Origin: Haloferax larsenii JCM 13917
GTDB taxonomy: Archaea; Halobacteriota; Halobacteria; Halobacteriales; Haloferacaceae
NCBI RefSeq assembly: GCF_000336955.1
Contig: NZ_AOLI01000012.1
Location: 74,358 to 138,357, forward strand
DNA length: 64,000 nt
Reading direction: 5' to 3'
Below, piece by piece: positions 1-64,000 of this stretch. Position numbers and translations under genes: made by a program. Position 1 is the first letter of the stretch; each line of letters begins with the position of its first letter. The notes under the pieces were generated by a model, which worked only from the letters and a program-made list of their open reading frames with translations, was not told the DNA's origin and made no database searches.

Positions 1-318
1 GCAGTACCGATACGCCGACGAAAAGCCGTAGACCGTGTCGAATCCTTCGGCGCTGGCCCGGTCGACGAGGCGTTCGATGACGTGTGCGCCGACGCCCTGC
101 CGTCGCCATCGCTCGGGCACGCCGACACACGTTATCTCGCAGAACGGCTCGTCGCCCTTGTGGACGCGAATCCTGCCGAATCCGGCCTTCTCGTTGGTTT
201 CTTCGTCGAGCGCGATGACGTAGTCGCGGGACCGAAACGCGCCATCGTCGAACCCCAGTTCCTCGAGCGCGTCGAGCAACCAGACCTCGTCTCGGTTCTT
301 GGCATCCCGGACGTACAT
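1..318 (-). CDS. GNAT family N-acetyltransferase (C-terminus cut by window start)
   Basis: The reading frame starts at an ATG at 316-318 and runs off the left edge, so only the first 106 residues are visible. It carries the acetyl-CoA-binding motif A of the GNAT fold (RWRRQGVGAHVIERLV), preceded by the beta-strand ITCVGV that normally leads into it. Family knowledge says it transfers an acetyl group from acetyl-CoA to an amine. The substrate cannot be read from the sequence. It is divergent from the acyl-CoA ligase gene that follows, with about 120 bases between the two starts, so both promoters lie there. Confidence 0.8.
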   Translation of the reverse strand, partial: MYVRDAKNRDEVWLLDALEELGFDDGAFRSRDYVIALDEETNEKAGFGRIRVHKGDEPFCEITCVGVPERWRRQGVGAHVIERLVDRASAEGFDTVYGFSSAYRYC

Positions 319-441
319 AGTGCAGTATAGCTGACGGGCCGACAAAAACACCCCGGGCGAACCACCCAATCGTCGGTTGCCGCCCGGATTCCAAATGAAA
401 GACAGTAAAGATTCTTGGTTGCCGTCGCGGTATGTCGGTTT

Positions 442-2445
442 ATGGACGTACCCGATACCGACACGGTGGTGCACGAACCGGACCCGGAATTCGTCGACGA
501 CGCCAACGTGACGAAGTTCATGCGGGCGTACGACATCGACGACTACGACGAACTCATCGAGCGGACCACGACCGAGATGCCGGGTGTGGGGGCCTCCGGC
601 GTCGAGTGGTTCTGGGACGAACTCGTCGACTATCTCGGCATCGACTTCTACGAAGACTACGACGAGGTGCGCGATAACAGCGAGGGACCACAGTTCACAG
701 ACTGGTACCCCGGCGGCGAAATCAACATCGCCCACAACGTGCTGGACCGCCACGCCGCAGTCGACTCGCCGGACCGAAACCGCGTCGCCTGCATCTGGGA
801 AGGCGAAGACGGTGAGGTCGTCGAACAGACCTACCACGACCTCTACCGGGAAGCAAACCGCGTCGCCAACGTCCTCGAATCCTACGGCATCGGTACTGGT
901 GACACGGTCGGGCTCTACATGCCGATGGTTCCCGAAGTCATCTCCATCCTCTATGGGTGTTTCAAAGTCGGCGCTATCGCCGTCCCCATCTTCTCCGGGT
1001 TCGGCGTCGACGCCACGGCGACCCGTCTCGAAGACCCCGAGTGCTCGGTGCTCTTTACCGCAGACGGCTTCTACCGCCGTGGCTCGGAGGTCCGCCTGAA
1101 GGAGACCGCCGACGAAGCCATCGAGGAAGCCGGGTGCGTCGAACACACGGTCGTCTACCAGCGGTTCGAAGACGGCGAAGGCGGCGAAACCGACATCCCG
1201 TGGCACGACGAGCGCGACGAGTGGTGGGACGACACCGTCGGCGAGGCTGCTGCGGAGTACGAGACGAAGCGACTCCCCTCGGACGCCGAGTCGATGCTCC
1301 TGTACTCCTCGGGGACGACCGGCAAGCCGAAAGGCATCGTCCACACTCACGCGGGCGTCCAGATGCAGACGGCCAAAGAGATTCACTTCGGCTTCGACCA
1401 GAAACCCGAAGACCGCTTCTTCTGGGTCTCCGATATCGGCTGGATGATGGGACCGTGGACGCTCATCGGGAACCACACCTTCGCCGGAACCATCTTCATG
1501 TACGAGGGCGCGCCCGACTACCCGGAACCGGACCGCTTCTGGGAGATGATAGAGCGCCACCGTCTCACGACCTTCGGCATCTCGCCGACGGCAATCCGCG
1601 CGCTCCGCAAGTACGGCGACGAGCACGTCGAGAAGCACGACCTGTCGAGCCTCCGGCTCCTCGGGTCCACCGGCGAGCCGTGGGACCCCGAATCGTGGGT
1701 GTGGTTCTACGAGAACGTCGGCGGAGGCGAGGCACCCATCATCAACATCTCCGGTGGGACCGAAATTTGTGGGTGCTTCCTCATGCCGATGCCGACCCAA
1801 CCCCTCAAACCGTGCAGTCTGGGCGGTCCGGGTCTCGGGATGGACATCGACATCGTGGACTCCTCGGGCGAATCTATCGCCGACACTCACGAACGCGGTT
1901 TCCTCGTCGCCCGCGACTCCTGTCCGTCGATGACCAAGAGCCTCTGGTCCGGCGACGAGCGCTACCTCGATACCTACTGGTCGTCGTGGGACGACCTCTG
2001 GGACCACGGCGACTGGGCGCAGAAAGACGAAGACGGCTTTTGGTTCCTCCACGGCCGGGCCGACGACGCCCTCAACGTGGCCGGCCGCAAGGTCGGTCCC
2101 GCCGAAGTCGAAGGCGCACTCATCGAACACGACGCCGTGAACCAGGCCGCCGCCGTCGGTGCTGACGACGAAACCACCGGCACTGCCGTCGTCGCCTACG
2201 TCGTCCTCGAAGACGGCGTCGAGGAGAGCGACGACCTGCGGGAAGAACTCCGGGGCGTCGTCGGCGAGGAACTCGGCAAGCCGTTCCGCCCGCGTGAGAT
2301 TCTCTTCGTCGACGAGTTCCCGAAGACGCAGTCGGGCAAGATTATCCGCCGCGCTATCGCCTCCATCTACGCGGGCGAAGAACTCGGCGATATGAGCAGC
2401 ATCGAGAACCCCGAAGCGCTCGAAAAGCTCGAACAGGCGTCCTGA
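442..2445 (+). CDS. AMP-forming acetyl-CoA synthetase / acyl-CoA ligase
   Basis: A 667-residue ANL-superfamily ligase that would activate acetate or another short acyl acid to acyl-AMP and then acyl-CoA in the cytoplasm. The P-loop-like signature YSSGTTGKPKGIVHTH lies near residue 288. The C-terminal hinge and lid end in PKTQSGKIIRR, whose lysine near residue 633 is the residue acylated in regulated acetyl-CoA synthetases. Length matches the acetyl/propionyl-CoA synthetase family. The frame is open further upstream from a TTG at 415, but the ATG at 442 gives the usual acidic N-terminus and is preferred. It is a single transcription unit. The exact acyl substrate is not determined. Confidence 0.88.
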   Translation: MDVPDTDTVVHEPDPEFVDDANVTKFMRAYDIDDYDELIERTTTEMPGVGASGVEWFWDELVDYLGIDFYEDYDEVRDNSEGPQFTDWYPGGEINIAHNVLDRHAAVDSPDRNRVACIWEGEDGEVVEQTYHDLYREANRVANVLESYGIGTGDTVGLYMPMVPEVISILYGCFKVGAIAVPIFSGFGVDATATRLEDPECSVLFTADGFYRRGSEVRLKETADEAIEEAGCVEHTVVYQRFEDGEGGETDIPWHDERDEWWDDTVGEAAAEYETKRLPSDAESMLLYSSGTTGKPKGIVHTHAGVQMQTAKEIHFGFDQKPEDRFFWVSDIGWMMGPWTLIGNHTFAGTIFMYEGAPDYPEPDRFWEMIERHRLTTFGISPTAIRALRKYGDEHVEKHDLSSLRLLGSTGEPWDPESWVWFYENVGGGEAPIINISGGTEICGCFLMPMPTQPLKPCSLGGPGLGMDIDIVDSSGESIADTHERGFLVARDSCPSMTKSLWSGDERYLDTYWSSWDDLWDHGDWAQKDEDGFWFLHGRADDALNVAGRKVGPAEVEGALIEHDAVNQAAAVGADDETTGTAVVAYVVLEDGVEESDDLREELRGVVGEELGKPFRPREILFVDEFPKTQSGKIIRRAIASIYAGEELGDMSSIENPEALEKLEQAS

Positions 2446-2485
2446 GGCTGGCGTCCCGCTGGCGCTCCCGCGAGGAGTTGTCCCG

Positions 2486-3019
2486 TCAGTCTGACTGGCG
2501 TGCTTCCCACTCGCGGCGCAGCAAACCGAAGTGAACCACGTCGACGTACGACCCATCGACGAATCGTGCTTCTCTGAATCGTCCCTCTTCGGTGAATCCA
2601 AGTCCTTCGAGGAGGGCGCGGGACCCCTCGTTGAAGTCGAACGCGGCGGCGTGGACACCGTGGCAATCGACGTTTCGGAAGACGTACTCGACGAGACAAC
2701 TGACGGCCTCTGTTCCGTACCCCTGTCCGTGATACTCTGGTAAGAACCAGTAGACGAGTCCCGGTCGAACGGGCGTGAGGCTCTTCGCGGCGACGATACC
2801 GATTCGTTCACCCTCGGCTTCGACTACGAGAGAAAGGTTGTCGTCGCCTTCGATGTACTCCTCGATGAACTCGGTCGTCTCGTGTCGGTTCCGCAGGTCG
2901 GAGCCGAGTGGAATGCGAATCTCGGGGTCGGTCATCGACCGCTGGAGGAGGTCGGCGTCGTCGCGCTCGACGGGGCGGAGGGAAACGCGGTCGTCCGAAA
3001 TGACTGTCGTGTCACTCAT
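2486..3019 (-). CDS. RimJ/RimL-type GNAT acetyltransferase
   Basis: A 177-residue acetyltransferase of the RimJ/RimL group, which acetylates protein N-termini or small amines. The motif EYHGQGYGTEAV binds acetyl-CoA, and the C-terminal stretch GFTEEGRFREARFVDGSYVD is the family's usual ending. The frame stays open upstream, but that extension is basic and unlike haloarchaeal protein, so the ATG at 3019 (MSDTTVISDD) is chosen. It faces the acyl-CoA ligase gene end to end. No partner gene indicates its substrate. Confidence 0.82.
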   Translation of the reverse strand: MSDTTVISDDRVSLRPVERDDADLLQRSMTDPEIRIPLGSDLRNRHETTEFIEEYIEGDDNLSLVVEAEGERIGIVAAKSLTPVRPGLVYWFLPEYHGQGYGTEAVSCLVEYVFRNVDCHGVHAAAFDFNEGSRALLEGLGFTEEGRFREARFVDGSYVDVVHFGLLRREWEARQSD

Positions 3020-3141
3020 GGGTGAGGCGATGCGGCACCGACACAAATAGTCGATGTTCGAACGGAAACAGTCGATGTTTGCATGGGAAAACCGATGTTC
3101 GAACGGGTTCCGAAAATCGCGGACGGCTGACGCGCGCCGCC

Positions 3142-4449
3142 TCAATCAGCTATCGACGGGACGACGCCGTCGTTCCACGCCTCGGCCGTGAAGTCGACTG
3201 CGCTGTTCCACTTCGCGACGACGGTCGTCACCGCGAGGTCGCCAGTGACGTTCACCATCGTTCGAATCCGGTCGAGGATGGGGTCGACGCCCGCGACGAG
3301 GCCGACGATTTCGAGGGGTAAGCCGAGTTGCGTGAGGACCAACGTGAGCATGATGAGGCCGGACCCCGGCACTCCGGCGGTTCCGATGCTCGCGAGGACG
3401 GCCACGGCGACGACCGCGAACTGGTCGGCGAACGAGAGACTCACGCCCATGATGTTGGCCGCGAAGATGGCCGCGACGCCCTGGTACATGGCCGTCCCGT
3501 CCATGTTGATGGTCGCGCCGAGCGGGAGCGAAAAGCCGTAGATGCGCTCTTCGATACCGAGGTTCTCGTCGGCGTCAGACATCGTGACTGGGAGCGTCCC
3601 CGACGACGACCGAATACTCAGAGCAGTCACCATCGCATCCCGCGACCCCGAGAGGAACGCAACCGGCGAGCGACCGGCGAATCCGACCACGAGACCGCCG
3701 AGATAGACGACGCCGATGTGGACGACGGCGGCCGCGAGCATCGTCCCGATAAGAAGCGCGAACGGTAGAATCGCATCGACACCGGCCTTGCCGAAGACGT
3801 GCGCCATGAGCGCGAAGACGCCGACGACACCGAACTCCATGACTCCCCAGACGACCTTGTACATCGCTTCGGCCCCCGCGTCTGCGAGGTCGAAGAACGT
3901 CTCGATACCGGAGCGAACCGCCTCGTCGTCCGTCTCCTCCCAGACTAACGAGAGGCCGAGCCCGAACACCACGACGAAGAAAATCGTCGGGAGCACGTTG
4001 CCCTCGGCCATCGCACCCAGCGGGTTCGTCGGGACGATGTTCAGAATCACCTCGACCGCGTTCGGTGCCTCGGCACTCCGGGCATCGGCTTGTGCGAGCA
4101 GTTGTTGGAGCCCGCGAGAACCGGGGCTGATGAGGTTACTCACGCCCAGTCCAATCGCTACTGCGAGCGCCGACGTGACAGCATAGAGGCCGACGACCTG
4201 TCCCCCGACGCGCCCGAGTGACGACGGAGAGAGTTGCCGAACACCCATCAGAAGCGTGAACACCACGATGGGGACGATGAGCATCTTCAGCAACCGAACG
4301 AACAGGTCGCCAACAGGCTTCAGCGCCGTCGCAGGCTGACCGACGACGAGACCGAGAATCGACCCCAGAACGAACGCCACCCCGATTCGGTAGACGATAC
4401 TCACAGACCGGTACTGCTGCCACAGCGACGTAGTGCCAGAACTTGACAT
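3142..4449 (-). CDS. dicarboxylate/amino acid:cation symporter (DAACS family)
   Basis: A 435-residue membrane protein of the GltP/DctA family, which imports glutamate, aspartate or C4-dicarboxylates with Na+ or H+. It shows the two re-entrant-loop signatures of the family: the serine-rich SSSGTLPVTM and the TM7 motif NMDGTAMY. About eight membrane segments and the final GVDPILDRIRTMVNVTGD segment, which carries substrate- and cation-binding residues, are all present. The ATG at 4449 is chosen because the upstream extension is not hydrophobic or acidic. Which dicarboxylate or amino acid it carries cannot be read from sequence alone. Confidence 0.88.
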   Translation of the reverse strand: MSSSGTTSLWQQYRSVSIVYRIGVAFVLGSILGLVVGQPATALKPVGDLFVRLLKMLIVPIVVFTLLMGVRQLSPSSLGRVGGQVVGLYAVTSALAVAIGLGVSNLISPGSRGLQQLLAQADARSAEAPNAVEVILNIVPTNPLGAMAEGNVLPTIFFVVVFGLGLSLVWEETDDEAVRSGIETFFDLADAGAEAMYKVVWGVMEFGVVGVFALMAHVFGKAGVDAILPFALLIGTMLAAAVVHIGVVYLGGLVVGFAGRSPVAFLSGSRDAMVTALSIRSSSGTLPVTMSDADENLGIEERIYGFSLPLGATINMDGTAMYQGVAAIFAANIMGVSLSFADQFAVVAVAVLASIGTAGVPGSGLIMLTLVLTQLGLPLEIVGLVAGVDPILDRIRTMVNVTGDLAVTTVVAKWNSAVDFTAEAWNDGVVPSIAD

Positions 4450-4585
4450 GGCGTGTGTTGTCACTAAGTGGACAACATACTGATAAACATATTGGCCATG
4501 AAACAACCATCGGCTCGGAAGTCGAATCCAGTCCAGACTCCGGCGGTGCTGTCCAACTCAGTCCGAATCTGACACTCGACGTGGT

Positions 4586-5299
4586 TCAGTCGTCGAGGAC
4601 TTCGTCCGGTGTGAGCGCGTTCGACTCGGTCCCCTGCTCGCTGACGACGAGCGCCGCACCCACAGGGTCGCCGCCGTCGGGAACGCGAATCGTCCCCCCG
4701 ACGAGAAGCGGCGCGAGGATACCAGCGACGGCGGTTCCGGGATGCGAGAGCGGCGCGCGAACCGCCACGGTGTCGTCTTCGTCGAGGTCGAAGTCGGACA
4801 CGACGCGTTTCGCTGCGGCGAGCAGGTCGCCGTGGGTGTACTCTCGGTCGTTGGCGACGAGTGCCGGGTCGTTGGAGGTGACGATTTCGGGGTGGACCGC
4901 GGGGTTCTCGCTCCAGACTTCCTGTTCCCAGTGCGTCGTGGTCGAGTTGGTCGGCGGGCCGCCGAAGACGGCGAGTTTCTGGCCCGGCGGAAGGGCTTCG
5001 AACTCGGATTCGCGTTCGACATCCACGACGGTCGCTCGGGCCTCGAACTGCGGGTCGAACGCCGTGGTCGCCCCGAGTTGCGCCGCTCCGAGGAACGTCA
5101 GTATCGGCTCGGGAAGCAGAGTGGGTTCGATAGCGACGTGGCCGCCCTTTCGGACGCCGAGATAGCGAAGCACGTTACCGGCCTTGTACGATGTCGTGAT
5201 GAGGTCGTGGTACGTGTAGGTTCGACCGGGGCCATCGACCCGAAGCGCGAGTCGGTCGCTCCGCCGGTCCCGTGCCATGAGGTCGCCGATAACGTCCAT
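4586..5299 (-). CDS. AMP-binding-enzyme-like protein lacking the catalytic core
   Basis: A 237-residue protein that looks like the N-terminal part of an acyl-CoA ligase: it opens with MARDRRSDRLALRVDG and TYTYHDLITTSYKAGNVLRYLGV, as ANL enzymes do. A second short block (REYTHGDLLAAAKRVVSDFDLDEDDTVAVRAPLSHPG) resembles the same family. The P-loop signature SGTTGxPKG and the C-terminal PKTxSGKI lysine are absent, and the length is about 40 percent of a full ligase. The frame is intact with no stop, so this is either a conserved non-catalytic homologue or a decayed gene. Function is unknown. Confidence 0.7.
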   Translation of the reverse strand: MDVIGDLMARDRRSDRLALRVDGPGRTYTYHDLITTSYKAGNVLRYLGVRKGGHVAIEPTLLPEPILTFLGAAQLGATTAFDPQFEARATVVDVERESEFEALPPGQKLAVFGGPPTNSTTTHWEQEVWSENPAVHPEIVTSNDPALVANDREYTHGDLLAAAKRVVSDFDLDEDDTVAVRAPLSHPGTAVAGILAPLLVGGTIRVPDGGDPVGAALVVSEQGTESNALTPDEVLDD

Positions 5300-5385
5300 A
5301 GCCGGTCGTACGGAGTCGGTGTGAAAAAAGACGTGGACTATTCTCTCACTATCGTACTCGGTGCAGGCCTCGAAGGCACGGTCTT

Positions 5386-5805
5386 TTATCGGTCACAACC
5401 GTTCGAGGAGATCTCGATATTATCTCCCGGTGCGATTGTTACAATGACTTCGGTGTGTGTATCATCTGGAAGACATCCGGCAGCAATCGTCTTAGAAGAT
5501 TCTTTGGCAGGGGACTCAAGACTCGCCTTGATAGTCACCTCAGCTTCGTCCTGCACCCCCCGAACTGCACCAATAGACCTCGACACAGAATCCGGTCCTG
5601 CTTGGAGTGTTACAAACTGGTGAAATACCGTCGCATCGTCTTTCAAGAGCTCGACAGTAACTGCAGCTGGCGACTCCCGACGGTTGTTGTTCACGATAAC
5701 ATCGATTGTGTTCCGAGTTTCTTGCTCACTGGTCGTCGAACACCCAGCGGTTAGCACCAGCACACTTGACCCAAGCATGGTGAGCAGCTCACGGCGTGTC
5801 GTCAT
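5386..5805 (-). CDS. small secreted lipoprotein, function unknown
   Basis: A 139-residue protein beginning MTTRRELLTMLG, followed by a hydrophobic stretch and the lipobox LTAGC, so it is predicted to be exported and lipid-anchored outside the membrane. The mature part is a single beta-rich domain (VNNNRRESPAAVTVELLKDD...), of the kind found in many haloarchaeal lipoproteins with an Ig-like fold, and has three further cysteines near the end region. The ATG at 5805 is chosen because it places the signal sequence at the N-terminus. I do not recognise the family. Confidence 0.72.
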   Translation of the reverse strand: MTTRRELLTMLGSSVLVLTAGCSTTSEQETRNTIDVIVNNNRRESPAAVTVELLKDDATVFHQFVTLQAGPDSVSRSIGAVRGVQDEAEVTIKASLESPAKESSKTIAAGCLPDDTHTEVIVTIAPGDNIEISSNGCDR

Positions 5806-5860
5806 ATTAACCAATATAGACCACTGGCACAAAATCATCATCCGCTCACGCCCCGAAAAC

Positions 5861-6181
5861 TCACGGCGCGCCGGCGATGATGAGCATGCTCTCTTCGTCT
5901 CCGTTTCGCAACTGCCGAGTGTCTTCGGGCGAGACGCGGATTGCGTCGCCGGGTTCGAGTTCGACCGTCTCGCCCTCGACAACCATCGTCGCACTCCCCG
6001 AGACGAGGAAGTAGACCTCCTCGTGGTCCAGTTCGGCGTGGTCGTGTTCTTTCCCCGTCCACTCCGGGTCGCACTCGACGACGGTGAACCCGACGGTGTC
6101 GCACTCCAGCGGCCCGCGCATGAAGTGCAGCGCCCCGGCGAGTTCGTCCACGTCGCGGTAGTTTGCCTTCGTGTAGGACAT
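5861..6181 (-). CDS. cupin domain protein
   Basis: A 106-residue single-domain cupin. The first cupin motif is visible as HDHAELDHEEVYFLVSGSATMVVEG, with His and Glu positioned as metal ligands, followed by the second motif ELEPGDAIRVSPEDTRQL. In motif 2 the usual histidine after the PGD turn is replaced (RVSPEDTRQ), so metal binding may differ from the canonical set. Such proteins bind or sense small molecules or act as simple isomerases. No operon partner tells the substrate. Confidence 0.8.
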   Translation of the reverse strand: MSYTKANYRDVDELAGALHFMRGPLECDTVGFTVVECDPEWTGKEHDHAELDHEEVYFLVSGSATMVVEGETVELEPGDAIRVSPEDTRQLRNGDEESMLIIAGAP

Positions 6182-6257
6182 CCCTAGGAACTCGGGGCCG
6201 CAGAAAGGTGAACGTAGTGGCGAAGACGAAACGAGAGACTCAGAATCGACCGCCGCG

Positions 6258-7412
6258 TTACAGCGAGTTCTTCAGTTTCTGGAAGAGGCCTTCTTTGACC
6301 TCTTCGCCGCCAGCCTCGGCAAACTGCTTGAGCGCCTCGCGCTGCTCGCTGTTGAGGTCTTCGGGCGTCACGACGTGGACCTCGACGTGCAGGTCGCCGT
6401 GACCTCGGCTGTCGAGGTGCGGCATCCCCGCGCCCGAGACGGTGAACGTCGTTCCGCTCTGGGTTCCGGCCGGAACGTCCAGTTCTTCTTCGCCGTCGAT
6501 AGTCGGGACCTCGACGGTCGCACCGAAGACGGCCTGCGGGAACGAGACGGGATGAGTGTAGTACAGGTCGTCGCCGTCGCGCTCGAACTCGTCGTGGTCG
6601 CGGACGGTGACTTCGACGAAGAGGTCGCCGTTCGGCCCGCCGTTCTCGCCGGGTTCGCCCTCGCCGCGGTACCGGAGGCGCTGGCCGTCACGGAATCCGG
6701 CGGGGATGTTGATGGTCACGTCGCGGGTGCGGCGGACGCGACCCTTACCGCGACACTCCGAACAATCTTCGCTGTAGGTCTTGCCCTCGCCGTCACAGGC
6801 GGGACAGGTCTGGGTCTGCTGGACGCGGCCGAACGGCGTCTGCTGGACGGTCGTCTGTTGGCCCTGTCCGTTACACTGCGAACAGGTGTTCACGTCGGCG
6901 TCGTCGGGGTGGCCCGCGCCGTCACACTCGGGACACACCTCGCGGCGGCGAATGGTGACGTCCTTTTCGACTCCGTGGTAGGCCTCTTCGAGGTCGATAG
7001 CGATGCGCTGGGCGACGTCGCGGCCCTGCCGCGGTCGGTTGCGCTGTTGGCCACGGCCGCCGCCGTTGAACAGGTTGTTGAAGATGTCTTCGAAGCCGCC
7101 GCCACCCATGCCGCCGAAGGGGTTGCCGCCGCCACCGAAGGGATTGCCCTGCCCGCGGCCGCCGCCACCGCCAGCCCCGCGTTTCTGGGCCTGCTGGAAC
7201 TGTTCGTGGCCGAGTTGGTCGTACATCTGACGCTTCTCGTCGTCCGTGAGGACCTCCTTGGCCTTCTGGACCTTCTTGAACTTCTCCTCGGCATCGTCCT
7301 CGTCAGAGACGTCGGGGTGATACTTGGCGGCCTTTCTGCGGTACGCGTTCTTGATCTCGTCTTCGGAGGCGTCCCGCGAGACCCCGAGTACGTCGTAGAA
7401 GTCCTCGCTCAT
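6258..7412 (-). CDS. dnaJ: DnaJ (Hsp40) co-chaperone
   Basis: A 384-residue type I Hsp40 that delivers unfolded clients to DnaK and stimulates its ATPase. The J domain (residues 1-70) has the HPD tripeptide in KYHPDVSD. A Gly/Phe-rich linker follows to about residue 125. The zinc-binding domain holds all four CxxCxGxG repeats (CPECDGAG, CSQCNGQG, CPACDGEG, CSECRGKG), and the C-terminal substrate-binding barrels complete the protein. A GGTGAT sequence seven bases before the ATG matches the archaeal anti-Shine-Dalgarno, and a TATA-like TCAAATAC element (minus strand) lies near 7438-7446. The gene lies downstream of dnaK on the same strand, about 140 bases away. Confidence 0.97.
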   Translation of the reverse strand: MSEDFYDVLGVSRDASEDEIKNAYRRKAAKYHPDVSDEDDAEEKFKKVQKAKEVLTDDEKRQMYDQLGHEQFQQAQKRGAGGGGGRGQGNPFGGGGNPFGGMGGGGFEDIFNNLFNGGGRGQQRNRPRQGRDVAQRIAIDLEEAYHGVEKDVTIRRREVCPECDGAGHPDDADVNTCSQCNGQGQQTTVQQTPFGRVQQTQTCPACDGEGKTYSEDCSECRGKGRVRRTRDVTINIPAGFRDGQRLRYRGEGEPGENGGPNGDLFVEVTVRDHDEFERDGDDLYYTHPVSFPQAVFGATVEVPTIDGEEELDVPAGTQSGTTFTVSGAGMPHLDSRGHGDLHVEVHVVTPEDLNSEQREALKQFAEAGGEEVKEGLFQKLKNSL

Positions 7413-7555
7413 CAGTTATCACCTTGTAACCGTCGAAGGTATTTGAAAAATGCGTCTCCGGCGGATGCGAGTGCGAGCGGTCTCACAGCCCCCGGATGTC
7501 TGTAATTCCGCCTGCCCGCGTTGGGGTCACCCCGAGCGAGCGCGTGTCGGCGGAG

Positions 7556-9412
7556 TTATTTGTCGTCTTCTTCGTCGAAGTCGGCGTCGGCGTCGACGAA
7601 GTCCTCAGGGTCGGCACCGCCGCCCATGCCGCCAGCGCCGCCAGCACCGCCTGCTTGGGCCTGTGCCTGCTGCTGGTACATGCGCTTGCCAATCTCCTGC
7701 AGTTCCTTCGAGAGGTGCTCGGTCACGTCTTCGAGCTCCTCGGTCGAGGCGTCTTCGTCTTCGAGCGTCGCTTCGACGTCCTCGATGGCCGCTTCGATGT
7801 CGGCCTGCAGTTCGTCGTCGACGTTCTCTTCGTTCTCTTCGAGGAGCGTTTCGGCGCGCTGAATCGCCCCTTCGGCCTCGTTGCGGGCCTCGACGGCGCG
7901 ACGGCGCTCTTTGTCCTCTTCGGCGTGCTGCTCGGCTTCCTGCTGCATGCGGTCGATCTCCTCGTCCGAGAGACCAGCGCCGCCTTCGATGGTGATGGAC
8001 TCGGCGTTGCCGGAGCCTTTGTCCTCGGCGGAGACGTTGACGATACCGTTTTCGTCGATGTTGAAGCCAACTTCGATCTGCGGCGTTCCGGCCGGTGCCG
8101 GTGGGATGCCCGAGAGCGTGAACTCGCCGAGGAGTTCGTTGTCTTCGGCCATCTCGCGTTCACCCTGGAAGACGCGGACCTGCACCGTCGTCTGGTTGTC
8201 GGCCGCGGTGGTGAAAATCTTCGACTCTTCGGTCGGGATGGTCGTGTTCTTCTCGATGAGACGCTCGAAGAGGCCGCCCTTGACCTCGATACCGAGCGAC
8301 AGCGGCGTCACGTCGAGGAGGACGATGTCGTCGACTTCGCCACCGAGGACACCACCCTGAATGGCCGCACCGAGCGCGACCGCTTCGTCGGGGTTGACGG
8401 ACTTCTTGGGCTCGGAGCCGAGAATTTCGTCGACCTTGTCGATGACCTGCGGCATGCGGGTCGAGCCACCGACGAGGATGACCTCGTCGATGTCGTCTTT
8501 CGAGTAGCCGGCGTCCTCGAGAGCCTGCTCGGTCGGTTCGACCGTGCGCTCGATGAGGTCGGAAGTGAGCGACTCGAACTTCGCACGCGTGAGGTCGTAT
8601 TCGAGGTGGACCGGACCGGAGTCGGTCGCCGTGATGAACGGGAGGTTGATGGTCGTCTCCTTGCGCGAGGAGAGTTCGATTTTGGCCTCTTCGGCCGCGT
8701 CCTTCAGGCGCTGGAGGGCCTGTCGGTCCTCGCGGAGGTCGATGCCGTGGTCGTTCTGGAACTCTTCGGCGAGCCAGTCGATGATGGCTTCGTCCCAGTC
8801 GTCGCCACCGAGGCTGTTGTCACCGTTCGTCGCGACGACTTCGTAGACGCCGCCGCCGAGGTCGAGAATGGAAACGTCGAAAGTACCGCCACCGAGGTCG
8901 TAGACGAGAACCGTCTGGTTCGACTCGTCGTCGAGACCGTACGCCATCGACGCCGCGGTCGGCTCGTTGACGATGCGCTCGACTTCGAGACCCGCGATTT
9001 CGCCTGCGTCCTTCGTCGCCTGACGCTGCTTGTCGTTGAAGTACGCGGGGACGGTGATGACCGCCTTCTCGACTTCGTCGCCGAGGTAGTCTTCGGCGTC
9101 GCGCTTGATTTTCTGGAGAATCATCGCCGAAATCTGCTCGGGCGTGTACTCTTCGCCCTCGATTTCGACGGCGTAGTCGTCCTCACCCATGTGGCGCTTG
9201 ATGGAGCGAATCGTGTGCTCAGGGTTCTGGATGGCCTGATTCTTCGCCGGTTTGCCCACCAATCGCTCGCCGTCGTCGGTGAACGCGACGACGGAGGGTG
9301 TCGTTCGGTCGCCCTCTGCGTTGACGATGATTTCCGGGTCGCCCCCCTCCATCACCGCGAACGCGCTGTTCGTGGTACCGAGGTCGATACCCAGAATCTT
9401 ATTGCTCGCCAT
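7556..9412 (-). CDS. dnaK: DnaK (Hsp70) chaperone
   Basis: A 618-residue Hsp70. The N-terminal ATPase domain starts with [16 protein letters not shown], has the phosphate-2 loop [12 protein letters not shown] and the adenosine loop VGGSTRMP. The substrate-binding domain contains [10 protein letters not shown], and the C-terminus is the helical lid followed by a Gly/Met-rich linker and an acidic tail ([12 protein letters not shown]). The ATG at 9412 (MASNKILG) is used; an upstream in-frame extension is not conserved-looking. A TTTAA element 29-34 bases upstream serves as probable TATA box. It works with DnaJ and GrpE encoded on either side. Confidence 0.97.
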
Positions 9413-9610
9413 CTTGCGCACAGATACCGTCCTTTGCCGGTTAAAGGTTACTAGACACTCCGACACACATGCACAAACCATGTCGCCGCCGTCTTGCGAT
9501 TAGACGAACAACGCCGACAACAGGTCGGGGAATTTATGTAGAACCGCCTGACGTATCTCTGTCGAACAATCAGCCATCGAAACGGGTGTCGCTTGGGGGC
9601 GCTCCGAACC

Positions 9611-10390
9611 TCAGTCTGCCGACCGTGGCGGCTCCGAGTGCTCACCATCCGCCGTGCCGGGTCGAACTGCCTCGACCCCAGCGTCGAGCACGTCGAGGAC
9701 CTTCGAAAGCGTTCGTTCACGCGCCTCGCTGGCGAAGAACTCGTGTCCGCCATCGTACGGGACGAGGTTCGACGCTGGCGTCCGTTCCCCGATGGTTCGA
9801 ACGTCCACGACGCTGTCCGTTGGCGAGTAGAACACGACGTTCCGCGACGTAAACGGCGGCAACGTCTGTTGGGCCTCCCGAATCGTCCGGAGGAACGCGG
9901 GCGAGACGCGGTCGGGAGCGTCCGCGACTTCGGCAGCGAGTTTCAACTCACCCAGTGACTCCCGGGTGATGCCAGACGGGACGAGTCGTCGGGTCGTCGG
10001 CAACCGACGAATCAGTGGGAACAGCACCTTGTCGAAGCCGTCGAGTCCCATTCCCCACCATGGGCTGAGGAAGACGTGTCTGACCGCGAGGTCGAGGTGC
10101 GCACCGACGAGGCCACCAGTGCTGTGGCTGAGTACGAGGTCGATGTCCCGGTCGAGGACGTACGCTCTGACGGGGTCGACGTACTGGCTGTCGAAGTCCC
10201 ACCCGTTCGTCGGGAGTTCGACCGCGTGGACGTGGTAGCCAGCGTGCGTGAGGTGGTCGATGAGCCACTCGACGCTGCGGTGGTCGGGCTTGTTCCCCCA
10301 TCCGAGGACGAAAAGCAGGTCGTCGTCGAGGGGGTCGCCGTGTTGCGTGACGCGGACCGTCGGGCGTCGGCGACGGGGACGGAGTCGCAT
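9611..10390 (-). CDS. alpha/beta hydrolase
   Basis: A 259-residue hydrolase-fold protein placed between grpE and dnaK. The likely nucleophile is the serine in LVLSHSTGGLVG, a variant of GxSxG with the first glycine replaced by Ser. An aspartate in VFYSPTDSVVDVRTIGE and the histidine in PYDGGHEFF complete a plausible Ser-Asp-His triad. It has no signal peptide, so it is cytoplasmic. The substrate is unknown. Its position suggests co-expression with the Hsp70 genes, but the 80-base and 200-base gaps leave room for its own promoter. Confidence 0.78.
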   Translation of the reverse strand: MRLRPRRRRPTVRVTQHGDPLDDDLLFVLGWGNKPDHRSVEWLIDHLTHAGYHVHAVELPTNGWDFDSQYVDPVRAYVLDRDIDLVLSHSTGGLVGAHLDLAVRHVFLSPWWGMGLDGFDKVLFPLIRRLPTTRRLVPSGITRESLGELKLAAEVADAPDRVSPAFLRTIREAQQTLPPFTSRNVVFYSPTDSVVDVRTIGERTPASNLVPYDGGHEFFASEARERTLSKVLDVLDAGVEAVRPGTADGEHSEPPRSAD

Positions 10391-10470
10391 ATCACGACTG
10401 ACGAGCGGTACAAAGAAAAGTCCTCGCTGGCGTCAGACGCGTCGGTGTCGGTTGCGACTCGCCGTGTTCG

Positions 10471-11211
10471 TTACTCGTCTTTGCTGACGGTAATCTGTGC
10501 GGCGCGGATGACCTTGTCGGCCATCTCGTAGCCGGGTTGGAACACGTCGGCGATGGTGTCTGCCGGTTGGTCGCTCTCGACGCGCATCATCACTTCGTGG
10601 CGGTTCGGGTCGACCTCGGTCCCCGGTTCGGGGTCGATGACCGACACGTTCTCGTCTTCGAGGATGCGGTCGAACTCCTTGAGAGTCGATTCGACGCCGT
10701 CGCGGATATCGGCGTCTTCGTCCTGACTCAGCGCGCGGACGAGGTTGTCGCGGACGGTGACGACGCGCTCGACGAAGTCCTCGGTCGCGCGGTCTTTGAT
10801 TTGCTGTTGGCGCTTCTTCGCGCGCTTCTTGTAGTTCTGGAAGTCGGCTTGCGTCCGCTTGAGACGGCTTTCGAGTTCAGAGGCTCGTTCTTCGGTCTCC
10901 TCGCGTTCGGATTCGAGTGTCTCGACACGGGATTCGAGGTCGGCGACCTTGGCGGCGAGGTCGTCGTCGTACTCGGAGACGCGGTCGGCGAGCGTCTCGG
11001 CGTCGTCGGCCGACGCCGCGTCGCCAGCGGCCGTCTCGTCGGCGTCCTTCGACTCGGTGGCCCCCTCGTCGGCACCCGAGTTCTCGTCTACGACCTCGTC
11101 GTCGAAGTCGAACGCGTCCTCGTCGTTCGACTGCGAGTCCGCGCTCGCGGCCGTCTCGTCGTCGGATTCTGCAGTCGGTTCCGTCACCGACTCGGCAGGG
11201 TCGTCGCTCAT
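10471..11211 (-). CDS. grpE: GrpE nucleotide exchange factor
   Basis: A 246-residue GrpE that releases ADP from DnaK. The first 80 residues are very acidic and probably disordered, which is typical of haloarchaeal GrpE. A long coiled coil follows (ADLESRVETLESEREETEE to DFQNYKKRAKKR), then the C-terminal beta domain with the family signature EVMMRVESDQPADTIADVFQPGYEM. A TTAAG-type TATA element lies about 26 bases before the ATG, so the transcript is probably leaderless. It is the first gene of the grpE-hydrolase-dnaK-dnaJ cluster. Confidence 0.95.
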   Translation of the reverse strand: MSDDPAESVTEPTAESDDETAASADSQSNDEDAFDFDDEVVDENSGADEGATESKDADETAAGDAASADDAETLADRVSEYDDDLAAKVADLESRVETLESEREETEERASELESRLKRTQADFQNYKKRAKKRQQQIKDRATEDFVERVVTVRDNLVRALSQDEDADIRDGVESTLKEFDRILEDENVSVIDPEPGTEVDPNRHEVMMRVESDQPADTIADVFQPGYEMADKVIRAAQITVSKDE

Positions 11212-11327
11212 GGACGGGTGAAGTGTCCGACAGGGCTTAAGAGTGTAGACTGCGGGGCGGCCGAAACATTCTCACCGGGGCGCACCAGATACGGGAGTTC
11301 GACTCCCGCGTTCGTCGCAGGCGGCGA

Positions 11328-12074
11328 TTACTGATACATCCCGAGCGGCCGGGCCTGCGAACTCTCTTCGTCGGCCTGCTGCATCTGCCGGGCGAACTGC
11401 TCTTTGGCTTGGCGTATCTCGGCCGCCCTGTCGATGAGGTCGTCGACCGGAACCTCGATGCCCGTCAGGGGTTCGATACCATTCTTGATGATGATGCGGG
11501 CTGCCTCCGGGTCCGGGAACTGCGGGTCGGACTCGACGATGAGTCCGAGCGCCGGGAGGCCGGATTTGACGGCGTTACTCAGGAGCGCGCCCGTCGGTCC
11601 CGAGACGAGACCGGATTCAGTCGGCTTTCCGATGCCAACGTCGTCCAGTCGGGACAGGGCGTCGTGACAGCCGACGCCGTAGAGCGCCGGTGGCGCATCG
11701 GATTTCTCACGCGCGATACCCGAGAGGAACACCGGCATCACGTCGAGGTCGTCGAACCACGGTTCGAGACAGACCGCGAGTTCGGTCGCCGCGTCCGGGC
11801 GGATTGGGACGTCGCTTTGCAACACGAGCAAATCGTGTTCCGCGTCGGCGTACAGGCGAACCGGCGGGTGGAGTGTGGGGTCGCCCTCCATGTAAACCGC
11901 GACGTCCGGGACGCCATCACAGTACACGTCCGCATAGTGGACCATGTCGAACGCGTCTACGATGTGGTCGGCCGCAATCTTCCCGACGAGTCCGACACCC
12001 GGTAGCCCCTCGATGAGCGTCGGCGACTCGAGTTGGTCGGTGAGTTCGTCTTCGAGAACGGAAAGTCGTGCCAT
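11328..12074 (-). CDS. PAC2 family protein (proteasome assembly chaperone-like)
   Basis: A 248-residue member of the PAC2 family: LIEGLPGVGLVGKIAADHIVD near residue 20 is the family's signature, and KSGLPALGLIVESDPQFPDPEAA sits in the second half. Eukaryotic relatives help assemble the 20S proteasome; the archaeal proteins are related in sequence but their role is not firmly established. The C-terminus is a short helical, Gln-rich tail (QAKEQFARQMQQADEE). A TTTTAC element about 26 bases upstream marks a promoter. It is divergent from the RNA methyltransferase gene. Confidence 0.85.
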   Translation of the reverse strand: MARLSVLEDELTDQLESPTLIEGLPGVGLVGKIAADHIVDAFDMVHYADVYCDGVPDVAVYMEGDPTLHPPVRLYADAEHDLLVLQSDVPIRPDAATELAVCLEPWFDDLDVMPVFLSGIAREKSDAPPALYGVGCHDALSRLDDVGIGKPTESGLVSGPTGALLSNAVKSGLPALGLIVESDPQFPDPEAARIIIKNGIEPLTGIEVPVDDLIDRAAEIRQAKEQFARQMQQADEESSQARPLGMYQ

Positions 12075-12263
12075 AGGTGAACATGGACACCCAGTGAAAG
12101 TAAAACCGCCGGGGTGGTGGGCCGGTCACACCCAGCCATCCACGTCGCAAGAGTGGTCTGGAAGCACGGTTCTCGGCGTCACGAAAGCATCCCGAAGCAC
12201 GAATCTCGACGCTCGCCGCGCACTCCGAAACCGACAAACACGCCCCCATCAAATCGACGTGGT

Positions 12264-13205
12264 ATGAACCCGCTCCAGCGGTACGCGCCCCTCGTAGACG
12301 ACGAGGAGGCGTTTTTCGAAGCCTGCGAGCGCCCGCTTCCGTCGGTGGTTCGCGTCAACACCATCAAGACCACCGTGGCGCGTGCCCGTGAGGCCCTCGA
12401 CGACGAGGGCGTCGCGTACGAACCGACCGACTGGCATCCAGGTATTCTGAAACTCGAAGACAGCAGTCCGGGGACGAACTGGCCGTACTTCCACGGCTGG
12501 CTCCACGGCCAAGAAGAAGTCTCCGCGCTTCCCGCTATCGCGCTCGACCCGCAACCGGGCGAGAAGGTGTGGGACACCTGCGCGGCACCGGGGTCGAAGA
12601 CGACCCAGATTGCGGCGATGATGGACGACCAAGGCGTCCTCGTCGGCAACGACAACAATCTCGGCCGCCTCTCGGCGCTCCGTCACAACGCCGAGCGACT
12701 GGGCGTGACCAATCTCGCGGTCACGAATCAGGACGCCCGAAACTTCTCGATGAAGCCCTTCGGCGAGCGAAACCTCGACGAATCCGGCTCGTTCGAGGAG
12801 TTCGACCGCGTCCTCGTTGACGCGCCGTGTTCCTGTGAGGGGACCTGCCGAAAGAACCCCGACGTGCTCGACGAGTGGCACATGGGTCACGTCGAGAGCG
12901 TCGCAGGCATCCAGAAGGGCATCCTCCGCCGCGCCGTGCAGGTGACGAAACCCGGCGGCACCGTCGTCTACTCCACCTGTACCTTCGCGCCCGAAGAGAA
13001 CGAAGCGGTTCTCGACTTCGTCCTCGAACGCGAGGACTGCGAACTCGTCGAGTGGGACGTTCCCGACGGCTTCGAAACCTCGCCCGGCGTCACCGAGTGG
13101 GAAGACGCCGAATACGACCCCTCGGTCGCCAAGGCACGCCGCGTCTACCCCCACCAGAACGACACGGGCGGGTTCTTCACCGCGAAGTTGGAGGTGGACG
13201 CATGA
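12264..13205 (+). CDS. RsmB/NOP family RNA (cytosine-5) methyltransferase
   Basis: A 313-residue SAM-dependent RNA m5C methyltransferase of the NOL1/NOP2/Sun group. The SAM-binding motif is CAAPGSKTTQIA, motif IV with its conserved PC is DAPCSCEGTC, and motif VI with the catalytic cysteine is VYSTCTFAPEENE. Both cysteines needed for the covalent mechanism are present. The ATG at 12264 gives the usual NPLQRYAPL start. The C-terminal RNA-binding domain that many homologues carry is missing here and appears in the next gene, which overlaps by four bases. Target is tRNA or rRNA. Confidence 0.92.
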   Translation: MNPLQRYAPLVDDEEAFFEACERPLPSVVRVNTIKTTVARAREALDDEGVAYEPTDWHPGILKLEDSSPGTNWPYFHGWLHGQEEVSALPAIALDPQPGEKVWDTCAAPGSKTTQIAAMMDDQGVLVGNDNNLGRLSALRHNAERLGVTNLAVTNQDARNFSMKPFGERNLDESGSFEEFDRVLVDAPCSCEGTCRKNPDVLDEWHMGHVESVAGIQKGILRRAVQVTKPGGTVVYSTCTFAPEENEAVLDFVLEREDCELVEWDVPDGFETSPGVTEWEDAEYDPSVAKARRVYPHQNDTGGFFTAKLEVDA

Positions 13206-13738
13206 GAGACGAGACCGCCGAAGACGAAAACTGGGGCCAGCAGTTCGACCGTCTCCCGGCGACGTCCGACGACCGCGTCGTCGAGGGGCGACCGTCCCGC
13301 GAAGAACTCATCGACTGGTGGGTCGAGCGCTTCGATATCGACCCCGAACTGTTCGAGGGCTACACCTTCTGGGAGAAAGGAGCGGGGAAGATTTGGGCCT
13401 TCCACGGCGAAGTCGTCGACCCGATTCAAATCGAAGGCCTCGGAATGCGCATCCTCCGAACTCGCCAGCGACACTGGAAGCCCTCGACCAACGCGGTGCA
13501 GCGCTTCTGCCGCGATGCGACGAAGAACGTCATCGAACTCAGTCCGGGCGAGGCGAAGGCGTTCGTCGCGGGTCACGACCAACAACTCGATTGGTGGGAC
13601 GGCGACTGGGGCTACCTCGTCGCCGCCCACGAGATTGCGGGTGAACGCGAACCACTCGGTGTCGGCCTGTACCTCCACGGCGAACTGCGCTCGACGGTTC
13701 CCAAAGGGCGGCAGGAAGACCTCGTCGAACTCGACTGA
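13202..13738 (+). CDS. PUA-like RNA-binding partner of the m5C methyltransferase
   Basis: A 178-residue protein whose ATG overlaps the stop of the methyltransferase gene in the arrangement ATGA, a strong sign of translational coupling. The second half (NAVQRFCRDATKNVIEL, then EAKAFVAGHD, then PLGVGLYLHGELRSTVPKGRQ) resembles the C-terminal PUA-like domain of RsmF/NOP2 enzymes. I infer that it supplies RNA binding to the upstream enzyme, as a split form of a protein that is fused elsewhere. No catalytic motif of its own is visible. It is also described as a haloarchaeal domain of unknown function. Confidence 0.72.
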   Translation: MRDETAEDENWGQQFDRLPATSDDRVVEGRPSREELIDWWVERFDIDPELFEGYTFWEKGAGKIWAFHGEVVDPIQIEGLGMRILRTRQRHWKPSTNAVQRFCRDATKNVIELSPGEAKAFVAGHDQQLDWWDGDWGYLVAAHEIAGEREPLGVGLYLHGELRSTVPKGRQEDLVELD

Positions 13739-13755
13739 GCGACGCCCGCCGCGTC

Positions 13756-15258
13756 TTATTTTTCTCTGACCGTCCCGCCGGTCAGGCCCTCCCACTCGAC
13801 GCGATAGCCGAGACACGAGAGAACCGCGCTGGCATCGTCGAGGCCGTGCTCGTCGAGGGCGGACTCAGCCTCTGAAAGCGACATCCCCGCCTCGATTTCC
13901 TCGCCGAGTTCGTCGAGGACTCCGGGCCGAACCAGCGTCCGACCGACGAGTTCGTGGTCGGGAAACGAGACGCCGTCGAGAGCGTCGACTGCGACCCCGT
14001 GTTCCTCGGCGACGGCCGCCAGCGAAATCACGCCTTCGTCGGGTGTGAGAGCGTCGGGAAGCGTTGCGGCCGCGTCTTCGACGAGGTCCGATTCGTACTC
14101 TCGCAGGACATCCACCACGTCCTTCACCCGAACCGACCCGGTGTAGGGGACGACGCGGTGGTCGCGGGCGGTAATCTCCTCGCCAACACCCAGTGACTCG
14201 TCGACGGCGACGACCAGTTCCACGTCCTCTACGTCCGCGAGTTGGCCGAGTTTCTTCTCGACGTATTCTGGGGTCCAAAAGCCCATAATCTCGAAGAAGA
14301 TGCGAGCGTCGGCGTGGCGGTACTCGAAGGCGAAGTCCGGTATCATCACGCTCGTCCCAGTTTCCAGCGGTTCGGGCTCCCTGACGAGCGTCCAATCGAG
14401 GTCGAGGCCGCGGAATCGAGCCGCGAAGTCCGCCTCCACGTCGCTGTCGAATCCGGGTTCGGCCATCGGTTCGACGCCCGGAACGGCCACGTCGTCGCTC
14501 GTCAGCGTCATCTCGCGCTCGCGTCCCCGGTCGTCGATGGTCGCCGTCAGTGTCCAGTCTCCGGCAGTGGCGACAGTCCTGAGCAAGCGCGCGAACGCAG
14601 TCCCGTACCGCCGAGTTCGCTGAAAGAGCGCGTCAGGACCGGTGACGACCACTTCCCGGCCGTTGGGAGTCTTCTCGATTTCGTACATCAGCCGAAGCCG
14701 TTTGACGGCCGAGACGAGCGCCTTCGGGTCGGAACTCCGTACCCGAACCTCGGTCGCGTCGAACAGCGCCGTCTGCGCCAAAGAGAGGTTGTACTGCGCC
14801 AGCAACTCGTCGGGCGTCCACCGCGGGTCGAATGCGGCGAGGACCTGTTCGACCTCTCGGTCGGCGACGAGCGAGTCGTCTACGGCTTCCGGCGTCGAAC
14901 CGAGCGCAGTAGCTGCGTCGTCGAGGGCCGCCTGTCGCTCCTCGCGGGTCGTCACGCCGCCGACCTCCATCGCCGCCTCGAACGCGGCCCGGCGAGCACG
15001 GGCGGGCGGCAGCGGAGCCTGCGTCTCGAAGACGGCGTCGCGGTCGAGAAGCGACGCGAACCCGCGGGCAAGTTTGAAGTCGTCCGCCTCGGATTCGAGG
15101 GCCGACAGCGCCTCGTCCAAATCGGCCCGCCGCTCTCCGACGTGTCGCTGAAAGACGCCGAGTGCCTTGGCGGCCAGCGGGCGGTCCTCGCGAGTCGCAA
15201 ACTGCGGGTGATAGCCGCCGCCCGCCCGCGAGACGCGCAGGAGGTCTTTCGTCAGCAC
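13756..15258 (-). CDS. Bax1-like nuclease (DUF790), partner of XPB helicase
   Basis: A 500-residue DUF790 protein, the family of Bax1, the endonuclease that binds archaeal XPB. The PD-(D/E)xK nuclease core is visible as IPDFAFEYRHADARIFFE followed by IMGFWTPEYVEKKL, giving Asp, Glu and Lys in the expected order. The N-terminus LTKDLLRVSRAGGGYHP is the family's usual start and begins at a GTG at 15256-15258; the upstream open frame is basic and rejected. In known systems XPB unwinds and Bax1 cuts the DNA bubble during repair. The helicase gene lies 500 bases away on the same strand. Confidence 0.85.
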   Translation of the reverse strand: MLTKDLLRVSRAGGGYHPQFATREDRPLAAKALGVFQRHVGERRADLDEALSALESEADDFKLARGFASLLDRDAVFETQAPLPPARARRAAFEAAMEVGGVTTREERQAALDDAATALGSTPEAVDDSLVADREVEQVLAAFDPRWTPDELLAQYNLSLAQTALFDATEVRVRSSDPKALVSAVKRLRLMYEIEKTPNGREVVVTGPDALFQRTRRYGTAFARLLRTVATAGDWTLTATIDDRGREREMTLTSDDVAVPGVEPMAEPGFDSDVEADFAARFRGLDLDWTLVREPEPLETGTSVMIPDFAFEYRHADARIFFEIMGFWTPEYVEKKLGQLADVEDVELVVAVDESLGVGEEITARDHRVVPYTGSVRVKDVVDVLREYESDLVEDAAATLPDALTPDEGVISLAAVAEEHGVAVDALDGVSFPDHELVGRTLVRPGVLDELGEEIEAGMSLSEAESALDEHGLDDASAVLSCLGYRVEWEGLTGGTVREK

Positions 15259-15353
15259 GAGCGACACGAGGCGCGGCGGCGACAAAAGCACCACGGGGCG
15301 GCGGTCGCAGACCGGACGGCAAAGTTCATGCCACCGGCGACGGAGGCGAAGAT

Positions 15354-15746
15354 ATGGAGCGCCGCCGTCTCCTCGGACTGCTCGCCGTCGGCCTGTCGTC
15401 GGGGTGTCTCGGCTCCCTCCCCGACGCGACTGGCCCGCGAACCCCGCCGTCGGCCCCCGCTGGCGAGCAGCGCTACACGCCGGAGACACCCCCCGTCAGA
15501 ATCGCCACGTTCGACGCCGAAGAGACCGACGACGGCCGTCTCCGCGTGGTCGGCGAAGTCGTCAACGACTCCGAAACTGAACGTGTCGTCACTGTCGAAG
15601 CGCGCGTCAAGGCCGGCGAAACGGAATCGACTCGAACCGTCGGCGTAACCGTTCCCTCCGGCGAGACGGTTCCATTCACGGTCGAGTTCGATATTACGTT
15701 CGACGCGTTCGTCAAGGGCGGCAACTTAGACGTGACGCTCGCCTGA
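15354..15746 (+). CDS. small lipoprotein with an FxLYD-like beta domain
   Basis: A 130-residue protein beginning MERRRLLGLLAVGL with the lipobox SSGC, so it is predicted to be exported and lipidated. After a Pro-rich linker the mature part is one beta-sandwich-like domain (RLRVVGEVVNDSETERVVTVEARVKAGE), similar to the FxLYD/DUF3426 type that often occurs in secreted archaeal proteins. It lies on the strand opposite to, and between, the XPB and Bax1 genes, so it interrupts what is often a contiguous pair. Function is unknown. Confidence 0.75.
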   Translation: MERRRLLGLLAVGLSSGCLGSLPDATGPRTPPSAPAGEQRYTPETPPVRIATFDAEETDDGRLRVVGEVVNDSETERVVTVEARVKAGETESTRTVGVTVPSGETVPFTVEFDITFDAFVKGGNLDVTLA

Positions 15747-15758
15747 AAACGCGGGGTT

Positions 15759-17108
15759 CTACCGCCGCCGGTCCGCAACCCGTTCTTCCGCCGTCTCGAC
15801 GCTCACGAGTTCGTAGAGAATCGCGTTCGAGCGGTCGGTCTTCGGCCGAAGGACGCGACCCAATCGCTGGGTGAACTCGCGTTCCGACCCCGACCCCGAG
15901 AGGAGAATCGCCACGTTCGCGTCTGGAACGTCTACGCCCTCGTCGAGGACGTTCGCCGCGACCACGGTGTCGTAGGTCCCGTCACGGAATCGCGACAGAA
16001 TCTCGCGGCGCTCTTTGGTCCCCGTCTCGCTCGTGATTGGCGGCACGAGAAACCGCTGGGCGATGGTGTAGACGAGGTCGGTCGATGCGGTGAAGATGAT
16101 GACGCGGTCGTCGCGGTGGCGGTCGAGGAGGCGACCGAGTTTGTCCACCTTCGCGTCGGAGTTCATCATTACGTCGCGGGCGCGCTGCTTGGCCAGTAGG
16201 GCCTCTCTCGCCCGAGGGTCGTTCCCGGAGCGCATCACGAGCTTTTGGTAGTCGCTGCCCGAGTTCATCGATAACCCCGAGGTCCGAAGGTAGTTCACGA
16301 ACGTCTCCTGTGCCACCTCGTAGGCGTCGCGCTCGTCGGCCGTGAGTTCGACTTCGACACGCCGAATCTCGTAGTCGGCGAGGTGGTCCCCCGCCAAGTC
16401 GTCCACGTCGAGGTGGTACACGCGCGGCCCGACGAGCGATTCGACGTGTTCGTGCGCGCCGTCCGGGCGCTCGAACGTCGCCGTCAAGCCGAGACGGGCG
16501 GGTGCGGTGAGAAACCGCGGGATGTCGCGGTATCCCTCGCCACCGAGATGGTGGACTTCGTCGAAGACGACGAGGCCGAAGTCGCCGCCAACGTCGTCGG
16601 CGCGGAGAAACGCCGAGTCGTACGTCGAGACCGTAATCGCCTCCTGTCGTTGCTCGCCACCGCCGAACCGACCGACCGGCACGTCGAATTCGGTCTCTAA
16701 CTCGCGTATCCACTGGTCCTGCAGGTCGATGGTCGGGACGACCACGAGCGTCGGAACCGAGTGGTGGGCTATCGCGGCGACTGCGAGGACCGTCTTCCCC
16801 GCACCGGTTGGGAGTTCGACGACGCCGCGGCTGTTGGCGTCGAGCCACGCATCCAACGCGGCCTGCTGGTACTCGCGGAGGTCGTAAGTTGTCGAGAGCG
16901 AGAGCGAAGGAGCGTCGTCAGCGATACGGTCGTCGTACTCGACGCCAGCCTCGTCGAGTGCGTCTCGAATCTCGGCATATCGCATCGCAGGCGCTCGAAA
17001 GCCGCCACTCCGAGGGTCGGACGCAGCGCCCGGGAGGTCGGTGTCGGCGGGGAGCGACTCGTCGGCGGCGACGTGGACGGTCCCGTCTTCGAAACGCAGT
17101 GTCGTCAC
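15759..17108 (-). CDS. XPB/Rad25-type DNA helicase
   Basis: A 449-residue superfamily 2 helicase. The first RecA domain has motif Q/I as YDLREYQQAALDAW and ELPTGAGKTVLA, motif II as FDEVHHLGG and motif III as GLTATFERPDGAH. The second has the VIIFTAST block, VVAANVLDEGVDVPDA and the arginine fingers of QRLGRVLRP. The residues after the second domain are few, and the N-terminal damage-recognition domain is short, as in archaeal XPB. The start is a GTG at 17106-17108, giving TTLRFEDGTVHV. It should act with the Bax1 nuclease in excision repair or transcription-linked DNA opening. Confidence 0.9.
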   Translation of the reverse strand: MTTLRFEDGTVHVAADESLPADTDLPGAASDPRSGGFRAPAMRYAEIRDALDEAGVEYDDRIADDAPSLSLSTTYDLREYQQAALDAWLDANSRGVVELPTGAGKTVLAVAAIAHHSVPTLVVVPTIDLQDQWIRELETEFDVPVGRFGGGEQRQEAITVSTYDSAFLRADDVGGDFGLVVFDEVHHLGGEGYRDIPRFLTAPARLGLTATFERPDGAHEHVESLVGPRVYHLDVDDLAGDHLADYEIRRVEVELTADERDAYEVAQETFVNYLRTSGLSMNSGSDYQKLVMRSGNDPRAREALLAKQRARDVMMNSDAKVDKLGRLLDRHRDDRVIIFTASTDLVYTIAQRFLVPPITSETGTKERREILSRFRDGTYDTVVAANVLDEGVDVPDANVAILLSGSGSEREFTQRLGRVLRPKTDRSNAILYELVSVETAEERVADRRR

Positions 17109-17233
17109 TACCGGCGGGTTGGCGAGGCGTGGTGATAAATCGACGGTCCGAGCGGGCCTGCGACGACGCCCTCGCACCGGCAGACGGTCGGCCGTCCGAA
17201 GGTTCAAATCACATGGCCGAACAACGACTCGGT

Positions 17234-17383
17234 ATGAGCGACGACCTCGAAGACGCCGTGGCGCAGTTCCTCAGCGACTACAACAGCGCGATGAGCGAGT
17301 ACGACAAAGGCTACGTCGACGCCGACGCGACGCTGTCGGTCATCGACTCGCACGTCGAAGCACTGCGCGAAGCGCGAGACTAA
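17234..17383 (+). CDS. small acidic protein of 49 residues
   Basis: A short acidic helical protein (MSDDLEDAVAQFLSDYNSA, then SEYDKGYVDADATLSVIDSHVEALREARD). An in-frame ATG at 17213 would add seven residues, but a TTCAAA element at 17203-17208 is about 26 bases before the ATG at 17234, the usual spacing for a leaderless haloarchaeal transcript, so the shorter form is preferred. It is divergent from the XPB gene. I do not recognise the family; codon use is that of a real halophile gene. Confidence 0.65.
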   Translation: MSDDLEDAVAQFLSDYNSAMSEYDKGYVDADATLSVIDSHVEALREARD

Positions 17384-17528
17384 CGCGACTGGTAGCGGAG
17401 AGACGAACGCAACCGGCGGCGAGAGACAAACGAGACAGGCGAGCGATGCGGAACGAGCGCGACGGGCGGCCGATGTTGGTCGGCCATGCGTGGGAAGAAC
17501 TATCCCGGATGCCAACGGCGGGTAGAAT

Positions 17529-18650
17529 ATGACGCACTTCTCCGACCGAGTCGAGCGCATCTCCATCAGCGGGATTCGCAAGGTGTTCGAAGCAGCGAGT
17601 GAAGACGCTATCAACCTCGGTCTCGGCCAGCCAGACTTCCCCGCGCCGGCCCACGCGCGGCAGGCGGCAATCGAGGCAATCGAATCCGGCGAAGCCGACG
17701 GCTACACCGAGAACAAGGGGCTTCTCAGCCTTCGAGAGGCGATTGCGGAGAAGCACCGCCGCGACCAAGGTATCGACCTCGACCCCGACGACGTCATCGC
17801 CACCGCGGGCGGGAGCGAAGCGCTCCATCTCGCCATCGAAGCCCACGTGAACGAGGGTGACGAGGTCATCATCCCCGACCCGGGATTCGTCTCCTACGAC
17901 GCGCTGACGAAGCTCGCGGGCGGCGAGCCGGTTCCCGTCCCGCTCCGCGACGACCTGACGCTGGACCCCGCCGCAGTCGAGGAGGCCATCACCGAGGACA
18001 CGGCAGCGTTCATCGTGAACAGCCCCGGCAACCCGACGGGCGCAGTCTCGCCGCCGGAGGACATGGAGGAATTCGCCCGCATCGCCGACGAACACGACGT
18101 GCTCTGTATCTCCGACGAAGTGTACGAGTACACCGTCTTCGAAGGCGAACACCGCTCGCCAATCGAGTTCGCGGAGACCGACAACGTCGTCGTCGTCAAC
18201 TCCGCGTCGAAGCTCTTCTCGATGACCGGCTGGCGACTCGGCTGGGTCTACGGCTCGTCGCGTCGCGTCGAGCGCATGGTTCGCGTCCACCAGTACGTGC
18301 AAGCGTGCGCCTCTGCTCCCGCGCAGTTCGCCGCCGAGGCCGCGCTCACCGGTCCACAGGACCGCATCGACGAGATGACCGAAACGTTCCGCGAGCGCCG
18401 TGACATCGTCGTCGACGGGCTCGAAGACATCGGCCTTCGTGTGCCCTCGCCAAAGGGCGCGTTCTACGCCATGCCCGAAGTTCCGGAGGGCTTCGTCGAC
18501 GAGTGTCTCGACCGCGGCGTCATCATCGTCCCGGGAGAGGCGTTCGGCGAACACGGCGAGGGCTACGCCCGCCTCTCGTACGCGACTGACACCGACTCGC
18601 TGAAAGAGGCAATTGCTATCATGCGCCAAGCATACGATGCCGTGATATAA
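17529..18650 (+). CDS. class I/II pyridoxal-phosphate aminotransferase
   Basis: A 373-residue fold-type I aminotransferase that would interconvert amino acids and 2-oxo acids, with aspartate/2-oxoglutarate or aromatic substrates most likely. The PLP-binding lysine is K228 in NSASKLFSMTGWRLGW. The cofactor-pocket motif NSPGNPTGAV and the substrate arginine region GYARLSYATD near the C-terminus are present. The N-terminal block INLGLGQPDFPAP is typical of the aspartate aminotransferase group. Substrate specificity is not decided by these motifs. Confidence 0.92.
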   Translation: MTHFSDRVERISISGIRKVFEAASEDAINLGLGQPDFPAPAHARQAAIEAIESGEADGYTENKGLLSLREAIAEKHRRDQGIDLDPDDVIATAGGSEALHLAIEAHVNEGDEVIIPDPGFVSYDALTKLAGGEPVPVPLRDDLTLDPAAVEEAITEDTAAFIVNSPGNPTGAVSPPEDMEEFARIADEHDVLCISDEVYEYTVFEGEHRSPIEFAETDNVVVVNSASKLFSMTGWRLGWVYGSSRRVERMVRVHQYVQACASAPAQFAAEAALTGPQDRIDEMTETFRERRDIVVDGLEDIGLRVPSPKGAFYAMPEVPEGFVDECLDRGVIIVPGEAFGEHGEGYARLSYATDTDSLKEAIAIMRQAYDAVI

Positions 18651-18690
18651 CCAGATAATCCCGCCGCTATCTTTCGATTATACTGCGACT

Positions 18691-18706
18691 TTTAGGTATA
18701 CCTCAT
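18691..18706. promoter_or_regulatory. DtxR-like palindrome upstream of the nhaC-type gene
   Basis: TTTAGGTATACCTCAT contains a perfect 10-base palindrome, AGGTATACCT (18694-18703). It matches 10 of 12 arm positions of the 6-4-6 box seen at the iron-type binding protein gene (TTTAGG-N4-CCTAAA). It lies about 75 bases before the ATG at 18781. Regulation by a DtxR-family protein is an inference from this similarity only. Confidence 0.35.
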
Positions 18707-18780
18707 CATTTAATTTGTATTATTATTTTAGCCTAAATTGGAAACCTTTAACATGGGGAGATGGTGAGATAACTCTTGTC

Positions 18781-20346
18781 ATGGCAGCAGAATCGTACGG
18801 GATTATCAGTCTGTTCCCAGCGCTCTTCGCCATCATTCTGACGCTGGTCAGCAGACAGGTACTCTTGTCACTGTTTACCGGCATCTGGATCGGTGCGACC
18901 ATCCTGATGGGATGGAACCCCATCGCAGGGGCGGCGCACTCGCTCCAACTGGTAATCAACAGCGTGACTGGATCGTTCAACAGCAAACTCCTCCTGTTTA
19001 CGTTCCTCTCGGGTGCGATGCTCGGGATGATTTTCCTCTCGGGTGGGATGAACGCGCTGGCACAGCGCATCATCGCCCGCATCAAGACCCGAAAACAGGC
19101 CGAAATCGGAACGGGCATCCTCGGGATGCTCATCTTCGTCGACTCCTACGCGAGTACGATGATTACGGGGTCGGTCATGCGCCCCATCACGGACAAGTTC
19201 GACATCAGCCGTGAGAAACTCTCGTACCTGCTCGACTCGACGACCTCGCCGGTCGTGAGTGTCGCAGTCGTCTCCACGTGGGTCGGCTTCGAAGTCGGCC
19301 TGATTCGAGACCAACTCAACCAAATCGCCAGCGTGGACAAGAGCGCGTTCGTGGTGTTCCTCGAAAGCATCCCGTTCCGCTTCTACAGCCTGTTGGCGAT
19401 TGCGCTCGTCTTCATCCTCATCGTGATGGAGTGGGACTTCGGTCCGATGAAGGAAGCAGAAGAACGCGCACGGACTGAAGGGAAGGTCCTCAAGGACGGC
19501 GCGGACCCCCTCATCGAGACGCGCGAAGAAGACATCGTCACGCCCGACCACGTCGACGCCCGCTGGTGGTACTTCGCCGTGCCCATCGTCGCACTCGTCG
19601 CCATCACCGGCTTCGGTCTCCTGTACTCCGGCGGCTGGCCATCGAAGGCCCCCGTCGAGGCGCTGAAGGGAGCCGCCACCGCAGACGCGATTCTCTGGGG
19701 CGTGTTCTCGGCGTGTGCGCTACTCCTCGCAATCCTCGTGGGTCACGCCCGCGTCCAACTCGACGCCATCAGTGACTCCATCTTCGAGGGATTCAAGATG
19801 GTCATGTTCCCCGTCGCCGTCCTCTCGCTGGCGTGGACCATCGGCTCCGTCAGCCAATCACTCAAGGTTGGAGAATTCGTCATCGGTGTTTCGCAGGGCA
19901 TCATCACCGCACCACTACTGCCGGCAGTCGTGTTCGTCACGGCGGCGATTATCTCGTTCTCTATCGGGACGTCGTGGGGGACGATGGCAATCATGTTCCC
20001 TGTCGCAGTGCCGCTGGCTGTCCAACTCGGCGCACCGCTTGCGGGCGCAACCGGCGCAATCCTCACCGGGTCGCTCTTCGGTGACCACTGTTCGCCCATC
20101 AGCGACACGACCGTCATGTCGTCGATGTTCGCCGGTGCAGACCACGTCGACCACGTGAACACGCAGATTCCGTACGCGCTTCTCTGCGGTGTGGTCGCGA
20201 CTGGCCTGTTCCTCGCGAGTGGATACGGCGTGAGCCCGCTCATGCTCCTGCCGGTCGGCGTAGTCGCGCTCTTCGGTGTCGCGTACTACCTCTCCGAGCA
20301 CGCAGACGTGAGCGTCCCGACGACGTTCGGTTCGTCGTCGGACTAA
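18781..20346 (+). CDS. NhaC-family Na+/H+ antiporter
   Basis: A 521-residue transporter with about twelve hydrophobic segments, of the NhaC family, which exchanges Na+ (or amino-acid/lactate in some subfamilies) for H+. The pattern SFSIGTSWGTMAIMFPVAVPL and the block GDHCSPISDTTVMSSMFAGADHVDHV are family signatures in the second half. The ATG at 18781 has a CCTTTAA TATA-like element about 30 bases upstream. The following gene, on the other strand, codes for an Lrp-type regulator with a TrkA-C domain, a common neighbour of ion transporters. Ion specificity is inferred from the family. Confidence 0.88.
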   Translation: MAAESYGIISLFPALFAIILTLVSRQVLLSLFTGIWIGATILMGWNPIAGAAHSLQLVINSVTGSFNSKLLLFTFLSGAMLGMIFLSGGMNALAQRIIARIKTRKQAEIGTGILGMLIFVDSYASTMITGSVMRPITDKFDISREKLSYLLDSTTSPVVSVAVVSTWVGFEVGLIRDQLNQIASVDKSAFVVFLESIPFRFYSLLAIALVFILIVMEWDFGPMKEAEERARTEGKVLKDGADPLIETREEDIVTPDHVDARWWYFAVPIVALVAITGFGLLYSGGWPSKAPVEALKGAATADAILWGVFSACALLLAILVGHARVQLDAISDSIFEGFKMVMFPVAVLSLAWTIGSVSQSLKVGEFVIGVSQGIITAPLLPAVVFVTAAIISFSIGTSWGTMAIMFPVAVPLAVQLGAPLAGATGAILTGSLFGDHCSPISDTTVMSSMFAGADHVDHVNTQIPYALLCGVVATGLFLASGYGVSPLMLLPVGVVALFGVAYYLSEHADVSVPTTFGSSSD

Positions 20347-20436
20347 CGCGGCGAAGACGAACACCTCTTCTTTCGCAGCCAGACTCCCCGAGACAGGCGT
20401 GGCTGTGCTCAAATATCGGCCGCGAGAACCCCTGCC

Positions 20437-21222
20437 TTACTCCTCGTCGGACGCCACGGTTACGTCGGAGTCATCAGTCTCCGGCGACGCAAAGAGCCGA
20501 ATCGTCTCCTCGCTGACGCCGCCACGCGAGAGCAGCGTGACCACGTCGTCGGGTTCGATGGTCGTCCCTCCGCGCGGCGTGTGAATGTCGTCGTCGCGTT
20601 CGATAGAGACCACGAGAACGTCGTCGTCGAGCAGCTCGTCGTCGCCGATTTCGCCGAGCGTCTTCCCGACGAGTGGCGCGTCGGTCGAGACGACGAGTTC
20701 GACCATCTCCGACCCACCGGCGAGACTCACCACGTCGGCGAGCGCACCGAATCCGGGTCGGTCGTTCGGACTGAACGGACTGTACGGTTCGAACGACTCC
20801 CGGCGGACGAGGTTCTCGTCTTCGATGTCGAGTCCGAGGTTCGACAGTTCGCGCCCGATGCGAGTCACGTCGTTCATGTCTTCGCCGACCGTGAGGACGT
20901 GGAGGTTGCCGCGCCCCGAAAGCAGTTCGCGGACGTTGACGACGCCCGGAATCTCCCGGACGAGTTTCGAGAGACGCTCGCGTTCGGGGACCGGTGCAGT
21001 ACAGACAAAGAGGTTCGTAAATCGGTGGCCCGTCTGTTCGAAATCGACGTGAGCGTGGTAGCCGGTGATAATACCGTGGTCTTCGAGTTGGTGGATGCGG
21101 TTCCGAATCGTTCCCGGCGAGACGCTCACCTCGTCTGCAATCATCGGCGCGGACGTTCCGCGCGCGTCACTCATCAACGCGTGCAAGATTAGGCGGTCAA
21201 TCTCGTCGAGACGGTAGTCCAT
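20437..21222 (-). CDS. Lrp/AsnC-type regulator with C-terminal TrkA-C domain
   Basis: A 261-residue regulator. The first 60 residues are an AsnC-type helix-turn-helix (LDEIDRLILHALMSDARGTSAPMIADEVSVSPGTIRNRIHQL without the long run, ending DHGIITGY). Residues 65-150 look like the ligand-sensing RAM domain. Residues 165-245 are a TrkA-C/RCK-C domain (DAPLVGKTLGEI, then GGTTIEPDDVVTLLSRGG), which binds small ligands in K+ and other transporters. The gene ends beside the NhaC-type antiporter, so it may control that gene; this is inference from position. Confidence 0.85.
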   Translation of the reverse strand: MDYRLDEIDRLILHALMSDARGTSAPMIADEVSVSPGTIRNRIHQLEDHGIITGYHAHVDFEQTGHRFTNLFVCTAPVPERERLSKLVREIPGVVNVRELLSGRGNLHVLTVGEDMNDVTRIGRELSNLGLDIEDENLVRRESFEPYSPFSPNDRPGFGALADVVSLAGGSEMVELVVSTDAPLVGKTLGEIGDDELLDDDVLVVSIERDDDIHTPRGGTTIEPDDVVTLLSRGGVSEETIRLFASPETDDSDVTVASDEE

Positions 21223-21258
21223 ACGTTCTCCTGTGAGTGGAAGTACAAAACCGATATG

Positions 21259-21711
21259 TCACGGCTCGGCCGCCTCCTCGGTCTCCCGATTCCCGATCGG
21301 GAGTTCGACGAACCCCGCGACGAGAATTGTCGCGTACGCCAACAACAGGAGACCACCGAAGAGACCGGCCGCGCTCACCACCATGTTCGGGTAGACGACT
21401 TGAAACAGCGCCGTCGAAGCGGCGTCGACGAGCATTCCGGGGACGACGAGCACTGCTGCCGCCTCCCGCCGAGCACCGCCAGTATGACCGCGCCAACGGA
21501 AGATACCGGCCGCGAGCACCCACATCGCCGGCACCGTCACGACGAAGACGGCGGCGACGACAGCCGGGTTCGACGGGTCTAACACGAAATGCCCGACGAC
21601 GCGGAACACCACCCCTGCGACGAGGGCAATCGACAACCCCAACCCCAACAGCAGGCGCGACTCGTCGAACGTCAGTCCCCGTGTCGGAACAGTCCGCGAT
21701 TCGGTGGCCAT
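21259..21711 (-). CDS. four-segment membrane protein (DUF5367-like)
   Basis: A 150-residue protein with four hydrophobic segments (LLLGLGLSIALVAGVVFRVV; AAVFVVTVPAMWVLAAGIF; MLVDAASTALFQ...; AAGLFGGLLLLAYATILVAG). The pattern with PGMLVDAAS and the N-terminal RVVGHFVLDP fits the DUF5367 family. Two ATG codons lie in frame at 21711 and 21720; the first gives MATESRTVP and is used. It lies directly after the regulator gene on the same strand, 36 bases away. Function is unknown. Confidence 0.7.
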   Translation of the reverse strand: MATESRTVPTRGLTFDESRLLLGLGLSIALVAGVVFRVVGHFVLDPSNPAVVAAVFVVTVPAMWVLAAGIFRWRGHTGGARREAAAVLVVPGMLVDAASTALFQVVYPNMVVSAAGLFGGLLLLAYATILVAGFVELPIGNRETEEAAEP

Positions 21712-21754
21712 ACGAGCCATACGCTCGCCACGAGCATAATTGTCGCCGGGGTGG

Positions 21755-22756
21755 TCACTCCCGAATCTCGACACGGAGTCCGTCGTCGACTCGCTCGAAC
21801 GTCGTTCCGAACGAGGAAGAACGCTCTCGGAGTCGTTTCCGGCACCACTGTGCGATGGACGATGACGCGCGGTGGACCGCAAGCTCCCCGATTTCGGTCG
21901 GATGGAGGCGCAAGTCGTGGACGTCACCCTCGCTCGACACGCGAGCCTCGAACAGGAAACTTCGGTCGTTTCGCAGCGTCTCGTCGACGGCGTAGTCGTC
22001 CACGAAGTCCCCAGTGTCGTAGAGAATCACCGAGTCGTCGTACACCTCGACGCCCTGAAACACGTGGGCGCTGTGGCCGTGGAGGATATCGACACCGCGT
22101 TCGACCAGCCAGTGCGCGAAGTCCTGAAACGATTGCGGCGGGTGTTCTCGCTTGTTCGGCCCCCAGTGAAGCGAGGCGACGAGCACGTCTGGGTCGTGCG
22201 TGCGTGCAGAACCGAGTGCGGCCTCGACGCGCTCCAGAACCGCGTCGTCCTCCGGGTCGATTGGCACGTGCGCCGTCCCCGGGCTCTCGCCGTCGGCCGC
22301 GTACTCGGGCGTGTTGTCGGTGAAGGCGACGAGTGCCACGTCGAGTCCGGCGACCTGAACGTGCGAGGGTTCCCACGCATCCGCTTCAGTTCGTCCCGCT
22401 CCGGCGTACGGAATTTCCGCTTCCTCCAACGCGTCGAAGGTGTCTTCGAGTGCGACTTCCTCGAAGTCCAGCACGTGGTTGTTGGCCAGCGTAACCCACG
22501 TCACACCCACGTCCTGTAGCGCCGGAATCGCCCAGTCGGGGTCGGCGCGGAAGTGAAACGGGCGATAGGTGCGTTGCCACTGCTCGCCCCGCGTGGAGAG
22601 ACAACATTCGAGGTTGACGAACAGACCGTCGAGCGATTGCAGTGACTCCCGTATCGACCCCCAGACCGCGTGCGGTGGGCGGTGTTGCTGTCGCTCGTTG
22701 ACGAGGCGACCGAGCATCACGTCACCCGTGAAGCCGAGGCGAATCGTCTCGCTCAT
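21755..22756 (-). CDS. CapA family metallophosphatase-like protein
   Basis: A 333-residue CapA/PgsA-like protein with a calcineurin-type phosphoesterase fold. The start LGFTGDVMLGR and the motif WVTLANNHVLDFE (with Asn-His) are the metal-site blocks; LHWGPNKREHPPQ and GVDILHGHSAHVFQG are the later His motifs of the family. Bacterial relatives act in poly-gamma-glutamate synthesis, though no other capsule genes are present here and no signal sequence is visible. It is more likely a cytoplasmic phosphoesterase of unknown substrate. Confidence 0.85.
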   Translation of the reverse strand: MSETIRLGFTGDVMLGRLVNERQQHRPPHAVWGSIRESLQSLDGLFVNLECCLSTRGEQWQRTYRPFHFRADPDWAIPALQDVGVTWVTLANNHVLDFEEVALEDTFDALEEAEIPYAGAGRTEADAWEPSHVQVAGLDVALVAFTDNTPEYAADGESPGTAHVPIDPEDDAVLERVEAALGSARTHDPDVLVASLHWGPNKREHPPQSFQDFAHWLVERGVDILHGHSAHVFQGVEVYDDSVILYDTGDFVDDYAVDETLRNDRSFLFEARVSSEGDVHDLRLHPTEIGELAVHRASSSIAQWCRKRLRERSSSFGTTFERVDDGLRVEIRE

Positions 22757-22876
22757 CCGCTCCACCACCCCCGAAGTCGAACGAGGCGTTCCATACCGAG
22801 AGTTAGTGCATCGGACACTGTGAATGACTAGCACAGAGGGAGAGAGTGGAGAGCGGGGAAAGCGGCGGTGAAGAGA

Positions 22877-23476
22877 TTACGTGTCTTTCGGTACGACCGC
22901 CGAAAACAGGTCCGAGTCGAGGCGCTCGCCTAACTCGGCATACCCTGGTTCCGGGAGCCAGTAGTGCTGTATCCTATCGTCGTACCGCGCCGCAATCGCC
23001 TTCCCGTCTGCGTCGAGGAACCACGCCTGCCAGAAGCCCGGCATGTAGAATGTGAGTACCGCCTCGACGACGCCCGGGTTTGCAGTACACCGACCCTCGA
23101 TAGTCCCGTCGTTAGTGGGGGACTCGACGAGTGAGGCACCGTTTTCGAGGAGCGTTTCGACGGCCGCTTCGTCCCGATTCCGGAGAAAGTCCGCGATGCC
23201 ACCGACTTCGACTTCGGCCACCGTTCGGGGACTCACACTCAGGACTGCTTCGGTGACGGTTCGGGCCAGTTCGTGGTATCGGTCGGACGGCAGACGGTCT
23301 TGATGGAGGACGTACTCGGTCTCGTTGGCTGGTCCCTTGGGACCGGATTCAACGTCTTCGTCCATCTCGATGGCCCGGTGGATTCCTTCTGCGAGTGAGT
23401 CAGTCAATTCGTCGAAATCAACCTTGTCGAGCGCGTCTTGGAGTTGTTTCGCGCCGTCGCCACCGTCGTCGCTCAT
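22877..23476 (-). CDS. hypothetical protein, 199 residues
   Basis: A soluble acidic protein without signal or membrane segments. The N-terminus is helical and acidic (MSDDGGDGAKQLQDALDKVDF), and the C-terminal half contains a compact block (FYMPGFWQAWFLDADGKAIAARYDD) with a beta-rich look. I do not recognise a family. Codon use and length support a real gene. It stands alone between the CapA gene and a lipoprotein gene. Confidence 0.65.
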   Translation of the reverse strand: MSDDGGDGAKQLQDALDKVDFDELTDSLAEGIHRAIEMDEDVESGPKGPANETEYVLHQDRLPSDRYHELARTVTEAVLSVSPRTVAEVEVGGIADFLRNRDEAAVETLLENGASLVESPTNDGTIEGRCTANPGVVEAVLTFYMPGFWQAWFLDADGKAIAARYDDRIQHYWLPEPGYAELGERLDSDLFSAVVPKDT

Positions 23477-23630
23477 TGCGCGAACTCTCGGGGGCGCTCA
23501 CATATGTGCGTCGTGATAGTGAGCATTCAGATTTCTCTGGGCCAGTACACGACCTCGGAGGATGATTTTGCTGCGTGGCTTATCTCTCTCATCGTCGCCA
23601 CGAGTCGTCAAATCAGACGGACATTCGGTG

Positions 23631-24056
23631 TTAGCACTGGGAGTCGGCCATATCCACAGTCTTCTCCCCGGGGAATCCGATGTCGATGCTAACTTCTTCT
23701 TCTACCGAGTGTGAGTCTCTCTTGGTACAGTCCATCGTCGCTTCGAGGGTGTCAACCTCCGTCCCATCGAGGAACAGGGAGACGGTGTACGTCCTCCCCT
23801 TCGGAATGTTGGAGACAGCGTCGGCCTCTGTGACCACGTATGGTTTCGCCTCGCTCGCAGTTGGGAGTCGGTACGTCTGTTCGAACGCGACTCGATCAGC
23901 GACTCGAATTTCAATTCGGGCGTCGTAGGCGTTCTCTGTATAGTTGCGGAGGACAAGCCCGATTGTCCCGATGAACGGGACTGACGTGCAGCCAGCGAAT
24001 CCAGAGAGGACAGATAGCCCACCAAATCCGAGAATGTGTCGCCGTGACCAAGGCAT
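23631..24056 (-). CDS. small lipoprotein, function unknown
   Basis: A 141-residue protein beginning MPWSRRHILGFGGLSV with the lipobox GFAGC, so predicted to be exported and lipid-anchored. The mature part resembles the lipoprotein at 5386-5805 in plan: an Ig-like beta domain (LVLRNYTENAYDARIEIRVADR) that ends with a cysteine at the last residue, DSQC, plus an internal DC. The two cysteines may form a disulphide outside the cell. Family is not recognised. Confidence 0.7.
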   Translation of the reverse strand: MPWSRRHILGFGGLSVLSGFAGCTSVPFIGTIGLVLRNYTENAYDARIEIRVADRVAFEQTYRLPTASEAKPYVVTEADAVSNIPKGRTYTVSLFLDGTEVDTLEATMDCTKRDSHSVEEEVSIDIGFPGEKTVDMADSQC

Positions 24057-24351
24057 GAGGTACTTCTTGTAAACGGTGCCGAATGTAAATATTTATTGAC
24101 AATTTAGCAGCCGATTCTGGACAGTACTGGAAACGATGAGTGGATTGTTCACGTCGCCGGGGTTGCGAACCGCTATCAACGCCTCGGAGTAGTAAGGCTG
24201 GGAGGCAGCACAGTCCAAGCGATTATTTCTGACGTACCGGTCTTCAGCACCACCATTTCGTATAGCAAAATATGATTTATTTGTGGCAGACGCGACGGGT
24301 TCTGTCCCATAGAAGACAACACAGAACCAAAAATTATCAGCCAGAACCCAA
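24057..24351. other. AT-richer intergenic region without a clear gene
   Basis: This 295-base gap between a lipoprotein gene and ychF is richer in A and T than its neighbours, with ATTTATTG, ATTATTTC and GATTTATTTG runs. An open frame crosses it on the minus strand but overlaps ychF and has no haloarchaeal composition. It probably holds the promoter of the lipoprotein gene (TAAATATTTATTG near 24086) and possible remnants. I see no RNA gene. Confidence 0.5.
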
Positions 24352-25527
24352 CTAATTCGCCGTCGAGACGATTTTGATGACGTCGCCTTCGCTGAGTTCG
24401 TGGTCTTCGGCGATACGGCGTTTCGACTTCGCATCGACGGCGTGGAGATAGCCCTCGCCGATATCGGAGTGGACGGCGTACGCGAGGTCACGCGGCGTCG
24501 ACCCCTCGGGAAGGAGGAAGGCATCGGGCAGCACGTTCCCCGTGCCGTCGGTCCACTTCGACTCGTTTTGGACCGGGTAGACGGTGATGTGGTCCAAGAG
24601 GTCGTAGACGGCCGTGTTTATCGCCTCCTGCATCCCGGTCCCGCCGTAGGTCGTCATCAGTTCTCGAATCTGTTCGAGACCATTGCGCTGGGTACTGTTC
24701 ACGTCGCCGACGAGGTCGAAGTCCTCGTTGCCGGGATGGTACGTGACGAGACCGGCTTCCGTGGCTCGGCGAAGGGCGAGTTCGCCGTCGGCAGTCGCGG
24801 GGATGACGGGCTTGCCGGTCTCCGCGAGTCGTTCGAGGTTCTCCGTCGGCGCGATGTCCATCTTGTTGGCGACGAGGATGATGGGCTTGGTTCGCTGGCG
24901 AATCGCGGTGGCAAGCCGCAGTCGGTCGTCGTCGCTCCACTCGCGGGGGTTCGGCGGGTATTCGACATCCCGGAGCACCGCTGCAATGTCGTGCTCGCTG
25001 GCACCGACGCCCGTCAGCAGGTCCGTGAGCGCGTCGTCGAGGTCGAAATCCGGCGAGCGTGACTTTCGAACCACCGTCTCCCAGTTGTCGTGGACGATGC
25101 CCGCGAGCCACTGTTCGAGTTCCGCTTCGATGAAATCGACCTCCTCGACTGGGTCGTAGGTGCCGACTTCCACGGGTTCGCCCTCCTCGTTCGTTCCCCC
25201 GGAGGCGTCTACGATGTTGATGATTGCGTCGGCGTTCGTCAACTGGTCGAGGAACTGGTTACCGAGGCCGCGACCCTCGTGCGCACCGGGGACGAGACCC
25301 GCCACGTCCACGAGTTCGACCGGAACGTACCGAATCCCGTCCTCGCAGTTCCCGCATCGCTCGTCGAGTTCGAGACAGGGACACTCGGTTCGGGCGTGCG
25401 TCACGCCGCGATTCGCGTCGATGGTGGTAAACGGGTAATTCGCCACGTCGACGTCCGCGAGCGTCGCCGCAGTGTAGAAAGTCGACTTCCCGGCGTTCGG
25501 CTTGCCGGCGAGTGCAAGAGAGAGCAT
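24352..25527 (-). CDS. YchF/OLA1-type redox-regulated GTP/ATPase
   Basis: A 391-residue P-loop protein of the Obg-related YchF branch. The G1 motif is AGKPNAGKST (residues 7-16), G3 is DVAGLVPGAHEGRGLG, and G4 reads NKMD. A cysteine-bearing insert (ECPCLELDERCGNC) and a C-terminal TGS domain (DAFLLPEGSTPRDLAYAVHS) complete it. YchF proteins associate with ribosomes and stress responses; the archaeal form has the extra cysteine insert seen here. The ATG at 25527 places the P-loop at the N-terminus, and the upstream open frame is rejected. Confidence 0.9.
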   Translation of the reverse strand: MLSLALAGKPNAGKSTFYTAATLADVDVANYPFTTIDANRGVTHARTECPCLELDERCGNCEDGIRYVPVELVDVAGLVPGAHEGRGLGNQFLDQLTNADAIINIVDASGGTNEEGEPVEVGTYDPVEEVDFIEAELEQWLAGIVHDNWETVVRKSRSPDFDLDDALTDLLTGVGASEHDIAAVLRDVEYPPNPREWSDDDRLRLATAIRQRTKPIILVANKMDIAPTENLERLAETGKPVIPATADGELALRRATEAGLVTYHPGNEDFDLVGDVNSTQRNGLEQIRELMTTYGGTGMQEAINTAVYDLLDHITVYPVQNESKWTDGTGNVLPDAFLLPEGSTPRDLAYAVHSDIGEGYLHAVDAKSKRRIAEDHELSEGDVIKIVSTAN

Positions 25528-25633
25528 GACTGTACGAATGGTGGCGATGCTGAAAAGGACTAGCCGGAAGGCGGGCGGAAGGCGGCCGAAAAATCGCCCG
25601 CAAACGTGTGACGTGACGACAGTCGGGTGGACG

Positions 25634-26503
25634 CTACGACAGTCGGTTGAGTGCGGCGCGACCCACGACGACGACGCCACCGCCGAGGAGCGTCACCAGA
25701 CCGCCGAAGACGACGATGTACGGCAGTGCGTACGCGAGCGCGACGACCATGCCTCTGAGGGCGACGAAGACTCCGCTGACGGAGTCGAAGAACGCCTGCA
25801 AGACGGGCACGTCGTACCACTGGGCGGGGCTTGGCGGTTCTTCAGACAGGGAGACGCGAACCGTCGAGAGCGCAACCCGGTTTTCAAGCGAGGCCTGCTT
25901 GGCTTCGAGACGCTCGATTTCCGTCTGCACGTCGGTGAGTCGCTCTTCGACCGCGAGCACGTCTTCGGTCGTATTCGCCGATTCGTAGAGGTCGCGGAGT
26001 CTGTCGCGCTGTGCGCGGAGGTTCTCCAGTCGGGCTTCGATGTCGACCAACTGGTCGGTCACGTCTTGCGAGTTAGTCTCGACGTGTTCGACCTGTCCGA
26101 GCGTCTTCGTCTCGGAGATGAACGCCGAGAAGTTCTCCGAGGGGACGCGAACGACGAGTTCGCCGGACCGATAGGTCGACCCACCGCGACGGTTGACTCG
26201 CTCGTTCGAGTCGCTGACGAACCCGCCGTGGGATTCGGCAGTCGATTCGACAGCGTCGCGCGAGGAGTTGAATTCGTCGACGCTCAACCGAACGCGGCCA
26301 GTCTTGATGATTTGCCGGTTCTGAATTTGGGCGAGGTCCTCTCCGTCGGACGCCTGTGCCTCTTCGGCCGCGCCACTGCCCGCGTCGAGCGTCATGCTCT
26401 CACCGGTCGCAGCGTCGCCGCCACCACCGCCACTACCCGCGCCGGTACACCCGGCGAGGACCACGAGGAGGGCGACAGAGAGAAGTTTCAGTCTTCTGTC
26501 CAT
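25634..26503 (-). CDS. DUF4349 membrane lipoprotein
   Basis: A 289-residue protein with an N-terminal signal and lipobox (VVLAGC), a Gly/Ser linker, and a DUF4349 domain: IIKTGRVRLSVDEFNSS, then VESTAESHGGFVSDS, then ELVVRVPSENFSAF. A coiled coil follows (LENLRAQRDRLRDLYESANTTED to EIERLEAKQASLENRVAL), and the C-terminus carries one or two membrane segments (ALAYALPYIVVFGGLVTLLGGG). It is anchored at both ends, with the domain outside. Its role is unknown; family members are envelope proteins. Confidence 0.85.
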   Translation of the reverse strand: MDRRLKLLSVALLVVLAGCTGAGSGGGGGDAATGESMTLDAGSGAAEEAQASDGEDLAQIQNRQIIKTGRVRLSVDEFNSSRDAVESTAESHGGFVSDSNERVNRRGGSTYRSGELVVRVPSENFSAFISETKTLGQVEHVETNSQDVTDQLVDIEARLENLRAQRDRLRDLYESANTTEDVLAVEERLTDVQTEIERLEAKQASLENRVALSTVRVSLSEEPPSPAQWYDVPVLQAFFDSVSGVFVALRGMVVALAYALPYIVVFGGLVTLLGGGVVVVGRAALNRLS

Positions 26504-26609
26504 AGCTGACACTCACCACGTCGAGGGTTAATGATTGGGTTGACACAAAGGCTGATTTGTGCTTTTCTCGCAGCGACGGGAGAAAGCGGTGGGCGAGTGA
26601 TTCGGCTTC

Positions 26610-27461
26610 CTACTCGGCGTCGCGCGAGAGATTATCTCGATGGATGCGCATCTCGCCGCGAGCGCGCATCGTCCCGTCGACGAGGGCACCCTCTTCGAGA
26701 ACGAGGTCGCGGCAGGAGACGTCGCCGAGGACGCGCGCGCCTTCTTCGATGCGGACTTCTCCGTTTCGCGTCGTCACGTCGCCGTGGATTCGAGTCCCCG
26801 AGCCGACGACGATGTCGTCGCGGGCGCGAAGGCTGCCGAAGACGTTGTTGTCGGACTCGAACTCGATTTCGCGGGCGCGGATGTTCCCGTGGATTCGGCA
26901 GTCCGACCCGATGAACGCGGGCGTCGAGACCCGCCACGCGTCGTCCGAGACAGTCGCGTTTCGCGGGATGACAAGCGGGTCTTTGGGTGACTCGCCGCTC
27001 AGTGACTCCGCGAGTTCGCCCGCAGCGTCCTCCTCGCCGAGTCGGAGCAGTTGCGAGAGGATGATGAAGTAAAAGACGAGCGTCGGCACGGGATTGCGGA
27101 TGACAATCCAACCGTTTGCCTCGAATCCCTCTTCGATATCTACGTCGTCGCCGATGTCGAGGTCGCCCGAGACCATGAGCCGACCGGCGATGTGGACGCG
27201 TTCGCCGAGGTAGGCGTCCTTGCCGACGAGGACGTTTCCGGACACGTCACTCATGAGGTCGAGACGGCAGTCGCCTTCCGCCTCGATGTCGCCGCCGAAC
27301 GAGACGCGCTCGCCGGCTACGACGTTCCGTCCGCGAACGCCGAACTCGACGGTGCTCTGGCCGCCGACGACCACGTCACCGTCGGTTACGAGGTCGTGTT
27401 CCTCGACCGTCGTCCCGTCGGGGACTTCGAGCGCCTCGAGTGGGTCTGTGCCCAGTGACAC
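26610..27461 (-). CDS. bactofilin-like (polymer-forming) protein
   Basis: A 283-residue protein made of short beta-helix turns, each with the pattern of an exposed Gly and an inward hydrophobic pair (GNVLVGKDAYLGERVHIAGRL; GSLRARDDIVVGSGTRIHGD). Two such blocks are separated by a hydrophobic segment (TLVFYFIILSQLL, about residues 127-139) and an acidic linker. The start is taken as GTG at 27461 because a TTTATTA element at about 27485-27491 sits near the normal TATA distance; GTG codons at 27473 and 27476 are too close. Relatives form filaments on membranes. Function here is inferred from fold only. Confidence 0.75.
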   Translation of the reverse strand: MSLGTDPLEALEVPDGTTVEEHDLVTDGDVVVGGQSTVEFGVRGRNVVAGERVSFGGDIEAEGDCRLDLMSDVSGNVLVGKDAYLGERVHIAGRLMVSGDLDIGDDVDIEEGFEANGWIVIRNPVPTLVFYFIILSQLLRLGEEDAAGELAESLSGESPKDPLVIPRNATVSDDAWRVSTPAFIGSDCRIHGNIRAREIEFESDNNVFGSLRARDDIVVGSGTRIHGDVTTRNGEVRIEEGARVLGDVSCRDLVLEEGALVDGTMRARGEMRIHRDNLSRDAE

Positions 27462-27583
27462 GCTCCGAACCACCACCTCGGCAATAATAAACCGTCCGCA
27501 AGACGGGTGTCTGACGTGACGCTGGCTTGTGATTTCGGAGGCGACGGCGTGCGTTTAAATATCCGTAGCATCGATGAACAGCT

Positions 27584-27787
27584 ATGACGGTTCTTTCCTT
27601 CGACGAAGACGGCGTCGACGTTGTCTACGACGGCACGGAGTTCCGCCTCGAAAAGGCGCTCATCGAGGAGGCTATCGGGAAATCCTACCCCGACGTGACC
27701 GACCACGAGGTGCTGAAAATCGTCGAAAAGCAGCCTTCCCTCAACGGGGAACCGCGTCGCGTCCGCGACATTCTGAAGTCGTCGTAA
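27584..27787 (+). CDS. small conserved haloarchaeal protein (DUF5800-like)
   Basis: A 67-residue protein (MTVLSFDEDGVDVVYDGTEF, then RLEKALIEEAIGKSYPDVTDHEVLKIVEKQ). It has two short beta-strands followed by a helix and fits the DUF5800 pattern. The TTTAAATAT at 27554-27562 is centred about 26 bases before the ATG, so the messenger is leaderless. It stands alone and divergent from the bactofilin-like gene. Function is unknown. Confidence 0.75.
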   Translation: MTVLSFDEDGVDVVYDGTEFRLEKALIEEAIGKSYPDVTDHEVLKIVEKQPSLNGEPRRVRDILKSS

Positions 27788-27835
27788 CTCCCCCGCGACT
27801 CCGCAACTGGACGTCCTCGTTCGCAACGACCCGAA

Positions 27836-28636
27836 CTACTCGGACGCCACTGTCGACGAGTTCCTACCCGCGTTCACGTCGTACAGGCGTCCACCACCCA
27901 ACAGGTAGCCGAGTGCAAACAGCGGGGCGCCGGGAACGAGCGACCCGAGCGGACCGAGCGAGGTGCCGCCGAGGACGGACGCAAACTGCGCGGCGAGCAA
28001 CACGACAACGGTACCACCGACCGCCAGCGGCCAGTCACGCGTCCGCGCAGCGACACCGACGACTGCAAATCCGGTCGCGGCCGGAACCACCGGAAGGTCG
28101 GCACCACCCGAGAACGTCAGCATCGAATCGAGGAGTGTGACAGCGACATCGACGGCGAGCGCCACCCCCGGAATGGTCATCGCGGCGGCGGCCGAAAGCG
28201 GCTTGAGCGCCCCGTTTCGGAGTATTGCGACGCCAACACCGAGGACGCCAAGCGAGAGGAACAAGGCCGTAAGTTGCGGGAGCGGGCCGAGAAGCGTCAT
28301 GTTCTCGTCGGCGACCTGGACGACACGATAGGTCTCGCCATCGACGCGGACGTAGCCGGGGAGCGATTCGAGAGCTTCGGCTACCTCGTCTCGGTCGTCT
28401 CTGTGGACGGTGACAAAGCCGTCTTCGACGCCGGTTCGGACTGATTCAGCCGCTTTCGGCGGGAGGTCGTCCGGCGTCCCGACCGCAGAGTTCGGCGTCG
28501 AATCGGCCGGTTCGAACATGACGCTGACGGTGTGCTGGCCGAGGTGTGAGTCGTACGCCCATCCGTAGGAGGCGACGGTTCCGAGTGTTCCAATCAAGAG
28601 GAGAAACACGAGGAGGCCACGCAATTTCGGAGACAC
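27836..28636 (-). CDS. membrane protein with an N-terminal extracellular domain
   Basis: A 266-residue protein beginning with GTG (MSPKLRGLLVFLLLIGTLGTV). The first membrane segment is followed by about 90 extracytoplasmic residues, then five hydrophobic segments (LTALFLSLGVLGVGVAIL onwards) and a short polar tail. No enzyme motif is visible. The GTG start is kept because the next in-frame ATG would remove the signal segment. Family not recognised. Confidence 0.68.
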   Translation of the reverse strand: MSPKLRGLLVFLLLIGTLGTVASYGWAYDSHLGQHTVSVMFEPADSTPNSAVGTPDDLPPKAAESVRTGVEDGFVTVHRDDRDEVAEALESLPGYVRVDGETYRVVQVADENMTLLGPLPQLTALFLSLGVLGVGVAILRNGALKPLSAAAAMTIPGVALAVDVAVTLLDSMLTFSGGADLPVVPAATGFAVVGVAARTRDWPLAVGGTVVVLLAAQFASVLGGTSLGPLGSLVPGAPLFALGYLLGGGRLYDVNAGRNSSTVASE

Positions 28637-28736
28637 TGTAGCACAGAGGTGACAGGTGAGCGGATAAGTCTCTTGTCAAATAGTACCACTCAGGGGGTGC
28701 CGTCCCCGGGTTCCCGGAGGCGAGACTCCTTCGAGT

Positions 28737-29885
28737 CTATCGCCCGTAAATCTCCGTCTCCGGGTTGAAATCTGCCCACGCGAACCAGAACATCGGCGAG
28801 CGGTCGTTCGCGCGCGTCAGCGTGGTTCCCTCGTGCGGGCCGTCGAGCGCGCGCCCGGTGAGGAGGTCCCAGCGCGACCCGGCCGCTTCGAGGTCCCGGC
28901 CGTCGCGCTCGAACTCGACGACTTCGCCATCGACCCGTCGCACGTAGGCGACGAGCGACCCGTCTTTCGACGACGCGACGACGACCGGAAGGCCGCCGAC
29001 TTCGTCGTTGACGACCCCCTCGTCGTTGACAGTCGAGAGTGTGTAGGCCCGCGCGACACCGCCGGACGTGACCCCGATGACGGAGGTTTTCGGATGGAGT
29101 CGCTCGTCGACTTCCTCGTTGAATCCGATGCCGATAGCACCGGACTGCTGGTAGCCTCGGTACGGGTTGACGCCGTACCGGCGGGTCTGTCGTCCTTTGA
29201 TGGTCCCGGAGACCGGCGGCGGCACCAGTACTTCCGTCTCTGGATGCGACGCTTTCCACTCGCCCCACGTCGAGATAGTCGAGGGGATAAGCGAGAGCGT
29301 GTCGCCGGTCAGTTCTCCCCGGATGGCGGTAGCGAGCACTTGGCTCCACAGCGACTCCGTGCGGTCGTCGTACATCACGAGGTCGGACATCCAGAGGAAT
29401 CCCGAGACGCCGAAGTAGGTCGGTTCGCCTTGGACGAGTCGGTCCGCGGTGACGGCGCTCCCGCAAAGCGGGCAGTAGGTGACGACGACAGGCCGCCCAT
29501 CGAAGGTGTCGTTGACGATTTCGTGCCAGTTCAGGATGGCGAGTGGGTACGCCCGAGCGATACCGTCGATTTCGACGCCGACGACCTCGAAGGAGTCTTC
29601 GAGAGTGACGTTCACCTCGTCGAATCCGGTCCAGTCGTCGGAATAGACGGGGGCGGTGATAGCCGGGATGGCGTCTTTCGGTGCCCCACGCCGGAGTTCG
29701 TCTTTCGGAACCGGGAGGTCGAACGCCGACGCTCGCGACGGAGTCGTCGTGCCGCCGGCTGTCGAGCCTCCGGCGTCGTCTGTGTCCCCCTGTGTGTTTC
29801 CGTCCGCTGTGGGTGGGCCACCCTCCAGACAGCCGGAAAGCGCAGTGACACCTCCGAGTGCGGCGAGGAAGCGGCGTCGGTCCAT
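28737..29885 (-). CDS. DUF3179 domain lipoprotein
   Basis: A 382-residue secreted lipoprotein: MDRRRFLAALGGVTALSGC gives a twin-arginine-like start and lipobox, then a Thr/Gly/Ser-rich linker. The rest is a DUF3179 domain with its hallmark VVVTYCPLCGSAVT and later blocks FGVSGFLWMSDLVMYDD and ESLWSQVLATAIRGELTG. The two cysteines of CPLC may be redox-active. The ATG at 29885 is used; the open frame upstream is not a signal sequence. Role outside the cell is unknown. Confidence 0.88.
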   Translation of the reverse strand: MDRRRFLAALGGVTALSGCLEGGPPTADGNTQGDTDDAGGSTAGGTTTPSRASAFDLPVPKDELRRGAPKDAIPAITAPVYSDDWTGFDEVNVTLEDSFEVVGVEIDGIARAYPLAILNWHEIVNDTFDGRPVVVTYCPLCGSAVTADRLVQGEPTYFGVSGFLWMSDLVMYDDRTESLWSQVLATAIRGELTGDTLSLIPSTISTWGEWKASHPETEVLVPPPVSGTIKGRQTRRYGVNPYRGYQQSGAIGIGFNEEVDERLHPKTSVIGVTSGGVARAYTLSTVNDEGVVNDEVGGLPVVVASSKDGSLVAYVRRVDGEVVEFERDGRDLEAAGSRWDLLTGRALDGPHEGTTLTRANDRSPMFWFAWADFNPETEIYGR

Positions 29886-30008
29886 AGCAGTGATTCGTTC
29901 GACCGACGCATGAACTCCATGCGGTCTGGTGGCGTGGTGCACGACCGGTGGCGACGGAGCACAGCCTCGGACTCAGCAGTTAACTGCAGTTTCGCTCTGT
30001 TCGGTGGG

Positions 30009-30695
30009 TTACAACCGTGCGCGCTCTTCGAGGCAGACTTTCACGATGGACTTCGCGATGGCAGCGCCGCCAGCGAAGGGGTCGAGTTTGGTCTCGCCCG
30101 CGCGCTCGCGATACGGGATGGGAACTTCTGCGATTTCGTATCCGCGCATCGCGGGGCGGATGAGCAGTTCGGCCGACAGACCCGTGTTCTCCGTCCAGTC
30201 GATGTCGTGGAGGAGTTCGCGCCGGTAGGCGCGCATCCCCGTGGTCGTGTCGTGGACGGTCGCGCCCATGAGGAAACTCGCTATCCGGGCGAACGCCTTG
30301 TTCCCAAAGCGGTTGAGCGTCGGCATCGTCTCGGCCCCCTTCGAGATTCGGTCGCCGGAGACTACGTCGTACCCGTCGTTGATGAGGTCGAGGAACTTCG
30401 GCAGGTACTCCATCGGATACGTGTCGTCGCAGTCGGTGGTGACGACAACCGGGAGGTCGGGCGTGAGGACAGCCTTCTCGACTGCGACGCCGTAGCCCTG
30501 GGGCTCCTGTTCGATAACTCGTGCGCCCATCTTTCGAGCAATCTCGGGCGTTCGGTCGTCAGACCCGTCGACACAGACGACTTCGGCTCGGCCGTCGGTG
30601 ATGCGGTCGATATCTGCGATGACAGACCCGATAGCCTGTTCCTCGTTGTAGGTGCCCATTACGACCGCGAGGTCGTCGAACGTGTACGAACTCAT
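30009..30695 (-). CDS. family 2 glycosyltransferase (dolichyl-phosphate sugar synthase-like)
   Basis: A 228-residue GT2 enzyme. It opens with LAVVMGTYNEEQAIGSVIADI, has VVCVDGSDDRTPEIARKMGA and the acidic metal motif TTDCDDTYP, and later MGATVHDTTTGMRAYRRELL and IPYRERAGETKL. These fit DPM1/Ag l-type enzymes, which move a sugar from a nucleotide donor to dolichyl phosphate for protein glycosylation. No membrane segments follow the catalytic domain. Which sugar is used is not known, and no glycosylation cluster surrounds it. Confidence 0.85.
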   Translation of the reverse strand: MSSYTFDDLAVVMGTYNEEQAIGSVIADIDRITDGRAEVVCVDGSDDRTPEIARKMGARVIEQEPQGYGVAVEKAVLTPDLPVVVTTDCDDTYPMEYLPKFLDLINDGYDVVSGDRISKGAETMPTLNRFGNKAFARIASFLMGATVHDTTTGMRAYRRELLHDIDWTENTGLSAELLIRPAMRGYEIAEVPIPYRERAGETKLDPFAGGAAIAKSIVKVCLEERARL

Positions 30696-30769
30696 TGCGC
30701 GGGGTTGTCGACCGCTGCCCTTGAGCTTTTAGGTTTACCAAAAACAGTGCCAATTCGCCGAAATGAAGC

Positions 30770-31099
30770 TTAGCTCAGGCCGCGCGTGTCGGGTTCGTCT
30801 TCGAGTTGTCTGGCGTGTTCGATAAGCACGTCCATGAGTCGAGTCGCCGATTCCTCTACCTCGTCGAGGCCGTCGGTGGACTGTCCACTCACACGAACAG
30901 AGAGTTCGTACAGTTCGAGTTCCACGTGCGGGACAGTCTCGTCCCCGCGTGCGTGTTCTGGTCTCTCCCCTGCGGCGGCCTGCTGCCCGTTTTCGAGATG
31001 CTCAGCTTCAGCGGTCGAATCGTCCACCTCGTCGTCGGTCGGTTCGTCCATCTCACCCTCTATCGTCGCGTCGGCGTCGGCCTCGGAGTCGTCGGCCAT
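30770..31099 (-). CDS. conserved acidic haloarchaeal protein, 109 residues
   Basis: The first 55 residues are highly acidic and low-complexity (DEPTDDEVDDSTAEAEHL), probably disordered. The C-terminal half is a compact helical/beta unit (VELELYELSVRVSGQSTDGLDEVEESATRLMDVLIEHARQLED without the long run). I do not recognise the family. It sits between a glycosyltransferase and a nuclease gene on the same strand, with gaps of about 50-75 bases, so the three could be one unit. Confidence 0.65.
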   Translation of the reverse strand: MADDSEADADATIEGEMDEPTDDEVDDSTAEAEHLENGQQAAAGERPEHARGDETVPHVELELYELSVRVSGQSTDGLDEVEESATRLMDVLIEHARQLEDEPDTRGLS

Positions 31100-31150
31100 G
31101 TGCGGCGCGTCGCTTTCGGGGGTGAAAAAGAAGGTGGTTCCGTCGTCGAT

Positions 31151-31906
31151 TCAAGCGAAGTCAGCGTCGACGCCGTCACAGACTCGGTCGTGCAGGCGGC
31201 CGGTCACAGTCTCCATGAGGCGTTCCAGATTCACGGTGTCTTCGCGGTTGTACGACACGAGCGTGTCGAGGGCGTCGTCGTCGCCGCGTTCGTACTCGCG
31301 CCAGAGGCGAACCGCGTCGCGGCCGGAGATGTCCGGGCGGTCCCGGTCGATGCCGACATCCTGCTCGATTTGCTTCAGCCCGCCCGTCAAGTCGAGTTTT
31401 TTGCAGGGATACATGAGGTCGACGTGCGGAACGTCGATATCGACGTCGAACGAGGTTTCGAGAAACGGAATATCGAATCTGGCCCCGTTGAACGTCGCGA
31501 CGAGTTTCGCGTCCACGAACTGCTCTCGGAGCGCGTCAGCAGTCAAGTCCTCACCGCTGACGAGCGTCGTCGTCTCGCCGCCCTGATAGAACGAGACCGT
31601 GGTCACTTGGTCGCGCTCGGGCGAGAGCCCCGTCGTCTCGATGTCGAAATAACACGTCTCGTCGCGGAAGTTCTCGTAGAGTCGCCAGCGTTCGCCCGAC
31701 GGAAACGAGTCGTCGAAGAACCGCGAGTTCCCGTCGTCGAGGTGCTCGGCGGCCTCGGCGACGTACGACTCGATTCGGCCGGCCGTCTTCCCGCCGACGA
31801 GTGAGGGGTCGAACTCGTCCCAGTGAGTGACGCCCGACGACCACAGATTTCGCTCCGTCTGCGGCCCCACACCGCGAACGGGAATGAAACTGTTCTCGAT
31901 TCGCAT
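31151..31906 (-). CDS. RNase H-like 3'-5' exonuclease (YprB family)
   Basis: A 251-residue protein with the DEDD-type nuclease fold. The first acidic pair is YFDIETTGLSPERDQ, the second motif FNGARFDIPFLE, and the last YNREDTVNLERL, which gives the four carboxylates expected for two-metal catalysis. The N-terminal 90 residues have a helix-hairpin-helix-like beginning (FIPVRGVGPQTERNLWSSGV) that may bind nucleic acid. The ATG at 31906 is used because the upstream frame is basic. Substrate, DNA or RNA, is unknown. Confidence 0.85.
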   Translation of the reverse strand: MRIENSFIPVRGVGPQTERNLWSSGVTHWDEFDPSLVGGKTAGRIESYVAEAAEHLDDGNSRFFDDSFPSGERWRLYENFRDETCYFDIETTGLSPERDQVTTVSFYQGGETTTLVSGEDLTADALREQFVDAKLVATFNGARFDIPFLETSFDVDIDVPHVDLMYPCKKLDLTGGLKQIEQDVGIDRDRPDISGRDAVRLWREYERGDDDALDTLVSYNREDTVNLERLMETVTGRLHDRVCDGVDADFA

Positions 31907-32029
31907 ATACAGAGATGGAGGCGGTGGCGACCCTAAATCCGTCGTCGTGGATGAGTGTCGGTTGCGGCACATGTGTCGGAGAGGGCCGCCGCCGTCGGCG
32001 TTTTACCCACACGGCGCGAACGCAGGGAC

Positions 32030-32734
32030 ATGTGTGGCCGGTATACGCTCTTTACGTCGCCCGAAGACCTCCGCGAACGATTCGGGGCGACCGCAACGCG
32101 ACCGATGGAACCCCGGTACAACTGCGCGCCCGGTCAAGAACTCCCCGTGGTCACGAACGACGCCCCCGACGAGTTTCGCTTCCTGAAGTGGGGTTTGGTT
32201 CCCTCGTGGGCCGACAGCGCGAGCGTCGGCAACGACCGCATCAACGCCCGCGCCGAGACGGTCGACCGAAAGCGAAGTTTCGCCGACGCGTACGAGTCGC
32301 GCCGCTGTCTCGTTCCCGCCGACGGATTCTACGAGTGGGTCGACCGCGACGGTTCCAAACAACCGTATCGCGTCGCCTTCGAGGACGACCGCCCGTTTTC
32401 GATGGCCGGCCTGTGGGAACGGTGGACGCCGAAGACGAAGCAGACGGGACTCGGCGAGTTCGGAGAGAGCGGTCCATCCCGCGAGCAAGAACCGCTGGAG
32501 ACGTTCACCGTCGTCACGACCGAGCCAAACGACCTCATCTCCGACCTCCACAACCGCATGGCTGTCGTCCTCGCGCCCGAAGAAGAAGAGACGTGGCTCC
32601 ACGGCGACACCGACGAAGTCGAGTCGCTGCTCGATACGCATCCCGACGACGAGATGACTGCCTATCCCGTCTCGACACGGGTCAACAGTCCTGCGAACGA
32701 CGGCCGGGGCCTCATCGAACCAGTCGAGGTGTAA
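32030..32734 (+). CDS. SRAP domain protein (HMCES/YedK type)
   Basis: A 234-residue SOS-response-associated peptidase-type protein that seals abasic sites in single-stranded DNA by a covalent bond to its N-terminal cysteine. The start MCGRYTLFTSP puts Cys2 at the N-terminus after removal of Met, which fixes the start at 32030. Other active residues are in RINARAETVD (Asn), PADGFYEWVD (Glu) and LHNRMAVVL (His). Length and order match the family. It is divergent from the nuclease gene; both concern DNA upkeep. Confidence 0.93.
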   Translation: MCGRYTLFTSPEDLRERFGATATRPMEPRYNCAPGQELPVVTNDAPDEFRFLKWGLVPSWADSASVGNDRINARAETVDRKRSFADAYESRRCLVPADGFYEWVDRDGSKQPYRVAFEDDRPFSMAGLWERWTPKTKQTGLGEFGESGPSREQEPLETFTVVTTEPNDLISDLHNRMAVVLAPEEEETWLHGDTDEVESLLDTHPDDEMTAYPVSTRVNSPANDGRGLIEPVEV

Positions 32735-32894
32735 CGAAGGCGTGAGGAAGGCCGAGCAGAAACGACGTTTCGACCCACTGGGATTCGAGACAGACGACAA
32801 TCCGGGATGGTCGTCGTTTACATCAGCTTAATCAACACAATCACCCGTATCGCGGATTCTACCCAAGCGTCTCTCGCTCGACTAGGAAGACGCG

Positions 32895-33116
32895 ATGGGG
32901 GATAGAAATCACTTGCACGTGTGTCGACATTGTGGAGTCGTCCACGGGACCGCATCTTCGACACCACCGGAGGAGTGTCTCGTCTGTGGCGCGAGGAGTT
33001 TCAGCGAGTACGCGCTGAACGCTCTCCTGCGCGAACGAGAGCCTGTCGAGCCGCAACTGCCGACGTCGGAGAGAGCCAGAGAGAGCACGGTTCGCAGCCC
33101 GGCTTCGAACGCGTGA
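32895..33116 (+). CDS. small zinc-ribbon protein
   Basis: A 73-residue protein with two CxxC knuckles spaced as a rubredoxin-like ribbon: HVCRHCGVVHGTASSTPPEECLVCGARSFSEY, written here only as motif CRHC at about residues 10-13 and CLVC at 28-31. The tail is Arg/Ser-rich and probably disordered. Its short length and moderately GC-rich codon use make it plausible, but it is unsupported by any neighbour. Function is unknown; metal binding is inferred. Confidence 0.6.
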   Translation: MGDRNHLHVCRHCGVVHGTASSTPPEECLVCGARSFSEYALNALLREREPVEPQLPTSERARESTVRSPASNA

Positions 33117-33221
33117 GTGGCCGAGCACGCGAACGACTTGCATTTTTTCGACCCGAGAGATACCCGCTGCAACAGCCAGTATACTTTTCCCAGATATTGA
33201 CAATAATAATTCAATAACGGG

Positions 33222-33989
33222 ATGACACACTGGACAGAGCAGCTCTTTATCGAGAACGCAGAGACGTTCGGAGAGATACTCGAACGACGGTTCGAACAGG
33301 CATCGGAGGAGGTCGAACAGCTTCTCCGACTCGTCGAAAACCAGCGGGGAGTGCGCCCGGAGCGAACCCTCGACGTTGCATGTGGCGTCGGAAGGCACGT
33401 CTTGGCACTCGCCGAGGAGGGGTGCAACGCCGAAGGGCTGGATTTCTCCCCGGAGTTCATTCGAGAAGCCCAAGAGCGGGCCAGTGACGCAGAACTCACC
33501 GGACAGGCCGAGTTCCACGTCCACGACATGCGCGAGTTAGAGCGGTTCGAGGGACCGTTCGACCTCGTCACTATCATCTGGAACTCTCTCGGATACTACG
33601 ACAAACAGACCGACGTGGAGATGCTGTCGGAGATACGACGTCTTCTCTCTGAGGATGGCGTGTTAGCAATCGAGACGAGCAACAAGGAGTTCTACGTGCG
33701 CGACTTCGAGGAGTCGAACGTCCAAGAAGTGGGCGACCAACTCCACGTCGAACGGAAGGACTTCGACGTCGAGACGGGGCGATTCGAGACCACAGTCGAC
33801 GTGTTCTCGTCGGAAGGCACCGAGTACGACTATCTCGACACGATAGCGTTCCAGCCACGACTGTACGCGCCCGTCGAACTCCGGGAGATGTGTGAACGAG
33901 CCGGATTCGAAGATATCTCGCTGTTCGGTGGGTTCGCTGGCAGAGACGTTTCACTCGATTCTCCGCGCGTCGTCGTGCTTGCTGAGTAA
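33222..33989 (+). CDS. class I SAM-dependent methyltransferase
   Basis: A 255-residue Rossmann-type methyltransferase. Motif I is TLDVACGVGRHVLALAEEG, the acidic end of beta-2 is AEGLDFS, and motif IV is FDLVTIIWNSLGYYD. The C-terminal half is beta-rich, as in small-molecule methyltransferases. The ATG at 33222 follows an AT-rich stretch (ACAATAATAATTCAATAAC) that supplies the promoter. Nothing nearby shows its acceptor. Confidence 0.85.
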   Translation: MTHWTEQLFIENAETFGEILERRFEQASEEVEQLLRLVENQRGVRPERTLDVACGVGRHVLALAEEGCNAEGLDFSPEFIREAQERASDAELTGQAEFHVHDMRELERFEGPFDLVTIIWNSLGYYDKQTDVEMLSEIRRLLSEDGVLAIETSNKEFYVRDFEESNVQEVGDQLHVERKDFDVETGRFETTVDVFSSEGTEYDYLDTIAFQPRLYAPVELREMCERAGFEDISLFGGFAGRDVSLDSPRVVVLAE

Positions 33990-34466
33990 GCCTCACCAGC
34001 AGGTTCGTGCCGGGACACGTCTCAGCACCACTGATTGTGTATAGCACTATATGGTTCACAAGTCAGGTGTCGAACGGGGTTGAATGAAGTGGAAGACACC
34101 GAAGAGCCCCGAATACCCACGAAGATACCGTTTTCAGCGGATTTTTGGCGAGAGTACGTACTATGGAGACCGAACGACTCCGACTGGTCGGAGCAACACG
34201 AGGCAAACTACTCTCGCCACTGGTTGCCCTACCCGCCACACGGCGCTCTGAAGAACAATTGCACCAGTTCCCATCACACTCCCATCAAGGGTGACTCAAG
34301 CGCCACACACGGCGTCTGAGCGCCCGTTCGTCGCCAGGGGAGACCGATGGGAGTTTGGGTGCTCTGGAAGTATAGAGTGGCACAGAACCGGCTCTGGCGA
34401 AGAACTATCCGCCAAATCAGTACAGTCGTCAAGAGATTTATTCAATTCGTCAACGAAAGAGAGCGT
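33990..34466. other. 477-base gap with no supported gene
   Basis: An open frame of 94 codons and several shorter ones cross this stretch, but none has the acidic composition of haloarchaeal protein or a recognisable domain. Near its right end TTTATTC at 34437-34443 is the probable TATA element of the next gene. A GTGTATAGCACTATATG sequence near 34037 has a short palindromic look. I see no RNA gene. Confidence 0.5.
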
Positions 34467-34946
34467 ATGAAGCGACAGCACCTCGTCGCTGCGGCCCTCG
34501 CCGTGACTGGATTCGGAGCGGTCGCGTTCGGGATATACCAGGACGCACTGCACGTTGCCCCGATGTACGGCGGAACAATCGAGACGGGGTGGGGAGGCAG
34601 CCTCAACCACGAAGAGCGGTTGCTGGCACGGCTTGGTGCTCTCGGTGCAGTTGGCGGTATTGCCGCACTGAGATGGCGACAGTTGGCCATCGTTCCAGCC
34701 GTAACTGGGGCTATCGTCCTGTTTTATCCCCTCCGAGCAATCGTTCAGTGGACGAACCGCCCGGGACTCTACACCGAAGTCCCGACTCACGACGGCGGCG
34801 TGACTCGATTCGTCCTCGGAGCCGAGCCGTTTTTCCTCATCGCCGGTGGGGCACTCCTCGTCGGTGCCGCGGTCCTTCGGTGGCGAAGCAACTCGAACTC
34901 CGACGACTCCAATAGTGTGCCAGCCGATGGGCCGTCGTCGACGTAG
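34467..34946 (+). CDS. small membrane protein, 159 residues
   Basis: A membrane protein beginning MKRQHLVAAALAVTGFGAVAFG, with about four hydrophobic segments and a short loop (WTNRPGLYTEVPTHDGGV) between the third and fourth. It ends in a Ser/Asp-rich tail. The ATG at 34467 has a TTTATTC element 26 bases upstream, so the messenger is leaderless. Family not recognised. Confidence 0.65.
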   Translation: MKRQHLVAAALAVTGFGAVAFGIYQDALHVAPMYGGTIETGWGGSLNHEERLLARLGALGAVGGIAALRWRQLAIVPAVTGAIVLFYPLRAIVQWTNRPGLYTEVPTHDGGVTRFVLGAEPFFLIAGGALLVGAAVLRWRSNSNSDDSNSVPADGPSST

Positions 34947-35750
34947 ACCGCGATTTTTCTCGCCAGGGTGGGTTGATTACCCAACAAAATTTGGATACTG
35001 ATTTTGTACTAGAATTAATTATATTTCGGAAGGTGTTTTGAGGTATTTAGTCGGTATTTACCGGCGCATTATGTCTCGAAACGACAACACTCTCGCATCG
35101 GTTAGGACAATATTGAAGTGTATTATTTTGTAATCTTCACACTGAAACAAAAGAGCTCAACCAACATAATTTCAGGAGTTTCTGAACTGCATTCTATTTG
35201 TTATTTTCATCTCGTCTGTTCTAGATATATGACTCAGATTCTGCCAAATATATACGCCCTCATGCTCTTCTGTAATAACTACACTAGCGTAGAAATTAAC
35301 CAAATATAATTCTATATTTTCCATCTCGAAACTAACCAGCGCAGACATAGAGAATTCAGCCAACCCATATTAGTTCACAAATATAACTCGTGGAAAAACG
35401 AATCCCGTGAAAGGAAATCTTCGCACCTGAACTCCAAGGGTAAACGCATACAAAACACCCATCTAACTTCCGGGTTGCATTCCGAATGTGAGGGCCATGT
35501 TGGAATAATATGTTGCTTTTGTGGCAACCCAATATCTCTGCCAAATCAAACCTCTCGAAAACCCCAAATTCAGACGTTTCGAGCAATTAAGTATATCCTG
35601 AATAGTGCAATCAGACACCGATTTTTACACCATTATAATTCAGCATAAGCCCATATTTCGCTGCGAATTATACTAGCACAGATTCAGATAAATTCCCTTA
35701 TTCGAGATAGTGCCGGTAGATTGAATATCTCCCTCCGAGTCGACCCGACT
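34947..35750. other. AT-rich island without genes
   Basis: About 800 bases from 34975 to 35740 are strikingly AT-rich beside GC-rich genes on both sides. Repeated ATATAAT/TATTATTTTG-type runs are common, and the few open frames code for aromatic and Ile/Asn-rich sequence unlike halophile protein. The island ends at the promoter of the DUF5805-like gene (GAATAT near 35723). It may be foreign DNA, a recombination site region or a long regulatory stretch. Confidence 0.6.
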
Positions 35751-36197
35751 ATGAGCGACGAGGGCGACCGAACGACCGTCCAAACCTACGTGCCGTCCCA
35801 CCAGAAAGACATCTGGAAGGAACACGCCGACCAACTCGGGATGAGCCAGAGCGAATTTGTCAGAACCATGGTACAGGCAGGACGGGCAAATTTCGACGTT
35901 CCTGAGAGAGGCGATGAAGCGACCACAACCCCAGGGGTCGACGGGGCGAAAACACCTCTTCAGAACGGTGGTTCGAATCAGGACAAAAGTGATAGAAATA
36001 ATGGTGGGCTCTCGGACCGTGTCGTCGACGCACTAGAAGCCCAATCGTATCAGTCGTGGGACGACCTCGTTTCGACGCTCACCGAGAACATCGAAGACCG
36101 ACTCGAATCGACCCTCCAAGAGCTCCAGTCGTCGGGGAGAGTCGTGTACAGTGGTCGCCATGGCGGGTACACCTTAGCGGAGGACGATGGCCGCTGA
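35751..36197 (+). CDS. RHH-like / DUF5805 protein preceding a recombinase
   Basis: A 148-residue protein with two parts. Residues 7-45 look like a ribbon-helix-helix or similar DNA-binding unit (VQTYVPSHQKDIWKEHADQL, MSQSEFVRTMVQAG). A Gly/Asn/Thr-rich linker follows, then a C-terminal winged-helix-like block (LSDRVVDALEAQSYQSWDDL to ELQSSGRVVYSGRHGGYTLA). The gene overlaps the recombinase start by 11 bases, so the two are probably translated together. I infer that it is an accessory DNA-binding or directionality factor. The ATG at 35751 is used; a further in-frame upstream start gives a non-acidic extension. Confidence 0.72.
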   Translation: MSDEGDRTTVQTYVPSHQKDIWKEHADQLGMSQSEFVRTMVQAGRANFDVPERGDEATTTPGVDGAKTPLQNGGSNQDKSDRNNGGLSDRVVDALEAQSYQSWDDLVSTLTENIEDRLESTLQELQSSGRVVYSGRHGGYTLAEDDGR

Positions 36198-37236
36198 GCA
36201 ACCGTCCGAAGTCGAGGACGCCGTCGGGTACTTCCTCCAGGATATGACCTATCACGGAAAGTCCGACCGAACCCGCGATGCGTACGAGCGCGTCCTCCGG
36301 GAGTTCGAAGCGTTCCTCGGGAACCCATCGCAAAATCCCACCGGGTCGGCGACGGCGGTCGAAGACGCGAGCCACCGCGACTGCATGGCGTGGGTGCACA
36401 CCCTCCGAAATCGTGACGTCGCACCAAGTACGGTCGCGACGTACGCCTCCTATCTACACCGATTCTACGCATATATGGCCCAAATCGGCGTCTTCGACTC
36501 GAACCCGATGAGCCTCGTCGTCGAGGAGATGGACGAGCGAATCGACACCAACCCGGCGCGAAGGGAGGTTTCGGTGCCCGAGATGCGGGGGTTCGTCCGC
36601 CAGATACGGCATCCACTGGACCACGCACTGGTCGTCACGCTCCTCAAGACGGGGATGCGTGTCGGCGAACTCTGTAACCTCGACCTTCGCGACCTCTCAC
36701 TCTCGGTCGATGAACCGCTCGCCGATGTATCGACTCGGGCGGCACTCGACGGTCGCGGCCCGTCGATATACGTCTCCGCAGAGCCGAGTGTTGGAGCGAC
36801 CTCGAACGGTGAGGAGCGAACGGCCTCCAACAAACGAAAGCGCTCGACGGTCGTCCCCGTCGACGACGAATTAGAGACGGTGCTGCTGCGTTGGCTCGCG
36901 ATTCGGCCCGATACGACCTCGCCTGCGGAACCGCTGTTTCTCGGCACCGCATCCGGGTGGGGAACGCGACTGACGCCGGACGCAGTCCACCACGTCGTCA
37001 CCGCTCGCGCCGCCGATTTCGGGTGGTATCGCAAAGGTGGCGACCGAGAAGAGAACGTCACACCCCACTACTTTCGGCACTTCTTCACGACGCACCTCCG
37101 AGACCGAACCGGTGACAGGGGTATCGTCAAGTACCTCCGTGGCGACGTCGGCGGAGACATCATCGACACCTACACCCACAATTGGGGCGATAGAGTGCGC
37201 GAAACGTACGAATCGAACATTTATTCACTACTCTAA
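36187..37236 (+). CDS. tyrosine recombinase / site-specific integrase
   Basis: A 349-residue tyrosine recombinase. The SAM-like core-binding domain covers about residues 10-110 (YFLQDMTYHGKSDRTRDAYE). The catalytic part has the Arg in LLKTGMRVGELCNL, a Lys in KRKRSTVVPVDDEL, the box II HxxR in TPHYFRHFFTTHL and the nucleophile Tyr in IDTYTHNWGD. At the site of the usual GH, the sequence reads LRGDVGG, so that histidine is missing. It cuts and rejoins DNA; its target site is not identified, and no tRNA gene is next to it. Confidence 0.88.
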   Translation: MAAEQPSEVEDAVGYFLQDMTYHGKSDRTRDAYERVLREFEAFLGNPSQNPTGSATAVEDASHRDCMAWVHTLRNRDVAPSTVATYASYLHRFYAYMAQIGVFDSNPMSLVVEEMDERIDTNPARREVSVPEMRGFVRQIRHPLDHALVVTLLKTGMRVGELCNLDLRDLSLSVDEPLADVSTRAALDGRGPSIYVSAEPSVGATSNGEERTASNKRKRSTVVPVDDELETVLLRWLAIRPDTTSPAEPLFLGTASGWGTRLTPDAVHHVVTARAADFGWYRKGGDREENVTPHYFRHFFTTHLRDRTGDRGIVKYLRGDVGGDIIDTYTHNWGDRVRETYESNIYSLL

Positions 37237-37334
37237 GTTGTGAATACTCTGTCTGCATGCCAATAGATAAATTGTATGTCGCTATATCCAATTGTTGGTT
37301 GGTGGGGTTCGCGACTGCGGAGGAAACGTAGAAA

Positions 37335-37358
37335 TGGGGTGTTCGACATCACACCCCA
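37335..37358. other. perfect inverted repeat between recombinase and HEAT-repeat gene
   Basis: TGGGGTGT and ACACCCCA are exact complements, separated by the eight bases TCGACATC, so an 8-bp stem can form. There is no T-run after it, so it is not an obvious terminator. It lies 99 bases beyond the recombinase stop and 53 bases before the HEAT-protein start, so an operator, a recombination site or an RNA hairpin are all possible. Confidence 0.6.
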
Positions 37359-37410
37359 AACCATCGGATTCATTGTAGACGGGAAATATTCCTGACATAC
37401 CGAACTGCCG

Positions 37411-38424
37411 ATGGAAGACGCCAGACAGTCATCTTCAGTCGATTTCCTTACCTCGCTCATTACCGCTGGCGAGTACGGTCAGGTAGTCGAGTCGCTGGAA
37501 GAGTTGGAAGCAGCGACACCCAAAACGCGGAAGCGCACCCTTCGGACGCTCCGAAGCCTTGCAGACGAACAGGCGGGTGTGTTCGACGGCGTCGTTCCGG
37601 CACTCACTCCATTTCTGACCGATGCCGAACGGTCTGTCAGGTTGACGACCGCGAGGCTGCTCGTCACTATCGCAGAATCGAATCCGAACGCAGTCGTCAC
37701 GGTCGCCGAACCGGTTGCAGCCCGTCTCGCAGACGAAGACGAATTCTACTACGTGCGGGCCCGCGCTGCCGAAGTCCTCGGGTACGTTGCACTCGAATAC
37801 CCCGACAAGGTCAGTTCACCGGAGGTCCTCGCCGACCTCCGCGTCGGCCTGTCGTTCGACAAATCCGAAGTCAAAGAGAAACTGGCGAAAGCGATAGAAT
37901 ACGTCGCCGTGGGGAATCCAGAGCGACTTCGCCACCACGTTTCGAGACTCACCGAGCACCTCGACGACGAGAACGAACTCGTTCGATACCACCTCACGAC
38001 AGCACTCGTCGCAGTCGGAACCGAACACCCAGAGCGCCTCAGCGGTGTCACAGCCGCGCTCGCGGAGCGACTGGGTGACGAGAACGCTCACGTCAGAGGC
38101 CGGGCCGCCGAAGCCCTCGGTGTGCTTGCTCGTGAGGGAGTCTACGAGGGGTCGTCGCTGGAGACGACGCTCGAAGCACCCGACCGCGACGATGACTCGT
38201 TCGTCGGCGACCGTGTGCAGTTCGCTCTCGACGCGGTACGAGAAAGTGAGACACTGGAAAGTGACTGTGACGAGTTCGGAACCATCGAGTCCGTACGAAG
38301 GACGACGAGTGAAGCCGTCGATGCGATTCGTTCACCCGAGAGTGACGAAGAATGCCCTCATTGCGGCGTCGCGTTGCCGGAATCCGGGCCGCCGATGTGT
38401 CCGCACTGTGGCGCACCGCGATGA
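37411..38424 (+). CDS. HEAT-repeat protein with C-terminal zinc ribbon
   Basis: A 337-residue protein built mainly from HEAT/ARM-like helical repeats (AAEVLGYVALEYPDKV; LTTALVAVGTEHPERL; AAEALGVLAREGVYEG), with loops such as RSVRLTTARLLV. The last 30 residues hold a zinc ribbon with four cysteines: CPHCGVALPES then CPHCGAPR. Such proteins act as scaffolds. A GAAATATTC element about 26 bases before the ATG indicates a leaderless transcript. No neighbour defines its partner. Confidence 0.8.
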   Translation: MEDARQSSSVDFLTSLITAGEYGQVVESLEELEAATPKTRKRTLRTLRSLADEQAGVFDGVVPALTPFLTDAERSVRLTTARLLVTIAESNPNAVVTVAEPVAARLADEDEFYYVRARAAEVLGYVALEYPDKVSSPEVLADLRVGLSFDKSEVKEKLAKAIEYVAVGNPERLRHHVSRLTEHLDDENELVRYHLTTALVAVGTEHPERLSGVTAALAERLGDENAHVRGRAAEALGVLAREGVYEGSSLETTLEAPDRDDDSFVGDRVQFALDAVRESETLESDCDEFGTIESVRRTTSEAVDAIRSPESDEECPHCGVALPESGPPMCPHCGAPR

Positions 38425-38432
38425 GTTCGCGT

Positions 38433-38449
38433 TTTTGGTTGGCCTAAAA
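38433..38449. promoter_or_regulatory. DtxR-type operator 1 (distal iron box)
   Basis: TTTTGG-TTGG-CCTAAA is a 6-4-6 inverted repeat with one mismatch to the arm TTTAGG/CCTAAA. It lies 55 to 39 bases upstream of the ATG at 38488, just outside the TATA element (ACTATAC, about 38459-38465). Archaeal iron regulators of the DtxR/SirR/Idr group bind this kind of box, so it is read as an operator for iron-dependent control. Confidence 0.7.
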
Positions 38450-38469
38450 TCCATAAGAACTATACATTG

Positions 38470-38485
38470 TTTAGGTCAGCCTAAA
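38470..38485. promoter_or_regulatory. DtxR-type operator 2 (proximal iron box over the start)
   Basis: TTTAGG-TCAG-CCTAAA is an exact 6-4-6 inverted repeat ending two bases before the ATG at 38488. It lies between the TATA element and the start, so a bound regulator would cover the transcription start. With operator 1 it brackets the promoter. Together they strongly suggest repression in high iron of the following gene. Confidence 0.78.
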
Positions 38486-38487
38486 AC

Positions 38488-39726
38488 ATGGAGTGCAGTT
38501 CCAACGACGAGAAGGCGCCGACACGGCGTGACTACGTGAAGTACGGCGGTGCAGTCCTCACAGGAGGGCTTCTCGCTGGCTGTACGAGCGAAGGAGAACA
38601 GGCGACGACGGAGGGGACGGGTACCACCACAGCGGCGTCCACCGAGGCTACGGCTGAAGACGAATCGTATTCAGTACGCATGGCCCCGATGGGAGACGTC
38701 GAGTTCGACTCGGTGCCGGAGAGTGTGTTCACGATACTGAACCACCACACCGACATGGTGCTCGCGCTCGGCCGGGGAAACTCGGTCAACGCACTGCACG
38801 GGCCGGGCTACATCCAATCGCTGTACCAGAAGCTGACACACCATCTCGACGGCGTCTCCATCGACTGGGACGGACTGTACTCCTCGTGGCCACCGTCGAA
38901 AGAGAAGTTGTACGAACTGGACAGCGACGTCCACCTCGCCGACCCAGCGAAGGTAGCGACGGCAGAAGGCTGGGATGAAGACGCTCTCACCGAAATCGAG
39001 CGCAACGTCGGTCCGTGGTTCGGCAACACACTCAGCGGGAGCCACACGGCGCCACCCGAGGGCTGGGCCGACGACTACGAGTACTATCCTCTCTGGGAAA
39101 TCTTCGGCAAGGTCGCTCAGGTCTTTCAGGAGACCCAGCGGTACGAGGCACTCGCTTCCGTCCGCGACTCGATGCTGACCCACATCGAAGAGCACCTTCC
39201 ACCCGAAGGCGAGCGCCCGAGCGCCGCGCTGGTGCTGTTCTCCACGTCTGACGACCGCATCTGGGGGTACAAGATGAACCACCCGGGCTACTACGCCGCG
39301 CACACTCGACCGCTCGGTGCCACAGACGCACTGTCAGCGGCCGTCGGGCCGGGGTACGAGGACGATGGCCGGAACATCACACTGGATTACGAACTCCTCC
39401 TCGAAGCCGACCCGGACGTATTGCTCGTCCTCGGCCCGATGTCGGAGTACCACAACATCGACGAAATCAGAACCTCGCTCGAAAACCACCAGGTCGCGGG
39501 GGAAATCACTGCTGTCGAAGAAGGCCGCGTCTACACCCAAGGAGCGCGGCGACAGGGTCCGATTCTCAATCTGTTCCAGACCGAGATGGCCGCAAAGCAG
39601 CTCTATCCGGACGAGTTCGGTGCGTGGCCCGGCTACGTCGATGGAGAGCCGTACCCGGACATCCCGGAAGAAGAACAACTGTTCGACCGAACGCGAGTCG
39701 CGGATATCGTCAACGGCGATATCTAA
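38488..39726 (+). CDS. iron-siderophore-type ABC substrate-binding lipoprotein
   Basis: A 412-residue exported lipoprotein. MECSSNDEKAPTRRDYVKYGG is a twin-arginine-like start, and LAGCTS is the lipobox, followed by a Thr/Ala-rich linker. The body has the FecB/FepB-type two-lobe plan with a long middle helix; LEADPDVLLVLGPMSEYHNI fits the second lobe. The preceding region has two DtxR boxes, which supports a role in iron or siderophore uptake. No permease or ATPase gene follows, so it would have to use a transporter encoded elsewhere. Confidence 0.82.
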   Translation: MECSSNDEKAPTRRDYVKYGGAVLTGGLLAGCTSEGEQATTEGTGTTTAASTEATAEDESYSVRMAPMGDVEFDSVPESVFTILNHHTDMVLALGRGNSVNALHGPGYIQSLYQKLTHHLDGVSIDWDGLYSSWPPSKEKLYELDSDVHLADPAKVATAEGWDEDALTEIERNVGPWFGNTLSGSHTAPPEGWADDYEYYPLWEIFGKVAQVFQETQRYEALASVRDSMLTHIEEHLPPEGERPSAALVLFSTSDDRIWGYKMNHPGYYAAHTRPLGATDALSAAVGPGYEDDGRNITLDYELLLEADPDVLLVLGPMSEYHNIDEIRTSLENHQVAGEITAVEEGRVYTQGARRQGPILNLFQTEMAAKQLYPDEFGAWPGYVDGEPYPDIPEEEQLFDRTRVADIVNGDI

Positions 39727-40258
39727 CCGAGTCACGAGTCCCGCCTTCCACAGCGACCCCGGCGTGCGCACCCTGGTCGCTGTGTGAAAGCTCGCAGAAA
39801 GCCCGTTCGGGCGAACAAGCGACGTTCGGCTCACCCATCGGTCGTCGGTTCGGAGTCTACCCAACTCCGAGGCGACCGAGGTCGTCTGTTCGATAGTCCA
39901 CGAGCTTTCGAAGACGTCCCCTATCGCTCGAACAACGGACGAGCACCTCGCGGGAGTCCGTGATAGTCCATGCGAAATCGAGACACAGCGGCGACCTATG
40001 TGTCAATATACTTGGTGGTTTTTGAAGGCGTGCATGTCAATTTGTTTTCAACGTTTTTGGAATCTGGCAATCTCAGCTAGTAGCTCCTCACTCGGCCAGC
40101 CACACGGTCGATAACCGGAGCTACAACTGTCTGTGAAACCGAATCTCGAATATTCTCACATCACTGCCGGGAGAGATTGTTTCAGAATACCACCAGCGCA
40201 TACCAACCGTTCAAGTTATATTCTAGACAACGGTATATGGTTCGCCAGTTGATACATC
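39727..40258. other. 532-base gap upstream of the giant surface protein
   Basis: No open frame here looks like a halophile gene. A short perfect hairpin GCCCGTTCGGGC lies at 39801-39812, about 75 bases beyond the binding-protein stop. The right part becomes AT-rich, with TATATTC near 40215-40222 and GGTATATGG near 40231-40238; the latter is about 26 bases before the ATG at 40259 and is the probable TATA element. I see no RNA gene. Confidence 0.55.
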
Positions 40259-43200
40259 ATGAATAATGATAATCGGATAGATTGGAAGCTCGTTTTCACG
40301 CTACTAATAGTTGTTTCGTCCACAGCCACTTTTGCTGGTTTTTACCCGACCGCAGTCGGTGCAACGCCAGAGTATCAGCACCGAATCGCGGGCGGAGACA
40401 TACAAGAAACTCAGTCACTCGCCGGACTTGCAAGGCTCGCCGTGGTGGACGGGCCGGATATCGTATATAGTTCCGCGTCCGTGACACCCGACACACTCTA
40501 CACAGGGAGTGCCATCAACGCCACTGTCACCGTCGAGAACACGGGGAACTCCCAACAGTCCTACAACGCGACCGTGACCGTCGACGGGTCGGTCGTCGCC
40601 TCCAAGACAGGGAGCCTGAACGCAGGCGAGACGACGACCGTTTCGTTCACGAAGACGCTCTGGGACACCGGTGACCGCGACGTCTCGGTTGGAGGACTCG
40701 CCAGCCAAACGGTGACAGTCCAATCGGCGAACGCGAACTTCCACGGTGGGCAGGGGAACCCCGGGTACTATCCAGACCAGTCGGGACCGACCTCGACGCC
40801 CACTGAACTCTGGAATATGACTGACGGAACGCCGATGGTGATGCAACCGACAATCGTCGGCGACACGCTCTATTTTGCCTTCCACGATGGCGGAAAACTC
40901 TACGCGGTCGACCCAACGACTGGTGAGGAGAAGTGGAACGCAACACCGGGTGGGTCCTCCGGGTCGACGTGGACGACACCCGCGTACGCCAACGGTGTAC
41001 TCTTCCTCGGCTCGAACGACTACAAACTCCACGCCATCAACGCGACTGATGGAACCGAACTGTGGAACTACTCGACGCAGACTAACGTCCGGTCTGCACC
41101 CGCAGTCGTCGATGGCGTCGTCTACTTCGGCAGCAACGACGGCAACATGACTGCGGTGAATGCGAGTACTGGCGAGGAACTGTGGTACCACACGCTGTCC
41201 AAGCCCTTTCTCGTTGAATCCAATCCCGCGGTCGTCGATGGGGTCGTCTACTTCGGTGCAGACGACGACAACGTCACGGCGCTGAACGCCACTACCGGCC
41301 AGAGAATCTGGAACTATACGGCTATGGACGAGATACAATCCGACGCGACCGTCGCCAACAACACTGTCTTCATCGGCAGCGATAGCACGTCAGGGACGAC
41401 AAGTGGAGACGGACAAGTCTACGCCCTGAACGCGACTGACGGGTCGCTTCGGTGGAATTACACTATGACTGGAGACGTCGACGGGAGCCCGGTCTACGCC
41501 GACGGAATCCTCTACGCTGGCAGTCGCGGCGGCGACCTCGTCGCACTGAATGCGGCCGACGGAACGAAGGTGTGGAACGTTTCGAGAAGCGACTTCCGCG
41601 GTGCGCCTGTCGTCGCCGGCAACGTCCTCTACATCTCCGATTTCGGAAGCGGAACGGTCTACGCGTTCAATACGAACGATGGAAGCGAACTGTGGCAGTA
41701 CGACTCGCCGACAGCGAATCTCTACCCGACGCCTCTCGCGTGGAACGGTACCCTCTACTACGGCTCTGGCAGCCACTTCTACGCCATCGAGGAGCCCGCA
41801 CCGACGGTTTCGAACGTGAACGCGACCAACCCGTCCGGCCAGAACGTGACGGTTACGTTCGATTCGACCGAATCGCTGTTCGACATCGCGGTCTCGATCA
41901 GCGGGCCGGAGTCCGCGACGCTCACCGAGAGTGACTTCACAGAGACCGGCAGTGGCCCGTACACCTACACGGCCACGTACGAAGGAAGCTCAGACGGGAC
42001 CTACACTGCGACGGTCGACACCGCGGCGAACACGAAAGCAGAGGACGGCGCGAACGGAGAGTCCGACAGCGTCCTCGTCGATACGACCGCCCCGACCGCT
42101 GACGCCGGCACGAACCAGACACTCCCGCTCGGAAGCTGGGTGACATTCGATGCGAGCGGTTCGACTGACACGAACACCGTGTCGAGCTACGTGTGGGACT
42201 TCGGCGACGGAACCACCGCGTCTGGCGCAGTCTACAACCACACCTACCGAGCAGTCGGGACCTACACGGCGACCGTCACTGTCACCGACCAAAGCGGGAA
42301 CACGGACACAGACACAGTCGTCGTGACTGTCGAACAGTCGAACGCGATGTTCCACGGAAGCCTCTCGAACCTCGGATACTACCCGAACGAGACGGGCCCA
42401 ACGTCTGCACCCATCGAGGCGTGGAATATCACGGACGGAACGCCGATGGTGATGCAACCGACAATCGTCGGCGACACGCTCTATTTCGCCTTCCACGATG
42501 GCGGGAAGCTCTACGCGGTCGACCCAACGACTGGTGAGGAGAAGTGGAACGCGACGCCCGGTGGCAGTTCCGGGTCAACGTGGACGACACCCGCGTACGC
42601 CAATGGCGTGCTCTTCCTTGGCTCGAACGACTACAAACTCCACGCCATCAATGCGACTGATGGGTCCGAACTCTGGAATTACTCGACGCAAACCAACGTC
42701 CGGTCTGCACCAGCAGTCGTCGACGGCGTCGTCTACTTCGGCAGCAACGACGGCAACATGACCGCGCTGAACGCGAGTACTGGCGAGGAACTGTGGTACC
42801 ACACGCTGTCTCAGCCTGTGCTCGTCGAGTCAAACCCTGCGGTCGTTGACGGCGTCGTCTACTTCGGGGCCGACGACGACAACGTCACGGCGCTGAACGC
42901 CACCACCGGCCAGAAAATCTGGAACTACACGGCCGTGGACGAGATTCAATCTGACGCGACTGTCGCCAACGACACCGTCTTCATCGGCAGCGATAGCACG
43001 TCAGGGACGACAAGCGGAGACGGGCAAGTCTACGCCCTGAACGCGACTGACGGGTCGCTGCGATGGAATTACACTATGACCGGAGACGTCGACGGGAGCC
43101 CGGTCTACGCCGATGGCACGCTCTACGCAGGCAGTCGTGGCGGCGACCTCGTCGCACTCGACGCCGTAGACGGGAGCAAACTCTGGAACGTTTCGGGAAG

Positions 43201-46200
43201 CGACTTCCGCGGTGCGCCTGTCGTCGCTGGCGACGTCCTCTACATCTCCGACTTCGGAAATGGAACTGTCCACGCCTTCAACGCGACCGACGGAACCGAA
43301 CTGTGGCAGTACGACTCGCCGACAGCGAACCTCTACCCGACGCCTCTCCCGTGGAACGGCACACTCTACTACGGCTCTGTCAGCCACTTCTACGCCCTCA
43401 AAGAGCCGGGCGTGTCGAACTTCTCCGTCTCGAACCCATCGAGTCAGAACGTGACCGTCACGTTCGACACCCACGACCAAATCGTCGATATCTCGATGAC
43501 ACTCAGCGGTGCCGAGTCAGCAACGCTCACCGAGAACGACTTCACTGAGATGGACAACGGCGACGGAACCTACACCTACGGCGCAAACTACGTCGGGAAT
43601 TCCGACGGCACCTACACCGGGACGCTCACCGTGGCAAACGACAGCAGTGGCGACAACAAGGCGTCCGGAAATTCCGACAGCGTCCTCGTCGACACCACGC
43701 CGCCGGCGATTTCGAACTTCAGTGCCACGGAGTCGTCGGGGCAGAACGTGACTATCACGTTCAATTCGAGCGAGCAACTGGGAGGCACACAGGTATCTCT
43801 CAGCGGGCCAGAGTGGACGACGCTCTCGCTCGGAAACTTCACCGAGACCGGCAGTGGTCCGTACACCTACACGGCCACGTACGACGGTTCCAGCAACGGG
43901 ACCTACACTGCGACGCTCGATTCGGCGATGGACGCCGCCAACAACGACGGTGCGTCCAGTGAGTCCGCAAGCGTCTCGATTGGGACCGCGGTCGTTTCGA
44001 GCAGTATCGAGTACGTGTCGGGGTCACAGCCAGACATGAGCAACGTCACGCTGGACGCGTGGTTCAGCAGTGGACTGCTCCAACTGCAAGCGAAGAACGC
44101 CACGGCGAACACCTCGGACTTCAGCACCGAGGCCGACTACGAACTCGCCGGACTCGGAGCCGACTCGACGACAGTCCTCCGAACGAACGTGACCGTCCAG
44201 GGATACACCCCGCGGGCACTCATCGGGAGCGCCCACGACGTGAACTGGACGCGGACGCAGCACCAAAACGGCACGTGGACGCTCTCGATTACCGGCACGC
44301 CAGCCGAAGTGCAGTCGTTCTTCTACGCGAACGGCTCCTCGCCGACTTCGTGGCCGGGAACCATCCAAGCGAACGAGTCGCAGACGGCCGCGCTCACCTT
44401 CGCCGTCGACGACCTCGACGTGCTGTCGAGTACGCACCGCGAGCGACTCAACGGCTCGGTCATGGTGACTGACGCACAGGAGTTCGGGTCGCCGCAGTAC
44501 AACACCTCTGGGACGAACGACAAGGTCGAACTGCGCGTGAAGGCACCGCACTTCACGACGAGCGGCGCGAACAACACCGGCTTCTTCGAGGCCTTCCTGC
44601 CGCAGAAACTCCTCGACGACTGGGGGGTGAACGCGAACCAACTCGCCGGTGAACTGAACGGTGCCTCCCGGACGACGACCATCACCGCCGTCTCGGGCGG
44701 TGGCGCATACGTCGAGTTCGGCATCCACTACTCCGAGGGCGACGCCGCGGTCACTGTCGACAGCACCGCACCCACGGCAGATGCCGGGTTGGACCAGACA
44801 GTCGACGAAGACACCGTGGTGCAGTTCAACGCGAGTAATTCCACCGACAACGTCGCTATCGACTCCTACGAGTGGGACTTCGGCGACGGCTCGAATGCCA
44901 CCGGCGAAAACGTCTCGCACACCTACGCCCAGCCCGGTACCTACACCGTGACCGTCGAGACCGCTGACGCCGCCGGACACAACGACACCGACACCCTCGT
45001 CGTCACAGTCAACGATACGACCGCCCCGACTGCGGACGCGGGGAGCGACCAGACTATCAGCAAGAACAGACCAGTACAGTTCAATGCGAGTGACTCCACC
45101 GACAACGTCGGTATCGTCAACTACCGGTGGGACTACGGCGATGGAAACGGTGCAACCGGCGAGAGTGCCGCGCACGCATACAACACTCCCGGGACCTACA
45201 CCGTCACGCTCACCACCACTGACGCCGCCGGAAACACCGCAAACGACACCGTCGTCGTGACCGTCGTCGACCCGGACAATAATCGGTCCGGCAGTGGAAG
45301 CACCGGGAGCGACGATTCCGACGATGATTCGGAATCAGAACGTTCGGACACGACCGCACCGGAAACCGACGATTCGAAGGACGAACCGGCCGGTGAGAAG
45401 AGCGGAACGAAGGTGCGCGTCGAACGCAAGTCGAGTTCGGACAGGGAAAAGAGCGAATCCGCAGACGTGAAAGTCGAGAACGTGACACCCGGCGTCACCG
45501 TCGAAATCACGTTCGACGAGACGGCGGACTCCGACACCGGAGACCGCGCGAACAACACGTCGAGTACCGACCTCGAAAACAGCACGGCGACGGGGAACCA
45601 GACCAGTACCGGCAACGAGACGGCCGCCGACGCCGGGAACGAAACCGCGAACGCGACCGACCGCCAGCGTCCGGCGAACATCTCCGTGGCGAACATGAAG
45701 ATGAACGTCAGTCGGTCTGGTGACTTCTCGTTGAACGTCACGACGAGAGAGGTTGCGTCTAATTCGAATTCGGACAGCAACGGGCAAGAGACGACGGACC
45801 AAGCCGACTCGACTGGGCCGTCGAACACGACGCGCGGTATGTCCGGCACCGACCGCAAGTTCCTCGAAGAGACCGGCGCGCGACCGGCAGGGTACGTTAT
45901 CGTCGACCACGACGACCTCTCAGACGACAACATCGACGACGTGACGTTCACGTTCCGCGTGAGCAAGGCGTACCTGAGTACGACCGGCGTGGATGCGGAT
46001 TCGGTCGCACTGTACCGCAACGAGACGGTTCGGTGGAACAAACTGTCGACGAGACTCGTCGGAGAGACGGAGACGCAGTACGTCTTCGAGGCCAAGTCGC
46101 CCGGGCTCTCTGAGTTCGTCATCGGCGCGACGGCCCCGGCATTCGAGGTGTCCGAGACGGCGCTGTCGCACGACGAGATGGGTGTCGGCGACGATGCAAC

Positions 46201-46570
46201 CGTCGACGTGACGCTCTCGAACCTCGGCGGTGCAGCGGGCAGTTACACGCTCGAACTGCGCAGCGATGGAACGACGATTGCCACCGAGACCGTGGCACTC
46301 GATGCTGGCGAAGAACGCACCGTCTCGCTCGATGCAGCGTTCGAATCGGCTGGAACGTACGAACTGACCGTCGACGGAGAATCCGTCGGGAAACTGCGCG
46401 TCGTGACCGAGCAAACCGAACAGCAGGCTGGGGCGACGGCTGTCGAAAACCCGGACTCGTCCGACGAGACGAACGACGGCGGAAACGGACCATTCCTCGT
46501 GCTGCTCCTGCTCGTCGCGCTCGCTGGAGTCTCTATCTACGTCCTCTTCGGACGAGGTGACGGCGAGTAA
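40259..46570 (+). CDS. giant surface protein with duplicated PQQ propellers and three PKD domains
   Basis: A 2103-residue exported protein. Residues 1-36 are a signal sequence. About 70-155 is CARDB-like. About 160-513 and 697-1050 are two PQQ-type beta-propellers, nearly identical and exactly 537 residues apart. Ig-like beta-sandwiches lie near 515-605, 1050-1145 and 1150-1240. PKD domains with WDFGDG or WDYGDG are near 612-690, 1503-1585 and 1587-1672. A Ser/Asp-rich linker, a PGF-pre-PGF-like region (about 1740-1960), a CARDB-like domain (about 1963-2050) and a final membrane segment (PFLVLLLLVALAGVSIYVLFG) complete it. There is no PGF-CTERM sorting motif. The protein is anchored at the C-terminus and displayed outside. 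Role may be adhesion or wall structure. Confidence 0.9.
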   Translation: MNNDNRIDWKLVFTLLIVVSSTATFAGFYPTAVGATPEYQHRIAGGDIQETQSLAGLARLAVVDGPDIVYSSASVTPDTLYTGSAINATVTVENTGNSQQSYNATVTVDGSVVASKTGSLNAGETTTVSFTKTLWDTGDRDVSVGGLASQTVTVQSANANFHGGQGNPGYYPDQSGPTSTPTELWNMTDGTPMVMQPTIVGDTLYFAFHDGGKLYAVDPTTGEEKWNATPGGSSGSTWTTPAYANGVLFLGSNDYKLHAINATDGTELWNYSTQTNVRSAPAVVDGVVYFGSNDGNMTAVNASTGEELWYHTLSKPFLVESNPAVVDGVVYFGADDDNVTALNATTGQRIWNYTAMDEIQSDATVANNTVFIGSDSTSGTTSGDGQVYALNATDGSLRWNYTMTGDVDGSPVYADGILYAGSRGGDLVALNAADGTKVWNVSRSDFRGAPVVAGNVLYISDFGSGTVYAFNTNDGSELWQYDSPTANLYPTPLAWNGTLYYGSGSHFYAIEEPAPTVSNVNATNPSGQNVTVTFDSTESLFDIAVSISGPESATLTESDFTETGSGPYTYTATYEGSSDGTYTATVDTAANTKAEDGANGESDSVLVDTTAPTADAGTNQTLPLGSWVTFDASGSTDTNTVSSYVWDFGDGTTASGAVYNHTYRAVGTYTATVTVTDQSGNTDTDTVVVTVEQSNAMFHGSLSNLGYYPNETGPTSAPIEAWNITDGTPMVMQPTIVGDTLYFAFHDGGKLYAVDPTTGEEKWNATPGGSSGSTWTTPAYANGVLFLGSNDYKLHAINATDGSELWNYSTQTNVRSAPAVVDGVVYFGSNDGNMTALNASTGEELWYHTLSQPVLVESNPAVVDGVVYFGADDDNVTALNATTGQKIWNYTAVDEIQSDATVANDTVFIGSDSTSGTTSGDGQVYALNATDGSLRWNYTMTGDVDGSPVYADGTLYAGSRGGDLVALDAVDGSKLWNVSGSDFRGAPVVAGDVLYISDFGNGTVHAFNATDGTELWQYDSPTANLYPTPLPWNGTLYYGSVSHFYALKEPGVSNFSVSNPSSQNVTVTFDTHDQIVDISMTLSGAESATLTENDFTEMDNGDGTYTYGANYVGNSDGTYTGTLTVANDSSGDNKASGNSDSVLVDTTPPAISNFSATESSGQNVTITFNSSEQLGGTQVSLSGPEWTTLSLGNFTETGSGPYTYTATYDGSSNGTYTATLDSAMDAANNDGASSESASVSIGTAVVSSSIEYVSGSQPDMSNVTLDAWFSSGLLQLQAKNATANTSDFSTEADYELAGLGADSTTVLRTNVTVQGYTPRALIGSAHDVNWTRTQHQNGTWTLSITGTPAEVQSFFYANGSSPTSWPGTIQANESQTAALTFAVDDLDVLSSTHRERLNGSVMVTDAQEFGSPQYNTSGTNDKVELRVKAPHFTTSGANNTGFFEAFLPQKLLDDWGVNANQLAGELNGASRTTTITAVSGGGAYVEFGIHYSEGDAAVTVDSTAPTADAGLDQTVDEDTVVQFNASNSTDNVAIDSYEWDFGDGSNATGENVSHTYAQPGTYTVTVETADAAGHNDTDTLVVTVNDTTAPTADAGSDQTISKNRPVQFNASDSTDNVGIVNYRWDYGDGNGATGESAAHAYNTPGTYTVTLTTTDAAGNTANDTVVVTVVDPDNNRSGSGSTGSDDSDDDSESERSDTTAPETDDSKDEPAGEKSGTKVRVERKSSSDREKSESADVKVENVTPGVTVEITFDETADSDTGDRANNTSSTDLENSTATGNQTSTGNETAADAGNETANATDRQRPANISVANMKMNVSRSGDFSLNVTTREVASNSNSDSNGQETTDQADSTGPSNTTRGMSGTDRKFLEETGARPAGYVIVDHDDLSDDNIDDVTFTFRVSKAYLSTTGVDADSVALYRNETVRWNKLSTRLVGETETQYVFEAKSPGLSEFVIGATAPAFEVSETALSHDEMGVGDDATVDVTLSNLGGAAGSYTLELRSDGTTIATETVALDAGEERTVSLDAAFESAGTYELTVDGESVGKLRVVTEQTEQQAGATAVENPDSSDETNDGGNGPFLVLLLLVALAGVSIYVLFGRGDGE
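40737..41797 (+). repeat. copy 1 of the duplicated PQQ-propeller segment
   Basis: This segment codes for the first propeller and is repeated 1611 bases later at 42348-43408 with long stretches identical at the base level, for example the stretch from about 40826 that recurs at 42437. The offset of 1611 is a multiple of three, so the copies stay in frame. The intervening Ig-like and PKD domains belong to the repeating unit. Confidence 0.85.
42348..43408 (+). repeat. copy 2 of the duplicated PQQ-propeller segment
   Basis: The second copy of the propeller starts with SNAMFHGSLSNLGYYPNETG, against SANANFHGGQGNPGYYPDQSG in copy 1, then becomes almost identical (TDGTPMVMQPTIVGDTLYF). Differences are mostly third-position changes and single residues such as TGQRIW against TGQKIW. 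This indicates either a recent duplication or continuing gene conversion. Confidence 0.85.
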
Positions 46571-46578
46571 CTGGGAAA

Positions 46579-46738
46579 CTGACCACCCCATCCCGGCCAC
46601 AGGCCACCCCGGCCACAGGCCAACCCGGTCGCAGCCCACCCCGGCCACAGGCCAACCCGGTCACAACCCATCCCGACCACAGGCCATCCCGACCACAGGC
46701 CATCCCGACCACAGGCCATCCCGACCACAGGCCAACCC
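46579..46738. repeat. 16-bp tandem repeat (minisatellite), about ten units
   Basis: Ten 16-base units with a fixed period fill the gap between the convergent genes. The consensus is GACCACAGGCCATCCC; units at 46675, 46691 and 46707 are identical, and units nearer the giant gene drift (GGCCACAGGCCACCCC, GGTCACAACCCATCCC). Because 16 is not a multiple of three, the array is not coding. It lies just after the giant gene stop and ends two bases before the next stop. Confidence 0.95.
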
Positions 46739-46740
46739 GT

Positions 46741-47133
46741 TCAATACGTCCTGAACGAGGCCGACCCGATAGCGACTCTGACCAGCACGTTTTCCGACCA
46801 CGCCGACTCCGAAGCCCCGTATTTCTCGTTGATGCGTCTCGTCGCGTCGCGTGTGGCGTCATCGTCGTCGACGACAGTCGCCGTGCCGAGCATCGAGACC
46901 ATCCACTGCGCCCGCCCCTCCACGTCCTTCTGAATCGAGAGGGCGACCCGCGGATTCTCCCGGACGTTCGCGAGTTTTCGGCCGGTTGTGACGAGTTCGA
47001 CAACCGCGTCGGACTCGTCGTAGACGTACCACACCGGCGCGACGTGGGGGCGGCCGCCGCGACACGTCGCCAGATGCGCCATCAGCGGTTCGCTCGTGAC
47101 GAGTCTCGCCGCCTCGTCGGGAACAGTTCCCAT
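46741..47133 (-). CDS. pyridoxamine 5'-phosphate oxidase-like flavin protein
   Basis: A 130-residue split-barrel protein of the PPOX-like flavin-binding family. Blocks MAHLATCRGGRPHVAPVWYVYDESD and ARPVEL-type strands (VELVTTGRKLANVRENPRVALSI) are typical FMN-binding segments. Members reduce or bind F420/FMN and heme-like compounds. The ATG at 47133 is used; an upstream start adds 14 residues unlike the family. Its stop touches the minisatellite. Confidence 0.82.
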   Translation of the reverse strand: MGTVPDEAARLVTSEPLMAHLATCRGGRPHVAPVWYVYDESDAVVELVTTGRKLANVRENPRVALSIQKDVEGRAQWMVSMLGTATVVDDDDATRDATRRINEKYGASESAWSENVLVRVAIGSASFRTY

Positions 47134-47257
47134 GAGGAGTGAGACGGCTCTGGGCGGCAAAGCTGTGTGCGCCACGAGGTACCAGACAGAGAACTACAAC
47201 GACCGTTTGACTCTTGCACAACCCTTTATCAGTCGAACGAGAACGTGGCGCGAGACC

Positions 47258-47872
47258 GTGAGTTCGTTGCTACCGTTGAAACCCGCCGCCGAATCGATTC
47301 ACGACCGGGAGATAGACCCGCTTCTCGTCGCACTCGACGACCCCGCCGCCGACGACATCCTCTCGGCACTCTCGTCGTCGACTGCGAGAGCTATCCTCAC
47401 CACCATCTACGAGGAACCGCGTCCGGCCTCCGAGTTAGCGTCCGCGCTCGACACCACGCTACAGACCGTGAGCTACCACCTCGAACGCCTCGAAGACGCC
47501 GACTTGGTCGAGGAGGTGACGACGTGGCTCTCCGCGCAGGGGCGCGAGATGGCAGTCTACGGGCCGACGAACACGGCCGTCGTCCTGTTTGCCGGGGCTG
47601 AGAAGACCGAGCCGCGGCTCTCGTCTGGACTGCGAACGCTCGTCGGCGGACTCGCTGGGACCGTCGTCGCGAGCCTCGCCGTCCAAGCGGTTTGGATGAC
47701 GCGGCAACCGCCGGTTCGAACGTTCACTGCGCGGGCCGAGCCCAAGCCGACGACGCCGACGACGTTCCTCTCGGCATATCTGGACGGGCCGGGACTGGTC
47801 GTTCTCGCAGTCGGCGCGGCCCTCGTCCTCGCAGTGGCCCTTGCGATGGTGTGGACTCAAAGACGCGTTTGA
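47258..47872 (+). CDS. membrane-bound HTH (ArsR-type) transcriptional regulator
   Basis: A 204-residue protein with an N-terminal winged helix-turn-helix (DDPAADDILSALSSSTARAIL, TLQTVSYHLERLEDADLVEEV) of the ArsR/HTH-20 type and two C-terminal membrane segments (VGGLAGTVVASLAVQAVWM; VLAVGAALVLAVALAMVW). A GTG at 47258 is used, because CCTTTATC about 30 bases upstream is the TATA element and the transcript would be leaderless; the longer open frame overlaps the divergent flavin-protein start. It probably senses a signal at the membrane. Confidence 0.78.
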   Translation: MSSLLPLKPAAESIHDREIDPLLVALDDPAADDILSALSSSTARAILTTIYEEPRPASELASALDTTLQTVSYHLERLEDADLVEEVTTWLSAQGREMAVYGPTNTAVVLFAGAEKTEPRLSSGLRTLVGGLAGTVVASLAVQAVWMTRQPPVRTFTARAEPKPTTPTTFLSAYLDGPGLVVLAVGAALVLAVALAMVWTQRRV

Positions 47873-47914
47873 GCCAACCATAGGGAGATGATACGGTAGT
47901 CCGTCGGGTACAGT

Positions 47915-48841
47915 GTGCAACGAAGAGCCTTCCTCTCTGCTGTTGGAATCGGACTCACATCGGTCACTGGCTGTCTGGCAAGCGCCGACGACGGTGGCTC
48001 TACTGGTGACGACGAGACGACTGACGCGCCGCCCACGACGGACGAACCGGACACCGACGACTCGGACGACTCTCTGGCGGTCGATGCGGGCGAGCGCGTG
48101 ACTGCAGTCGTCGGAACGGAACCAGACGGAGACAGTGGGTTCGTTCCGCACCGACTCAGACTCACGAACGATACCGAAGAGCCGTGGGTCGCCCGAATCG
48201 AAGTGACGCCGACGCTCGCACACCCTCACGCGGGAACGTACAAACTCGCCCCTGACGCCGAGGTGTCGGTCGTGCTCCGAGTGCCGGCCGACTACGACGT
48301 GCGTGTCACGGACGTACAGAGCGGCGCGACGGCGACAGAGTCGCTGTCGCCGGACGACTTCGACTGTAACCAGTCGTGGACCGCGTTCTCGCCCGACGGC
48401 GACGATATTTCGGTCGCAGGCGCATCGACGCGGATGGCCTGCGCGCCGCCGACACTCACCGGAGACGACGCGCTCTCGGTGACGGTGGGCGATGGCTCGC
48501 TCTCCAGTGAGTCGTACACGAAGCCCCACGCGGTGTCGGTCGGAAACGAGACAGACGAGGCGACGCTGGTCGACGTGGCGATAGAGACCGACGAGGGTCG
48601 AGTCGCCTTCGGTGGTCGCTACCGACTCGAATCGGACGCCCGAGTCGACGTTCAGGTGACAGAGCAGAGCGCACTGGTCGCACGAGTGGTGCGACTCGAC
48701 AACGACACCGAGAAGGCAGTCTCTATCGACCAGTCGGTGTTCGATTGCAACAATTCGAGGACTGCCATCTCACTCGACGACAGCGGTGGGCTCACGTCGG
48801 CGACGGCCTCGACGCTGATGGCCTGCCAAAAACCGGAGTAG
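47915..48841 (+). CDS. lipoprotein with two internally repeated beta domains
   Basis: A 308-residue exported lipoprotein with a GTG start, MQRRAFLSAVGIGLTSVTGC. A Thr/Asp-rich linker precedes two repeats of one domain, each ending in a similar block: FDCNQSWTAFSPDGDD then STRMAC, and FDCNNSRTAISLDDSG then STLMAC. The two cysteines in each copy are likely disulphide-bonded outside the cell. It lies 42 bases after the membrane regulator, so the two may be cotranscribed. Confidence 0.75.
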   Translation: MQRRAFLSAVGIGLTSVTGCLASADDGGSTGDDETTDAPPTTDEPDTDDSDDSLAVDAGERVTAVVGTEPDGDSGFVPHRLRLTNDTEEPWVARIEVTPTLAHPHAGTYKLAPDAEVSVVLRVPADYDVRVTDVQSGATATESLSPDDFDCNQSWTAFSPDGDDISVAGASTRMACAPPTLTGDDALSVTVGDGSLSSESYTKPHAVSVGNETDEATLVDVAIETDEGRVAFGGRYRLESDARVDVQVTEQSALVARVVRLDNDTEKAVSIDQSVFDCNNSRTAISLDDSGGLTSATASTLMACQKPE

Positions 48842-48871
48842 GTATCGACCGCGCTCCCGGCTGACGGGGCC

Positions 48872-49354
48872 TCATGCGCTCGCGTCGCCTTCGCCCTCGT
48901 CTGTCGGTTGCGGGCCGCCGCCGGTCTGTGCTTCCTGTGCGTCTCCCCACCCGCCGCTGTCGACGAGAGAGAACAGTTGGTCCCAGTTCTCACCGTCGTC
49001 GCCCTCGGGGAGTTGATTTCGAACCTGCCGAATCTCCGTTTCGGGGACGATGCTGGCGACGAGGTCGACGATGACCCGTGCGTGATACGCCGCTTTCGAC
49101 CGGTCTATTCCCTCGATTTCGCTGACGCGGTCGACGAACTCGTGCCAGTCGAAGCGCTCGCCGTGTTCTCGGACCGCGCCCGTCAGGTACCAGTCGATTT
49201 CCATCGGGAGCGAACTCGCGAGGTCTTTCGCCTCGTCTTTCTGGATTCGTTGGCCGAGCGTCGAAAGCGTCGCGCGAATCGCCCGGACTGATTTGCCAGT
49301 GCCGGGGAGTTCGAGTCGGTGTGTCACCTGGCCAGTGAATTCGTCGAAGTCCAT
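48872..49354 (-). CDS. DUF2267-like protein
   Basis: A 160-residue soluble acidic protein. MDFDEFTGQVTHRLELPGTG followed by KSVRAIRATLSTLGQRI is typical of the DUF2267 family, with later LASSLPMEIDWYLTGAV and AAYHARVIVDLVASIVPE blocks. The family is an all-helical duplicated domain of unknown role. The C-terminal tail is Gly/Glu/Gln-rich and disordered. The ATG at 49354 is used. Confidence 0.78.
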   Translation of the reverse strand: MDFDEFTGQVTHRLELPGTGKSVRAIRATLSTLGQRIQKDEAKDLASSLPMEIDWYLTGAVREHGERFDWHEFVDRVSEIEGIDRSKAAYHARVIVDLVASIVPETEIRQVRNQLPEGDDGENWDQLFSLVDSGGWGDAQEAQTGGGPQPTDEGEGDASA

Positions 49355-49495
49355 GTGCCAACATTTAGCACTGCACAATCATCAACGCATCTACACATTT
49401 CACACTTCGAGAACGTCGCTGGTCGTGTCGGAAACAGCGCGAGGGAGGGGTTACAAAAGGTGCGAGTGTCCTCGGCATGGACCCCGACAGCCCCG

Positions 49496-50392
49496 TCAGA
49501 CCCGAAGTTCGGTTTCGAGGTCCGGCGACGCGACGATGTTCTTGACCGTCTCTGCTTCAGGTTGCGTCTCGGCGACGTTCTCCATGAGCACCGTCTCGCT
49601 CGGGAAGAGATGCTCGCCGAGGACGAGACCGTGTTCGCGGGCTGTCGACCCGGTCATCGTGAGGTAGACGCCGAGACCGGTGTCCGCGATTGCGGCTTCC
49701 TCTTCGGGGCCCTCGTTGGGATACGCGAACGTCACGTCGTCGAGACAGCGCGTCCCGAGGACGGCTTCGACCAGTCGCTCGTACCGCGGTGAGATACACA
49801 GGTCGCCCGCGTAGTCGGCGACGAAGTCGCGGTCGAGGTCTGCCCCCGGCGGGAGCAGTTCGGGGTCGGCCATGAGCGTGTGGTACACCGTGTCGCCGAG
49901 TCCCGAGACGACGCGAACGTCGGTGTCCATCGGGTCGATGCGGGCGTTGACGTCCTCGATACTCCCGAGGCCGTCGGGTTGCAGTTGGACGACCTCTTCG
50001 AGGACGAGGTCGGCGCTGTCGAAGCCGAGTGCGAACTCGTGGGTGCGAAGCGCCCGGAAGGGTTCCTCGCGGCCGACGAGGTGGACCTCCACGTCGTCGG
50101 TTTCGAAGGTGACGCTGTCGAAGACGATTCGGCGAGGCATCCCCTCGCGGTCGTCGCGGAGGAGCGTGTACTCCGGTGCGGTCGCCGCCTCGAGGTCGCT
50201 GTAGGCGGCGAGTCGCTCGTAGACGTTCTGGTCGGGATGTGAATGGCCCTTCGTGACGGATTTCTCGAACCTGAGGGTCGAGGTTATCTCGTCGGCGACC
50301 TCGGCGAAGTCGGCCGCCGTAGCGAATCGTTCGAGCACCGCTTCGAGGGGGCGTCCCTTCCGCGGAACGGCGACGCGCACCGTCTCTGTCAT
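49496..50392 (-). CDS. HisG (ATP phosphoribosyltransferase)-like protein
   Basis: A 298-residue protein with the start MTETVRVAVPRKGRPLEAVLERF, the usual N-terminus of HisG, and the C-terminal block IADTGLGVYLTMTGSTAREHGLVLGE, similar to the PRPP-binding loop. Compared with ordinary HisG, a large insert (about residues 80-135) replaces the middle, and no histidine genes are near. I infer a HisG-family protein that has been recruited to another job. A second ATG lies three bases upstream at 50393-50395. Confidence 0.65.
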   Translation of the reverse strand: MTETVRVAVPRKGRPLEAVLERFATAADFAEVADEITSTLRFEKSVTKGHSHPDQNVYERLAAYSDLEAATAPEYTLLRDDREGMPRRIVFDSVTFETDDVEVHLVGREEPFRALRTHEFALGFDSADLVLEEVVQLQPDGLGSIEDVNARIDPMDTDVRVVSGLGDTVYHTLMADPELLPPGADLDRDFVADYAGDLCISPRYERLVEAVLGTRCLDDVTFAYPNEGPEEEAAIADTGLGVYLTMTGSTAREHGLVLGEHLFPSETVLMENVAETQPEAETVKNIVASPDLETELRV

Positions 50393-50479
50393 CATCGGAA
50401 GGTTGTGGTGGGCCGCTAAACAGGTTGCGCTTCGGGAAAACGTGTAGCCAATGGAAACGGGTCGCCGTGGGCTGGTGGC

Positions 50480-52444
50480 TTACTCTTCGTGTTCGTCGCC
50501 GCCGTTGCCGCCGTTTCCGCCATTTCCGCCATTGCCGCCGTTTCCGCCATTTCCGCCGTTTCCGCCCATGCCGGTTCCGAACGCGCCTGCGAGTCGGTCG
50601 CGGAAGGTCTCCAGTTCTTCGACGGTGTCGTTCAGGTCGTCGATATCGCTCCGAAGCGGTTCGAGTTCGTCCTCCACGGAGACGTCTTGGATGCTCGCTT
50701 CGAGGTCGGTGAGACGCGCTTCCATCGCGTCGCGAACGTCGACCACGTCGCCGTCGAGCGAGGCGATGTCCTCGCGAATCTCGCCGATTTCGTCGTCGAG
50801 GTTCGAGGCGGTCTGGGTCGCCGCCGCCGCGTCTTCCTCGACGCTCTCGATGCGACCGGCAATCTCGTCGAGTTGGTCGGAGAGGTCGCCGAAGCGAGCG
50901 TCGATTTGGTCGAGCGAGTCGTCGTGGGCCGTGACGGTCTCTTCGACGTCGTCGAGGCGCGCGGCACCCGCGTCGATGTTGCGCGAGGCGGCTTCGAGTC
51001 GCCCGTCGAAGTCTTCGAGGCGTTCGCCGACGGCCTCGAACCGGTCGGACTGCTCGGAGAGTTGTTCGCCGTAGTCGTCGACGCGACCCTCGACGTCGCC
51101 GACACGTCCTTCGAGTCGGTCGCTTCGGTCGTCGATGGTCGCCAGCGTCTCTTCTGCCGAGTCGAGGCGGACGACGGTGTCGTCGACTCTCTCGACCGCG
51201 TCGTCGACCATCGTGTCGAGCGCGTCGATGTCCTCGCGGAAGTCCTCGATTTCGGAGCGGAAGTCGGCGATGAGTTCCTCGCCGGTCCCCTCTTCGTCGA
51301 TGAACGATTCGAGTGCGTCAGAGTAGGCTTCGAGGTCCTGTACCTGCGATTGGAGCCGTCGGATACGAACCTCGGTGCTCCGCCGGGTGTCGATGTCGAG
51401 GGCGTCGCGCAGGACGTCGAGGTCGTCGTCCTCGACCGACCCCGAGCGAATCTCGTCGGCGAGGGCCGCGGCGAGCCCTTCTTCGGGTGCAGCGTGAGCA
51501 GTCTGCGTGTCGGCTGCTGCTGCGGCGTCGCGGGCTGAGACTGCGTCGTCCGCAGCCTCGACACCGTCTGCGTCGGTCTCGGCAGGTTCCGCTTCGCCTT
51601 CGGTCTCTGTCTCGGCTTCGACTGCCGTGTCCGAATCGACGTCATCGTCGGCCGCCTCGGCAGCGTCACCGACAGCAGGTTCGTCGACGTGTTCGGTCAC
51701 AGCGGCGGGTGCATCCTCGTCTCCTCCGTGCAGCGCCGTCTCCGATTCATCGTCTGAGGCATCGGCGTCGGGAGCCGATTCGCTCTCTTCTTGCGCTTCC
51801 GATTCGGCCGCTGCGGCCGCGACGACCGCGTCCTCGTCGGTGGGTTCGGACGGTGCCGACTCGTCGGTGTCGGACGCATCAGCATCGGATTCGTCGCTTC
51901 CGAACGCGGCAGCGAGGTCGTCGTCGGACGGTGCCTCTTCGCCGACGCCTGACGGCGCGTCTTGGGCAGCGTCCGCGGGCTCGTCGTCGCCGGGGCTTCG
52001 GTTTCCGGCGAGCACGTCACGGACGAGTTGGCTCCGGTCTTCGCCGAGGATGTCGTCGATGTCGTCCGGGTCGATGCCGCCATCGACCGGGATGCGTTCG
52101 AGCGTCGGCTCTTCGAGGAACGACTCGGGGTCTTCGCCGTTCGTGAGTCTGATTCCGTAGACTGTCACGACCTCCTCGTCCGGGTCGAGCGTTCGCTCGT
52201 ACTCGACGCGGTTGTCCTTGTACGCGGTCCAATTCTCGCTCTCGTAGTCGGGGTGAAAGCCCACACTCTCCATCGGGAACGACTCGGGGATTCGGTCGAT
52301 AATTCGAATCCGAGTCGGTTCGTCGAGGGAAGAAGAGATGACAAACTTGACTGCTGGGACGGGGAACTCGTCGGCGGCGAAGGTCTTTTCGACAGCTACC
52401 TCGCCGTCCGAGACTGTGACGACCCCATCAGACTCGCGGCTCAT
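50480..52444 (-). CDS. long acidic coiled-coil protein with an Asn-Gly-Gly tail
   Basis: A 654-residue acidic protein. The first 140 residues are a beta-rich domain (VTVSDGEVAVEKTFAADEFP, VYGIRLTNGEDPESFLEE) of unknown fold. Residues about 170-350 are low-complexity Asp/Glu/Ala, probably disordered. About 360-630 form a long coiled coil (RIRRLQSQVQDLEAYSDALESF and many heptads with LDDVEETV and FRDRLAG). The end is seven NGG repeats followed by DEHEE. I do not recognise a family; the plan suggests a structural or signalling scaffold. Confidence 0.75.
   Translation of the reverse strand: MSRESDGVVTVSDGEVAVEKTFAADEFPVPAVKFVISSSLDEPTRIRIIDRIPESFPMESVGFHPDYESENWTAYKDNRVEYERTLDPDEEVVTVYGIRLTNGEDPESFLEEPTLERIPVDGGIDPDDIDDILGEDRSQLVRDVLAGNRSPGDDEPADAAQDAPSGVGEEAPSDDDLAAAFGSDESDADASDTDESAPSEPTDEDAVVAAAAAESEAQEESESAPDADASDDESETALHGGDEDAPAAVTEHVDEPAVGDAAEAADDDVDSDTAVEAETETEGEAEPAETDADGVEAADDAVSARDAAAAADTQTAHAAPEEGLAAALADEIRSGSVEDDDLDVLRDALDIDTRRSTEVRIRRLQSQVQDLEAYSDALESFIDEEGTGEELIADFRSEIEDFREDIDALDTMVDDAVERVDDTVVRLDSAEETLATIDDRSDRLEGRVGDVEGRVDDYGEQLSEQSDRFEAVGERLEDFDGRLEAASRNIDAGAARLDDVEETVTAHDDSLDQIDARFGDLSDQLDEIAGRIESVEEDAAAATQTASNLDDEIGEIREDIASLDGDVVDVRDAMEARLTDLEASIQDVSVEDELEPLRSDIDDLNDTVEELETFRDRLAGAFGTGMGGNGGNGGNGGNGGNGGNGGNGGDEHEE
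50498..50560 (-). repeat. 9-bp repeat coding for seven NGG units
   Basis: Seven 9-base units (GCCGCCGTT and near variants on the plus strand) code for NGG on the minus strand at the end of the long acidic coiled-coil gene. Third bases differ between units (GTT or ATT for Asn), so the array is not very young. The tract could make a flexible or self-associating tail. Confidence 0.85.
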
Positions 52445-52537
52445 GGCCGCCACTTCCGCGACATACATTATAAAACAACCGGGCAGGAACCACCCACCTC
52501 GGCGCTGTCTTGCGATTCGTGAGTTCCGGCTCGACGG

Positions 52538-53371
52538 TTACAGGTCGACTCGGTCGCCGATTTCGACGAGTTCGAGCGAGCGCGGGGCCGCGAAACTCTT
52601 CGCGTGGTGGTGCAGCACCTTCGGGTCCGACGTCATCCCCTTCCACATGTCCCAGTGCGACGGGAGCAGGCGGTCGAGGTCGAGGTCGCTCGCGGCCTCG
52701 ACAATCTGATTTTCGTCGTTGTACCACTTCGTCCGGACGGGTTCGCCGGTCTCCTTGTCGGCGATGTTGCCGACGGTTCCGAACGCGAGGACGCCGAGGT
52801 CGATGTCGTAGCGCGAACCGATATCTGTGAACTCGTCGGACGGTTTGGTGTCGCCGCCGTGGAAGAACGTCCCCGATTCGTGCTCGAAGACGTACGACAC
52901 CGGGTGAGTCGCGTCGGGGTCGTACGCGGGCTCGACGTGAACCGTGAACTCACCGATTTCGATGGTGTCGCCCTCGGAGACCTCCTCGAACTGGTCCTCC
53001 GAGAGGTCGTAGTCGTCGAGCCACGCTTCGTCGTCGTAGGCGACCGCGAGTGAGTCGTCCGGGGCGACGAACGTCGCGCCGGTGTTCTCCAGAATCGGGG
53101 CCTGGCTCGGACCGTGGACGTGGTCAGTATGTTCGTGCGTGGCGAGCACAGCGTCGGCCTCGGTCACGTCTTCGGGGTCGAACGGAACCGGAACCATCCG
53201 AACCGTCCGGGGCGGGTCGCCGAGTCCGACGTAGGGGTCGATGAACACCGTCGTTCCGTCGCTGCCCTTGAGAACGAAGCCGTTACACCCGAGATACCAG
53301 ATTGCGACCGTCTCCGGGTCGGCCGACTCGACCGCGCGCGGAAGCCAGTCACTCCAGTCGCTTACCGTCAT
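52538..53371 (-). CDS. metallo-beta-lactamase fold hydrolase (UlaG-like)
   Basis: A 277-residue MBL-fold hydrolase. The metal motif is LATHEHTDHVHGPSQAP, preceded by WYLGCNGFVLKGSDGTTVFID and followed by the later His motif FFHGGDTKPSDEF. The closing LLPSHWDMWKGM contains the last metal-binding histidine. It is most like lactonases of the UlaG group. The ATG at 53371 is used; the upstream frame is basic. Substrate unknown. Confidence 0.88.
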   Translation of the reverse strand: MTVSDWSDWLPRAVESADPETVAIWYLGCNGFVLKGSDGTTVFIDPYVGLGDPPRTVRMVPVPFDPEDVTEADAVLATHEHTDHVHGPSQAPILENTGATFVAPDDSLAVAYDDEAWLDDYDLSEDQFEEVSEGDTIEIGEFTVHVEPAYDPDATHPVSYVFEHESGTFFHGGDTKPSDEFTDIGSRYDIDLGVLAFGTVGNIADKETGEPVRTKWYNDENQIVEAASDLDLDRLLPSHWDMWKGMTSDPKVLHHHAKSFAAPRSLELVEIGDRVDL

Positions 53372-53619
53372 AGAAACCAGTCTTCGCGCGGGGGGACTAA
53401 GCGTTGCGCTCTCGTCACTCTCGCCGGGTTCCGAAAGCCGCCGCATCCGAGTCGCGTCCCCGTCTCTACCGGCCCAGCCGCCGACCCACTATCCGACGGA
53501 CAATTGCCCAATTATCCGTCCTGATACGGTATATCACAATAGACTACCCCTAGGTATTTGGAATATAAGGTGCTACCCGGATAAGATATTTATCGTATAC
53601 CAACGTCATGTAGTTCACA
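53372..53619. other. intergenic region with an AT-rich promoter
   Basis: The right part is AT-rich (ACGGTATATCACAATAG, then GGAATATAAGG). GATAA-GATAT-TTATC at 53580-53594 is a 5-bp inverted repeat that covers the TATA position for the ATG at 53620. I see no RNA gene in this stretch, and no other gene before 53620. Confidence 0.55.
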
Positions 53620-53742
53620 ATGTCAGGCACTCACAAACGAACGGCGAATTTCTCGTCGATGGCTCAGGCGATGCGCGCGTGCGGGACGTGGGACCCGGAG
53701 TCCCCGCTCGAAGACGACGCTCTCGGACGAGACGAGTACTGA
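53620..53742 (+). CDS. small protein of 40 residues
   Basis: A short open frame coding for MSGTHKRTANFSSMAQAMRA, then CGTWDPESPLEDDALGRDEY. It has a basic start and a very acidic end, like many small haloarchaeal proteins. The ATG has ATATTTATC about 26-34 bases upstream, so a leaderless transcript is plausible. There is one cysteine. No family recognised and it could still be a chance frame. Confidence 0.45.
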   Translation: MSGTHKRTANFSSMAQAMRACGTWDPESPLEDDALGRDEY

Positions 53743-53886
53743 CACCCGCACCGACGCTACTCACGTCCCCGCATTCGTTACTCGCTCGGTCTCTCGATTT
53801 TCTCACGCCCGGGAGCTTATGCTCCGGCGCAGAGTGCAGACGACCATGAACGCAGTCAGCGACCACTCACCGGACGGAGGTCAGTC

Positions 53887-54342
53887 GTGCGCGTGAGCGT
53901 CATCGGCGGCGGGTCGGCCGCCGAACACGCCGAGGAGATAGCGGTCGAAGTCGGGCGACGACTCGCTCAGCGCGGCCACACTGTCGTCTGTGGCGGGTTA
54001 GGCGGCGTCATGGAAGCAGTGTGCCGCGGGGCGAAAGACGCCGGCGGAACGACTATCGGCATCCTCCCCAGCGAGCACCGAACCGACGCGAACGAATATA
54101 TAGACGTGCCCATCGCGACCGGACTCCGTCACGCGCGCAACGCGCTCGTCGTGATGAACGGTGACGCAGTCATTGCCATCGACGGCGCGGGTGGCACGCT
54201 CTCGGAGATTGGCTTCGGCCACGTCTTCGACCGGCCAATCGCCGGTCTCGAAACGCACGATATCGACGGACTCGACGGGTTCCAGCCCTGTTCGACGCCA
54301 GAAGAAGCGGTCGCGTACGTCGAACAGGAACGTCGGGACTAG
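53887..54342 (+). CDS. TIGR00725 family Rossmann-fold protein (LOG-like)
   Basis: A 151-residue protein beginning at GTG (MRVSVIGGGSAAEHAEEIAV). Its VVCGGLGGVMEAVCRGAKDAGG is the pattern of the lysine-decarboxylase-like Rossmann family, and VIAIDGAGGTLSEIGFG is the second family block. Family members include LOG cytokinin-activating phosphoribohydrolases and DprA-like proteins, but TIGR00725 proteins have no firmly assigned function. It ends four bases before the next gene, on the other strand. Confidence 0.85.
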   Translation: MRVSVIGGGSAAEHAEEIAVEVGRRLAQRGHTVVCGGLGGVMEAVCRGAKDAGGTTIGILPSEHRTDANEYIDVPIATGLRHARNALVVMNGDAVIAIDGAGGTLSEIGFGHVFDRPIAGLETHDIDGLDGFQPCSTPEEAVAYVEQERRD

Positions 54343-54346
54343 CTCC

Positions 54347-55918
54347 TTAGTCGAGTTCCCGTTCCACGCAGTCGCGAAGCAGGTCGTCGACGACTTCGTC
54401 GCGGAACGTCTCCCAGTCGGTCGTCTCCGCCCAGAGGCGGCCCGCGTCGGTCGGCTCGACGGCGTCGCGCCCGGCCTCACGCTCGACCGTGGTGACGTAG
54501 CCGTTCGCGGTCAGCGCCTCCAACGCGACGTCGAGACGCGCGCGGAGGTCGTTCGAGAGTCGTTTCTCGAAGCTCTCGCCTTCGGTGGCGTTGCGAGCGA
54601 CACCGACACAGAACGCCTCGAACGACGATTTCGGCCCACCGTCACGGGCGGCGGCGACGATTCCGTGGTGTTCGGCCCGCTCGCGGAGTTCCGACGCGAC
54701 CGCTCGGCGTGTTCGTGGGCGCGACCGAGGCGGGCCAGTCGAGAGTATCTTGAGGACGACCGCTTCGAGGTCGTCGAGCGGCGCCAGCGTGTGCCGGTCC
54801 AACGTATACGTCCCCGAACCGCGGGCGACACCGGACTCGTCGAAGGCGGCCAGTCGGTCCGACGACGTCTCGACGCGTTCGTCGAGTTCGGCCGTCCGCG
54901 TCGCGACCGATTCGTACGCCGCACCGAGGTGTTCGCGCGCGTCGAGATACGCGTCGAGATGGCGTTCGAAGCGACCCAGTGACTCGAACAGCGAGACAGT
55001 CGCTTCGTCTTCGAACTTCCCGAAGCGGGCCTCACAGCTCTCGCGGAACCGAGTGACCAGTTCACGCGGGTCCTCTTCGACGTCTGAAAGCAGTCCGACT
55101 TCGCTATCGACCCACGCCTCGATGGCGTCGAGAACGACGTCCGGGTCGCGGGTCTCCGCCGGGTCTGGAATCTGTTGGTCGGACTCGACGAGGTCGGCAA
55201 TCTGCTCGCGTGCGCGACCGAGAACGGCATTCAATCCTTTCTGACCGCGTCTCGGCGAGGGGCGTGCAGACCGAAGTTGGCGGGCTGTCGAGGTGTCCCC
55301 GCTCGCATCGGCGAGTGAGATTCGAAGGTCTTCGAGCGCGATTCGGAGGGGTTCGACCACGGCGGCCGCTCCGGGACCGTCAGCAACGCGCTCGAATCCG
55401 TCGAGCGCCGAGCGCGTCATCTCGACGTCGGCGACGACAGCCCGGAGGTCCGAGACCACGTCGAGGTCGAGCGACTCGGTCGCCGGGACGTGAAAGAGCG
55501 TAATCGCGTCTGTCTCGACGTCGCCAGCGTCGACGAGCGCGGTTCGGGCCGCATAGAACGCGGCCGCGACGTGCGGCGAGGCACTCGACAGGTTCACGTC
55601 GACAGTGCCGTCAGCCGCCAGTTCGCGAAGGAGGTCCGTCGTCGCAGCGTACAACGCTGGGAACGACGAGTCGAATGGCAGTCTGACCTCGTCGATGGGT
55701 GCGTCGAGCGCGGTCGAGAGCGCTTCAGTTGCTGTACGGGCGACACGAGCGTGTAGCTGTGGTGTGCCGGGAGCGCAGTCGTCCGGGTCGCGACCCTGCT
55801 CGGGGTCAGACTCGGCACGGACCAGACGAACACGGTCAGCGTCGAAGTCGCCATCTTCGAGCGGGGTGACGACCCGCTGGACGTCGCGTCCGAGGATGGA
55901 GAGGTGGGTCGTCGGCAT
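54347..55918 (-). CDS. CARF-like sensor domain protein with C-terminal winged helix
   Basis: A 523-residue protein. Residues 1-150 look like a CARF/Rossmann-type domain: MPTTHLSILGRDVQRVVTPL, later GTVDVNLSSASPHVAAAFY, which resembles the ligand-binding serine loop of DUF6293/HFX_2341-type regulators. A long helical middle (about 160-400) follows, and the C-terminus from about 440 resembles a winged helix (LDVALEALTANGYVTTVEREAG). CARF domains bind cyclic oligonucleotides or nucleotides; the ligand is unknown here. No CRISPR array or effector is near. ATG at 55918 is used. Confidence 0.68.
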   Translation of the reverse strand: MPTTHLSILGRDVQRVVTPLEDGDFDADRVRLVRAESDPEQGRDPDDCAPGTPQLHARVARTATEALSTALDAPIDEVRLPFDSSFPALYAATTDLLRELAADGTVDVNLSSASPHVAAAFYAARTALVDAGDVETDAITLFHVPATESLDLDVVSDLRAVVADVEMTRSALDGFERVADGPGAAAVVEPLRIALEDLRISLADASGDTSTARQLRSARPSPRRGQKGLNAVLGRAREQIADLVESDQQIPDPAETRDPDVVLDAIEAWVDSEVGLLSDVEEDPRELVTRFRESCEARFGKFEDEATVSLFESLGRFERHLDAYLDAREHLGAAYESVATRTAELDERVETSSDRLAAFDESGVARGSGTYTLDRHTLAPLDDLEAVVLKILSTGPPRSRPRTRRAVASELRERAEHHGIVAAARDGGPKSSFEAFCVGVARNATEGESFEKRLSNDLRARLDVALEALTANGYVTTVEREAGRDAVEPTDAGRLWAETTDWETFRDEVVDDLLRDCVERELD

Positions 55919-55978
55919 CTGTCTCACCGATTCTCGGTAGATGCCGTCAATGTTGTGGTGAATCGTTCCGGGCGAGCG

Positions 55979-56542
55979 TCAGGACCACGACTCGTAGATG
56001 TTCCGACCGAGGACACCCAGCCCGAGCGTGTTCACGATGAAAAGCACGAGTCCGCCGAGGAACGGGACGGCAGACAACACGCCGGTGATGAGTGCGCCGA
56101 CCACGAGCGAGAGGCCGAGTGATGGCGACTCACTGGACGTCATGCCGACCACGAGCGACCCGATGAGCACTGTCGCGATGCCCCCGGCGACGATTGCGAG
56201 GACGAAGAGCGCGATGAATCCCGGAATCGCCACGAGGATACCGACGATAGTAACGGCGAGGATGACGAGCACGATGAGGCCGCCGATTCCGACGAGGAGG
56301 CCCCAAATGAACGACTCACCGGGGTCAGACCGTATCTCGTCGATGAGGTTTCGCGTGAACTTCGGGGCCGCGGCGACGAGCAGGCCGCCGACGACGAGGT
56401 TGAAGATGAACGACCCGGCCGCTTGAATCGTGGGAGAGAGCTGCGAGGTCGATTCGACTGGCTGTGCGGAGGCGACACCTGCGAGGGCGAGCACGCCGAG
56501 GAGTGTCAGCCCTATCGAGGTCGATTTTCGAGGGGGGACCAT
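55979..56542 (-). CDS. membrane protein with bactofilin-type C-terminal region
   Basis: A 187-residue protein with an N-terminal signal-like segment (LTLLGVLALAGVASAQ) and about four hydrophobic segments. The pattern of alternating Gly-rich membrane stretches (LLVGIGGLIVLVILAVTIVG; SLVVGALITGVLSAVPFLGGL) is like the DUF8173-type membrane part that follows bactofilin domains in bacteria. No beta-helix is present in this protein. It may be a partner of the bactofilin-like protein at 26610-27461, but nothing links the two directly. Confidence 0.68.
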   Translation of the reverse strand: MVPPRKSTSIGLTLLGVLALAGVASAQPVESTSQLSPTIQAAGSFIFNLVVGGLLVAAAPKFTRNLIDEIRSDPGESFIWGLLVGIGGLIVLVILAVTIVGILVAIPGFIALFVLAIVAGGIATVLIGSLVVGMTSSESPSLGLSLVVGALITGVLSAVPFLGGLVLFIVNTLGLGVLGRNIYESWS

Positions 56543-56716
56543 AGGTTGCCTAGCAAACCCAGGCGACAAAGGTTTTCTGAACGACAGCTTTCGGACTGAA
56601 CAATACGAGCACGCAGAGAGACGCCAGCGGCGTGGGAGAGAAGCGAGTTCGAGAGTAGGTGCCGAAAGGAGAGGGTCCGAGAGGAGAGAGTTCGAGAGCA
56701 GGTCGTGAGCGGCGCG

Positions 56717-57751
56717 TTACCAGGTTCCGTGGAAGGTGTCGAACGAGAGGGAGTCGAGCGGTTCGTCGCCGACTGCGATGCGGTACTCCTGCGGGGTGAG
56801 CATCGGCTTGTGGAAGCGCGGGCCGTCGTCGGTCGTGATTCGCGGACAGCCGGTGTTGACGAACGCGTCCATGTCGAAGTTGCGCAGGCGGTCCGGCGTC
56901 ACCTCGTCCATGGTGATGAGATAGGCATTGTCGTTGTCTTCGAGAATCTTCTCGGCGATTTCCATGCGCCCCTGCCCGATTTTGGTACAGAAGATGACGC
57001 CCCACTTCTCGGCGTCCATCGCCTTGTGAACCGACGCATAGCGCTGTTTCATGAACTTGCGCGTGTCGGCCAGCGTGACGACGTTGTTGACGGGGTCGGC
57101 GATGACGACGTTCTTTTCGGGGTGCTCCATCGCGAGGCCGAGCGGGTGGAACTTACCGCCGCCGACGTAGAGGACGTTGTCGGCGGGAATGTCCGCAGAG
57201 GCGTAGTTGCAGCCGAGAACCTGCCCCTCGTAGGTGAGGCGGTCGTCACCCTTCCGCGTCTGGACGGTGTAGCCGCGCTCTTCGAGCCAATCGCACATGT
57301 CCTCGAAGCGGTTCATGTGCTGGGCGGTGGTGACGAGTCCGACTTCGTCGCCTTCGATTTCGTCGAGGGCGTCCTCCATGATGGGGAACGGGTCGACGTT
57401 GGAGAACAGCGGGACGTAGATGATTTTGTCAGACTCCTTCATCGGGGAGTGGCCGAAGTGGACGAACACGTCCGTCCGGCGCATGAGGTAGGTGTCGAGG
57501 TCGCACGCGCCGTAACACGGCTGCCCCGAGAGCATGAACGTCACGTCGTCGTCACAGAGTTCTCGGAGGTCGTCGGCGACCGCCGGGCCGCGGCGCTTGA
57601 GGCCCTCAGGGAACTGGAGGCCGACGCGCTTGGCGTCGCGCTCTTCGATGGCGTCGACGATTTGTTCGAGTTCGTAGTCCCACTCCCGGTCGTGCTTCAG
57701 CGACATCCCGGTGTTTCGAAGGTCCCCCTCCGAGGAGGCGTCCTGACTCAT
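56717..57751 (-). CDS. dph2: Dph2, diphthamide biosynthesis radical enzyme
   Basis: A 344-residue enzyme that starts diphthamide formation on elongation factor 2 by transferring the 3-amino-3-carboxypropyl group of SAM. The three cluster cysteines are in LSGQPCYGACDL, VLGCNYASAD and NTGCPRITTD. Other blocks are GLQFPEGLKRRGPAV and VGGGKFHPLGLAME. The ATG at 57751 is used; the upstream open frame lacks haloarchaeal composition. It is the archaeal single-protein form and acts as a homodimer. Confidence 0.95.
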   Translation of the reverse strand: MSQDASSEGDLRNTGMSLKHDREWDYELEQIVDAIEERDAKRVGLQFPEGLKRRGPAVADDLRELCDDDVTFMLSGQPCYGACDLDTYLMRRTDVFVHFGHSPMKESDKIIYVPLFSNVDPFPIMEDALDEIEGDEVGLVTTAQHMNRFEDMCDWLEERGYTVQTRKGDDRLTYEGQVLGCNYASADIPADNVLYVGGGKFHPLGLAMEHPEKNVVIADPVNNVVTLADTRKFMKQRYASVHKAMDAEKWGVIFCTKIGQGRMEIAEKILEDNDNAYLITMDEVTPDRLRNFDMDAFVNTGCPRITTDDGPRFHKPMLTPQEYRIAVGDEPLDSLSFDTFHGTW

Positions 57752-57945
57752 TGGACCACCCTTACCGATGGAGATGTATAACGACGGCGCTTCCCCACGC
57801 TTGGGCGTCACATACCCGCACACGCGGCGAATTTTCGGCCTTCGACTGTCGGCTCCACCCCTCGAATCGCCACCCCGTCGCCCCTTGTGCGTCAGCCTCA
57901 CCAAGCCCCGGAGTACCTTCCCGACGAGAGCGTCTAGCGAAACCT

Positions 57946-58260
57946 ATGGCAGACGATACCGAGACACACAGAAGTAGCGACCACCACGACTACTACGGAC
58001 ACAACGAACCCACAGACCACCACGAACACAGCCACGAAGACAGTCACGAACACAGCCACGACCCGGCAGACGAAGCGAAGTTGGCTGAGTGTCCCAACTG
58101 TGGTGACTCAATCAGAGGTGCAGACGACATCGTCCGCGGCGACTCGGTGCCCGAGATTCGGTCGATGAGGAAACGGAGCGTGATGGTCGGCAGACAGCCG
58201 AACGACCTCTGGTTGTGCAAAGGGTGCGGCGCGACACTGGGTGTCCGAATCCGAGACTAA
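57946..58260 (+). CDS. His-rich zinc-ribbon protein
   Basis: A 104-residue protein. The first 45 residues have many histidines (HHDYYGHNEPTDHHEHSHED), which can bind metal such as Zn, Ni or Co. Then a zinc ribbon with ECPNCGDSIRG and LCKGCGATLGV follows. The ATG at 57946 is used. It is divergent from dph2, with about 190 bases between the starts. It may store or deliver metal, but function is unknown. Confidence 0.7.
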   Translation: MADDTETHRSSDHHDYYGHNEPTDHHEHSHEDSHEHSHDPADEAKLAECPNCGDSIRGADDIVRGDSVPEIRSMRKRSVMVGRQPNDLWLCKGCGATLGVRIRD

Positions 58261-58332
58261 GCAGTTCTGCTGTCACCCGGTTACCCTCTTGTCACTCGTG
58301 GATTGAAGCGGCACGGCCGCCTAGCGGCAGGC

Positions 58333-58986
58333 ATGTCTGACCTCCCGCTCGAACACGTTCACGTCGAGCCATCCGAACCGACCGAGGGACCGGGACCAGC
58401 CGTCGTTCTCCTCCACGGTCGCGGGTCGAACGAGCAGGACCTCCTGCAGATTGCACGAGAGTTCCCGCCACACCTCCACGTCGTGAGCCTCCGCGCGCCA
58501 GACCGCTTACAGGGCGGCTACACGTGGTACGACCTCGACCTGTCGGGCGGCGGGCTTCACCAGAGCCAACCCCACGCGGAACAGTTCGAGCGGTCGCGAA
58601 ACCTCGTCCGAGAGTCTATCGAGGCCGCCATCGACGAGTACGACCTCGACCGCGACCGAATCGGCCTGCTCGGCTTTAGTCAGGGGGCAATCACCAGTCT
58701 CGCACTGCTCCTCGACGACCCGGGCGACTACGCGTGGGTCGTCGCCCTCCACGGCTACCTCGCCGAGTCGCACGCGGGTCACAGACCCGATGGCATCGCC
58801 GACAAGCCGGTTTTCGTCGGTGCCGGGTCGATGGACCAAGTGATTCCCGCGTCGCGGGCAGAGCGCGCTGCAGACCGTCTGGAGGAACTCGGTGCCGACG
58901 TGACGTTCCGGACGTACGACGTCCCACACGGCGTGGGACCAGACGAGTTGACCGACGCCGTCGCGTTCGTCGAAGAACACGCCTGA
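58333..58986 (+). CDS. carboxylesterase/phospholipase family alpha/beta hydrolase
   Basis: A 217-residue esterase of the carboxylesterase/lysophospholipase (YpfH/APT1) group. VVLLHGRGSNEQDLLQIA holds the oxyanion region, GLLGFSQGAITSLALLL the nucleophile Ser, VFVGAGSMDQVIPASRA the Asp and VPHGVGPDE the His. Length fits the family. It is cytoplasmic, and the ester substrate is unknown. The ATG at 58333 is used. Confidence 0.88.
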   Translation: MSDLPLEHVHVEPSEPTEGPGPAVVLLHGRGSNEQDLLQIAREFPPHLHVVSLRAPDRLQGGYTWYDLDLSGGGLHQSQPHAEQFERSRNLVRESIEAAIDEYDLDRDRIGLLGFSQGAITSLALLLDDPGDYAWVVALHGYLAESHAGHRPDGIADKPVFVGAGSMDQVIPASRAERAADRLEELGADVTFRTYDVPHGVGPDELTDAVAFVEEHA

Positions 58987-59051
58987 GTCGCGGGGGGCGA
59001 CCGAATTCCCCGTTCGGCAGGTTGAAATCGCTCGATTCCCAAGGCGAGGGC

Positions 59052-59426
59052 ATGAGCACGCAGACGACGCGGCTCGAAGAACTCGGCCGCGAACTTGGCG
59101 AGGCCATCGCCGACCACCCGAAGTACGAAGCCTACGAGGAGGCGAAGGCGGCGGTCGAGGCCGACGACGAAGCCCAAGCGCAGATTTCCGAGTTCGAACG
59201 ACTCCGCGAGGAGTTCAACGTCGCCCGACAGATGGGCGAGGCGACCAAAGAAGACCTCCAGAAGGTCCAAGAGGCACAGGAAGAACTCCACTCACTCCCC
59301 GTGATGGAGGAGTTCCTGCTCGCCCAAGCCGAGATGGTCGGCGAACTGGAGAAGGTAAACGAGGCCATCTCCGAGCCGCTCGCAGTCGACTTCGGCGGCG
59401 AGGCCGGCGGGTGCTGTAACGACTGA
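59052..59426 (+). CDS. YlbF-like protein
   Basis: A 124-residue helical protein of the YlbF/YmcA family: ELGEAIADHPKYEAYEEAKA, then EFERLREEFNVARQMGEAT and EFLLAQAEMVGELEKVNEAI. Bacterial YlbF forms a complex that controls RNA processing and biofilm genes. A cysteine pair at the end (GGCCND) is like the iron-sulphur-binding cysteines seen in the bacterial complex. It lies 65 bases after the esterase gene on the same strand. Confidence 0.83.
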   Translation: MSTQTTRLEELGRELGEAIADHPKYEAYEEAKAAVEADDEAQAQISEFERLREEFNVARQMGEATKEDLQKVQEAQEELHSLPVMEEFLLAQAEMVGELEKVNEAISEPLAVDFGGEAGGCCND

Positions 59427-59529
59427 GGGGCGCGCCGGAGAGACGGACGCGCCGGAGAAACGGACGCGTCGAGAACACTTCGTTTTCGCGGGCGCAGGTT
59501 CAAGTACCAAGCCGGGACCAGCCCCGCGT

Positions 59530-60132
59530 ATGTTGGCAATCGCGGGCGGCAAAGGCGGCAGCGGCAAGACCACCACGACACTCGGATTAGCGCAGGCGTT
59601 CGACGGTGACGTTCTCGCCGTCGACGCCGACCGCGACATGCCGAATTTACACGCGATGGCGGGCGTCGAGCGACCGGCCGACGACATCCCACCAGTGCAG
59701 TCGCACCCGAACGACCCGTCGGTCTCGGTCGCACCCGCCCCGCGAGGGGTGGACGACGATGCCTTCGAGCGGTGGCTGCAGTCGCTCGCCAGCGACGACC
59801 GCCTCGCGCTCGTCGACTGTCCGGCGGGTGCCGGGCCGGACGCCGCGGCACCGCTCCGGGCCGCTGACGCAGTGCTCGTCGTCACACCGTTGTGTACGCC
59901 GGCGCTCCGAGATGCCGCGAAGACGGCCGCGATGGCGAGGGCGCTCGGCACGCCAGTCGTGGGTGGCGTCGTCTCTCGTGCGCGAGTCGCGCCGGATGCC
60001 GTCGGCAACGTGCTCGACGCACCACTGCTCGGTACCATCCCCGACGGAACCTCGCCAGTCCTTACAAATCCGACAGTAAAAGCCGCGTATCGGCGGCTTG
60101 CAGACGATATTCGGGGGGAAGGTCTATTATGA
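59530..60132 (+). CDS. MinD/ParA-like ATPase
   Basis: A 200-residue P-loop ATPase. The deviant Walker A is GGKGGSGKTTTT at residues 6-17; DADRDMPNLHAMAG is the A' region, and LALVDCPAGAGPD the Walker B region. It lacks the long C-terminal part and amphipathic helix of true MinD, so membrane targeting is doubtful. The next gene starts 21 bases on and codes for a RecA/KaiC-like protein, so the two form an operon. Its cargo or partner is unknown. Confidence 0.85.
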   Translation: MLAIAGGKGGSGKTTTTLGLAQAFDGDVLAVDADRDMPNLHAMAGVERPADDIPPVQSHPNDPSVSVAPAPRGVDDDAFERWLQSLASDDRLALVDCPAGAGPDAAAPLRAADAVLVVTPLCTPALRDAAKTAAMARALGTPVVGGVVSRARVAPDAVGNVLDAPLLGTIPDGTSPVLTNPTVKAAYRRLADDIRGEGLL

Positions 60133-60153
60133 CTGACTGTCGTAGAACTGGGT

Positions 60154-60777
60154 ATGAATCGGCTGGCGACGGGCATCGATATCCTCGACCGGCAACTCGG
60201 TGGGGGTATCCCGGCAGGGAGCGTGGTTCTGCTCACGGCAGACCCGGCCAGCCAGTCGGAACTCTTCCTCTACGAACTGACGACCACCCGAGGGACGCTG
60301 TGGCTCACGACCCTTCGCTCTGAGGTCGCCGTCAGAGATGCGCTCGACCGGTGTCCGATGCCGACGGGAAACCCGACAGTTCGAGACGTCGGCGGCGACG
60401 CACCCCTCGACGTGGCGAACAAACTCGTCCGCGACCTCCCGGAAGGGGCGAATCTCGTCATCGACGTCGTCGATATGCTCGAACGAACCGAGCCGCCTCG
60501 CTTCAGGAAGTTCCTCAACGACCTCCAGACACATATGGTCAACACGCGAGGGCTTACGATTCTCCACGGCCTGAAAGGCGAGTCGGTCCCGGAGAACCGT
60601 GACCTGACAGAACACATGGCCGACATCGTGTTCGACCTCGAAACGAAGATAGACGGGTCGGAGATAGAAAATCGGCTCGCAGTGCCAAAGTTCCGCGGTG
60701 GGCAGGCGCTCGACGAGACTATCAAACTCCGGCTTGCCGAGCGCGTCTCGGTCGACACCAGCCGCGACATCGCCTGA
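60154..60777 (+). CDS. RecA/KaiC-like protein with degenerate P-loop
   Basis: A 207-residue protein starting MNRLATGIDILDRQLGGGIP, as KaiC/RadA relatives do. The expected GxxGxGKT is replaced by LLTADPASQSELF, so ATP hydrolysis is doubtful. The Walker-B-like region NLVIDVVDMLE and the later HGLKGESVPENRDLTEHMADIVFDL are conserved in the fold. It follows the MinD-like gene by 21 bases. I infer an ATPase-like regulatory partner of that protein; nothing more can be said. Confidence 0.78.
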   Translation: MNRLATGIDILDRQLGGGIPAGSVVLLTADPASQSELFLYELTTTRGTLWLTTLRSEVAVRDALDRCPMPTGNPTVRDVGGDAPLDVANKLVRDLPEGANLVIDVVDMLERTEPPRFRKFLNDLQTHMVNTRGLTILHGLKGESVPENRDLTEHMADIVFDLETKIDGSEIENRLAVPKFRGGQALDETIKLRLAERVSVDTSRDIA

Positions 60778-60816
60778 ATCGAACGTCGCCGCGGACAGGG
60801 AAAGCGCAGTAGCCCG

Positions 60817-61083
60817 TTAGACGACGAAGAAGCCGAACGTACCGAGCGTGATAGCGACGATGAGTCCCATCCACGTGCGGCCACCGAGACCCGCACCACG
60901 GCTAAAGACGTACGCGAAGTAGGGAGCGAGGGGTGAAAGGCGGTAGACGAACGAAACCTCGACGCCGGCACCGTATTTGAGCGCCAGCGTCAGTCCAACG
61001 GTACAGACACCGGCGACGAGCGCGACGTGCAGGTCTGTCGCGTCACGTAACTCGAGCGCCGAAGTGTCGTCTGACGAAGCCAT
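60817..61083 (-). CDS. small membrane protein, 88 residues
   Basis: A protein with an acidic start (MASSDDTSALELRDATDLHV) and three hydrophobic segments (ALVAGVCTVGLTLALKYG; LAPYFAYVFSRGAG; WMGLIVAITLGTFGFFVV). No motif is visible, and its role is unknown. It faces the RecA-like gene end to end and stands 68 bases after the FKBP gene on the same strand. Confidence 0.66.
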   Translation of the reverse strand: MASSDDTSALELRDATDLHVALVAGVCTVGLTLALKYGAGVEVSFVYRLSPLAPYFAYVFSRGAGLGGRTWMGLIVAITLGTFGFFVV

Positions 61084-61151
61084 CGCTACGAAGCGGTCTG
61101 GAGGCGAGTATCAAGAAGCCGCCGATTCGAGAGAACCGACGGGGTGCTCGC

Positions 61152-62087
61152 TTATTCTTCGTCGGCGTCGAGTTCGGCAGCGAGTTCGTCGGCGTCGATG
61201 TCGACGTCCTCGATAGCTTCCTCGATGTCAGCGCCGCCTGCGCCACCCATCATGCCGCCGAGGCCGCCCATGCCGCCCATGCCGCCCTCGATGGTCTCCT
61301 GGACGATGACGCGGTCGAGGTCGAGACGCTGCATGACGTCCTGCGCAATCTGCTGCTTGGAGAACAGCCACTGCTGGTTCATCGTCATCTGCGGCGTCGC
61401 CTCGATGTAGAGCGTGTCCTTCTCGACGGTGACGAGTTCCGTCTCGGGTTCTGCGTCTTCGTCTTCCTCGTCGTCGTCAGACTCGACGACCTGATCTTCT
61501 TCGACTTCGTCGGTCTGGACCCAGACCTCGGGGGCCTGCTGGAGGTACATTCCGAGGAGGCCGGACGCCTGCTCCTCGCGGTCGTCGACGAGGTCGAGAA
61601 CTTCGTACTCGTATTCGAGGTCCTTGCCCGCGAGCGGGTGGTTGAAGTTGACGCGGGCGCGGCCGCCGATGATGGTCTCGAGACGACCCTGGTCGCCGTC
61701 GATGGTGACCTGCGCACCGGGGTAGCGGTCGTCTTCCGGAATCTTGTTGGCGCTGACCGTGCGCACTTCGTCCTCGTCGTACTCGCCGAACGCTTCGGCG
61801 GCCGGAATCTCGACGTCGCCCTCGTCGCCGACTTCGGCGCCGATGAGTTCGTCGTCGACGGCCGGGAAGACGTGACCCGCACCGACGATGATGACTCGGG
61901 GTTCGAACTCGTAGCCTTCGACGTCGATTTCGGCCTCTTCGGCCACTTCCTTACTCGTAGTGTCGACGACGTCGCCGTCCTCGACCGTGCGAACCGTGTA
62001 CGCGAGGCGGACGAAGTCGCCGTCCTGAATACCGGACTCGACTTCTTCATCGACCTGCTCGGCCTCCGCCTGCTGTTCGTCGCTCAT
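61152..62087 (-). CDS. long-type FKBP peptidyl-prolyl isomerase (SlyD-like)
   Basis: A 311-residue isomerase. GDFVRLAYTVRTVEDGDVVD and the later VNFNHPLAGKDLEYEYEVLDL belong to the FKBP domain; the insert-in-flap region (EAFGEYDEDEVRTVSANKI) lies between them. A second region from about 165 is helical and acidic, ending in a Gly/Met-rich run (GGMGGMGGLGGMMGG) and an acidic tail. This matches the archaeal 26-33 kDa long FKBPs, which fold proteins and may act as chaperones. The ATG at 62087 is used because the upstream frame is basic. Confidence 0.88.
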   Translation of the reverse strand: MSDEQQAEAEQVDEEVESGIQDGDFVRLAYTVRTVEDGDVVDTTSKEVAEEAEIDVEGYEFEPRVIIVGAGHVFPAVDDELIGAEVGDEGDVEIPAAEAFGEYDEDEVRTVSANKIPEDDRYPGAQVTIDGDQGRLETIIGGRARVNFNHPLAGKDLEYEYEVLDLVDDREEQASGLLGMYLQQAPEVWVQTDEVEEDQVVESDDDEEDEDAEPETELVTVEKDTLYIEATPQMTMNQQWLFSKQQIAQDVMQRLDLDRVIVQETIEGGMGGMGGLGGMMGGAGGADIEEAIEDVDIDADELAAELDADEE

Positions 62088-62203
62088 ACACCCTACGTGA
62101 TTCGTGCGACCCTTAAGAATCACGTTTCGCCGGTGCGAGGTGTTCGGTCGGACGTACCCCCGAAACTCGGGCACGACAGACGATATCCGTCGAATCGTTT
62201 ATG

Positions 62204-62225
62204 TTACTATCACGGTTTATAGTAA
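62204..62225. promoter_or_regulatory. inverted repeat over the TATA region of the membrane protein gene
   Basis: TTACTAT-CACGGTTT-ATAGTAA is a perfect 7-bp inverted repeat with an 8-base spacer. Its right arm overlaps GGTTTATAG, the probable TATA element for the ATG at 62241, placed about 26 bases before it. The arrangement looks like an operator for a repressor. The binding protein is not known. Confidence 0.6.
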
Positions 62226-62240
62226 TAGAGGCGTGTCAAC

Positions 62241-62702
62241 ATGGCTCAGACAGAATTGTTCGTTGGGTTCGTCGTTGGGGTGGTACTACTGGCGTTCGTC
62301 GTGGCGTACGTCGGTCGCGGGTGGCGACAGTACACGGTCAGCGCGCCCGTCGGTGGCGGTGGCTCGGGTGGCAGCAGTGGCGAAACGAGCAGTACCATGT
62401 CGAACTGGACCGAGGACCCGACGGTGCTCTCGCTCGCGTTCCTTCTCCTCGCACTCGGCTTCGGCCTGATAGCTGTCCTCTTCGTCGGCGGCGGGGGCGT
62501 GTCCGAGGAGATGACCAACACCGCGGGCGCGGTACTCGTGGGAGCCACGGTCCTCGTCGTGGTTGCGTACCTCTTTCACGGGACGTACCACGCCGCTCGG
62601 AGTTGGGGACTCGAACGGTCGCAGGCGGCGCTTCTCGGGTCGTGGGTACTCGGCCTGTTGTTCATCGTCGCCCTCTCCTTGCGACTCCTCGGCCTGCTCT
62701 GA
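62241..62702 (+). CDS. three-segment membrane protein
   Basis: A 153-residue protein with a first membrane segment (LFVGFVVGVVLLAFVVAYVG), a Gly/Ser-rich loop, then three further hydrophobic stretches (LSLAFLLLALGFGLIAVLF; AGAVLVGATVLVVVAYLF; LGSWVLGLLFIVALSLRLLG). No enzyme motif is visible. Its gene is followed 27 bases on by another membrane protein gene, so the two are probably one unit under the inverted-repeat promoter. Confidence 0.7.
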   Translation: MAQTELFVGFVVGVVLLAFVVAYVGRGWRQYTVSAPVGGGGSGGSSGETSSTMSNWTEDPTVLSLAFLLLALGFGLIAVLFVGGGGVSEEMTNTAGAVLVGATVLVVVAYLFHGTYHAARSWGLERSQAALLGSWVLGLLFIVALSLRLLGLL

Positions 62703-62729
62703 GATGTGGGGCGTGGCGGTCTGCGAACG

Positions 62730-64000
62730 ATGAGTCTCCAACGTCTGCTGGGCTGGGCCCGCCGCACTCTCGTTACACTGGCAGTACTCATTGGTAGCCT
62801 CGCGGCCGCGACACAGCCAGTGGCGGCTCACGCCGGGTCGCTCGGCGGGTCGCTCCGGTCGGTCCCAGCACCGTTCTGGCTCGTCGTCGTCTCCGGCGGC
62901 GGCGTCGTCGGCGTCTCCTTTCTCGTCTCGGCGTTCGTGACCGACGACGAGACGCTCGGCGCGTTCGCCCGCCGGAGCGTTGCGCTCGGTCGCCCCGTCG
63001 AACTCGTCGGAAGAGGACTCCAAGTCGGCGGCGTGGTTGGGTTGCTTACAGTCGTCGCAGCCGGCTTGTTCGGGCCGAAGACCGCGATTGCGAATCTCGG
63101 TGTGCTCCTCGTCTGGGTCGGCTGGTGGGCTGGCTTCACCATGCTGACCTACCTCGTCGTGGACGTGTGGCCGCTCGTGAATCCGACGCGGACGCTGGGC
63201 ACAGTAGTCCGGTCACTCGGGGGGATTCCGACGCGTACCATCCCGGAGGCGGTGGGGTCGTGGCCGAGCGTCGTGGGCCTGCTCGCGCTCGTCTGGATAG
63301 AAGTCGTCAGCCCGCTTTCGGCCAATCCGCGGGCGCTGGCGGTCGTCGTCCTCGGCTATTCGGTCGTGACAGTCGCGGGGGCCGTCGTCTTCGGTGACGC
63401 GTGGTTCGACCACGTCGACCCCGTCTCCCGTGTGTTCAGACTCTACGGCCTGCTCGCACCGATTCAGCGAACTGACGACGGACTCTCGGTGTCGTTCCCC
63501 GGAGCGGGATTGGCTCGCGTCGAGACGGCGATGGACACCGACGACGTCGCCTTCGTCATCGGCCTCTTGTGGGTGACGACGTACGACGGCCTCGTCTCGA
63601 CCGTCGCGTGGGGGCGCGTCCTCGACGCGCTCGCCCCAGTTCCCTCGTGGGGAGTGAACCTCGTCGGCGTCGTCGCCGGCTTTCTCGTCTTCTTCGTCGT
63701 CTACCATCGCGCGGCCGACTCGGCCCGCAAGACCGCCGAGACGTACGTCACCGGTGACTTCATCGCCGGATGGTTCGCACCCGCGTTGGTTCCTATCGCC
63801 GCAGGTTACCACCTCGCCCACTTCGCGGGCTACGTCGTCGGCCTTGCACCCGCGCTGGCGACAGTCGCGTTCGACCCGCTCTCGCCACCTGCGAACATCA
63901 CGGTGTTAGCTATCCCGGAGTGGTTCGGGAGTCTACAGCTCGTGTTCGTCGTTCTCGGGCATCTACTGGCCGTCTGGGTGGCACACACGCGGTCGTTCGA
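62730..64000 (+). CDS. polytopic membrane protein (C-terminus cut by window end)
   Basis: A reading frame of at least 423 codons starts at ATG 62730 and runs past the right edge without a stop. It opens with MSLQRLLGWARRTLVTLAVL and has a cleavable-looking signal ending AHA, then about ten hydrophobic segments (FWLVVVSGGGVVGVSFLV; GLLTVVAAGLFG; MLTYLVVDVWPLVNPTRTLG and others). No known enzyme motif is visible in the part present. It follows the small membrane protein by 27 bases. Family not recognised. Confidence 0.7.
   Translation, partial: MSLQRLLGWARRTLVTLAVLIGSLAAATQPVAAHAGSLGGSLRSVPAPFWLVVVSGGGVVGVSFLVSAFVTDDETLGAFARRSVALGRPVELVGRGLQVGGVVGLLTVVAAGLFGPKTAIANLGVLLVWVGWWAGFTMLTYLVVDVWPLVNPTRTLGTVVRSLGGIPTRTIPEAVGSWPSVVGLLALVWIEVVSPLSANPRALAVVVLGYSVVTVAGAVVFGDAWFDHVDPVSRVFRLYGLLAPIQRTDDGLSVSFPGAGLARVETAMDTDDVAFVIGLLWVTTYDGLVSTVAWGRVLDALAPVPSWGVNLVGVVAGFLVFFVVYHRAADSARKTAETYVTGDFIAGWFAPALVPIAAGYHLAHFAGYVVGLAPALATVAFDPLSPPANITVLAIPEWFGSLQLVFVVLGHLLAVWVAHTRSF

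Follow-up and report, generated by a model that had tools for sequence, protein, structure and literature searches.

The window, the whole 64,000-nucleotide stretch of the Haloferax larsenii JCM 13917 genome analyzed here, carries the gene of a very long predicted surface protein with two nearly identical beta-propellers. The two-headed form existed before H. larsenii and H. elongans separated, and the two propellers show partial concerted evolution, a mosaic homogenization from copy to copy. The gene is cargo of an insertion site. We consider the following overall explanation probable. The gene would encode a membrane-anchored surface protein of large size, N-glycosylated and built as a stalk that carries an old pair of propeller heads. 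A CARDB-propeller-Ig gene would have acquired a PKD-propeller cassette, the donor being a related gene with a single head. Afterwards, intragenic gene conversion would have moved patches of sequence between the propellers, both of which were retained under purifying selection.

As proposed in the initial annotation, one uninterrupted frame encodes all 2103 residues. A Pfam search of the protein identified PQQ_2 and three PKD domains, with 328 bits for PF13360, the PQQ/BamB-type beta-propeller (cut-off 27.6). According to the spacing of the tryptophans, each propeller probably has eight blades. Because H. elongans independently has the same structure, an assembly artefact is unlikely. The features are listed below; G080, G100, G065, G388 and G444 are genomes encoding single-propeller, multi-Ig relatives.

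40259-46570, forward strand: gene of the two-propeller surface protein, 2103 residues (single open reading frame; same architecture in H. elongans).
40259-40363, forward strand: putative N-terminal signal peptide, residues 1-35 (by eye, from a hydrophobic stretch and an AVGA cleavage-like site).
40439-40729, forward strand: CARDB-like N-terminal domain, residues 61-157 (by eye; no Pfam match).
40802-41794, forward strand: propeller P1, residues 182-512 (Pfam; eight tryptophans at a spacing of about 42 residues).
41066-41536, forward strand: central part of P1, nucleotides 265-735 of the propeller unit (every site informative between the orthologous and concerted types is concerted).
41798-42085, forward strand: Ig-like domain 1 (Ig1), residues 514-609 (clusters with the first-position Ig domains of the family).
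42080-42334, forward strand: PKD1, residues 608-692, between the propellers, with an LGSW motif (PF18911; clusters with the N-terminal PKD of G100 and G065).
42413-43405, forward strand: propeller P2, residues 719-1049 (repeat comparison with P1).
42677-43147, forward strand: central part of P2, counterpart of that of P1 (again, every such informative site is concerted).
43406-43696, forward strand: Ig-like domain 2 (Ig2), residues 1050-1146 (59% identical to Ig1; clusters with the internal Ig domains of G080).
43700-43987, forward strand: Ig-like domain 3 (Ig3), residues 1148-1243 (clusters with the last Ig domain before domain X in G080, G388 and G444).
43979-44743, forward strand: domain X, residues 1241-1495, 255 residues, no Pfam family.
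44759-45271, forward strand: stalk made of PKD2 and PKD3 (four PKDs at the same place in H. elongans).
45275-45808, forward strand: acidic linker rich in Ser and Asp, residues 1673-1850 (from the sequence).
45920-46123, forward strand: PGF-pre-PGF domain match, residues 1888-1955 (TIGR04213, 52.2 bits, cut-off 28).
46490-46549, forward strand: C-terminal hydrophobic helix, residues 2078-2097, probable membrane anchor (from the sequence; no PGF motif).
46584-46743, forward strand: 16-bp tandem array immediately 3' of the gene (its sole occurrence in the genome).
37237-47100, no strand assigned: approximate inserted cargo, from a tyrosine-recombinase gene to an HTH gene (the flanking genes are nearly adjacent in the Haloferax genomes G013, G006, G011 and G004).

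The CARDB-like domain is also found in the Haloferax single-propeller genes and in G080, G388 and G444. The arrangement of propeller heads on an Ig/PKD stalk ending in a C-terminal helix suggests a role in ligand binding or adhesion. The protein is acidic, contains no cysteine and has 78 N-glycosylation sequons, as compared to 32.5 expected. These properties fit a secreted haloarchaeal glycoprotein, and we infer from them that the two-headed protein is glycosylated. Together with the architecture, the sequons would suit a cell-surface adhesin. Substrates of archaeosortase A, the PGF-CTERM proteins, carry a C-terminal PGF motif, a hydrophobic stretch and then positive residues (PMC7157517). The two-headed protein has the hydrophobic stretch but no PGF motif, and a profile search gave no match to the PGF-CTERM model. 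The annotation had already pointed out this absence as a possible peculiarity of anchoring. It is in fact a trait of the family, since PGF-CTERM is absent from all six members tested (this protein and five relatives). Despite membership in the PGF-pre-PGF family (TIGR04213), a plain transmembrane anchor thus appears likely for the whole family.

Two enzymatic or assembly assignments were rejected. The equivalog model of the outer-membrane assembly factor BamB (TIGR03300) reaches 290.7 bits (cut-off 285.2) only by summing the two propellers, and the single-propeller relatives score 149-194. The model of PQQ-dependent dehydrogenases (TIGR03075) gives 176 bits for a threshold of 480. The propellers share repeat sequence and tryptophan pattern with BamB/PQQ-repeat propellers (PF13360; PDB 3hxj; the designed 'Cake' propellers). 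Unlike these systems, the present protein is an extracellular multidomain archaeal protein, neither a Bam-complex lipoprotein nor a quinoprotein dehydrogenase. Archaeal surface-layer proteins of Methanosarcina have a propeller that is probably of a different type. Like the two-headed protein, they expose both PKD domains and heads of propeller fold on the cell (Jing et al. 2002, cited in PMC2447325).

P1 and P2 (331 residues each) share 92% of their amino acids and 89% of their nucleotides. The offset is 537 codons throughout, corresponding to direct repeats spaced by 1611 nucleotides. Codons 184-512 and 721-1049 show 89.7% nucleotide identity, with dN 0.04 and dS 0.40, and differ by 65 silent and 25 replacement codons. 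The near-identical propellers, set 537 residues apart in frame with mostly silent changes, were thus correctly recognized at the outset. The next-best propeller of this genome reaches an identity of only about 29%, so that the likeness of P1 and P2 is far above that of any two PQQ-type propellers. The dN/dS ratio between the copies is about 0.1. Both copies are under purifying selection, which argues that both heads have been kept functional.

The repeat is shorter than the unit of propeller, Ig and PKD domains that had been annotated. High identity starts near residue 182 and stops near residue 512, at the edges of the propeller. Ig1 and Ig2, the domains that follow each copy, are 59% identical, with a dS of about 1.0. 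The preceding domains differ in kind, CARDB-like before P1 and PKD before P2. P2 is then followed by two Ig domains and the 255-residue domain X before the next PKD.

H. elongans (G009, NZ_AOLK01000018.1) is the nearest relative among the genomes compared. Its two-headed gene (L119:8461-15282) encodes 2273 residues, has the same 537-residue spacing and lies between the same flanking genes. Two PKD domains in the stalk account for the whole 170-residue difference. Between these two species, protein length therefore varies through the PKD stalk and not, as had been supposed, through the propeller copies. Among 170 genomes of the family and 392 of the order, two sets that overlap, two close propellers were found only in the H. 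larsenii genome and in H. elongans. A close propeller is present in 10 of 15 Haloferax genomes: besides the two-headed pair, eight have one propeller, and five have none. In the order, 7 of the 95 genera sampled have one. To call this a conserved halophile gene was therefore too strong. Relatives with one propeller are scattered over a few genera, and some of these genes lie on megaplasmids.

The single-propeller proteins of Haloferax (H. gibbonsii, H. prahovense, H. massiliensis and others; 1235-1407 residues) share with the two-headed protein the N-terminal domain, the propeller (75-82% amino acid identity), Ig1, the PKD stalk, the PGF-pre-PGF domain and the C-terminal hydrophobic helix. They differ in having one propeller, in lacking Ig2, Ig3 and domain X and in their genomic location. 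The multi-Ig proteins of G080, G100, G065, G388 and G444 share the propeller, the Ig array and domain X (63-75%) as well as the PGF-pre-PGF domain and the C-terminal helix, but also have one propeller only. In G100 and G065, the protein begins with a PKD that immediately precedes the propeller.

The tyrosine-recombinase gene (36187-37236) and the HTH gene (47096-47872) are 9.8 kb apart in the window, as compared to about 0.1-0.8 kb in G013, G006, G011 and G004. In G012, the same site holds other cargo, with a related binding-protein gene. The site, nearly empty in four Haloferax genomes and differently filled in a fifth, is thus an insertion hotspot, with the two-headed gene as its cargo. The family as a whole occupies at least three different places within Haloferax, and synteny led us to reject positional orthology with the Haloferax single-propeller gene. 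Comparison of the window flanks with loci of other genera gave no useful synteny. The GC content (0.615 for the gene, 0.626 for the window) is not informative about foreign composition.

The age of the pair was estimated from silent divergence. Between the H. larsenii window and H. elongans, the flanking genes have dS values of 0.16-0.21. P1 and P2 within one genome have a dS of 0.41 (window) or 0.52 (H. elongans), two to three times this species background. Together with the shared architecture, these values indicate that the two-copy state predates the split of the species. Orthologous propellers also diverge strongly (dS 0.42 and 0.50), above the orthologue dS of 0.11-0.37 elsewhere in the gene. 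We rejected an intrinsically faster silent rate of the propeller as the cause of this excess, because in single-headed genes the propeller dS is in line with that of the rest of the gene. Such an excess would be expected if old, diverged copies overwrite each other patchwise. Nucleotide identities of the propellers are 89.4 and 86.6% within genomes, 88.2 and 86.4% between orthologues and 75-79% with single-headed Haloferax genes. Over their whole length, the four propellers form one clade with respect to the latter (99/99).

A PKD-propeller cassette was probably the source of the second head. PKD1, the domain just ahead of P2, joins in the tree the N-terminal PKDs of G100 and G065, which likewise stand immediately before the one propeller of their proteins (96/94). 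Of 55 PKDs, the four of this group alone carry an LGS[WF] motif. Ig1 is 75% identical to Ig1 of G444 as compared to 59% to Ig2. With the groupings of Ig1, Ig2 and Ig3 listed above, these data moderately favor the joining of a cassette over a simple tandem duplication; in single AU tests, neither the alternative position of PKD1 (p 0.065) nor a sister relationship of Ig1 and Ig2 (p 0.061) is rejected at the 0.05 level. These near-significant values would also suit an older event in which only the propeller was duplicated, within one gene, to a site between existing PKD and Ig domains, followed by gene conversion and with no foreign cassette. The restriction of the similarity to the propeller and the single clade of the four propellers agree with such an event. 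The pairing of PKD1 with the PKD directly preceding the G100 and G065 propellers, and a motif seen in no other PKD, do not, and we give a propeller-only duplication a real but minor chance.

Whatever the origin of the second head, the four propellers carry a mosaic signal. Sites that divide them two against two comprise 34 of concerted type (same genome), 25 of orthologous type and 4 crossed. From nucleotide 273 to 684 of the propeller unit, every informative site is of concerted type except one crossed; from nucleotide 745 to the end, most are of orthologous type. In the tree of nucleotides 265-735, P1 and P2 of the window are sisters (100/99) and the orthologue grouping is rejected (AU p 0.0005). 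In the tree of nucleotides 745-993, P1 of the window and P1 of H. elongans are sisters (100/98) and the paralogue grouping is rejected (AU p 1e-5). Concerted evolution thus affects the central part only, and the reverse is seen in the 3' part. Because the limits of these regions were drawn after seeing the site pattern, clustering was tested by permutation. The informative sites form 9 runs (P < 5e-5 at site level), and the longest concerted run has a P of 1e-5 by codon and 0.016 after merging neighboring codons. After merging neighboring sites into events, the number of runs is not significant (P 0.30), but the longest run still is. Of 15 polarizable orthologue-type sites, 13 have the ancestral base in P2, so that P1 is the more derived copy. 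In H. elongans, the linker before P2 reads QSANANFHG, as before P1.

The mosaic is most simply explained by intragenic gene conversion, with one propeller as donor for the other. Efficient gene conversion between chromosome copies has been measured in the laboratory in Haloferax (PMC11276520). The longest identical tracts between P1 and P2 of the window are only 53 nucleotides, which indicates that the conversions were short or old. As in concerted evolution of prokaryotic paralogues (PMC6053082), within-genome copies are closer than orthologues in part of the sequence; here, in contrast, both copies lie as domains within a single protein, and homogenization is partial and patchy.

A mosaic could also have arisen if other strains or species had supplied divergent alleles, through mating or megaplasmids, for homologous recombination. 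In the central part, the dS between the window copies (0.26-0.48) is above what wholesale conversion after the split would leave, and all four propellers differ by more than the species background, which leaves room for external donors. Relatives do reside on megaplasmids, and VARTIG proteins of Thermococcales diversify between strains (PMC8416519). We nevertheless consider outside donors unlikely. The central stretches group copies of the same genome, so that such donors would need a homogenization of their own, and the search of 170 genomes of the family and 392 of the order gave no donor.

Of the proposal of a recent tandem duplication or gene conversion, conversion is borne out by the significant mosaic grouping, but the event was not recent. 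A recent duplication of a propeller-Ig-PKD unit in the H. larsenii lineage would fit the high identity at a fixed offset, the mostly silent changes and the common clade of the four propellers. It is very improbable, since H. elongans is two-headed as well, other family members being single-headed, since the copies diverge more than the sister species do, and since the Ig domains are only 59% alike and the flanking domains unlike. That selection on the protein kept the copies alike with no exchange at all can be dismissed: it accounts for the low dN/dS but not for concerted sites that cluster in one stretch, half of them (17 of 34) at third positions, or for the rejection of the orthologue grouping in the central part.

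Two near-identical domains in one protein are easily misread as the product of a recent duplication. In the present case, one genome of a sister species is enough to show the opposite, namely that the pair is old and has been kept alike in patches. The gene provides a natural system in which to test gene conversion at the level of domains, in Haloferax, a genus where conversion between genome copies has already been measured. With considerable doubt, we also raise the idea that, in this cassette-built protein, exchange from head to head makes mosaic propellers, so that the mobile gene would act as a small diversity generator for a surface recognition head. The two-headed protein and its relatives document a modular, patchily distributed family of surface proteins that travels in insertion hotspots and on megaplasmids.

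The two-propeller gene lies in an insertion hotspot. The following features were noted (window coordinates).

37240-47100 (and locus L198): insertion hotspot, adjoining a tyrosine-recombinase gene
43979-44743: domain X, a 255-residue domain of the two-propeller protein, matching no Pfam family
46584-46743: 16-bp tandem array, about 10 copies, immediately past the stop codon of the two-propeller gene
46741-47175, minus strand: small ORF within the hotspot cargo

Compared with the window, the hotspot of Haloferax elongans carries about 2 kb extra ahead of the HEAT-repeat gene, and the binding-protein gene (38488-39726) is mostly missing. Its counterpart of the 16-bp array is shorter and degenerate. 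A search of the H. larsenii genome revealed no second occurrence of the array. By eye, the sequence of the small ORF reads like a pyridoxamine-phosphate-oxidase-type protein.

Relatives of the two-propeller gene are split or broken in the sequences of two other genomes. In G001 (L121:9210-13399), two overlapping frames of 833 and 639 codons are observed, the split falling in the PKD stalk; this may reflect a true frameshift or a sequencing error. The G014 relative is interrupted within the PKD repeats and spread over two contig ends (those of L122 and L123), probably an assembly break.

Domain X is present in 20 of the 147 halobacterial genomes, in ORFs ranging from about 900 to 15,000 residues. 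One carrier, the ORF at L157, reads like a subtilisin-type protease.
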